From positions 1 to 28,647 of IMG/VR virus record IMGVR_UViG_3300034002_000019: a stretch of 28,647 nucleotides of DNA. One strand, given 5' to 3'. Source of the DNA: a virus. Below the pieces are notes generated by a model. It did no database searches. It was given only the letters and a program-made list of their open reading frames with translations, and was not told the origin of the DNA. Every line of letters starts with the position of its first letter. The first letter of the stretch is position 1. Of the stretch, positions 1-28,647 are shown piece after piece. The position numbers and the translations under genes were made by a program.

Positions 1-510
1 ATGACAGATAAGACGAAGGGGAGCGTGCTAACGGACGAGGAGCTGGCCGAGGAACTATCACGAGTGGGACCCAATGATCCTACTGATTGGCTGTTACGCC
101 TCCACGGCGTGTCAAAAGTGTATCAGTCGGAGTTACTGTCGCTGTTAGAGAATGCCCGGCTGGGTTTAGAAGAGAGGTGGGTACACCTAGCACCTCCCGC
201 AGCGTTAATTTGGCGCTCAGGCTTGGGCTACCGGGCTCAGCTCCCTATGTTTGCCTGCGCGGCCATGCCCCAGGAAGCCGCCGAAGGTGAGCCGAACGCC
301 GTGTCACAACTGGAAGTAGCGCGCAACATACTTGAAGAGGCGGCCGCCCGCGTGTCTGAAGATTTGAAACTGGCCGAACAGGTGCGCGCGCAGCTTGAGG
401 AGGTGGACGAAATAATCCAAAGGCTCGGGCGAGACCGAGAAGAGATTGACAGGCTGAAGGAGGAAACGCGCTCTAACATCTCGGAACTTCAACGGATGGT
501 CGCCGCATGA
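1..510 (+). CDS. Hypothetical protein with C-terminal coiled coil
   Basis: A 169-residue protein that begins at the first base of the window, so the promoter and any upstream partner are not visible. I do not recognise a family. The N-terminal ~95 residues look globular and include a tryptophan-rich patch (DWLLRL, EERWVHL, LIWRSG). From about residue 103 to 165 it is a charged heptad-like helix (EEAAARVSEDLKLAEQVRAQ, then EIIQRLGRDREEIDRL), a good coiled-coil candidate. The stop overlaps the start of the next gene by 4 nt (ATGA), which suggests translational coupling and a shared complex, since the next protein is also mostly coiled coil. The first ~250 bases are less GC-rich at third codon positions than the structural genes. 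Function unknown. Confidence 0.6.
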   Translation: MTDKTKGSVLTDEELAEELSRVGPNDPTDWLLRLHGVSKVYQSELLSLLENARLGLEERWVHLAPPAALIWRSGLGYRAQLPMFACAAMPQEAAEGEPNAVSQLEVARNILEEAAARVSEDLKLAEQVRAQLEEVDEIIQRLGRDREEIDRLKEETRSNISELQRMVAA

Positions 511-791
511 GCTGGTTGACAGATTTCGCCTCCCTCGTCCAACGCATACTCACGCTCAGCCGGGAACTCGACCAGCAGCGGGCGGACATCAAGGAGATGC
601 AGACGCAGGTCCGCGACCTCACCGCCATCGTCCGCGCGCTGGCTCAGGAGAATAGGCACGCCAGGGAGCAGGCGGAGCAAAGGCACGAAAACCTCTTACT
701 CGAAATCGATAACAGGCTGTTGAAGTTCGAGAAGGCGCTGCCGCCGGCCAGGGCGAGTAAGAAGTCCGCGAAAAAAGGCTCTAAGAAGTGA
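507..791 (+). CDS. Small coiled-coil protein with lysine-rich tail
   Basis: A 94-residue protein translated from an ATG that overlaps the upstream stop (ATGA). Residues ~15-75 form one long predicted coiled coil (SRELDQQRADIKEMQTQVRD and onward), followed by a very basic tail ending SKKSAKKGSKK. The basic tail could contact nucleic acid, which is inference. No catalytic motif is seen. With the upstream coiled-coil protein it makes a two-gene unit, which may or may not be transcribed with the ATPase gene 100 nt downstream. That gene has its own promoter-like sequence. Family not recognised. Confidence 0.62.
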   Translation: MSWLTDFASLVQRILTLSRELDQQRADIKEMQTQVRDLTAIVRALAQENRHAREQAEQRHENLLLEIDNRLLKFEKALPPARASKKSAKKGSKK

Positions 792-855
792 GCGCAGACT
801 CTCCCCTTCCCTTCACAACAATCCTTAATTCCTACCCACCCCCCTCCGAATTATC

Positions 856-885
856 TTGACTTCCCTTCCCTTCTCCGCTTATAAC
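856..885 (+). promoter_or_regulatory. Sigma70-like promoter for the ATPase gene
   Basis: TTGACT at 856-861 and TATAAC at 880-885 are separated by 18 bp in a pyrimidine-rich stretch. Both hexamers are one mismatch from consensus. The expected transcription start, about 7 nt after the -10, falls at about 892, only ~2 nt before the ATG at 894. No Shine-Dalgarno sequence could fit, so a leaderless or near-leaderless message is predicted. Inference from sequence only. Confidence 0.55.
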
Positions 886-893
886 CCCCTGCT

Positions 894-1751
894 ATGAAGG
901 CGTATAAGGCTTTTGGCCTTAAAGAGAATCCGTTCGTACCCAGCCCGAACCCGCGGTTCCTCTACCTGACCGACCAAACCAATGCTTGTCTCTTCAAGTG
1001 CAAATTTGTTATCGAGGAGAGGCAGGGGCTATCGCTTATAGTCGGAAAAATAGGCTACGGCAAGACCTCGGTGCTGCGCGAGTTGCTGAACGGCTATATC
1101 GACGATGAGACGTACAAGATCGCGATGCTCCCGAACGGCAGCTTCCCCTCCGAGATGCAGCTCGCGAAGGCCATCTCCAGCGAGCTGGGACTCCCCGGCC
1201 GCCGGTCGTTACTTGCCCAGATCAACGAGATACGGGACTACGCCTTCCAGATTTACGCCGACGGCGGGACCATCATCCTCATCATCGACGAGGCGCAGAA
1301 TCTAAAGGGCGCGCAATTCGACTTTCTCCGGGAGTTGCTCAACTTCGAGAGCAACGAGGCGAAGACCATCCAGATCATCGTCGCCGGCCAGCCCGAGATA
1401 GAGACCAAGCTCGCCACGAAGCCCGCGCTCGTCTCGCGCATCATCCTGACGAACTACCTGGACACCTTCACCTTCGAGGACATGGTGGCCGCCCTGGAGC
1501 ACCGGATACGCCTCGCGGGCGGCAAGCTGGACATCATGGCCGACGACGCGCTGAAAGCCCTCTACGTGGCAAGCAGGGGCGTCCCGCGCGAGATTATGAA
1601 GATAGCCAACGCTTCCCTTCTCCTCGCGGCCGTCAACGAGACCAGACCGATCACCGACGGCATCATCAAGCTGGCGGTCGAGAACATTCTGAGCACGGAA
1701 CGAAATGGAGAAGCGGAAACCACTGAACTTCGCGCAGGCGCTTCGCAGTAG
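894..1751 (+). CDS. ExeA/GspA-like AAA+ ATPase
   Basis: A 285-residue ATPase. The opening FGLKENPFVPSPNPRFLYL is the signature start of the ExeA/GspA-type AAA family, which also includes transposition ATPases of the TniB/TnsC/MuB kind. Walker A is GKIGYGKTS (about residues 51-59), Walker B is IILIIDEAQN (about 126-135), a sensor-like VAGQPE follows (~163-168) and an arginine-rich lid segment (LEHRIRLAGG) comes after. It ends around the usual ATPase-domain length, without the peptidoglycan-binding or membrane region of secretion ExeA, which argues against a secretion role. Its 3' end overlaps the next gene by 47 nt. In this setting a DNA-associated job (transposition targeting, replication or partition) is the best guess. 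The fold is confident; the role is inference. Confidence 0.82.
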   Translation: MKAYKAFGLKENPFVPSPNPRFLYLTDQTNACLFKCKFVIEERQGLSLIVGKIGYGKTSVLRELLNGYIDDETYKIAMLPNGSFPSEMQLAKAISSELGLPGRRSLLAQINEIRDYAFQIYADGGTIILIIDEAQNLKGAQFDFLRELLNFESNEAKTIQIIVAGQPEIETKLATKPALVSRIILTNYLDTFTFEDMVAALEHRIRLAGGKLDIMADDALKALYVASRGVPREIMKIANASLLLAAVNETRPITDGIIKLAVENILSTERNGEAETTELRAGASQ

Positions 1752-2487
1752 GCCGCGCGAGACGCCCGATAGCCAAGCGACAGAACAACAGATATCCACC
1801 ACCGCTGATAGCCAGCTATCCACCACATCGGCTAGCCAGCAACCCACCACGGTGGCAACCCAGATTCCACCAGCTAGCCTGCTAGCCACCACCCCTTCGG
1901 AGCCGGCTATCCAGCAAGCCCGAAAGCGCAAGGTGGATAGCCACCGCAAGAAGCGTGCGGATAGCCGAAAAGGCGACCGGCATCGTGGGGATAAAGTGCC
2001 ATTCAATAACCGATTGAGCTCGGAAACGGTCAATCGTATCAAACACTTCTGCTTGGATCATGGGCTAGAGCAACAGGAGTTCGCAGAGCTCGCGGCTATC
2101 CACTTTATGGACGCGGTGGATAGCCAGAAAGCAAAAGCTGTGGATAGCAAGCTAGCCCTTGATGATAGAGATATGATGATACTATTTAGAACGGAGCTTA
2201 GTATCATCAATCTCTACCTTCAGTACAACCCTGAAAACCGGTGGAAACCGGCCGACGACTACGAGGCTCAGCGGTATAACGGGAAGGACATACGCCTGGT
2301 CGAAATCGGTATTATCCAGACCCAATTCAACGCGAGGTTCAAGAAGGTCAACTCGTTCAAATACTACACGACCGAGATAGACGAGGCGCTGGCCGTGCCC
2401 CTCACAGGTGAGACAATCGACATCATGCTCAGGCAGGGCCGCCGCAGGTGGGAACAGGCGACCGGCAAGCCTATAAGCACACCTTAA
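1705..2487 (+). CDS. Ribbon-helix-helix DNA-binding protein with repeat-bearing gene
   Basis: A 260-residue protein whose ATG lies inside the 3' end of the ATPase gene (47-nt overlap), so the two are probably coexpressed. Residues ~15-70 are disordered, rich in Ser/Thr/Gln, with recurrent DSQ, LSTT and DSRK words. A basic linker (RKRKVDSHRKKRADSRKG) follows. Residues ~93-130 (VPFNNRLSSETVNRIKHF then LEQQEFAELAAIHFM) match the strand-helix-helix pattern of ribbon-helix-helix DNA-binding domains. The C-terminal ~110 residues are an unrecognised globular domain. The recurrent residues arise because the DNA holds many GGATAGC words in both orientations, all in the same codon phase. The gene may therefore contain its own product's binding sites, as in self-regulated replication or partition genes. 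That link is inference. Confidence 0.72.
   Translation: MEKRKPLNFAQALRSRPRETPDSQATEQQISTTADSQLSTTSASQQPTTVATQIPPASLLATTPSEPAIQQARKRKVDSHRKKRADSRKGDRHRGDKVPFNNRLSSETVNRIKHFCLDHGLEQQEFAELAAIHFMDAVDSQKAKAVDSKLALDDRDMMILFRTELSIINLYLQYNPENRWKPADDYEAQRYNGKDIRLVEIGIIQTQFNARFKKVNSFKYYTTEIDEALAVPLTGETIDIMLRQGRRRWEQATGKPISTP
1768..2157 (+). repeat. Iteron-like GGATAGC repeats within a coding sequence
   Basis: Exact GGATAGC or its complement GCTATCC occurs at 1815-1821, 1906-1912, 1935-1941, 1959-1965, 2095-2101, 2118-2124 and 2142-2148. Near-matches occur at 1768 (GATAGCCA), 1792 (ATATCCACC) and 1807 (GATAGCCAG), and related GCTAGCC words at 1831, 1881 and 2151. The fuller consensus is about GGTGGATAGCCA. 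Both orientations occur, and 1932-1945 (GGTGGATAGCCACC) is nearly a palindrome. All copies sit in one reading phase of the RHH gene. Two further exact copies lie at 26736-26742 and 26757-26763. I found none elsewhere by eye. Confidence 0.8.
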
Positions 2488-2547
2488 AAAAACTCCCCTA
2501 ACTGATAAGAAAATCTTAACTTTAACGCCAAAAACAAGGGCGTTTCA

Positions 2548-2556
2548 TGCTACAAT
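2548..2556 (+). promoter_or_regulatory. Extended -10 promoter candidate
   Basis: TG at 2548-2549, one base, then TACAAT at 2551-2556 gives an extended -10 element one mismatch from TATAAT. No good -35 hexamer lies at the right distance. A small inverted repeat (AACGCC 2524-2529 with GGCGTT 2539-2544) lies just upstream. GTTTT-N7-AAAAC (2565-2581) covers the predicted start at about 2563 and could be an operator. Confidence 0.4.
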
Positions 2557-2562
2557 GCCGGC

Positions 2563-2801
2563 GTGTTTTGAACGTGAAAACAGGCGGCGCGTCCAACCCC
2601 TTCCACAGAGTCTAAACGCGACCGCCTGCCTTATCCGCTGACAGGCAGCGGGGCGGCAATCTTAGCATAAGTTTTGCCTCAAACAACCCCGCCGACCTGT
2701 TCCGCTCAGGAGCAGCCGGAGGGAAGTGTCGGCAGGGCAGAGAAGACACAGAGGCCGCCCGATTCGCGCATATTTGGCGCGCGGGGCGGCCTTTCTCTTT
2801 T
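2563..2801 (+). ncRNA. Candidate structured small RNA or leader
   Basis: The 344-nt gap 2488-2831 has no convincing gene on either strand. Downstream of an extended -10 sequence it holds nested hairpins: CAGGCGG-CGCGT (2581-2592) pairs with 2616-2628 with one bulge, CTGCCT (2626-2631) pairs with AGGCAG (2643-2648) as an alternative to the first stem, and GCGGGG (2648-2653) pairs with CCCCGC (2687-2692). A strong terminator ends at 2801. A promoter, mutually exclusive stems and a terminator within ~240 nt are what a trans-acting small RNA or a regulated leader looks like. No known RNA family is recognised. Confidence 0.32.
2752..2801 (+). terminator. Rho-independent terminator
   Basis: AGGCCGCCC (2752-2760) pairs with GGGCGGCCT (2784-2792), and CGCGC (2765-2769) pairs with GCGCG (2777-2781), around a short loop. 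The T-rich tail TTTCTCTTTT follows at 2792-2801. This would stop rightward transcription before the 2832 gene, which would then need its own promoter or read-through. Confidence 0.68.
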
Positions 2802-2831
2802 CCCCTCGGCCTTCCCGCCGAAAGGGGAAAA

Positions 2832-3233
2832 TTGAGGCATCAACTACGACAACTCGCGACCGGAGCGCCCGTCTTCCGATCCACATCCCGAGACATCATC
2901 AGCCTTCGGAGCGCACACGCAGCCCCCTTCGGCATCTTTCCCCGCTTGGCCGCCTACCGCGTCGATGACGACGGAAGCGGTGCCAAGCTCATCTTCGAAC
3001 AGGACCGGAGGCGGAGGCGGGCGGCAGACCCGCGCCTGAGCTTGGAGCGGCAACTCCGCTACATCGAGCGGGACGCCTTCAAGGCCGTGAGCGGCGCCCG
3101 AACCTTCGGACAGGCGCTAGACGCTACCGCCAGAGCCGCCGCGAGGCTCGCCATTGTGCATGAAGTCCGAAGGTACTGTCTGGGGGTTGAAACTGAGGGT
3201 GACGCGCGAGCCTCAACTCCCCTCTCGGCGTAG
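2832..3233 (+). CDS. Hypothetical basic protein
   Basis: A 133-residue reading frame starting with TTG, preceded by an AAAGGGGA Shine-Dalgarno-like sequence. The composition is arginine- and alanine-rich. The C-terminal half (LERQLRYIERDAFKAV and QALDATARAAARLAIVHEVR) looks like real amphipathic helices and not an out-of-frame shadow. I recognise no family. It lies directly after the terminator at 2752-2801 and 7 nt before a small membrane-protein gene. The TTG start and lack of a recognisable domain keep confidence moderate; a shorter product from an internal start is possible. Confidence 0.48.
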   Translation: MRHQLRQLATGAPVFRSTSRDIISLRSAHAAPFGIFPRLAAYRVDDDGSGAKLIFEQDRRRRRAADPRLSLERQLRYIERDAFKAVSGARTFGQALDATARAAARLAIVHEVRRYCLGVETEGDARASTPLSA

Positions 3234-3240
3234 AAAATTT

Positions 3241-3450
3241 ATGTTTTTCAGCAGCAGTGGAATTAAGGCGAGCACCATTCACACCAGCCTGACCGTCCTT
3301 TGGGCGCTGCTGGCAATACCGACGCTCCTTTGGTGGCGGGAGTCGGTGACGTGGGTGGCGTTGATGAGTTTGTGGGCGAACATCGGCTCGCATTGGGCGG
3401 CCAGAGAGGCCGCGAAGGCGAAGGAGAGCCAAGCGAAGGAGGTTTCCTAG
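3241..3450 (+). CDS. Small membrane protein, two transmembrane helices (holin-like)
   Basis: A 69-residue protein. The ATG at 3241 is preferred over the upstream in-frame start at 3154 because the latter adds a charged, non-helical segment. Two hydrophobic helices separated by a short charged turn are seen: about residues 14-27 (TSLTVLWALLAIPTLLWW) and 32-45 (TWVALMSLWANIGSHW). A charged tail (AREAAKAKESQAKE) follows. Size, two-helix topology and position at the head of a phage late region fit a holin or other small phage membrane protein, but there is no family signature and no endolysin next to it. No clear Shine-Dalgarno precedes the ATG. Confidence 0.55.
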   Translation: MFFSSSGIKASTIHTSLTVLWALLAIPTLLWWRESVTWVALMSLWANIGSHWAAREAAKAKESQAKEVS

Positions 3451-3458
3451 CACCTGTG

Positions 3459-4064
3459 ATGTCCCCGCTGACTTCCCCCACGCGCCGGGCCCCTTCCCGC
3501 GCGACTCCGCCGTCCTCAAAGAAGTGCGGCGGGCCGTGCGGGCGGAGGCTTCCCCCGGAGGCGTTCGGCGTTCGCAGGAAGAGCAAGGACGGCCGCTTCC
3601 CCCTCTGCAAGAAGTGCCGTAGTGAGACGCGCGGCTCGCAAAGTAAGGAAGGGCAGCAAGCCCGGGCGCTCGAAAAGGAGCTGTGGGTCATGCGGGAGGC
3701 TTACTCGGGCGTCCCCGCTCTGGCCGACATACTCAACCGCGCACTAGAGGAGGTGCGGCTGATAGCAGCACCCGGCGCGAAGTTCGGAGAGCAGGTGGCT
3801 ACCGTCCGCCGCGCGATATTGATAGAGGGGTGTCGGGGCGTGGAGGAAACAATGGAAGAGACGGGGCTGTCGCGGTGGGTCGTAGACCGCGCCCTGGAGA
3901 AGCTGGTCAGCGATGGCGTGCTCGAAACTCGCGACCGTTTCTGTCTGCCGGATGAGGCCGGCGAGCCCGGCCGCCCCGTCACCGAATACCACCCGACGGA
4001 CACGCCGCGGGGCGAGGTCTTCACCCACATCCTCGACCGCTCGCGCGACGACCATCTGCTCTGA
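3459..4064 (+). CDS. Zinc-ribbon plus winged-helix DNA-binding protein
   Basis: A 201-residue protein. The reading frame is open further upstream, but the ATG at 3459 (or GTG at 3456) starts just after the previous stop and before the first recognisable domain. Residues ~22-50 hold a two-pair cysteine motif (KKCGGPC, P-x2-F, then DGRFPLCKKC) like small zinc-ribbon domains. A helical linker follows. About residues 110-155 (VRRAILIEGCRGVEETMEE and LSRWVVDRALEKLVSDGVLE) read as a winged helix-turn-helix. This is probably a phage transcriptional regulator. It sits immediately upstream of the late operon and of the AT-rich motif at 4062-4082, so control of late genes is a reasonable guess. The same kind of zinc domain opens the HNH protein at 20266. 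Confidence 0.7.
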   Translation: MSPLTSPTRRAPSRATPPSSKKCGGPCGRRLPPEAFGVRRKSKDGRFPLCKKCRSETRGSQSKEGQQARALEKELWVMREAYSGVPALADILNRALEEVRLIAAPGAKFGEQVATVRRAILIEGCRGVEETMEETGLSRWVVDRALEKLVSDGVLETRDRFCLPDEAGEPGRPVTEYHPTDTPRGEVFTHILDRSRDDHLL

Positions 4065-4082
4065 AACCTTTCCGCAAAATAA
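4062..4082 (+). promoter_or_regulatory. 21-bp AT-rich motif, copy 1 (candidate late promoter)
   Basis: TGAAACCTTT, three bases, then CAAAATAA. The same layout recurs at 9919-9939 with 18 of 21 positions identical, including the stop codon TGA at its start. This copy lies 28 nt before the first gene of the morphogenesis operon. It could be a phage-specific promoter or a regulator site. It does not match sigma70 consensus well. Confidence 0.42.
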
Positions 4083-4110
4083 ATGCCGCCTCCTGGCTTA
4101 CCTTTAGGCC

Positions 4111-4407
4111 GTGGAAATCTGGGAGAGAGTTATAGAGAGGTTCGGCCTGCCGCTCGCCGGCCTCATCGGCCTGGTCTGGTTTTTTAACCGCACGCTCTGG
4201 CCGTTCCTCAAGGAAAGAATCGCCGCCGCCGAGAAGGCGCTCTCCGACCAAGTGACCGAGGCGCGCGAGGCACGCAGGGAAGACCAGAAGGAATTTCTTG
4301 CGGCGTTGGCGCGGCGCGACCAGAAGATGGAAGAGCAGACCGACGCCCTCCGGCAGTTGACGCAGAAAATCGACGAGCAGAAAGGGCCACGCTCACATGG
4401 CAGATAA
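4111..4407 (+). CDS. Small membrane-anchored coiled-coil protein
   Basis: A 98-residue protein starting with GTG. One transmembrane helix lies near the N-terminus (about residues 12-28, LPLAGLIGLVWFFNRTLW). A long charged coiled coil makes up the rest (AEKALSDQVTEAREARRED and LRQLTQKIDEQ). This layout is common among small phage membrane proteins of the holin/haemolysin-like type, but no family is identified. The 3' end overlaps the next gene by 11 nt, and the pair with the next membrane protein suggests a lysis or envelope role. The Shine-Dalgarno is weak. It is the first gene after the AT-rich motif at 4062-4082. Confidence 0.66.
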   Translation: MEIWERVIERFGLPLAGLIGLVWFFNRTLWPFLKERIAAAEKALSDQVTEAREARREDQKEFLAALARRDQKMEEQTDALRQLTQKIDEQKGPRSHGR

Positions 4408-4759
4408 CATCTTCAACTTCTGGTTTCTCGTAACGGTGTCCGACGCGATAGGCGCCGTGCTCGCCGCCGTCCTCCTGTATCGCCTGGGCACGCGTTTCGG
4501 CCGCTCCCTCGGCATCTTCGCCGCCGCCATCGCTTTCGAGGCCGTCGTCGCCGGAGCTTCGCTCGTCCTGTTCTTCCCCAACGAGGCCACGGTCGCCCCC
4601 TGGTTCGCTATCACGCGCGTCATAGGGCGCGGGGTTAAGGCCGCGGCAGTTTGGATGCTTGCGCTCTGGCTGCTCAACATCTGTCAGCGTCCACGCGAAG
4701 GAATCCACTACACCGTGAGCGCGTCGCGCGCGGAAGGGACGCAGGATGCCGAGCGTTGA
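4397..4759 (+). CDS. Small integral membrane protein, three helices
   Basis: A 120-residue protein with three hydrophobic segments: about residues 5-28 (FWFLVTVSDAIGAVLAAVLL), 38-60 (LGIFAAAIAFEAVVAGASL) and 79-96 (VKAAAVWMLALWLLNIC). A polar C-terminus follows. The start overlaps the previous coding sequence by 11 nt and the end overlaps the next gene by 14 nt, so it is part of the same translationally coupled string. Function is unknown. A holin-like role is possible by topology and position, but nothing in the sequence proves it. Confidence 0.66.
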   Translation: MADNIFNFWFLVTVSDAIGAVLAAVLLYRLGTRFGRSLGIFAAAIAFEAVVAGASLVLFFPNEATVAPWFAITRVIGRGVKAAAVWMLALWLLNICQRPREGIHYTVSASRAEGTQDAER

Positions 4760-5336
4760 AGTCTCAGGCGACGTCCGCGGCCTCGTCACCCTCGACGAGC
4801 AGCTAACCTACGCGGCGGCGGTCGCGCTGACGCGGACGGCGAAGGACTCACAGGCCGCCTCCGTCGCGGCCATCAGGCAAACCTTCACCACGCGCGGGGC
4901 GTGGTATCAGCCGGGCAGCCGGTTCGGCGTCCGCATCACTCCCGCGACTAAGGCTCGGCTTGAGGCCGCCGTGAGAACGGCCGCCGACTGGCTCGTCCCG
5001 CACGAGACCGGCGAGGACAAGGTGGCGGGCGGAGGGGGGCTGCTCGCCGTCCCCCTCGTCGGTCGCGGGCGGCCTCGGCCAAGCAGGGGCGCGAAGGTCA
5101 GGGCGGACTTAAAGCCCCGCGCCCTCGCCGGCAGGAGCGTCGTCATCAATACGAGTCGCGGCCCCGTGCTCTTCGCCCGACAGGATAGGCGGCTGGTCGC
5201 CTTCTACGGTTTGGAGAGGCGGGCGCGGATTAGGAAGCGTTCGACGGTCATCGAGCCGACGGTTCGGACGTTCGGCAGGAACTTCGGCGGGCGGCTGGCC
5301 GAAGCCCTCGCGGAAGCTCTTCGGACGGCCGAATGA
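4746..5336 (+). CDS. Minor tail protein Z-like (tail completion) protein
   Basis: A 196-residue protein. Residues ~18-72 (an alanine-rich helix AVALTRTAKDSQAASVAAIR, then TFTTRGAWYQPGS, then ITPATKARLEAAV) follow the pattern of lambda gpZ/HK97 gp10-like tail completion proteins: a long helix, an aromatic turn, then a strand beginning with V/I and AT-K. The C-terminal end is basic and helical (TFGRNFGGRLAEALAEAL). In lambda the Z gene sits between the head-tail joiner FII and tail terminator U. Here the FII-like and U-like genes are adjacent at 12258-13020, and this gene lies before the terminase instead. Family assignment is by pattern only. Confidence 0.6.
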   Translation: MPSVEVSGDVRGLVTLDEQLTYAAAVALTRTAKDSQAASVAAIRQTFTTRGAWYQPGSRFGVRITPATKARLEAAVRTAADWLVPHETGEDKVAGGGGLLAVPLVGRGRPRPSRGAKVRADLKPRALAGRSVVINTSRGPVLFARQDRRLVAFYGLERRARIRKRSTVIEPTVRTFGRNFGGRLAEALAEALRTAE

Positions 5337-5351
5337 GATTCGGGGAGTCAC

Positions 5352-5828
5352 ATGGCTAAAGGGGGCAAAAAGGGAGAGCTACTGAATACGTCTCAGCTCG
5401 CCAGGCGGGCGGGGCTCGACCGCGCGACCGTCAAGTCGAAGCTCGAAACTAAGGGGGTGCGGCCGCAGGAAGAGAAGGCTAACAGAAAGCTCTACGACGC
5501 CGACGAAGCCCTGAATGCGCTAACGGGTGACGGCACGACGGGGCTACGGAAGGCGCAGACGATGAAGGTGGCGGTCGAGGCCGCCCGCGCCAAAATAAAG
5601 CTCGACAAGGAGCAGGGCGACGTGGTTCCGCTCGCGGACGCCCGCTCTGATTTGCAGGAGGTGGTAAAGCGCATCCACCAGCATTTCACCGTGACGAGCC
5701 CGTCGGTGCTCGCGCCGCAACTCCGCGGGCGCAACGTCTCTCAGATAGAAAGGGCAATCAGGGAGAACGCAGAGCAGTTTTTCCGCGACCTCCGCGCCGA
5801 GTTCGAGACCTACCTGCATGAAGACTAG
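5352..5828 (+). CDS. Terminase small subunit, Nu1-like
   Basis: A 158-residue protein. The N-terminus (LLNTSQLARRAGLDRATVKS, about residues 10-29) is a helix-turn-helix of the Nu1 type that recognises the packaging site. The middle (MKVAVEAARAKIKLDKEQGD) is the typical helix before a short VVPLADAR turn, as in Nu1/DUF1441 small terminases. The C-terminal helices probably bind the large subunit. The stop overlaps the large terminase start by 11 nt. Together they form the DNA-packaging enzyme that cuts concatemers and feeds DNA into the prohead. A packaging (cos-like) site would be expected nearby but is not identified. Confidence 0.78.
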   Translation: MAKGGKKGELLNTSQLARRAGLDRATVKSKLETKGVRPQEEKANRKLYDADEALNALTGDGTTGLRKAQTMKVAVEAARAKIKLDKEQGDVVPLADARSDLQEVVKRIHQHFTVTSPSVLAPQLRGRNVSQIERAIRENAEQFFRDLRAEFETYLHED

Positions 5829-7788
5829 GGTCATTGCCGAGGCCGTCGTCGGGGCCATCCCCGACACCGACCTGACCGTCTCCGGGTGGGCGGCCAAGCA
5901 CAGGCGCATTTCGGAGCTGGCGAACCTGCCCGGCCCGTGGCGCAACGAGGTCACGCCCTACCTCGTCGAGCCGATGGACTGCCTCGGCCTGCCCGGCGTC
6001 TACGAGATCATCTTCGTGGCCTCGGCGCAAATCGGCAAGACCGAGTTTTGTAACAACGGCGTCGGCTACTTCATGCACCACGACCCGAGCCCGATTCTCT
6101 ACGTGGCGGAGACCGACAAGAAGGCGGAGGCGTGGTCTAAGGAAAAGCTCGCGCCGATGATTCGCGCCACGCCCGCGCTGCGGTCTTTGGTCAGGGATAA
6201 GCGCGAGCGCGACTCCGGAAACACCATCGAGGGCAAGTCCTTCCCCGGCGGCTTCCTCGCCATCGGCTACGCGACGAGCGCCGAGACGCTTTCCTCGCGC
6301 TCTTCCCGCGTGGCCTTCCTCGACGAGCGCGACGCCTACAAGCGGACGAAGGAGGGCGACCCGGCGGCGCTCGCGGAGAAGCGCACCATCACCTTCAGGG
6401 AGCGGCGGAAGGTCGTCAAAGTGTCGAGCCCGCGCGAGCGGCTGGAGCCTCCGCCGGGCGCCCCGCCCGACGCCCCGAAGTTCTCGCCTATCGAGTGGGA
6501 GTATGAGCAGTCGGACAGGCGCAAGTATTGGGTTCCGTGCCCGCACTGCGGCGAGTATCAGGTCTTAACCTGGAAGAACGGGTTGGGCGATTACTGTATC
6601 AAGTGGGACGGCGACGACGTGGCAAACGCCTACTACGTCTGTCAAGTCTCAGGCTGCGTCATCGAGCACGAGCACAAGACGGATATGCTCGCGCGCGGCG
6701 AGTGGCGCGCGGAGAAGCCCTTCGCCGGCCGCGCCGGCTTCTGGATTTGGGAGACTTACTCCCCGTTCGTCACCTGGGGCGAGATCATCGCCAACTTTCT
6801 CAGGGCGAAGGGCGACGCGGAGCAGTTGAAGGTCTTCGTCAACACCACGCTCGCGCAGGGGTGGGAAGAGTTCCAGGGCGGCATCGAGGTGACAGACCTG
6901 GAAGAGCGGCGCGAGCCCTATAACGTCCTGCTCCCCGACGGCGTGCTCGCCATCACGGCCGCCGCCGACGTGCAGCACAACCGGCTCGAATATGAAATTG
7001 TCGGTTGGGGCATGGACTACGAGAGTTGGTCTCTGGACTACGGCGTCATCCCCGGCGACCCGTCGCAGGCGGAAGTCTGGGAGGCGCTGAAGCTCGCGCT
7101 GACGCACACCTTCGAGTACGAGACCCCCTTCGCGGGCGTCGACCAGGAAGACGACGAGACGGGCGCGAGTGAAGTCCTACAGATGCGCGTCATGGCGGCG
7201 TGTATAGACTCCGGCGGCCACCACTCCGAAGAGGTGTATAGATTTTGCCGCGCGAACGCCGCCCGCCGCTTCTTCGCCGTGAAGGGAGCGAACGTGCCCG
7301 GCAAGCCGCTCGTCTCTCAGCCCTCTTTGCTCAAGAAGGCCGGCGGGTTCGTGCGCCTCTACACCGTCGGAACCGAGACGGCGAAAGACACGTTCGCCAA
7401 ACGGCTCGCCGTCCAGGAGGCGGGGCCGGGCTTCTGTCACTTCCCCGTCGAGTTCGAGCGGGACGGCCGCACCTACTACGGCGCGGACTACTTCAAGCAG
7501 TTGCGCTCCGAACAGGCGGTTATGAAGCGCACGAAGCGCGGGACGGCGCGCGTCTGGGAGAAGATAAGACCCCACTGGCGAAACGAGGCGTTAGACCTGC
7601 GCGTCTACAACATGGCCGCCCTCGCCATCCTCAACCTCGACTTTGAACGCCTCGCCGCGCGCCGACTCGCCGGGAAGCCCGCGCCGCTGCCGCCGGCCGA
7701 CGACCCCAAGAGGAAATCAATAATCCGCAGCACGGGCCGGGGGTTCGTCCCGCCCTTCTCGCGCGGCGGGTTCGGAAGGAGATTTTAG
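5818..7788 (+). CDS. Terminase large subunit, GpA family
   Basis: A 656-residue packaging ATPase-nuclease, the usual length for the GpA family. Walker A-like ASAQIGKTE is at residues ~68-76 and Walker B with catalytic acid VAFLDERD at ~165-172. A zinc-ribbon-like insert lies at ~240-285 (PCPHCGEYQ, later YYVCQVSGC). The nuclease domain opens with AITAAADVQHNRLEYEIVGW (~380-400), with a further acidic segment ACIDSGGHH (~461-469), typical of this family's two-metal nuclease. It translocates DNA through the portal and cuts it at the packaging site. The start overlaps the small subunit gene. It is the most conserved gene in the window and the best handle for placing the phage. Confidence 0.95.
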   Translation: MKTRVIAEAVVGAIPDTDLTVSGWAAKHRRISELANLPGPWRNEVTPYLVEPMDCLGLPGVYEIIFVASAQIGKTEFCNNGVGYFMHHDPSPILYVAETDKKAEAWSKEKLAPMIRATPALRSLVRDKRERDSGNTIEGKSFPGGFLAIGYATSAETLSSRSSRVAFLDERDAYKRTKEGDPAALAEKRTITFRERRKVVKVSSPRERLEPPPGAPPDAPKFSPIEWEYEQSDRRKYWVPCPHCGEYQVLTWKNGLGDYCIKWDGDDVANAYYVCQVSGCVIEHEHKTDMLARGEWRAEKPFAGRAGFWIWETYSPFVTWGEIIANFLRAKGDAEQLKVFVNTTLAQGWEEFQGGIEVTDLEERREPYNVLLPDGVLAITAAADVQHNRLEYEIVGWGMDYESWSLDYGVIPGDPSQAEVWEALKLALTHTFEYETPFAGVDQEDDETGASEVLQMRVMAACIDSGGHHSEEVYRFCRANAARRFFAVKGANVPGKPLVSQPSLLKKAGGFVRLYTVGTETAKDTFAKRLAVQEAGPGFCHFPVEFERDGRTYYGADYFKQLRSEQAVMKRTKRGTARVWEKIRPHWRNEALDLRVYNMAALAILNLDFERLAARRLAGKPAPLPPADDPKRKSIIRSTGRGFVPPFSRGGFGRRF

Positions 7789-8346
7789 GTGAATAACTAC
7801 GAGCCGAGAGAGATAACGCCCGGCGGAACGCTCGAATGGTCGAAGCCGTTCGCCGACCACAGCCCGGCCGACGGGTGGGCGCTGACCTACTACTTCCGCA
7901 ACGCCTCGGGGACGGGCTTCGACGTGGCGGCCACGGCGGACGGCGGCTCGTGGAAGGTGTCCCTGGCCGTGCCCGCGAACGTCGGGGCGGGTCGGATAGA
8001 TTGGGAGGCGTGGGTCAAGAAGGGCAGCGACGAACGCCTCGCCGACGCGGGGAGCGCGACCGTCAGGCCGAGCCTTAAGGCGCTCGCCGCCGACGCCGTC
8101 GCCGACAGCCGCACGCAGGCGGAGAAAGACCTCGACGCGGTGCGCGCGGCGCTCGCGCCGGCCACTTCGACGGGAGTGCAGGAGTACGAGATTGGCGGCG
8201 TCGGGACGAACCGCCGCATACGCTACTTCGGGAAGTCGGAACTGCTCGCGCTGGAGACGAGTCTCGCGCAGCGGGTGAACGCCGAGAGGCGGAAGGCCGC
8301 CCGCGGGAACGGCGCGCCCTACTTCAAGAATATCTACCAGAGGTGA
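7789..8346 (+). CDS. Head-tail joining protein with gpW-like C-terminus
   Basis: A 185-residue protein starting with GTG directly after the terminase stop, with an AAGGAG Shine-Dalgarno 7 nt upstream. The C-terminal ~75 residues (LDAVRAALAPATSTGVQEYEI, then RIRYFGKSELLALETSL, then helix) match the lambda gpW pattern: a helix, a two-stranded turn and a second helix. The order terminase, gpW, portal is the lambda order. gpW itself is only ~68 residues; here an extra ~105-residue N-terminal domain rich in beta strands (LTYYFRNASG, WKVSLAVPA, GRIDWEAWVKKG) is fused on. gpW closes the filled head before tail attachment. The added domain's role is unknown. Confidence 0.7.
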   Translation: MNNYEPREITPGGTLEWSKPFADHSPADGWALTYYFRNASGTGFDVAATADGGSWKVSLAVPANVGAGRIDWEAWVKKGSDERLADAGSATVRPSLKALAADAVADSRTQAEKDLDAVRAALAPATSTGVQEYEIGGVGTNRRIRYFGKSELLALETSLAQRVNAERRKAARGNGAPYFKNIYQR

Positions 8347-8349
8347 GCC

Positions 8350-9921
8350 ATGGGACTGAATCTTTTAAACCTTGAACTCCCCCCGATGTCGGCCGTCGTC
8401 GCGGAGCGCAGGCGCACGGCCGCCGCGGCTCAGTCGGAGCGGCGCATCTCGGAGGGTCAACGTGAGATGGCGCGCGTCCGACAGATGGCGCGCGTCTATA
8501 CCTCCGCGCGCCAGTACGCCGCCGCCGCGGTCGACCGCTTCTCGTCCGACTGGTCGGTGGCGTCTACGACCTACCAGGCCGAGATTTACCGCCACCTGCG
8601 CTCCTTGCGTGCGCGCAGCCGCGACATGGCGAGGAACAATCCCCACATGAAGAGGTTTCTGGGGATGGTGCGCCGGAATGTCGTCGGCCCCGGCGGCATT
8701 AAGCTACAGGTGCGCGTCAAGAGGGGGAACGAGCTGGACGAGCTGCTCAACAACAAGGTGGAGACGAAGTTCAAGGAGTGGGGGCTGCCGGACACCTACT
8801 CGGCCTCGGGTAAATACTCCTGGACGGACGCTCAGGGGATGGCGATCGGCACGATGGCGCGCGACGGGGAATTCCTCTGCCGCTTCATCGAGGCGGATAA
8901 CGCCTTCGGCTTCTCGCTCAAGTTCTACGACCCCGCATACCTGGACGAGACATTTAACGAAGACCTCAAGAACGGCAACCGCGTCGTGATGAGCGTCGAG
9001 GTAGACCGCCACGACCGGCCCGTCGCCTACTACTTCACCACGCCGAGGCACGACGTGGCTCCTTACGCACGCGAGAGCATGGAGCGGGTGAGAGTCCCGG
9101 CCGCCGAGGTCGTCCACTGCTTCCTGCCGTTCGAGGACGACGGCCAGATCAGGGGCGTGCCGTGGGCGCACGCGGCCATGTATAGCCTGCGCAAGCTCGG
9201 GCAGTTCGAGGAGGCCGCGCTCATTAACGCCCACATCGCGGCGTGCAGTATGGGCTTCGTCATCCCGCCAAAGAACGAGGAGGGCGCGGGTGTCCCCGTA
9301 GAAGAGGGGGGCGCGCAGATAGAGGCCGACTATAAGCCGGGCATCATGCAGGAACTACCGCCCGGCTATGACGTGAAGACGATTGACGCGGCGCACCCCA
9401 ACAACGACTTCGACTCCTTCACCTCGACGGTGCTGCGCGGCGCGGCCTGCGGCCTCGACGTGTCTTACTTCGCGCTGGCCGGAGACCTTGAGGCCGTCAA
9501 CTACTCGTCGGCGCGCGTCGGCCTGCTCGACGACCGCGACAACTACCGCGGCCTTCAAAACTTCCTCATTAACCACTTCTGCCTGCGCGTCTACCGGCAC
9601 TTCCTCAAGCGCGGGATTCTGACGGGGGCACTCAACATCCTGCCCTCGGATTACGACCGCCTGAAGACCCCCGACTTCCAGCCGAGGGGTTGGGATTGGG
9701 TTGACCCGCTTAAGGACGTGGCGGCGAGCGTCGAGGCCATCAACAACGGCCTGGACACCCGCTCGCGGGTCATCGCCGAGCGGGGCGGAGACTTCGAGGA
9801 GGTCGTGCGCAGGCTCGCCGAAGAGCAGGAGTTTTTACAAAAGCACGGCGTCGTCACGAAGAGCGGCGAGCTACAGGTGCTCGCCTCGATCGCCGCCGCG
9901 AGCGACGACCGGCGCGGGTGA
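8350..9921 (+). CDS. Portal protein, lambda family
   Basis: A 523-residue protein of the lambda-type (PF05136-like) portal family. Support: the N-terminal helix with ASTTYQAEIYRHLRSLRARS and MARNNPHMKRFLGMVRRNVVG (the 'R-R-N-V-VG' portal signature), FLCRFIEADN, VVHCFLPFEDDGQIRGVPW, and LDVSYFALAGDLEAVNYSSA, the conserved 'Y-tunnel-loop' stretch of this family. Twelve copies form the ring through which DNA enters the head and to which the tail connects. It follows the gpW-like gene by 3 nt with an AGGTG ribosome site. Length is normal and no disruption is seen. Confidence 0.93.
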   Translation: MGLNLLNLELPPMSAVVAERRRTAAAAQSERRISEGQREMARVRQMARVYTSARQYAAAAVDRFSSDWSVASTTYQAEIYRHLRSLRARSRDMARNNPHMKRFLGMVRRNVVGPGGIKLQVRVKRGNELDELLNNKVETKFKEWGLPDTYSASGKYSWTDAQGMAIGTMARDGEFLCRFIEADNAFGFSLKFYDPAYLDETFNEDLKNGNRVVMSVEVDRHDRPVAYYFTTPRHDVAPYARESMERVRVPAAEVVHCFLPFEDDGQIRGVPWAHAAMYSLRKLGQFEEAALINAHIAACSMGFVIPPKNEEGAGVPVEEGGAQIEADYKPGIMQELPPGYDVKTIDAAHPNNDFDSFTSTVLRGAACGLDVSYFALAGDLEAVNYSSARVGLLDDRDNYRGLQNFLINHFCLRVYRHFLKRGILTGALNILPSDYDRLKTPDFQPRGWDWVDPLKDVAASVEAINNGLDTRSRVIAERGGDFEEVVRRLAEEQEFLQKHGVVTKSGELQVLASIAAASDDRRG

Positions 9922-9939
9922 AACCTTTATACAAAATAA
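9919..9939 (+). promoter_or_regulatory. 21-bp AT-rich motif, copy 2 (candidate late promoter)
   Basis: TGAAACCTTT, three bases, then CAAAATAA, nearly identical to 4062-4082 and again starting on a stop codon. It lies 51 nt before the protease-capsid gene, the place where a phage would most need an added promoter. Proposed as a shared promoter or regulator site. Confidence 0.42.
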
Positions 9940-9950
9940 TCCCTCGGACG

Positions 9951-9998
9951 CGTGCCATAGTGCCGCCCGGGGTCAGACCCCGGCGAAGCTATGGCACG
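9951..9998 (+). promoter_or_regulatory. Long hairpin enclosing the capsid gene start codon
   Basis: CGTGCCATAG (9951-9960) is a perfect complement of CTATGGCACG (9989-9998). Inside it, CCGGGGT (9967-9973) pairs with ACCCCGG (9977-9983). The capsid gene's ATG (9991-9993) lies within the outer right arm, and no good Shine-Dalgarno is visible before it. In RNA the structure would hide the start codon, so it could act as a translational switch. It could also be a DNA-level palindrome. Confidence 0.6.
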
Positions 9999-11922
9999 CA
10001 CCTCAGAAGACGTCAACAAGCTACTCGGCCAGCCGCTCAAGCACTCGTTCCCGCTGGAGGAAGGCGAGAGCAGGGCGGCGGCCGTCGGCTCGGCCTCTCT
10101 CGACGAAGAGGCGCGCAGCGTCTCTCTCGTCCTGACGACCGACCGACCTATATTCCACGGCTTCGCCTACATCAAGCTTGACCACTCGCCTGAGTGCATC
10201 AAGCTCGACCGCCTGAGAACTGCCGCGCCCTTCCTCGAAAACCACGACCCCGACCGCCGCATCGGCCGCCTGCGCGACCCGGAGACGGACGGGCAAGTCC
10301 TGCGCGTTCGCGCCCGCTTCAATAACCGCCCGCTCGGTGAAGAGATTTTCCAGGAGGTCAAAGACGACCTCGCCGCGGGCGACTACACGCCGACCAGCAG
10401 CGTCTTCATCGTCCACAAGTTCGCGCCGAAGTCCGAGGGCGAGATTGACGGGTACCCCGTCTACCGCGCCGTCCTGTGGGAGCCGATTGAAGGGTCTGTC
10501 GTCTCCGCGGCCGCCGACATCGCCGCCGGCATCGGGCGCACGGCGGAGGCCGCCGAGAGGGCGCACGACCCCGAGAGTTGCGCGACGGAAGGCTGCCCGG
10601 AGTGCGCGGCCGACGCCGCAGAGACGGAAGGGCGACAAGCCCCGATTGAGCCGGCGACCGCCGAGGCGCGCGCCGCGAGTATCACCCCGAAGGAGAGAGC
10701 CATGGAAGAGAGAGACGAGATTTTGAAGCTCGGCGAGATGCTCGGGCAGGTGGACCTGGCGCGGAGCTACATCGCCAACGACAAAACGCTGGTCGAGTTC
10801 AAGGAGGCCGCGCGCGCCGCCCTGAATAAGAACCAGCCCGTCGTCGAGCCGGGGCAGCAGTCCGTAGACCTGACGCCCGACGAGAAGCAGCGTTACTCGA
10901 TGGCGCGCGCCATCCTCTCGGCGCTCGACGGCGAGAACTCTTTCGAGCGTGAGGTCTCCGAGCAGATCAGCAAGAGAATCGGCAGGAAGCCCCGCAACGA
11001 CCGCTCCATCTTCGTGCCGACCGGCGTCACGCTCTACGGCGGCCCCGAGTTCAAGCGCACGCCGCTGACCACGGGCGGCTCGGCCACGGGCGCGGACATC
11101 CTTTTCGTCGAGCCGGGTTCGTTCATCGAGATGCTGCGCGCCCGCGCGAAGGTCTTCCAGTTGGGCGCGACCTTGCTCCCCGGTCTAACGGGCAACGTCG
11201 CGTTCCCGAAGCAGACCGGCGCGGGGACGCTCTACTGGATGGGCGAGAACCCCGGCTCGGACGTCACCGAGTCGAACATCAGCCTCGACCAGGTGGTGCT
11301 CTCGCCCAACACGGCGATGGCGCAGCAGGGCTACTCCCGCCAGCTCCTTCGCCAGTCCGGCGGCGTGGTCGATCAGCTCGTCACCAACGACCTCCGCCGC
11401 ACGGCCGCGCTCGGCATAGACCGCGCGGTCGTCCACGGCGCGGGCGGCGACGAGCCGACCGGCATCTACATCGCCTCGGGCGTCAACGCCGTGCCCTTCG
11501 GCGGCGGCATCACCTACCCGAAGGTCGTCCAGATGGAGACCGAGGTGGCGATGGACGACGCCGACATCGGGGAGATGGCCTACCTGACGACGCCGGGCGT
11601 GCGCGGCGCGGCGAAGACCACTCAGAAGTTCAGCGGCACGAACGGTCAGGCCATCTGGGACGATAACGAGATGAACGGCTACCGCGCCGAGGCTTCAACG
11701 CAGGTGCGCTCCAACATGGGCGGCGGCACGAACGAGCACGGCATCGTCTTCGGCGTGTGGCCGCAGGTCATCGTCGGCGAGTGGGGCGCGATGGAAATCC
11801 TGACTGACCCCTACACGCTCGCCGGCCGCGGCCTCATCCGCCTGGTGCTCTTCCTGATGGCCGACGTGGCGCTCCGCTACCCCGAAGCGTTCAGCAAGGG
11901 CACGGGTCTGACCACGAGCTAA
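9991..11922 (+). CDS. Fused prohead protease and major capsid protein (HK97 type)
   Basis: A 643-residue fusion. Residues ~40-175 are an HK97-type prohead protease: FLENHDPDRRIGRL carries the expected catalytic histidine (H85), and DYTPTSSVFIVHKF (~131-144) carries the expected serine. A linker of ~100 residues includes a CATEGCPEC cluster. From about 238 a helical scaffold-like region (EERDEILKLGEMLGQVDLAR) leads into the HK97-fold capsid (~330-643: RSIFVPTGV, LLPGLTGNVAFPKQTG, LGIDRAVVHGAGGDEPTGIY, and a WGAMEILTDPYTLAG end). The protease would cut itself and the scaffold region away during head maturation. The start codon is inside a hairpin, and a strong internal ribosome site precedes M238. 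Confidence 0.92.
   Translation: MARTSEDVNKLLGQPLKHSFPLEEGESRAAAVGSASLDEEARSVSLVLTTDRPIFHGFAYIKLDHSPECIKLDRLRTAAPFLENHDPDRRIGRLRDPETDGQVLRVRARFNNRPLGEEIFQEVKDDLAAGDYTPTSSVFIVHKFAPKSEGEIDGYPVYRAVLWEPIEGSVVSAAADIAAGIGRTAEAAERAHDPESCATEGCPECAADAAETEGRQAPIEPATAEARAASITPKERAMEERDEILKLGEMLGQVDLARSYIANDKTLVEFKEAARAALNKNQPVVEPGQQSVDLTPDEKQRYSMARAILSALDGENSFEREVSEQISKRIGRKPRNDRSIFVPTGVTLYGGPEFKRTPLTTGGSATGADILFVEPGSFIEMLRARAKVFQLGATLLPGLTGNVAFPKQTGAGTLYWMGENPGSDVTESNISLDQVVLSPNTAMAQQGYSRQLLRQSGGVVDQLVTNDLRRTAALGIDRAVVHGAGGDEPTGIYIASGVNAVPFGGGITYPKVVQMETEVAMDDADIGEMAYLTTPGVRGAAKTTQKFSGTNGQAIWDDNEMNGYRAEASTQVRSNMGGGTNEHGIVFGVWPQVIVGEWGAMEILTDPYTLAGRGLIRLVLFLMADVALRYPEAFSKGTGLTTS
10702..11922 (+). CDS. 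Possible internally initiated scaffold-capsid product
   Basis: In frame within the protease-capsid fusion, an ATG at 10702 (residue 238) is preceded by AAGGAGAG at 10690-10697, a far better ribosome site than that of the full gene. Initiation here would give a 406-residue scaffold-plus-capsid protein in excess over protease, as the nested C/Nu3 start does in lambda. This is an inference from the sequence and the known lambda arrangement; it is not an additional gene in the usual sense. Confidence 0.42.
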   Translation: MEERDEILKLGEMLGQVDLARSYIANDKTLVEFKEAARAALNKNQPVVEPGQQSVDLTPDEKQRYSMARAILSALDGENSFEREVSEQISKRIGRKPRNDRSIFVPTGVTLYGGPEFKRTPLTTGGSATGADILFVEPGSFIEMLRARAKVFQLGATLLPGLTGNVAFPKQTGAGTLYWMGENPGSDVTESNISLDQVVLSPNTAMAQQGYSRQLLRQSGGVVDQLVTNDLRRTAALGIDRAVVHGAGGDEPTGIYIASGVNAVPFGGGITYPKVVQMETEVAMDDADIGEMAYLTTPGVRGAAKTTQKFSGTNGQAIWDDNEMNGYRAEASTQVRSNMGGGTNEHGIVFGVWPQVIVGEWGAMEILTDPYTLAGRGLIRLVLFLMADVALRYPEAFSKGTGLTTS

Positions 11923-11996
11923 GGCCGATGGGGTTTCTCGAAACAAGAGTTGAAGAGTTATTGAGCGCCGCGGGTGCGACGCAAGGAGAGAGCAAG

Positions 11997-12254
11997 ATGG
12001 CTTTGAGCACGAAAGACAACGAAGACCCGAAGCGCCGGCTGGTTAAGGTCAGGTTCCTGCGCAACACCTGCGACGACGGCGTGGACTACGGCCCCGACTA
12101 CCCCAGGAAGGTGGCGACCGTGCCCTTCAACCGCGCGCAGGGCTACATCACGACGGGGCGTGCCGAGGCGGCCGGCGACGACGACGAGTTGAAGGAGATC
12201 GAAGAGGCCGCGCGCGCCGCCGGCAATCTCCCCGAGGACAAGAAGAAAAAGTAA
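11997..12254 (+). CDS. Small head-region protein
   Basis: An 85-residue protein. The frame opens at an ATG at 11928, but AAGGAGAG at 11983-11990 places the likely start at 11997; the longer form would add 23 residues. The core (KVRFLRNTCDDGVDYGPDYP and VPFNRAQGYITTGRAEAA) resembles the short conserved proteins often found just after the capsid gene in lambda-like phages, of uncertain role. The C-terminus is acidic then ends in five lysines. It follows the capsid gene and sits 3 nt before the FII-like joiner gene, so a head-completion or decoration role is plausible but unproven. Confidence 0.65.
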   Translation: MALSTKDNEDPKRRLVKVRFLRNTCDDGVDYGPDYPRKVATVPFNRAQGYITTGRAEAAGDDDELKEIEEAARAAGNLPEDKKKK

Positions 12255-12257
12255 GCC

Positions 12258-12572
12258 GTGGGACTCGCCGACGACCTGACACCTTTCTTCAACCTCGACG
12301 AGCACGCCGTCGAGGCGGCCATCCAGACGCCCCAGGGCGTCGCCGTGAGGACGATAAAAGTCATTCTCTCGGTTCCGGTCGGAGAGGTGCAGGTCGGGGC
12401 GGGAGAGGTCGCGCACCTTCAACCGACTTTCCAGTGTCCGACCGCCGAGCTTGCCGGGGTGAAGAAAGACTACAAGGCCGTTATCGCCGGCACCACTTAC
12501 GCCGTGGTCAGGCGTGAGAACGACGGGACGGGGCTTTCGACGGTGTGGCTGACAAAAGTAAATGCCGGGTAG
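12258..12572 (+). CDS. Head-tail attachment protein, gpFII-like
   Basis: A 104-residue protein with a GTG start. Pattern: N-terminal FFNLDEHAVEA, a series of beta strands (VRTIKVILSVP, HLQPTFQCPTAELAGV, DYKAVIAGTTYAVVR) and a C-terminal GTGLSTVWLTK. This is the size and layout of the lambda gpFII/Gifsy-2 head-tail attachment family, including the strand ending in 'Y-x-V' near the C-terminus. It joins the gpW-sealed head to the tail terminator. It is followed with an 11-nt overlap by the tail-terminator-like gene, which supports the assignment. Confidence 0.72.
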   Translation: MGLADDLTPFFNLDEHAVEAAIQTPQGVAVRTIKVILSVPVGEVQVGAGEVAHLQPTFQCPTAELAGVKKDYKAVIAGTTYAVVRRENDGTGLSTVWLTKVNAG

Positions 12573-13020
12573 ACGCCAGCTAATCATAGACGCCATCAAG
12601 GCGCGTCTCGCCGGCATCACGACGGCCGACGGCTACCAGACCGACATCGGCCTGAAGCAGACCGAATGGAACCCCGGCCCGAAGGGCGCAGACCCCGAGG
12701 CCGACGAGTTGCCCGGTCACGACATCCGAGACGAAACCGAGCGGACGGTAGTCGAGAACAAGAACGCAGGGGTCTACGAGAGGCAGCTTGAGGTCGTCGT
12801 CATCGCCGAACTCAGAGAGCCCGGGCCGGGCGCGACGCTCGCGCGGAAGGCTCTTGAGGATTTGATTAAGGCGGTGGCGGTTGACCCGACGTGGGGGGGC
12901 TTGGCGCGGCGCACGCTGCCCGCCGAAGACGACATTAACGTGGACGAGTTGGGGCAGCAGATAAGCGCGGCCCGGCTCATGTTTACGGTCGAGTACAGCC
13001 GCCGCCCGTGGGAGGCGTGA
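12562..13020 (+). CDS. Tail terminator-like protein, gpU type
   Basis: A 152-residue protein starting within the end of the FII-like gene (11-nt overlap). It begins with a helix (RRQLIIDAIKARLAGITTAD), followed by beta strands with a central YERQLEVVVIAEL and a helix LARKALEDLIKAV. The C-terminus SAARLMFTVEYSRRPW is typical of lambda gpU-like tail terminators (a final strand with an aromatic residue). Terminators cap the tail tube and set where the head binds. Position between the head-tail joiner and the tube gene fits. Assignment is by context and fold pattern. Confidence 0.7.
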   Translation: MPGRRQLIIDAIKARLAGITTADGYQTDIGLKQTEWNPGPKGADPEADELPGHDIRDETERTVVENKNAGVYERQLEVVVIAELREPGPGATLARKALEDLIKAVAVDPTWGGLARRTLPAEDDINVDELGQQISAARLMFTVEYSRRPWEA

Positions 13021-13039
13021 TAACCAAAGAGGTGACGAG

Positions 13040-13846
13040 ATGCCGCAGATCATACCGGACAGCATAAAGTCCAACTACTTCTCGGGTCAGGGAGACGTGC
13101 TCATCGCCAAGCGCAGCTCCGCGGGTGTCCCCGGCGCTTTCTGGCTCATCGGCAACGCCCCGAGGTTTGAGGTCAAGCCGACGATGGAGCGGCGCGAGCA
13201 CCGGGAGTCGCGTTCGGGCAACCGCCTCGTGGATAAGACTCAGACGACGACGAAGGGCGGCACGCTCGACCTGACGTTCGAGGACATTCGCAAGGACAAC
13301 CTCGCGCTCCTGCTCTCGGGCAAGAAGGTGACGCTGGCCTCGGGCAGCTACACGGCGGGCTCTCCCGACGCTTTCCCGTCGGGGCTCGTCGTCGGCTCCA
13401 TCGTCAAGCTCACGCGCCCGAACGCCTCCTCCATCGTCATCAAAGATTCGGCCGGCACGCCGGCGACGCTCACGCTCGGCACGCACTACCGGGTACTGGA
13501 CGTCAAGCACGGGCTCGTCGAGATTCTGAGCCTCGGCGCGTTCGTGCAGCCCTTCAAGGCAGAGTACAGCTACACGCAGACCGACATCGTGACGCAGTTC
13601 GAGGCGAACGACGACGACGAATACTGGGTCTACTTCGCCGGGGTCAACACCGAGGGCAGCCCCGACCAGCAGATCGGCATGGACTTGTATCGCGTCGTCT
13701 TCAACGCGGCCGAACTCATCGCCCTCATCAACGAAGAGCAGGGGAGTTTCGACATCTCGGCACGCATCCTGCGCGACGAGGTGAAGGCGACGGACGCCAA
13801 CTTCGGCGGCTTCGCGCGCTGGCTCTACATAGACGCCAACGCCTAA
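13040..13846 (+). CDS. Major tail tube protein
   Basis: A 268-residue protein with an AGAGGTGACGAG ribosome site. It has the conserved opening of siphovirus tube proteins: YFSGQGDVLIAKRSSAGVP, followed by WLIGNAPRFEVKPTMERREH and TLDLTFEDIRKDNLALLLSG. The central part is beta-rich with an insertion (about residues 95-175, VVGSIVKLTRPNASSIVIKD and LVEILSLG). It ends VVFNAAELIALINEEQGSFD. Hexamers stack to form the tail tube. It sits between terminator and chaperone genes, as in lambda (U, V, G). Confidence 0.86.
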   Translation: MPQIIPDSIKSNYFSGQGDVLIAKRSSAGVPGAFWLIGNAPRFEVKPTMERREHRESRSGNRLVDKTQTTTKGGTLDLTFEDIRKDNLALLLSGKKVTLASGSYTAGSPDAFPSGLVVGSIVKLTRPNASSIVIKDSAGTPATLTLGTHYRVLDVKHGLVEILSLGAFVQPFKAEYSYTQTDIVTQFEANDDDEYWVYFAGVNTEGSPDQQIGMDLYRVVFNAAELIALINEEQGSFDISARILRDEVKATDANFGGFARWLYIDANA

Positions 13847-13859
13847 CAGGGAGTGAGTA

Positions 13860-14180
13860 ATGACGAAGAAAGCAACGACCAGCACTAAGAAGTCGGCGGG
13901 CGAAGCCGCCGACGCGCACGAGGCCGAAGCGCCCGCCGCGCGCGTCGTCAAGTACGTGGTCAACCGCCCGTACAGCGCGGGCGAGGCTCCCGACATTGTG
14001 GACGCGGAGGTCACGCACGAGTACGAGGGCGAGGAAGACCTGCTCCGCCTTCGCCTCGTCAACCCGCCGCGCGGCGTCGAGGACGACGTTAAGCGCGTGC
14101 GCCGCTCCGACCGCCGCGAGGTCGGGACGTGGTTTGAGCCCGCCGCGCCCGGGGAGCTTGCCGAAGAGGTGGCTGAATAA
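13860..14180 (+). CDS. Hypothetical tail-region protein
   Basis: A 106-residue protein with AGGGAGTGAGTA before its ATG. The first ~28 residues are low-complexity (lysine/threonine, then alanine/glutamate). The rest (VVKYVVNRPYSAGEAPDIVD, then LLRLRLVNPPRGVEDDVKRV) is a small beta-rich domain with an acidic tail. Its stop shares bases with the start of the chaperone gene (TAATG), so translation is coupled. No family recognised. Between tube and chaperone genes it could be a tube accessory or assembly factor. Confidence 0.66.
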   Translation: MTKKATTSTKKSAGEAADAHEAEAPAARVVKYVVNRPYSAGEAPDIVDAEVTHEYEGEEDLLRLRLVNPPRGVEDDVKRVRRSDRREVGTWFEPAAPGELAEEVAE

Positions 14181-14716
14181 TGGCGACCGCCGTACAGCCG
14201 GACGCCGCCGCCGAACTCGCGCGGGCTCTCGGGCAGGTGAGTGAGACGGTCACCGTCACCGTGGGCGGCAAGCCCCGCGAGGTGACGGTGACGCCGCTCC
14301 GCCTCCGCCAGTTCGCCCGCGTCCTGAAGTCCTTCCAGCGCCTCCGCGACGCCGGCCTCGTCGAGACCGAAGCCCTGAAGGACATCGCGGCCGGCGACGA
14401 CGGCAAGGAGGCGGCCGGGCGACTCGACTTCCTCAAGATGTTTCTCGACGGCGGCGAGGAAATCGTCAACGTCCTGACCATCGCCGTCGAGGGGAAGATG
14501 AAGGCCGAGCACGTCGACGCCCTCGACCTCGCCGACGGCGCGCGCCTCGCCTCGGCGGTCTTCGGGGTGAACCTGGATTTTTTTTACCAGAATCGGGAGA
14601 CGATCCAGGAGGCGCTCGCGCCCGCGCTCAAGGCCGTCAAAAGGGTGGCGGACGAGGGCGTGGGGACGCTTGGGCTGCCACCATCGACAGACTCCGGGGA
14701 GTCGGATACTCCCTAG
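14180..14716 (+). CDS. Tail assembly chaperone, short form (G-like)
   Basis: A 178-residue protein located exactly where the chaperone lies, between tube and tape measure. It has a beta-strand start (VTVTVGGKPREVTVTPLRLR) and then helices (QFARVLKSFQRLRDAGLVE). The stop is at 14714-14716. A second open frame at -1 relative to it continues past that stop to 14878 with no usable start codon of its own, which is the classical G/GT arrangement. A T8 run at 14578-14585 gives two consecutive TTT codons in a gene that otherwise prefers TTC. The product would bind the tape measure during tail building. Confidence 0.78.
   Translation: MATAVQPDAAAELARALGQVSETVTVTVGGKPREVTVTPLRLRQFARVLKSFQRLRDAGLVETEALKDIAAGDDGKEAAGRLDFLKMFLDGGEEIVNVLTIAVEGKMKAEHVDALDLADGARLASAVFGVNLDFFYQNRETIQEALAPALKAVKRVADEGVGTLGLPPSTDSGESDTP
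14578..14584 (+). other. Candidate -1 frameshift slippery site (T TTT TTT)
   Basis: The heptamer T TTT TTT is in the correct phase: zero-frame codons TTT at 14579-14581 and 14582-14584. It belongs to an 8-T run, rare in this GC-rich DNA. The -1 frame is open from here to 14878. A weaker alternative site is C AAA AGG at 14638-14644, closer to the end of the short form. Confidence 0.5.
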
Positions 14717-14878
14717 ACGAAATCCAGAATTTCACCCTCGCCCAGATACGGCTCTTCTCGGCGTCCGCGTCGCGCCGTATGCACGAAGACGCCGCCATGC
14801 TGCTTTACCTCGTCAGGCTGGGCGCGTGGGGCAAGGGTGAAGACGTAGAGAAGTTGACGCGGGCGCTCACCTCCTGAG
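14584..14878 (+). CDS. Tail chaperone frameshift extension (T-like)
   Basis: The -1 frame downstream of the slip site. Its conserved-looking part starts about 14671 (WAATIDRLRGVGYSLDEIQ, then FTLAQIRLFSASASRRMHED, then LLYLVRLGAWGKGEDVE). That text resembles the C-terminal extension of GT-type chaperones and differs clearly from the zero frame's low-complexity end. The first plausible in-frame start codon is a late ATG at 14779, so frameshifting is the simplest route to expression. The fusion (14180 to ~14584, then -1) would recruit tube protein to the tape measure. The region 14584-14670 in this frame is glycine/arginine-rich and could lie outside the real product if the slip occurs later. 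Confidence 0.68.
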
Positions 14879-14904
14879 CCGCCCGCGTCCGCTCATCCCT
14901 TCCG

Positions 14905-17900
14905 ATGGCACGCACACAGCAAGACATTCTCGTGAAGATCAAAGTCCTTCTTGAAGGGCTCGGGAATGTGCGCGCTCTCGCGGGCCACGTTAAAGACCTC
15001 AACGCGGGCGGAGGGCAGACGGCGGCGCTCGCCGGCAACATAGACCGACTCGCGGGGGCCGTCGACCGGCTCGCCGACGCGTCGGCGAAGACCTCGAAGA
15101 GCCGCGGCGGCTTCGTTAGTTTCCTCGTCGGCGTCTCGGCCGTCGTCTCCACCCTCGCCAACATCCCCCAAGCCTTCCAGGGCGTCGGCAAGCTGCTCGA
15201 CCTCGTGGACGGGTTAGAGGGCGCTCTCGACGGCCTCTTCGGGAAGGTCTCAGGGCTATTCCAGCGCGTGGGCGCTTCCGTGTCGAGCGCCCTGTCGTCC
15301 GTCGGCTCGTCTCTCTCGGGGCTCGTCGGCGGCGCCGGAGGGGGCGCAGGCGCGGCGCTCGCCGGCCTCGGCGGGGCGCTGGCCGGGCTCGCGCCCGTCG
15401 CGCTCGCGGTCGGGGCCGCGCTGGCCGTAGTCGTTGGGGTGTTGGCGGCGGCGGCGGCCGGCTTCCTCTCGCTCGCCGCGTCGGTCGGGGTCGGGGCCGT
15501 CGCGCTCTCCTTCATCGCGCAGCGCGGGCTTGAGGTTCAACGCTCGCTTGAGCAGGTGCGGCTCGGCATCGCGGCAATCGTCACCTCTCTGGCCGACGTG
15601 AAGGTGGACGGCCTGCCCGTCGAAGGCGCGGAGAAGTTCCGCGCGGCGATGGCCGTCTCCGCCGATCAGTTGAAGAAACTCCAGGTGGACGCCGTGAATA
15701 CGGTCGCCACCTTCGAGCAGATTGCCCCCGCGTTTCAGACCGCCATCGGGCCGGGGCTCGCGGCCAAGCTCACGCTCGACGAGATAAGAGGCATCACGGT
15801 CAAGGTCGTGCAGGCGGCCTCCGCCATCGGACTGCCGCTCAACCAGGTCAGTCAGGAAGTCCGCGCCATCCTCGAAGGCACGATTAACGAGGACGCCCGT
15901 CTCGCCAAAGTGCTCGGCATCTCCAACGAGATGGTGAAGTCGTGGAAGCAGCAGGGGAAGCTCGCCGAAGAGTTGAACAAGCGCCTCGCGGGCTTCGCGG
16001 TCGCGGGCGTCGAGGCCGCCGACACGATGGACGGCCTGACCTCGAATCTGCAAGAGGCTTTGAACGTCTTCTCGGCCGAGGCCACGGGGCGAGCCTTCGG
16101 CGCGCTCAAGGGCGAGTTCAAGCGGCTCCTGCCGCAGCTCTTCGACTTCAAGAGCGCGGGCATCTCGGCGCAGTTCAAGGGACTGACCACGCTGGCCGAC
16201 GAGGTGCTGGTCAGGGTCGTGCGCATCGGCGGCCAGGTAGCGCAGAACATCGTCTCGGGGCTGCGTCAGGCGTCGGCGTTCGTCCAACAGAACCGCGGCC
16301 AGATTAACGGCATACTCAATCAGGTGGAGACGATGGTGGGCCTGCTCATTCGGGCGGTGGGGGTCGTCGCGCAAATCGCCACCTCGTCCGCGACGTGGGG
16401 CAGCACCCTCTCGGTAGTGCAGACCGTGCTCGGCCTGATTAACGTCATCCTCGCGCTCGTCCTAGACCAGTTCCGGCAGATGGCTCCTTACCTTCAGCTC
16501 GCCATCCTCGCCGCGAATCTGCTCCTTGCCTCGCAGCCCGCCCTCGCCGCGGCCGCGCGGGTCGGCGCCGGCGGGGCGAGCGGCCAGGAGCAGACCGGGC
16601 TCAGTTCTGTGCGGCTCAACCCGGACGGGAGCCTCAAAGGCGGGATTGATGTCGTGGGCGCCGCGCGCGCGGCCGGGGGCGGCGGAGGGAAGGGCGGCGG
16701 AGGCCGGCAGAGTCAGGTCAGGGAACTTACGCAGAGGCTCGAAGAGGCACGGATTGACACGGCTCTCGCGCGCTTCCAGGCCAAAGCGGAGCGCATCAAG
16801 CAGGACATAGAGGCGAGCGTGCAGGCGGTGCGCGACGGCCTCGAAGACTCCATCCTCTCAATCGGCGACGCCTTCCGCCTTGAGGCCGCGCTCGCGGACA
16901 AGTACCTCGCCGCGGAGAAAGAGCGACTACAGGGGGAGATTGACGCGGCGAAGGCGAGACGCGACCTCGCCGTCAAGGGGCTCGACCCCAAGCTCACCTC
17001 GGAGGAAAGACGGCTCGCCATTGCCGCCGAGGACGAAAAGCTCACCGAGCAGACCGTCCGGCTCGAAGCCGAGCGCGACAGGCTCACGCAGGAGACCCTT
17101 AACAAGAAGAACGCTATCGTCCGCGCGGAGGCGCTGGCGCGCGAAGAGCTGGCGCGGTCTATCGCCGACATCGAAACTCAACTCGGCGACCTCTCGCCCT
17201 CCTCGCAGACGCGCATTGACGCGCTGGCCGCCGGCATCGAAGACCGCTTCAGGGAAGTCCGAGAGAAGCTGGAGGCGGAAGTCCGCGCGGGCAGTAAGAC
17301 GGCCGAGGAAGCCCTGGAGAACCTTAAGAGGCTCATCGGCGGCCTCTCCGACCGCGCGAAGTTCGACGTGCTCGCCGGGGGCGCGGGCGACAAGCTAAAC
17401 GAGCTGCGCGACCTTCAGGAGCTGCTCGACATCGGCGTCTCTCAGGGCACCATCAAGAGCAGGGACGCCGCGAAGCGCCGGCTTGAGTTGGAGCGTGAGT
17501 ATAAGCGCGCTCTGCTCGACACCATCGCGGGGCTCGCGGAGATTGCCCGCCGGACGGGCGACCCGGAACTCGCCGCGCGGGTGCGTGAATTACAGATAGA
17601 GTGGGCGAAGCTCGGCCACGTCATCGACGAGACGGCCAAGCGCATCGACGACACGCTCAGGAGCGGCTTAGAAGACACGCTCGTCAGCATCATCACGCGC
17701 ACCGAGACTGTCGGCGAAGCCTTCCGCAAGCTGGCTCAGACCATCCTCGCCGAGATAGCCCGCATCGTCGCCGCCAACCTCGTCGAGAAAATCTTCGGCG
17801 GCCTGCTCAACACGGGCGGCGGCAACTCCATCGGGGGAATCCTGTCAGGGGCTCTAGGGGGTGGCACGAAGCCGTCGAGTAACCCGAAAGCGCCGGGGAG

Positions 17901-18597
17901 CGGTATTGAGCAAGTCCCGCTCCTGATAAAGAACCTCGGCTCAAACATCAGGGGCGTCGAGACGCGGGCGGGTAGCACCGTTACAGAACTACAACGCGGC
18001 TTCGGTCAAGTCGGGGCAATGTTCAATCAATTGCTCTCCTTCCTCCCGAGCCTACTTCCCGCGACGCCGTCCTTTTTGAGCGGCTTGATTAACGCCGCCG
18101 TGGGCGCGTTCGCCGGGGAATTGGGCGGGGCACTCGCCCAGCGTGCGGGCGACGCTGACGAGGGTCCGTCACAGTCCAGACCGACGACGCGGCCGGTGCT
18201 AAAGCGACGGGACGGCGGGTTCATCCGAGGAGCGGGGACGGGCACGAGCGACTCCATCCTCGCGCGCCTGTCGAACGGCGAGTATGTAATCAGAGAGTGG
18301 GCCGTGCGGATGGTCGGGCCCGAAGTGCTCGACATCATCAACAGATTTGGGCGTGTGCCTATGGTAGACGCGCCGGCCTTCGCGTTAGGCGGGCCGGTAG
18401 GGTTTACGCTGTCCAACGTCGAGGCTCCCGACCCGTCACAGTTCGGGCTGAGCGAAGTTATCGCGCCGCGCGTGGAGAACCACTTCCACGGGGTCAAGGA
18501 TATGGCTTCATTCAAGCAGAGCGAGCAGGCCATCAAGCGCGACCTGTCGCGCGCGACTATGGACGGCATCCGCCGCGCCAAGAGTCGGCCGAGGTAG
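14905..18597 (+). CDS. Tail tape measure protein
   Basis: A 1230-residue protein, the longest gene here. Segments: an N-terminal helical part; a hydrophobic, alanine/glycine-rich stretch (~145-205, e.g. LAPVALAVGAALAVVVGVLA) as in other tape measures that insert into the membrane; a region ~230-460 typical of lambda gpH-like proteins (AFQTAIGPGLAAKLTLDEIR, VRAILEGTINEDARLAKVLG); a long coiled coil (~605-860); and a C-terminus with LKRRDGGFIRGAGTGTSDS and LSNGEYVIREWAVR, the 'GG-GTSDSI-L-NGE-V' signature of phage tape measures. By the usual ~1.5 angstrom per residue rule the tail would be near 180 nm. No clear Shine-Dalgarno precedes the ATG. Confidence 0.93.
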   Translation: MARTQQDILVKIKVLLEGLGNVRALAGHVKDLNAGGGQTAALAGNIDRLAGAVDRLADASAKTSKSRGGFVSFLVGVSAVVSTLANIPQAFQGVGKLLDLVDGLEGALDGLFGKVSGLFQRVGASVSSALSSVGSSLSGLVGGAGGGAGAALAGLGGALAGLAPVALAVGAALAVVVGVLAAAAAGFLSLAASVGVGAVALSFIAQRGLEVQRSLEQVRLGIAAIVTSLADVKVDGLPVEGAEKFRAAMAVSADQLKKLQVDAVNTVATFEQIAPAFQTAIGPGLAAKLTLDEIRGITVKVVQAASAIGLPLNQVSQEVRAILEGTINEDARLAKVLGISNEMVKSWKQQGKLAEELNKRLAGFAVAGVEAADTMDGLTSNLQEALNVFSAEATGRAFGALKGEFKRLLPQLFDFKSAGISAQFKGLTTLADEVLVRVVRIGGQVAQNIVSGLRQASAFVQQNRGQINGILNQVETMVGLLIRAVGVVAQIATSSATWGSTLSVVQTVLGLINVILALVLDQFRQMAPYLQLAILAANLLLASQPALAAAARVGAGGASGQEQTGLSSVRLNPDGSLKGGIDVVGAARAAGGGGGKGGGGRQSQVRELTQRLEEARIDTALARFQAKAERIKQDIEASVQAVRDGLEDSILSIGDAFRLEAALADKYLAAEKERLQGEIDAAKARRDLAVKGLDPKLTSEERRLAIAAEDEKLTEQTVRLEAERDRLTQETLNKKNAIVRAEALAREELARSIADIETQLGDLSPSSQTRIDALAAGIEDRFREVREKLEAEVRAGSKTAEEALENLKRLIGGLSDRAKFDVLAGGAGDKLNELRDLQELLDIGVSQGTIKSRDAAKRRLELEREYKRALLDTIAGLAEIARRTGDPELAARVRELQIEWAKLGHVIDETAKRIDDTLRSGLEDTLVSIITRTETVGEAFRKLAQTILAEIARIVAANLVEKIFGGLLNTGGGNSIGGILSGALGGGTKPSSNPKAPGSGIEQVPLLIKNLGSNIRGVETRAGSTVTELQRGFGQVGAMFNQLLSFLPSLLPATPSFLSGLINAAVGAFAGELGGALAQRAGDADEGPSQSRPTTRPVLKRRDGGFIRGAGTGTSDSILARLSNGEYVIREWAVRMVGPEVLDIINRFGRVPMVDAPAFALGGPVGFTLSNVEAPDPSQFGLSEVIAPRVENHFHGVKDMASFKQSEQAIKRDLSRATMDGIRRAKSRPR

Positions 18598-18601
18598 CTA
18601 C

Positions 18602-19273
18602 ATGGCATTTCACGAAATAGTCTTCCCCCTGAGCGTCGACCGCTGCCTCTCCGCGCACGAGTGGCTCACGACCATCATCGAGCTGGGCGACCAGTCGGAG
18701 CAGAGAATCCCGCAGGGCACGGACGGGCGGCGGAAGTTCAACGCGTCTCTGGGTGTCCGTTCTCTTGTGGACTTAAAGGCGCTTCTCAAATTCCACGCCC
18801 TGCGCCACGGCGAGACCTACGGCTTCAAGGTGCGCGACCTCGTTGACTATACGGTCACGCGCGGAACCGAGGGCACGCTCCAGTATGTCTACAACGGCGT
18901 CACGGCGAGCTTCCAGTTACAGAAGATTTACTCCGACTCGGCGGCGACGTGGATTCGGGAGATTTATAAGCCCGAGCAGGGGAGCGTCAAGGTCTACCGC
19001 AACGGCACGCTCAGAACCGAGGGCACGCACTACAACATCAACTACGCGACGGGGGTTATCACCTTCACGGCCGGCAACATACCTACGGCCGGCAACGTCA
19101 TCGAGTGGGAGGGGCGCTTCTACGTGCCCGTTCGCTTCACCGTCAAGGAGATACCGGCGGCCGAGTTCGTCGCCACGATGGAAGAGGCGTCGGACGGCTC
19201 GGGGTGGGCGGTTAAGTCGGGGACGAGCGACCTGCCCGAGGTGGGCATGGTCGAAGTTCGTGACTACGTTTAG
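18602..19273 (+). CDS. Tail tip protein, DUF2460 family
   Basis: A 223-residue protein starting 4 nt after the tape measure stop. The opening (FHEIVFPLSVDRCLSAHEWL) and RKFNASLGVRSLVDLKALLKF, LRHGETYGFKVRDLVDYTV match the DUF2460 family of distal-tail proteins. The C-terminal part is beta-rich (VITFTAGNIP, IEWEGRFYVPVRFTVKEIP, FVATMEEASDGSGW). DUF2460, DUF2163, NlpC/P60 and a large tip protein in order also form the tail-tip set of many siphophages and of the Rhodobacter gene transfer agent. Here an unrelated cassette separates this gene from its DUF2163 partner. Its TAG stop overlaps the convergent HTH gene's TAA stop. Confidence 0.88.
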   Translation: MAFHEIVFPLSVDRCLSAHEWLTTIIELGDQSEQRIPQGTDGRRKFNASLGVRSLVDLKALLKFHALRHGETYGFKVRDLVDYTVTRGTEGTLQYVYNGVTASFQLQKIYSDSAATWIREIYKPEQGSVKVYRNGTLRTEGTHYNINYATGVITFTAGNIPTAGNVIEWEGRFYVPVRFTVKEIPAAEFVATMEEASDGSGWAVKSGTSDLPEVGMVEVRDYV

Positions 19274-19458
19274 GGTTTCTTAGCTTTGGCTGGCCTGCCG
19301 GGCTTACGCTCTTTGACAACCTTTAAGTCTTTCTCGTCTATCATGTGGACGTTTGCGAACTTCTCCGCTGGTAGTTGCCCCGATTGAATCAGAGCGTTGA
19401 CGCGCCTCACGCTTACGCCCAACCGCTCTGCCGCCTCTCTAGTGGTCAGCTTTCCCAT
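19270..19458 (-). CDS. Small excisionase/MerR-type HTH DNA-binding protein
   Basis: A 62-residue protein on the opposite strand to all phage structural genes. KLTTREAAERLGVSVRRVNA, then LIQSGQLPAEKFANVHMID, is the helix-turn-helix plus wing of the HTH_17/excisionase-like group. The basic tail KPGRPAKAKKP contains an AT-hook-like GRP. The ATG at 19458 has AAGGTGG just upstream; a GTG at 19464 within that site would add two residues. Its promoter lies in the inverted repeat 19476-19536, shared with the divergent gene at 19541, so it is probably an autoregulatory repressor of the cassette. Its stop overlaps the convergent DUF2460 stop by a few bases. Confidence 0.75.
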   Translation of the reverse strand: MGKLTTREAAERLGVSVRRVNALIQSGQLPAEKFANVHMIDEKDLKVVKERKPGRPAKAKKP

Positions 19459-19475
19459 GCCCACCTTATAGCAGA

Positions 19476-19536
19476 AAAACTATACCAGCGCAAGAATAAT
19501 TTAGTTGACAAACTATGCTTGCGCTGGTATAGTTTT
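19476..19536. promoter_or_regulatory. 19-bp perfect inverted-repeat operator between divergent genes
   Basis: AAAACTATACCAGCGCAAG (19476-19494) and its exact complement (19518-19536) flank 23 bp. Each arm contains a TATAGT -10 element, one for each direction. A dimeric protein bound to both arms would cover both promoters. The HTH protein encoded alongside is the obvious candidate. Confidence 0.85.
19505..19533 (+). promoter_or_regulatory. Strong sigma70 promoter of the cassette (rightward)
   Basis: TTGACA (19505-19510), exact consensus, and TATAGT (19528-19533), one mismatch, with the optimal 17-bp spacer. The expected start site is about 19540, with the ATG at 19541, so the message would be leaderless. 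On the other strand the left arm supplies TATAGT at 19484-19479 with only a weak -35 (CAACTA), so the leftward promoter is weaker. Confidence 0.78.
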
Positions 19537-19540
19537 CTAC

Positions 19541-19705
19541 ATGACAACCGCAGCAGCCGACGCCGAATACAAAAGCAACATCGGGCATGACTTCTCACTC
19601 GCGGACGCCTACGACCCCGAGTACTTGGACGAAGAGACGGAAGAGGGCGAGACGGCGGCGCGGCAGGAATTGAACCGGCGCATGAGCGATTGGTTCGGTA
19701 TGTAA
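19541..19705 (+). CDS. Small acidic protein, unknown function
   Basis: A 54-residue protein, strongly acidic in the middle (DPEYLDEETEEGE), with YKSNIGHDFSLADAY before and a C-terminal RMSDWFGM. It starts at the ATG directly at the predicted transcription start of a consensus promoter. An upstream TTG at 19505 in the same frame would lie inside the -35 element and is rejected. It is transcribed divergently from the HTH gene across a palindromic operator, an arrangement common to toxin-antitoxin, immunity and anti-defence genes. The acidic DNA-mimic-like composition is suggestive only. No family recognised. Confidence 0.6.
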   Translation: MTTAAADAEYKSNIGHDFSLADAYDPEYLDEETEEGETAARQELNRRMSDWFGM

Positions 19706-19712
19706 AACGGAA

Positions 19713-19745
19713 GCGAGCGGCGCGGTCGGAACCCCCGCCGCTCGC
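19713..19745 (+). other. Perfect 10-bp hairpin between cassette genes
   Basis: GCGAGCGGCG (19713-19722) pairs exactly with CGCCGCTCGC (19736-19745) around a 13-nt loop. There is no T run after it, so it is not a classic terminator. It may slow transcription or stabilise the upstream message, reducing expression of the 19784 gene relative to the small acidic protein. Confidence 0.55.
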
Positions 19746-19783
19746 ACAACACTCCACTCCAAAATCTTAGAAGGGAAAGCCAG

Positions 19784-20218
19784 ATGCCTAAGATTAACAC
19801 AAAGCAATCACAGTTGCAGCAACGTCTCGCGGAGTGCGAGCGCGGGGCGCGACTCATCAAGGGGCTCTTTGAAGCGGGCGACGATATACCCGACTTCATC
19901 ACGGACGCGGTGATGGACGCGCTCGACGCGGCGGCCGGGTTCACGGGGGTTGAGCATTTCGGTGAGACGGACTTCAACATGGACGGCCTCGCCAGCTTGC
20001 TCCTCGTCACACGCAACTTCGACCTGCGCCACTCGCACGAAGGTTTAGCCTTCCACGTCGCGGCCGTGCTAAATAACCCGAAGGTGCCCACGGACATCTA
20101 CAACACCTTGAGCGAGGGCGTCTCTGACCTTATCTCCGGCCCCGTTTCGGATTCGGCGCTGTCAATCGCGTTACACCTGCGGGCGCACGAAGCGAGAGAG
20201 GGGGCGAAGGTCGTCTAG
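19784..20218 (+). CDS. Hypothetical protein of the inserted cassette
   Basis: A 144-residue protein with AAGGGA as ribosome site 9 nt before the ATG. It looks mostly helical (LQQRLAECERGARLIKGLFE, ITDAVMDALDAAAGF, LASLLLVTRNFDLRHSHEGL). It has no catalytic motif or membrane segment that I can see. It lies between the small acidic gene and the HNH gene, not part of the conserved tail order, so it is probably accessory cargo. Function unknown. Confidence 0.68.
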   Translation: MPKINTKQSQLQQRLAECERGARLIKGLFEAGDDIPDFITDAVMDALDAAAGFTGVEHFGETDFNMDGLASLLLVTRNFDLRHSHEGLAFHVAAVLNNPKVPTDIYNTLSEGVSDLISGPVSDSALSIALHLRAHEAREGAKVV

Positions 20219-20265
20219 TGACAGGCCGCGCGGCGTCCCTCACGCGCCGCACCTTATAAGGTTAT

Positions 20266-20793
20266 ATGACAAACGAGACTAAAGTCTGTTCCAAGTGCGG
20301 TGAGGCCAAACCCCTTAATGCTTTTTATACCTACAAGAGTGGCAAGCGTGAGCGTGCATGTAAGTTATGCAGAAGAAATCCCCGCAAGCCTTGCCCGAAG
20401 TGCGGCGGAATCGAGAAGTTTAAGAACGGAGCATGTAAGCCCTGCGCCGAAGCCCCGGACGCGTACCGGCGACGGCGGCTCGAAACGGAGCGGCGTTATA
20501 ACAATAGCGAGAAGGGAGTCCGCAACGGGCGCGACAGGCGGCTCCGGTACTACTTCGGAATCACGCTTGCCGACTATGAAAGGATGTTTGAGGAACAAGG
20601 CGGCGTCTGCGCCATTTGTCGCAATCCAGAGGCTTCAAAGAAAATTTGTCTGAGCGTAGACCATGACCATGCGACAGGGAAAGTTCGCGGCCTTCTCTGT
20701 ATGAGGTGTAACACCGCGATTGAACGGATTGACAACGTGCCCGACTTTCTAAAAAACGCAGCGACTTACCTTGAAGTGAAGGACATAACCTGA
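20266..20793 (+). CDS. HNH nuclease, recombination endonuclease VII-like
   Basis: A 175-residue protein. The C-terminal half has a full endonuclease VII-type HNH: GGVCAICRN (C115, C118), LSVDHDHATGKVRGLLC (D132-H135) and CMRCN (C145, C148, N149). The N-terminal half has four more cysteine pairs (C8/C11, C32/C35, C43/C46, C57/C60), giving two zinc-ribbon-like units like the one in the 3459 protein. The active-site residues appear intact. T4 endonuclease VII resolves branched DNA, but many phage proteins of this family are free-standing homing endonucleases, and insertion inside a tail-gene string fits that. The stop shares an A with the next ATG (TGATG), so it is translationally coupled to the DUF2163 gene. 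Confidence 0.86.
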   Translation: MTNETKVCSKCGEAKPLNAFYTYKSGKRERACKLCRRNPRKPCPKCGGIEKFKNGACKPCAEAPDAYRRRRLETERRYNNSEKGVRNGRDRRLRYYFGITLADYERMFEEQGGVCAICRNPEASKKICLSVDHDHATGKVRGLLCMRCNTAIERIDNVPDFLKNAATYLEVKDIT

Positions 20794-21719
20794 TGCCCGA
20801 GACCGTCATCAACTACGTCGGACCCTACACCTCGGCGAGCCTTATAACCCACATCGGGACGGCGACGCCGACGACGGCCGTCTGCTGGAAGCTCAAACCC
20901 GACCCGGCCAGCCCCCTCTACGCTTCGGGGCTTGAGGTGCGCGCGACCTCGCACGACCGCCCGCTCGTCCTTCCCGGCCACGGCTCCGCGCCCTTCCTGC
21001 CGGGCGTCGCCGGCCTCCCCTCGACGATTGACACCGAGAGCGGCCACGAGTCCCCCGGCCTCCAGTATGCGACCGTCTTCAACTCGGCCGGCATCACGCG
21101 CGAATCGCTGGCGGCCGGCGACTGGGTGAAGGCTCGCGTCGAGATTTACACCGTGAACGTCGCCGCCTTGAACATGGGGCAGCTCGTCGAGTTCGCCGGC
21201 TTCTTAGGCAAAGCGGACGAAGAGGGCGAGGTGTGGACGGCGGAAGCGCGTCCACTGACGGCGGTAGCCCAGGCGCAGGTCGGGAGGCTTACGTCCGCGC
21301 GCTGCACCGTCAGGCGGCTCGGCGATGCGCGCTGTAAGGTCAACCTAAACGCCCCCGCCGTCGGAGACGGCGGTGCCATCCTCGTAAACGGCACTCTGAC
21401 GCAGGTCGTGAGCGTGACGCGCGTCCGGGCGGCCGCCCTGACCCAGACCGGCAATTACTTCGAGCTTATCAAGTTCACCTCGGGGCCGCTCTCGGGAAGG
21501 GAATACGAAGTCAGGGAGTACGACCCGACGAATAAAGAGTTCATCCTCCGCGACCCGATGCACCTGCTGCCGGCGGTCGGCAACACCTTCACCGCGACGA
21601 GGCGGTGTAACCGCGACCCGGCCGACTGCGTGCGCATCTACGCCAACATCATCAACAACCGGGGCTATCGCTTTATTACCAACGTCGAGCACGTCGGCAA
21701 GATTCAGAGGGCATCATGA
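20793..21719 (+). CDS. Tail tip/hub protein, DUF2163-BR0599 family
   Basis: A 308-residue protein. The N-terminal part (TTAVCWKLKPDPASPLYASG, then GLQYATVFNSAGITRESLAA, then DWVKARVEIYTVN) matches DUF2163. The C-terminal part carries the BR0599 pattern: LTSARCTVRRLGDARCKVN and CNRDPADCVRIYANIINNRGY, with four cysteines and the N-x-N-N-x-G-Y/F ending. In tail tips of this type the cysteines may bind an iron-sulphur cluster or other metal (as in related hub proteins); this is family knowledge, not shown here. It overlaps the HNH gene by one base and the NlpC gene by 4 nt. Confidence 0.88.
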   Translation: MPETVINYVGPYTSASLITHIGTATPTTAVCWKLKPDPASPLYASGLEVRATSHDRPLVLPGHGSAPFLPGVAGLPSTIDTESGHESPGLQYATVFNSAGITRESLAAGDWVKARVEIYTVNVAALNMGQLVEFAGFLGKADEEGEVWTAEARPLTAVAQAQVGRLTSARCTVRRLGDARCKVNLNAPAVGDGGAILVNGTLTQVVSVTRVRAAALTQTGNYFELIKFTSGPLSGREYEVREYDPTNKEFILRDPMHLLPAVGNTFTATRRCNRDPADCVRIYANIINNRGYRFITNVEHVGKIQRAS

Positions 21720-22216
21720 TTACCGAATTAACGTCTATCGGCTATATCCCGCCTGACCCTGCGACCCTCACCCGCGACGACGTGGTAAGGGTCGCGCGCA
21801 CGCTCCTCGGCGTGCCGTTCAGGCACCAGGGCTCGTACCCGGAGACCGGCCTCGACTGCCGCGGCGTCATCGAATACATCGCTTTCGTGCTGTGGGCGCG
21901 ACCCGTGCCACCGCGCGAGTATCAGCGCAAGCCCTCGGGCGTCGAGTTCCTTGAGAAGATGCGCGCCGAGATGGTGGAGATAGACCCGGCCGAGGCGGGG
22001 CACGGCGACGCCGTTCTAATTCACTTCCCGCGAGACACCGAGGCGCGGCACGGCGGGGTGTTAGCCTCCGGGCCCGTGTTCGCCGCCGACCCTTCCGAGT
22101 TGATGCTGATACACGCGTGGGAGAGCCGGGGCGAGGGCGCGGTCAGGGAAGAGCCTCTGCGCGGCTGGAAGCTCAAAAACATAGATTACGCCTTCCGCTT
22201 CCCCGGGGTCGTTTGA
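21716..22216 (+). CDS. Tail-associated NlpC/P60 cell-wall peptidase
   Basis: A 166-residue protein of the phage NlpC/P60 group. VARTLLGVPFRHQGSYPET leads to GLDCRGVIEY with the catalytic cysteine (C48). EARHGGVLAS holds the catalytic histidine (H112) and LMLIHAWES the third polar position (H133). The spacing is normal. It probably trims peptidoglycan during DNA entry, or acts in tip assembly as gpK-like proteins do. The start overlaps the previous stop (ATGA). It is the only recognisable peptidoglycan enzyme in the window, but its place in the tip cassette argues for tail and not lysis function. Confidence 0.88.
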   Translation: MITELTSIGYIPPDPATLTRDDVVRVARTLLGVPFRHQGSYPETGLDCRGVIEYIAFVLWARPVPPREYQRKPSGVEFLEKMRAEMVEIDPAEAGHGDAVLIHFPRDTEARHGGVLASGPVFAADPSELMLIHAWESRGEGAVREEPLRGWKLKNIDYAFRFPGVV

Positions 22217-22328
22217 CCCTCCGGCGGGAGGTAGTCGGCGTTCCGCGCTTCAACGCACCACGCGCGGCGCAGTGCCCCGGCGGGGGGCTTCTCAGGTGAG
22301 GGTCAGGCCGGAGATTTAGGAGAGACGA
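22217..22328 (+). other. Non-coding gap with two small hairpins before the tip gene
   Basis: This 112-nt gap is the longest within the tail operon apart from the cassette. It contains CCTCC-N4-GGAGG (about 22218-22232) and GCCCC-N4-GGGGC (about 22273-22289), neither with a T tract. A ribosome site AGGAGA at 22318-22323 precedes the GTG at 22329. These may tune tip-protein expression; nothing else is seen here. Confidence 0.4.
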
Positions 22329-22937
22329 GTGGCCGCAGCAGTCCCATTACTGATTCAGGTCGGCATCGCCGCCGGTACTTACGTGGCGTCCAGCTTGCTC
22401 GCGCCCAAGCCGAAGCTCAACCCCGTGGACAAGGGGCGCTTCGACGACATCCGCGTCACCACGGCGGAAGAGGGCGGCTTCATCCCCCTGTGCTTCGGCA
22501 GGCGCGTCCGCCTCGCGGGTAACATCATCTGGGGCACGGTCACGAGGGAGTACGTCTCGCGCGACCCCGGCCGCACCGGGGGAAGGGCGGGAGCCCGCAG
22601 CAGCCGACCCCGCCGACGAACACCTACAGCTATAAGAAATCGTTCGCCATCCTCGTCTGCGGGACGCCGGTCAGGTCTTACCGGCGCATCTCGGAGAACT
22701 TGGAGACGATTTATAACAACGTCGGCTCGGAGTTGCGCGAGGACTTCTACGAGGCCGAGCATCACGCACTCGCCGGGGGCGCGGTGGTCATCGAAGACGG
22801 CGAGTGCTCGGGCGGGCGCGCGGCTCGTCTCGCGGGCTCGGGTCAGTACGTCGAGGTGGACGCCTCGGCGCTCTTCGGCGGCCTTCATACGGTCACCATC
22901 TTCTACAAGGCGGTCGCGCCCGCGCAGGTCTATTTGA
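22329..22937 (+). CDS. Tip attachment protein, N-terminal part (frameshifted)
   Basis: A GTG start with AGGAGA ahead. The first ~84 codons read as a genuine tip protein: a hydrophobic start (VPLLIQVGIAAGTYVASSLL), then FDDIRVTTAEEGGFIPLCFG and RLAGNIIWGTVTREYVSRD, the usual opening of J-like proteins. After the five-G run at 22578-22582 this frame turns into arginine/serine-rich nonsense up to the stop at 22937, while the -1 frame continues the protein (PQQPTPPTNTYSYKKSFAIL). One extra G in the run would join the two frames. The gene is thus either disrupted, frameshifted on purpose, or affected by a homopolymer sequence error. Confidence 0.7.
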   Translation: MAAAVPLLIQVGIAAGTYVASSLLAPKPKLNPVDKGRFDDIRVTTAEEGGFIPLCFGRRVRLAGNIIWGTVTREYVSRDPGRTGGRAGARSSRPRRRTPTAIRNRSPSSSAGRRSGLTGASRRTWRRFITTSARSCARTSTRPSITHSPGARWSSKTASARAGARLVSRARVSTSRWTPRRSSAAFIRSPSSTRRSRPRRSI

Positions 22938-25678
22938 GCGCGAACGGCGGGGCCGAAACGCTCGTTTCCTTGCCGGCCTCGGGGAGTATCCCCGCGAGCG
23001 TGACGGCGACCCTTCAGCTCCGCCGGGGCGCGAACACGGTCAAGTTGCGCGGCGGGTCAGGCACGGGCGACGTTGACCGCATATACGTCTCGGGTACGGG
23101 CATCCCGCCCGTAGATTTTACGCCGCCGGAAGGCACCAACCTGATCGACGCGGCCGCGACGTTCCCCGGCGACCCTAACGACCCGCTGCCCTTCTACAAC
23201 ACCGTTCAAGCCTTCGACGTCAACGGCCACTTCGAGGGCCACACGGGAGCCGGGGGGCAGGCTCGCTTTGAACTCTTCGCGGGCGTGGAGACGCAGCCGC
23301 AGTCCGCCATCATCGTCGCCGTCGAGGGCGCATCGGAGACGCCCGCCTTCCGCGACGTCTCCTACTTTGTCACCGAGGACTATCTCCTCAAGGAGGGGCA
23401 GCTCGGCAACTTCGTCTTCGAGGTAGAGCCCGACATCCAAGACCTCGACGAGACGCTCCTTTATCTCTACACGCTCGACGGGAAGGTGACGGCCGCTGAC
23501 TGCGACTTCTCCCTGCTCGCGGGGCGTGAGATTCCCGGGCTCGTCATAGACCACCGCGCGCCGCTCTCCGAGACGGTGGCCGCCCTTGAGGCGTGGTTCA
23601 ACTTCGACATCGTGCCGAGGGGCGGGAAGATAACCGCCATCCCCCGCGGCGGCGCGGTGGCGTCGAGATTCTACGAGAGGGAACTGCGCGCGCACCTCTT
23701 CGGCGAGGAGCGCCCGCGCGCGGCCGTGAAGGTCACGCACGAAGACCCCACAGACCTGCCCGGCGCGGTGGACGTCGTCTACCTAGACCCCTCGCCCTCG
23801 AAAGACTTCCACAGCGGCAACCAGACCGCTCAGAAGATAGTCGGCTTCTCCTTCGACTACGAGACTCTGACCTTCCCCATCGTGGGTGACGCCGACACGG
23901 CGCAGGCGGTCGGGCAGCGATACCTCGACGCGCGCCACCTCGCGGCGAAGCCGGCGGAAATCGTCTGCGGCTTCGGCAAGCGCCACTTTATCCCGACCGA
24001 CATCGTAGAGGTCGAGCTGGCGGACTCGACGCTCTACACCCACCGGATAGTCACGAAGCAGGCAGACCTTCAGGGGATGGTCAAGTTCGGCGTCGTGCCC
24101 GAGCGGGCGTCCGTCTACACGCAGAATGGTGCGGGCGTGACGGGCAGGGGCGGCGACGTGCTGCTCGTCCGGCCGCCGGCTAACACCCTGCTCGTCGTCG
24201 CCGACTGCGTCGCCGTGCGGCAGGAAGACCTCGGCCGGCTCATCGCCTACGCCGCCGCCTGCCCGCGCGGAGTGGGCGCGTGGCCGGGCTACCACCTGAA
24301 CAAGCGTGACCAGAACGGCGAGGTCGAGCGCGTCGGCGGCTTCGAGACGGCGGCGACCATCGGCGTCGTCGAGACGGCCTCGCAGAGCGCGGCTCGCTTC
24401 GGCCTGGAGGCCGCGCGCTCCTTCGTGGTGAAGCTCTACCACGGCTCGCTCGAATCCCGAAGCGAATCGGAAGTAAGAGCCGAGCGGGTGAACCTCGCGC
24501 TCTACGGCTCGGGCAACCGCTGGGAGGTCATTCAATTCCTGACCGTGACGCCGCAGGTCGCCTCCGCGCCCTACGCCGCGCAGTACCTGGTGACGGGCGT
24601 CGCCTCGGGGCTCTACGGCACCGAGGACTCCTCCGACAATCACCAGGCGGGTGACTATTTCGTGCTCTTCGACGGGGCGGTGGCTTCCTTCCCGATGCGC
24701 CCGGCCGACATCGGCCGAGCCTTCGACTTCACGGGGCAGACGGCCGGGCAGGCGCTCGGCGACGCGGAGGCCGCGGGCGTCTCGACGCTCACCTTCCAGG
24801 GGAACTCCGCAAAGCTGCTCGCGCCTTCGCGCGTGGAACTGGAAGACGGGACGAGCCTCGCGCCCCGCGACGCCGCCGGTAATGTACTCGTGAGTCCGTG
24901 GCCGCGCTCGAACTTTGAACACATCGGCGACGAGTATCGGGTCGATTACCTGACCGACGCGGGCGCGGAGATTGCTGGGGCGTTCGAGGTCTTCCGCGAG
25001 GGGACGCCGCAGGCGGCGATGCTCGTCTCGAACCTGAGCACGTCGAAGTTTACGGGGGTGACGGCTTCGACTAGGGGCAACAGCTTTTCCGTTTCGAGCG
25101 CGCTGACGACGGGGCGCACCCGCTCTCTTCAGAAGATAAGGCAGGCCGATAACTTCGCGGAGGCCAACTTACGCGGCGCGCCCGACGTGACCGTCAAGTT
25201 CGGGCTGATGGCGGCGGGTAAAAACTGGCAGGCGGACGCGCTCGATTACTACTTCTCGCTGGGCGTGGGGGGCGGCGGCGTCACGCTCGAAATCTACCAG
25301 GGCGTCGCGCTGCTCTATTCGGAAGACGCCACAGCCTATTATTCGGCGGGCAAGCGTTTCCGCTTCCGCCTGCTCGGGAACAAAGTGCAATTCTTCAAAG
25401 ACTACCAGGACGAGTCGACTCCGCCGCTCGCGGAGTCAATCGTCACGCCGAACTACCCGCTGCTCGTAGTGGCGGAGATAGCCACCGGCTCGGCCGGCGC
25501 GGGATACGTCGAGCTGGTCACGATGACCACGAACCCGCTGCCCGCGACCATATTGACCGCGGCGCAGCAAACGGCCTGGTACGGGGGCTTAAAGACATCC
25601 GGCGTGCGCGTGAGAATCAGGCAGCACTCGGGGGTGAGAGAGGTCGGCTACGGCCTGCCATGGGAAGGGGTGATTTAG
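22700..25678 (+). CDS. Tip attachment / host-specificity protein, J-like, main part
   Basis: The remaining ~1000 residues of the tip protein. The frame is open upstream of the TTG at 22700, back to the G run at 22578-22582, and that upstream part (SYKKSFAILVCGTPVRSYRR) is clearly coding, so the TTG is not the true start. Early residues of this part form a carbohydrate-binding-like beta domain (~1-120, VDASALFGGLHTVTIFYKAV). The middle (EDYLLKEGQLGNFVFEVEPD, SETVAALEAWFNFDIVPRG, RLIAYAAACP) fits the tip-protein hub found after NlpC/P60 in siphophages and gene transfer agents. The C-terminus (~850-990) has LMAAGKNWQADALDYYFSLG, a beta-rich receptor-side region. Expected role: closing the tail tip and contacting the host. 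Confidence 0.82.
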   Translation: METIYNNVGSELREDFYEAEHHALAGGAVVIEDGECSGGRAARLAGSGQYVEVDASALFGGLHTVTIFYKAVAPAQVYLSANGGAETLVSLPASGSIPASVTATLQLRRGANTVKLRGGSGTGDVDRIYVSGTGIPPVDFTPPEGTNLIDAAATFPGDPNDPLPFYNTVQAFDVNGHFEGHTGAGGQARFELFAGVETQPQSAIIVAVEGASETPAFRDVSYFVTEDYLLKEGQLGNFVFEVEPDIQDLDETLLYLYTLDGKVTAADCDFSLLAGREIPGLVIDHRAPLSETVAALEAWFNFDIVPRGGKITAIPRGGAVASRFYERELRAHLFGEERPRAAVKVTHEDPTDLPGAVDVVYLDPSPSKDFHSGNQTAQKIVGFSFDYETLTFPIVGDADTAQAVGQRYLDARHLAAKPAEIVCGFGKRHFIPTDIVEVELADSTLYTHRIVTKQADLQGMVKFGVVPERASVYTQNGAGVTGRGGDVLLVRPPANTLLVVADCVAVRQEDLGRLIAYAAACPRGVGAWPGYHLNKRDQNGEVERVGGFETAATIGVVETASQSAARFGLEAARSFVVKLYHGSLESRSESEVRAERVNLALYGSGNRWEVIQFLTVTPQVASAPYAAQYLVTGVASGLYGTEDSSDNHQAGDYFVLFDGAVASFPMRPADIGRAFDFTGQTAGQALGDAEAAGVSTLTFQGNSAKLLAPSRVELEDGTSLAPRDAAGNVLVSPWPRSNFEHIGDEYRVDYLTDAGAEIAGAFEVFREGTPQAAMLVSNLSTSKFTGVTASTRGNSFSVSSALTTGRTRSLQKIRQADNFAEANLRGAPDVTVKFGLMAAGKNWQADALDYYFSLGVGGGGVTLEIYQGVALLYSEDATAYYSAGKRFRFRLLGNKVQFFKDYQDESTPPLAESIVTPNYPLLVVAEIATGSAGAGYVELVTMTTNPLPATILTAAQQTAWYGGLKTSGVRVRIRQHSGVREVGYGLPWEGVI

Positions 25679-26458
25679 ATGCCGCAGACTACTTACCAGC
25701 AGATTGAGAAGCCGCTCGACCGCGAAAGCCTTCTCGAACTATTCCTCCAGTCGAGGTTTGAGGAAATCGGGGCCATCTTCGGCAACGCCTACGTCGAAGG
25801 GTTGCAGCTCGAATGGGTGTCCGTCTCGTCGGTGAAGGTGAAGACGGGCGCGGCCGACCTGCCCGACGGCTCGCGGCGCTTGCGCGTCACCTCGGACATC
25901 ACCGTCTCGTCCATCTCGCTCGGCAGCAACGCGTGGGGGCACGTCTACCTCTACAACAACGCGGGGGCGGCGGCCGTCGAGGTGGTGACGACGGCGCCGG
26001 CCGCCTACTTCGGGAGCGCCTACCAGAAGACGGGCGTCTCGACCCGGCGCTACCTGGGCACGGTTCGCACGAACGCCTCGGGGCAGATATACAACTTCCT
26101 GCACGTCCTGCCGAACTTCATCCGTTACCGCGAGAACCTTTCCGCCTCGCCCTTCCGCGTGCTCACGAACGGGGTGGCGACCTCGGTGGCCGATGTTGAC
26201 CTCTCGGCCGTCGTCCCCGTCACCTCGCGCCTCGCCCACCTGCGGATGAAGAATACCTCGGCGACCGCGAGCGTCCTTCTGGGGTCGAGCGACGGCGTCA
26301 CGCCGGCCCCCACGGGGGGCTCCGCCTACGGCGGGCCCGGCGACGGGCAGGTCATCTCCGCCAACCTCAACTCGTCGCGGGTGCTCAAATACATCTACGA
26401 CGCCGCGCCGACCAACGGCGCGTACATGGACGTGTGGGGCTACTGGTTTGACCGGTAG
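25679..26458 (+). CDS. Tail fibre or receptor-binding protein
   Basis: A 259-residue protein starting right after the tip gene's stop. A short helical N-terminus (LESLLELFLQ-type, about residues 12-32) would attach to the tip. The rest is beta-rich with many Ser/Thr/Ala/Gly residues (RRLRVTSDITVSSISLGSNA, VYLYNNAGAAAVEVVTTAPA, LGTVRTNASGQIYNFLHVLP). It ends in an aromatic strand (DVWGYWFDR), as in small phage fibre or head-domain proteins. It is the last rightward gene of the structural operon. The family is not recognised, so host-binding is inferred from position and composition. Confidence 0.68.
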   Translation: MPQTTYQQIEKPLDRESLLELFLQSRFEEIGAIFGNAYVEGLQLEWVSVSSVKVKTGAADLPDGSRRLRVTSDITVSSISLGSNAWGHVYLYNNAGAAAVEVVTTAPAAYFGSAYQKTGVSTRRYLGTVRTNASGQIYNFLHVLPNFIRYRENLSASPFRVLTNGVATSVADVDLSAVVPVTSRLAHLRMKNTSATASVLLGSSDGVTPAPTGGSAYGGPGDGQVISANLNSSRVLKYIYDAAPTNGAYMDVWGYWFDR

Positions 26459-26666
26459 TTATTTCCGGCCGGGCGAGCTACTCAGGATGAGTGATGAGTG
26501 AGGGCTTGCGTCCTATAATGCTCATTATGTCGGAGAATGAATTGTGATTCACCAGCTTTTGAGGGACTGATGACTACATCTTGTGGTCGGGAGATGTCGG
26601 TAGAGTCTTCGAATCGGCTTCGGAGCGCGCCAAGGGGTGGCCACAAGATATGGTGGTTATAAAGCG
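26459..26666. other. Non-coding, AT-richer DNA after the structural operon
   Basis: No gene supported on either strand. It contains a tandem GATGAGT repeat (about 26487-26500), an isolated TATAAT (26514-26519) without a good -35, and a 9-bp inverted pair ATCTTGTGG (26578-26586) / CCACAAGAT (26641-26649). No terminator for the late operon is obvious. Composition differs from the genes on both sides, as expected at a module or attachment border. Confidence 0.5.
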
Positions 26667-26764
26667 GCCTGTAAATCACTCCGGCACAGCCTGTAAAACT
26701 CTAGTACTAGAGTACTCCGGTACTCCGGTACCGGAGCTATCCCCGTCGGTATCCCAGCTATCCC
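26667..26764. repeat. Palindrome and repeat cluster (candidate protein-binding or attachment region)
   Basis: Within 98 bp: GCCTGTAAA twice (26667-26675, 26689-26697); ACTCCGG three times (26678, 26714, 26722); the perfect palindromes CTCTAGTACTAGAG (26699-26712), GAGTACTC (26710-26717) and CTCCGGTACCGGAG (26723-26736); then GCTATCCC (26736-26743), GGTATCCC (26748-26755) and GCTATCCC (26757-26764). The last set contains the same GGATAGC core as the repeats in the RHH gene at 1768-2157. Confidence 0.75.
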
Positions 26765-26800
26765 AGCGCGCGCCCCTCCTGAAATCTTTTTGCCGCTCCG

Positions 26801-27244
26801 CTAGGACTCCTTAACGTCTTCAAGGTTCACCGCGACCGCCAGCAGAATGAATGACAGACACCAGACGTAATAACCGACTCTAAAGGTTTCGCCGAACTGC
26901 GAGGGCCGAAACCATGCCAGACAGACCAACAGCGCGTCCGCGGCGAACACGACCCTTTGTACGACCACGCCTCTTCTGACGTAGAAGATGACGGCCGGCG
27001 ACGCGAGCATCAGCAGGTTACACACTCCCAACAGGGCCGGGTAGACATCACGGGCCACCCCCTTCAACAGCAGCCTGGCGAGGGTTACGGCGAGGGAGAA
27101 GAAGCTGCCCGCGAGGCAGAATAGTCCCCAGTCTCCGAACGGAAAAAACCCCCAAAAATCGCCAGAGCTTTTAACGGCGGGTAGGAGAAGGGACGCCCCG
27201 AATAACGCCCACGCGATAGCCAGCAGTCGTTTACGTAAGTTCAT
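26801..27244 (-). CDS. Small integral membrane protein
   Basis: A 147-residue protein, leftward, with GAGGTG 5 nt before the ATG. Four or five hydrophobic segments are seen: LAIAWALFGASLLLPAV (~8-24), WGLFCLAGSFFSLAVTLARL (~39-58), ALLGVCNLLMLASPAVIFYV (~70-89), VFAADALLVCLAWF (~98-112) and VGYYVWCLSFILLAVAV (~123-140). No signal or catalytic motif beyond this. Orientation, spacing and an upstream repeat shared with the 27696-27962 gene separate it from the phage operon. It is probably a host or lysogenic-conversion gene. Function unknown. Confidence 0.78.
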   Translation of the reverse strand: MNLRKRLLAIAWALFGASLLLPAVKSSGDFWGFFPFGDWGLFCLAGSFFSLAVTLARLLLKGVARDVYPALLGVCNLLMLASPAVIFYVRRGVVVQRVVFAADALLVCLAWFRPSQFGETFRVGYYVWCLSFILLAVAVNLEDVKES

Positions 27245-27294
27245 CCGTCACCTCACTGATTCTGTAGACATCCGGCTCCGGGGCTCACGCGCCA

Positions 27295-27363
27295 CGCGCC
27301 TGCATCTGTGAGTGACCCTTCCGCTTCAAAACGTAACGGAGCCGCGGACAAAAATTTGTCTCG
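27295..27363 (-). repeat. 68-bp upstream repeat, copy A
   Basis: Aligns along its full length with 28010-28076. Shared blocks on the plus strand include GCATxxxxGAGTG, then TTxAAAxCGTAACG, GCCG, GAC, and TTTGTxTCG near the end. It lies about 50-120 bp upstream of the 26801-27244 gene. GACAAA-AA-TTTGTC (27347-27360) is a palindrome in this copy. Best read as a duplicated promoter/leader; on the minus strand it could be an ECF-type promoter. Confidence 0.62.
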
Positions 27364-27390
27364 CCCTGACGCCGTGTCCCCATTGTGCCG

Positions 27391-27430
27391 ACAATAAAGG
27401 GAGGGGCGAGCCCCCGAAGAGACCCGCCCC
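27391..27430 (-). terminator. Terminator of the leftward small-gene unit
   Basis: Read on the minus strand: GGGGCG (27430-27425) pairs with CGCCCC (27408-27403), followed by TCCCTTTATT. It would end the transcript carrying the 27696-27962 and 27534-27611 genes, ahead of the separate promoter region of the 26801-27244 gene. Confidence 0.5.
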
Positions 27431-27533
27431 CTGTTCACTATCGTACGGCTCAGCGGTCGGTAGACTTGTCGGCTCCTTCGCCCTCGGCAGCTCCCGGGTT
27501 GGTGGCACCCGCCTGATTCGGGCCGTCGCCGGC

Positions 27534-27611
27534 CTACCCCGCGGTCGGGTCGGGCGGGGCGATGTCGTCGCGGTCGGCTGCGTCGTCGGTCGGTCGCTCG
27601 GTCGAACTCAT
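27534..27611 (-). CDS. Short leftward reading frame interrupted by an amber codon
   Basis: An ATG at 27611 with a strong AGGAGG ribosome site 8 nt upstream opens a 25-codon frame beginning MSSTERPTDDAADRDD and stopping at TAG (27536-27534). Beyond the TAG the same frame stays open for 27 more codons (AGDGPNQAGATNPGAAEGEG and on) to TGA at 27452-27450, with the same acidic, proline/alanine/glycine-rich disordered character. Either a 52-residue disordered protein has gained a nonsense change, or the TAG is suppressed, or the short peptide is the product. It follows the 27696 gene by 84 nt. Confidence 0.45.
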   Translation of the reverse strand: MSSTERPTDDAADRDDIAPPDPTAG

Positions 27612-27695
27612 GAATTAAGCCTCCTGGTCTGAAGTGAGGTGGAGCTTACCAGAGTCGCCGGGGTGTCGAGATTCCGCCGCCGCGCTCCCCGGCCT

Positions 27696-27962
27696 TCAGT
27701 GCGTCGGGCAGCCTCTTACGTAACAGTCCATCTTCTTCCACGAGTACCACCCACCTTGTCCGGCTTTCTGCAGGCGTGTTAAGCCCGCCCACCAGGAGTC
27801 GAGTTTCTTGCAGTAGTCGCAGCCGGAGCCGGACGGCTGCCCGCCGTTCGAACCGGTACTCGGAAAGATGCCGCCGGAGACCACCCAGACGACGACTACG
27901 ACGACTATGATGGCGAGAACACCACCCCAACCCAGGGCGACAAACACAGTACCCAAAGACAT
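27696..27962 (-). CDS. Small membrane-anchored cysteine-rich protein
   Basis: An 88-residue protein with AAAGGAG 8 nt before its ATG. An N-terminal hydrophobic helix (residues ~5-28, VFVALGWGGVLAIIVVVVVV) is followed by a Gly/Ser linker and a compact tail with four cysteines: CDYC (~49-52), then C and C near the end (MDCYVRGC), plus several tryptophans. Probably anchored with the tail outside the membrane, where the cysteines could form disulphides or bind metal. No family recognised. It is preceded by copy B of the 68-bp repeat. Confidence 0.75.
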   Translation of the reverse strand: MSLGTVFVALGWGGVLAIIVVVVVVWVVSGGIFPSTGSNGGQPSGSGCDYCKKLDSWWAGLTRLQKAGQGGWYSWKKMDCYVRGCPTH

Positions 27963-28009
27963 AGCGTTTTCTCCTTTGCGTTCGGCGCGGCGGCGCGCGC
28001 CTTAATATC

Positions 28010-28076
28010 CGTGCCCGCATAGGAGAGTGCTTCTTACCCGTTGAAACGTAACGCGGCCGACGACGAATTTTGTTCG
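28010..28076 (-). repeat. 68-bp upstream repeat, copy B
   Basis: The counterpart of 27295-27363, about 50-115 bp upstream of the 27696-27962 gene. The similar distance to the start codon in both copies argues for a promoter-leader function. The remaining gap, 28077-28254, is GC-rich and shows no gene or clear signal. Confidence 0.62.
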
Positions 28077-28254
28077 GGCCATCCCCGCCGCGGCCGTGGG
28101 GTCGGGTTTCTGTCGAGATTAGCGTGCGCGCCGCCACGTCTTGACGGCGGGCATCCTGGTCGCCCCCTTCTCTGCCGGGGCTCGCGGGCTCCCCTCCCCT
28201 CTCTGTTCACCGTCCACCCCGGGTAATGAGGGTTTGAACCGGCCTGGAAGCGCG

Positions 28255-28647
28255 TTAGCGGCGGGCGTGCGAGCGGCGCAGGCCCCACAGGTGGCGCGCC
28301 GCGAGCGTGGCGGAGAGAAGCGCGGTCACGCCGAGCGCGATGAGCGTCCAGACGAAGAAGAAGGCTCCGCCGGACTTGCCGACGTCGCCCCCGACGAGTC
28401 CCGCCCCCGTCATGTGGACGACGGGGAGGCCCGACGCGAGGAGCGACGCGACGAGGATGATGACGTACCCCGCCCGCCGCCCGGGGGGCGCCAGCGTCGC
28501 GTACAGCCAGACCAGCAGGAAGAACACCGGGACGAGGTTCGAGACCCCCCCCGGGGCCATCCCGCGGACGACGTCGTCCGCGTGGTGAAACGACGTGAAG
28601 AGGATCGAGAGCAGGGACGCGACGGTTAACGTAAGGTTCTGTTTCAT
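28255..28647 (-). CDS. Integral membrane protein, probably host
   Basis: A 130-residue leftward protein whose ATG is the last three bases of the window, so the upstream region is unseen. Four hydrophobic segments: LTLTVASLLSILFTSF (~5-20), NLVPVFFLLVWLYATLA (~37-53), AGYVIILVASLLASGLPVV (~59-77) and GAFFFVWTLIALGVTALLSA (~93-112). It ends in a basic tail (RHLWGLRRSHARR). The pattern resembles small four-helix integral membrane proteins, but I cannot name a family. Orientation and composition suggest a chromosomal gene beyond the phage. Confidence 0.72.
   Translation of the reverse strand: MKQNLTLTVASLLSILFTSFHHADDVVRGMAPGGVSNLVPVFFLLVWLYATLAPPGRRAGYVIILVASLLASGLPVVHMTGAGLVGGDVGKSGGAFFFVWTLIALGVTALLSATLAARHLWGLRRSHARR

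Follow-up and report, generated by a model that had tools for sequence, protein, structure and literature searches.

Between the DUF2460 and DUF2163 tail genes of a tailed-phage fragment, a 28,647-base IMG/VR virus record (the whole stretch analyzed, hereafter the window), lies a cassette of ~1.52 kb (about 19270–20790) that we interpret, with moderate confidence, as an autoregulated moron: its source would be a control module native to the phage group, combined with a homing-type nuclease, and its cargo would act early (Table 1). Other genes of the window encode a TniB/MuB-like AAA protein, the small and large terminase, the portal, the tape measure, and an NlpC/P60-like protein. An Rfam search returned nothing and a tRNA search found none; the GTDB genome contigs, searched with the DUF2460 profile in an effort to find a host, yielded no matching genome.

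Table 1. Features of the cassette and its flanking tail genes, in window coordinates
Feature	Position	Strand	Evidence or remark
DUF2460 distal-tail gene, left flank	18602..19273	+	PF09343, 2.9e-38; 80–85% identity in six relatives
HTH_17/excisionase-family regulator, 62 aa, basic, pI 10.5	19270..19458	-	PF12728, TIGR01764
Left operator half-site (candidate), outward	19476..19494	-	contains extended -10 TGGTATAGT of HTH promoter
Rightward promoter TTGACA-17-TATAGT, TG-extended -10	19505..19533	+	predicted from sequence
Right operator half-site (candidate), outward	19518..19536	+	overlaps -10 of rightward promoter
54-aa acidic ORF (acid54), pI 4.1, charge about -10	19541..19705	+	position right after promoter
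p144, 144-aa acidic protein, group-specific	19784..20218	+	homologues in HTH-headed operons of G001, G004
Endonuclease VII-type nuclease, 175 aa	20266..20793	+	PF02945 (Endonuclease_7), 2.5e-23
Right junction	20773..20790	+	last six nuclease codons GAAGTGAAGGACATAACC (EVKDIT), then TGATG
DUF2163/phiJL001 Gp84-type hub gene, right flank	20793..21719	+	PF09931, 5.3e-27

The two flanking genes were compared with those of close relatives, seven viral contigs that carry DUF2460 relatives. In six of the seven (L002–L007, the empty-site set), DUF2460 runs directly into DUF2163 through an overlapping TGATG, and the DUF2163 proteins of the relatives are 83–92% identical to that of the window. A wider search for distant tail loci yielded 30, and most of those that show both genes have them joined or nearly joined; in L096–L098 other long tail-type genes stand between them, with no regulator and no nuclease. 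Because the two genes are joined in the six close relatives and in most of the distant ones, the intervening segment is, by comparative sequence evidence, an insertion. An earlier note, made from the letters of the window, had called the genes normally adjacent and proposed a comparison of relatives with and without the cassette; the empty sites uphold the adjacency and set the edges, and the filled site occurs, among the loci examined, in the window only. At the left edge the DUF2460 stop TAG overlaps the stop TAA of the HTH gene, and at the right edge the stop codon of the nuclease and the start codon of DUF2163 overlap in TGATG. With neither junction out of register, an assembly chimera is unlikely. 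The GC content of the cassette is 0.562 versus 0.643 for the window, which together with its place between tail genes agrees with the moron-like pattern described earlier; GC3 is 0.635 for the HTH gene and 0.602 for the nuclease, versus 0.83–0.88, with p144 closer at 0.80.

The right junction carries a possible trace of how the segment arrived. The nuclease terminus EVKDIT has a modest likeness to the EVKDYT with which the DUF2460 of L005 ends, with TGATG after both and 13 of 18 nt in agreement, a level also attained by 19 of the 28,629 18-mers of the window, some of them possibly DUF2460 itself. This terminus lies past residues 169–172, where most homologous nucleases (the core-aligned ones) cease to match. 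These features suggest, but do not prove, that the tail of the nuclease ORF is a small leftover or copy of the end of DUF2460.

The HTH protein exceeds the curated cut-offs of PF12728 (36.9 vs. 27 bits, 4.6e-9) and TIGR01764 (34.1 vs. 28.8 bits) and also matches PHROG excisionases, so that the divergent HTH gene noticed earlier is present, on the minus strand, and belongs to the HTH_17 family. Its ORF extends to a GTG start (19270–19464); the ATG at 19458, preceded by AAGG, is the likely start and is preferred over the GTG at 19464. The excisionase matches raise the question of whether the protein serves recombination instead of transcription, a role we regard as highly improbable: the cassette has no integrase, the half-sites sit on promoters, and the HTH homologues lie next to the promoter in divergent gene pairs.

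The inverted repeat between the HTH gene and the cargo genes, described in the earlier note as perfect over 19 bp, pairs at 19 of 19 positions and lies inside a 27-nt repeat that is 93% paired; when the window was shuffled 30 times under a first-order Markov model, the perfect repeats (loop ≤60 nt) reached at most 12 nt. The half-site GCGCTGGTATAGT was found in both window arms only. The consensus promoter that had been claimed is likewise there, by sequence only, as the rightward member of a pair of divergent promoters that share the operator. TTGACA-17-TATAGT is the sole sigma70-like match in 3 kb, and it owes its weight to a -10 that sits within the repeat, since the 0.7 matches that shuffles give by chance make the match alone nonsignificant. 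The HTH promoter of the window has no good -35; the quality of this element ranges from 6/6 (window, rightward) down to a best of 3/6 on the HTH sides of the window and of G002.

A comparable operator recurs in relatives. G001 has three copies of the half-site GCGTTAKACTT and G002 has two, all of them upstream of the HTH gene and with the outer pair inverted, and none elsewhere in the pieces examined; every outer half-site in the window, G001, and G002 holds a -10. Both the sequence and the spacing of these half-sites differ from those of the window (29 nt in the window vs. 48–52 nt in the relatives), and the recognition helix covaries with the half-site: RVNALI accompanies GTATAGT (window and L100), while RVRQ accompanies TTAKACTT (G001 and G002), a pattern across four modules, not a statistic. 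The ATG of the 54-aa ORF lies 7 nt past the -10, and the HTH genes of G001, G002, and L100 likewise start 7–8 nt past theirs; because the start codons follow so closely, leaderless mRNAs are likely for all of these genes. Elsewhere in IMG/VR, a 15-mer of the operator arm matched 56 loci, once each, which we estimate to be near the chance level for such a collection, and none of the 56 holds an HTH homologue.

The same repeat could instead be an RNA hairpin of the late transcript, a terminator or processing site in place of an operator, and its stem is strong (-33.6 kcal/mol over 75 nt, with A and U runs at the ends). We consider this very unlikely. A terminator there would halt transcription into the tail genes behind it, and the G001 and G002 arms, only ~11 nt long, would make a poor hairpin, yet they lie on both -10 elements; because the half-sites in these relatives stand so far apart, the hairpin is disfavored as the common feature.

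We propose that the HTH protein occupies both outward half-sites and, as each of them covers the -10 of one divergent promoter, represses its own gene as well as the operon of acid54, p144, and the nuclease. When naked phage DNA enters the cell, the strong rightward promoter would be active immediately; accumulating HTH protein would then shut it down and, in a lysogen, would also keep it from transcribing the tail genes that follow. An autorepressor placed over both -10 elements argues for such a burst after DNA entry with low expression later, more than for the prophage-state expression suggested earlier. A scan of 18500–21500 for terminator-like sites on the plus strand found none. The repressor may therefore be what makes the insertion tolerable, because a strong promoter with no terminator would otherwise face DUF2163 and the later tail genes. 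The description of the cassette as self-contained thus holds in one part, its own predicted divergent promoters with their operator, and fails in another, since the plus strand showed no terminator and the nuclease ORF runs into DUF2163 through the TGATG overlap.

The contigs of relatives, searched with the cassette proteins, place these components in a wider setting. HTH homologues occur in G002 (61% identical), G001 (52%), G004, and G007, and all four of these HTH genes lie away from the tail genes, each as the head of one arm of a divergent pair. The p144 homologue of G004 is located directly opposite the HTH gene and is apparently frame-shifted; in G001 the operon opposite the HTH gene encodes, in addition to the p144 homologue, a 158-aa protein, an Endo VII-like protein that falls below the Pfam cut-off, a 222-aa protein, and an S24-type protein. 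A similar operon in G006 (a homologue of the 158-aa protein and an S24-type protein) stands opposite a different HTH-like gene, whose product was missed by the HTH profile used. An IMG/VR profile search with the p144 family matched G001 and G004 only. The HTH-headed operons vary much in content among relatives whose tail proteins are 80–90% alike. At least one of these relatives, G004, is probably temperate, because it encodes a tyrosine recombinase. The cassette shares with the operons of G001, G002, G004, G006, and G007 a homologous HTH gene (in four), p144-like genes (in two), and the divergent layout, and with those of G001 and G002 the inverted half-sites on -10 elements; it is unlike them in that they lie outside the tail genes, contain more genes, and have the HTH gene followed by other rightward genes. 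By these homologies the module is akin to the divergent HTH-headed operon native to the phage group and is not simply foreign DNA.

The HNH nuclease of the earlier note is present and is specifically of the Endonuclease_7 type, a mobility-type enzyme. Its sequence was compared with those of T4 Endo VII and Hpy99I: the CxxC pairs are N-terminal and the DHHRN catalytic core is C-terminal, a placement in which it differs from T4 Endo VII. The DHHRN group is described by the residues CX2-4C, DHDH, R, CX2C, and N, and it includes F-CphI, a proven free-standing homing endonuclease whose catalytic core is also C-terminal (PMC6083498). By motif match, all of these residues are present (C115–C118, DHDH132–135, R141, and C145–C148–N149). 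The likeness to F-CphI-type enzymes thus comprises the full set of catalytic and zinc residues, the C-terminal core, and a free-standing gene between phage genes; the window nuclease differs in being accompanied by a regulator and cargo, with no intron. Its phage relatives are widespread at 36–39% identity, and the protein found no match in contigs G001–G007.

A second pairing of these elements occurs in L100, an unrelated phage tail operon on a contig with tail-tube-like and tape-measure genes. There an HTH gene (64% identical) sits between a small tail-operon ORF and the tape measure and is divergent from a broken HNH gene, and the HTH gene is itself followed by a DUF3862 gene on the other strand; no relatives of L100 were found for an empty-site comparison. 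We put forward, as a speculative and rather doubtful generalization, that a mobile unit, made up of an HTH_17 gene, its two-armed operator, Endo VII/HNH nucleases, and interchangeable cargo, moves between control region and late operons of phages, the repressor keeping the insertion silent and so allowing a harmless landing in essential tail operons.

The nuclease also invites the view that the cassette is purely selfish: the enzyme would spread itself and its passengers, the HTH protein would just silence, and the passengers would be useless to the phage. The proven homing by F-CphI with its C-terminal core, the wide occurrence of the nuclease relatives, the HTH-HNH pair in the L100 tail operon, and an insertion that left both flanking genes intact all fit this view. 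We nevertheless judge it unlikely, as the p144 frame has been kept open with a high GC3 and a p144 homologue is kept in G004, where no such nuclease was detected. In our preferred account, the cassette is related, in rearranged form, to the group's HTH-headed accessory operon and became joined to an Endo VII-type homing nuclease; with placement at the DUF2460 stop, the nuclease ORF would have assumed the translational coupling to DUF2163, and the nuclease would aid the spread of the cassette.

Both of the small ORFs reported earlier as cargo, an acidic protein and a 144-residue protein, are present, with charges of -10.4 and -9.0. The 54-aa ORF is likely a real gene and is the weakest part of the assignment: no homologues were found, and its sole support is its place directly behind the promoter. 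The p144 family is weakly conserved, and acidity characterizes some members only (the L065 homologue has a pI of 7.0). Single-sequence searches of viral_contigs, phages, and genome_contigs found no p144 relatives, and an AlphaFold model (mean pLDDT 52, all helical) is uninformative as to fold. A YgbB match of p144 (E 0.004) was below the cut-off and was rejected. Neither protein matched a family, anti-CRISPRs included, in PADLOC, NCBIfam, Pfam (above cut-off), or PHROG. The toxin-antitoxin function once suggested for the cassette is unlikely, because the HTH gene is divergent from the cargo genes, not co-operonic with them, and the cargo matches no toxin-antitoxin or other family above cut-off. 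An anti-defence or exclusion role for the cargo is possible; most likely, p144 and possibly acid54 would act early against host defences or competing phages.

Genes for anti-CRISPR-associated (Aca) repressors usually lie downstream in the same operon. An anti-defence locus under Aca-like control, with acid54 and/or p144 as inhibitors (e.g., DNA mimics) and the HTH protein as a functional analogue of these repressors, is a possibility that we hold tentatively. The cassette has in common with acr-aca operons a small HTH protein, small group-specific cargo, and an inverted repeat inside the core promoter, as is typical of them (PMC9410906); both cargo proteins are acidic, and the variable content of the HTH-headed operons also fits. 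On the other hand, the HTH gene is divergent and of the HTH_17/excisionase family, not downstream and co-operonic, the cargo has no match to a known inhibitor in PADLOC, Pfam, NCBIfam, or PHROG, and the acidity is not shared by the whole p144 family. This reading is a more specific form of our best explanation.

Secondary immunity like that of P22 immI offers another function, in which the HTH protein would act as Mnt, the first small ORF would stand in the place of Arc, and p144 would be an antirepressor of a main repressor, the phage's own or that of competing phages. The mnt, arc, and ant genes of P22 make up a unit under repressor control that is absent or variable in relatives, and immI is located in the late operon (PMC2629481, PMC8022706). 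The cassette shares with this "ant moron" a repressor-controlled unit by tail genes in the late operon, optional among relatives, with the same order of regulator gene, small ORF, and effector, and G001 and G006 each also encode an S24 (LexA-type) domain protein in their HTH-headed operon. We find the proposal doubtful, however: Pfam, PHROGs, and NCBIfam scans revealed no similarity of the cassette proteins to Mnt, Arc, or Ant, the acidic 54-aa ORF is unlike a ribbon-helix-helix protein, and the window contig carries no lysogeny repressor. The cassette also differs from immI in its regulator, of the HTH_17 family in place of ribbon-helix-helix repressors, and in its nuclease. Anti-defence, secondary immunity, and selfishness all fit as functions of the cargo.

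The filled site, the empty sites, and the operons of the relatives together indicate that a phage group can put its own switch module to new use in a tail operon, as a regulated moron. Should the control model be true, the half-site motif together with HTH_17 genes would provide a handle for unannotated accessory genes, possibly with anti-defence roles, as inverted-repeat promoters have served for finding anti-CRISPRs.

Compared with morons in the lambdoid sense, the cassette likewise separates two genes that adjoin each other in relatives, has a lower GC content, and carries a predicted promoter of its own; it differs in that no terminator was found, its last ORF overlaps the next tail gene, it brings its own predicted repressor and a nuclease, and its regulator and p144 are related to the group's own operon. 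The definition of a moron asks only for usually independent expression, and a terminator is usual, not obligatory (PMC2629481). So far as its genes and their homologues indicate, the cassette is a known kind of cargo, a moron, of unusual origin, with a switch related to that of an operon that its relatives carry outside the tail genes.

In two distant relatives (L008 and L079), the DUF2163 tail gene carries an in-frame insertion of ~510 bp that separates its N- and C-terminal parts. The insertion is an additional domain rather than an intron-like gene. In a distant group (L096, L097 and L098), DUF2460 and DUF2163 are separated by one or two long tail-type proteins, or such proteins are fused ahead of DUF2163. 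A second HTH-operator-HNH group occurs in the tail operon of an unrelated phage (L100), accompanied by a DUF3862 gene on the minus strand; its HNH gene is frame-shifted and lacks a start codon.

Elsewhere, HTH-headed divergent operons (L065 and L071) encode S24 (LexA-type) peptidase-like proteins of ~100 aa that lack an HTH domain, for which a split repressor is conceivable. Several divergent-operon genes (L065, L067 and L071) encode otherwise dissimilar proteins with a common basic N-terminus, MTTKKVQKRGASRKGKPAE or similar, which suggests modular shuffling of one common leader. The p144-like gene of the relative G004 (locus L070) is apparently split by a frameshift near 13910, at a G run, reflecting either sequencing error or decay, and an HI1420-type addiction-module antidote homologue lies near the HTH-headed operon of this contig.

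Coordinates of features in the window and in other viral loci
Feature	Locus	Positions	Strand	Match
DUF2163 gene with insertion	L008	6672-8099		
DUF2163 gene with insertion	L079	4893-6440		
Long tail-type protein region	L096	4606-6747		
Long tail-type protein region	L097	3405-5296		
Long tail-type protein region	L098	3236-6042		
HTH-operator-HNH group	L100	2200-3500		
S24-type protein	L065	11650-11943	-	
S24-type protein	L071	14688-14996	+	
p144-like gene	L070	13638-14554	-	
HI1420-type antidote homologue	L070	12524-13018	+	PF21716, 3.7e-20
254-aa protein, zinc-ribbon-like stretch	window	3300-4064		PHROG, ~1e-4

Within the window, a 254-aa protein that lacks the nuclease core contains a stretch resembling the N-terminal zinc ribbon found in phage proteins of the Endo VII/Lar type.
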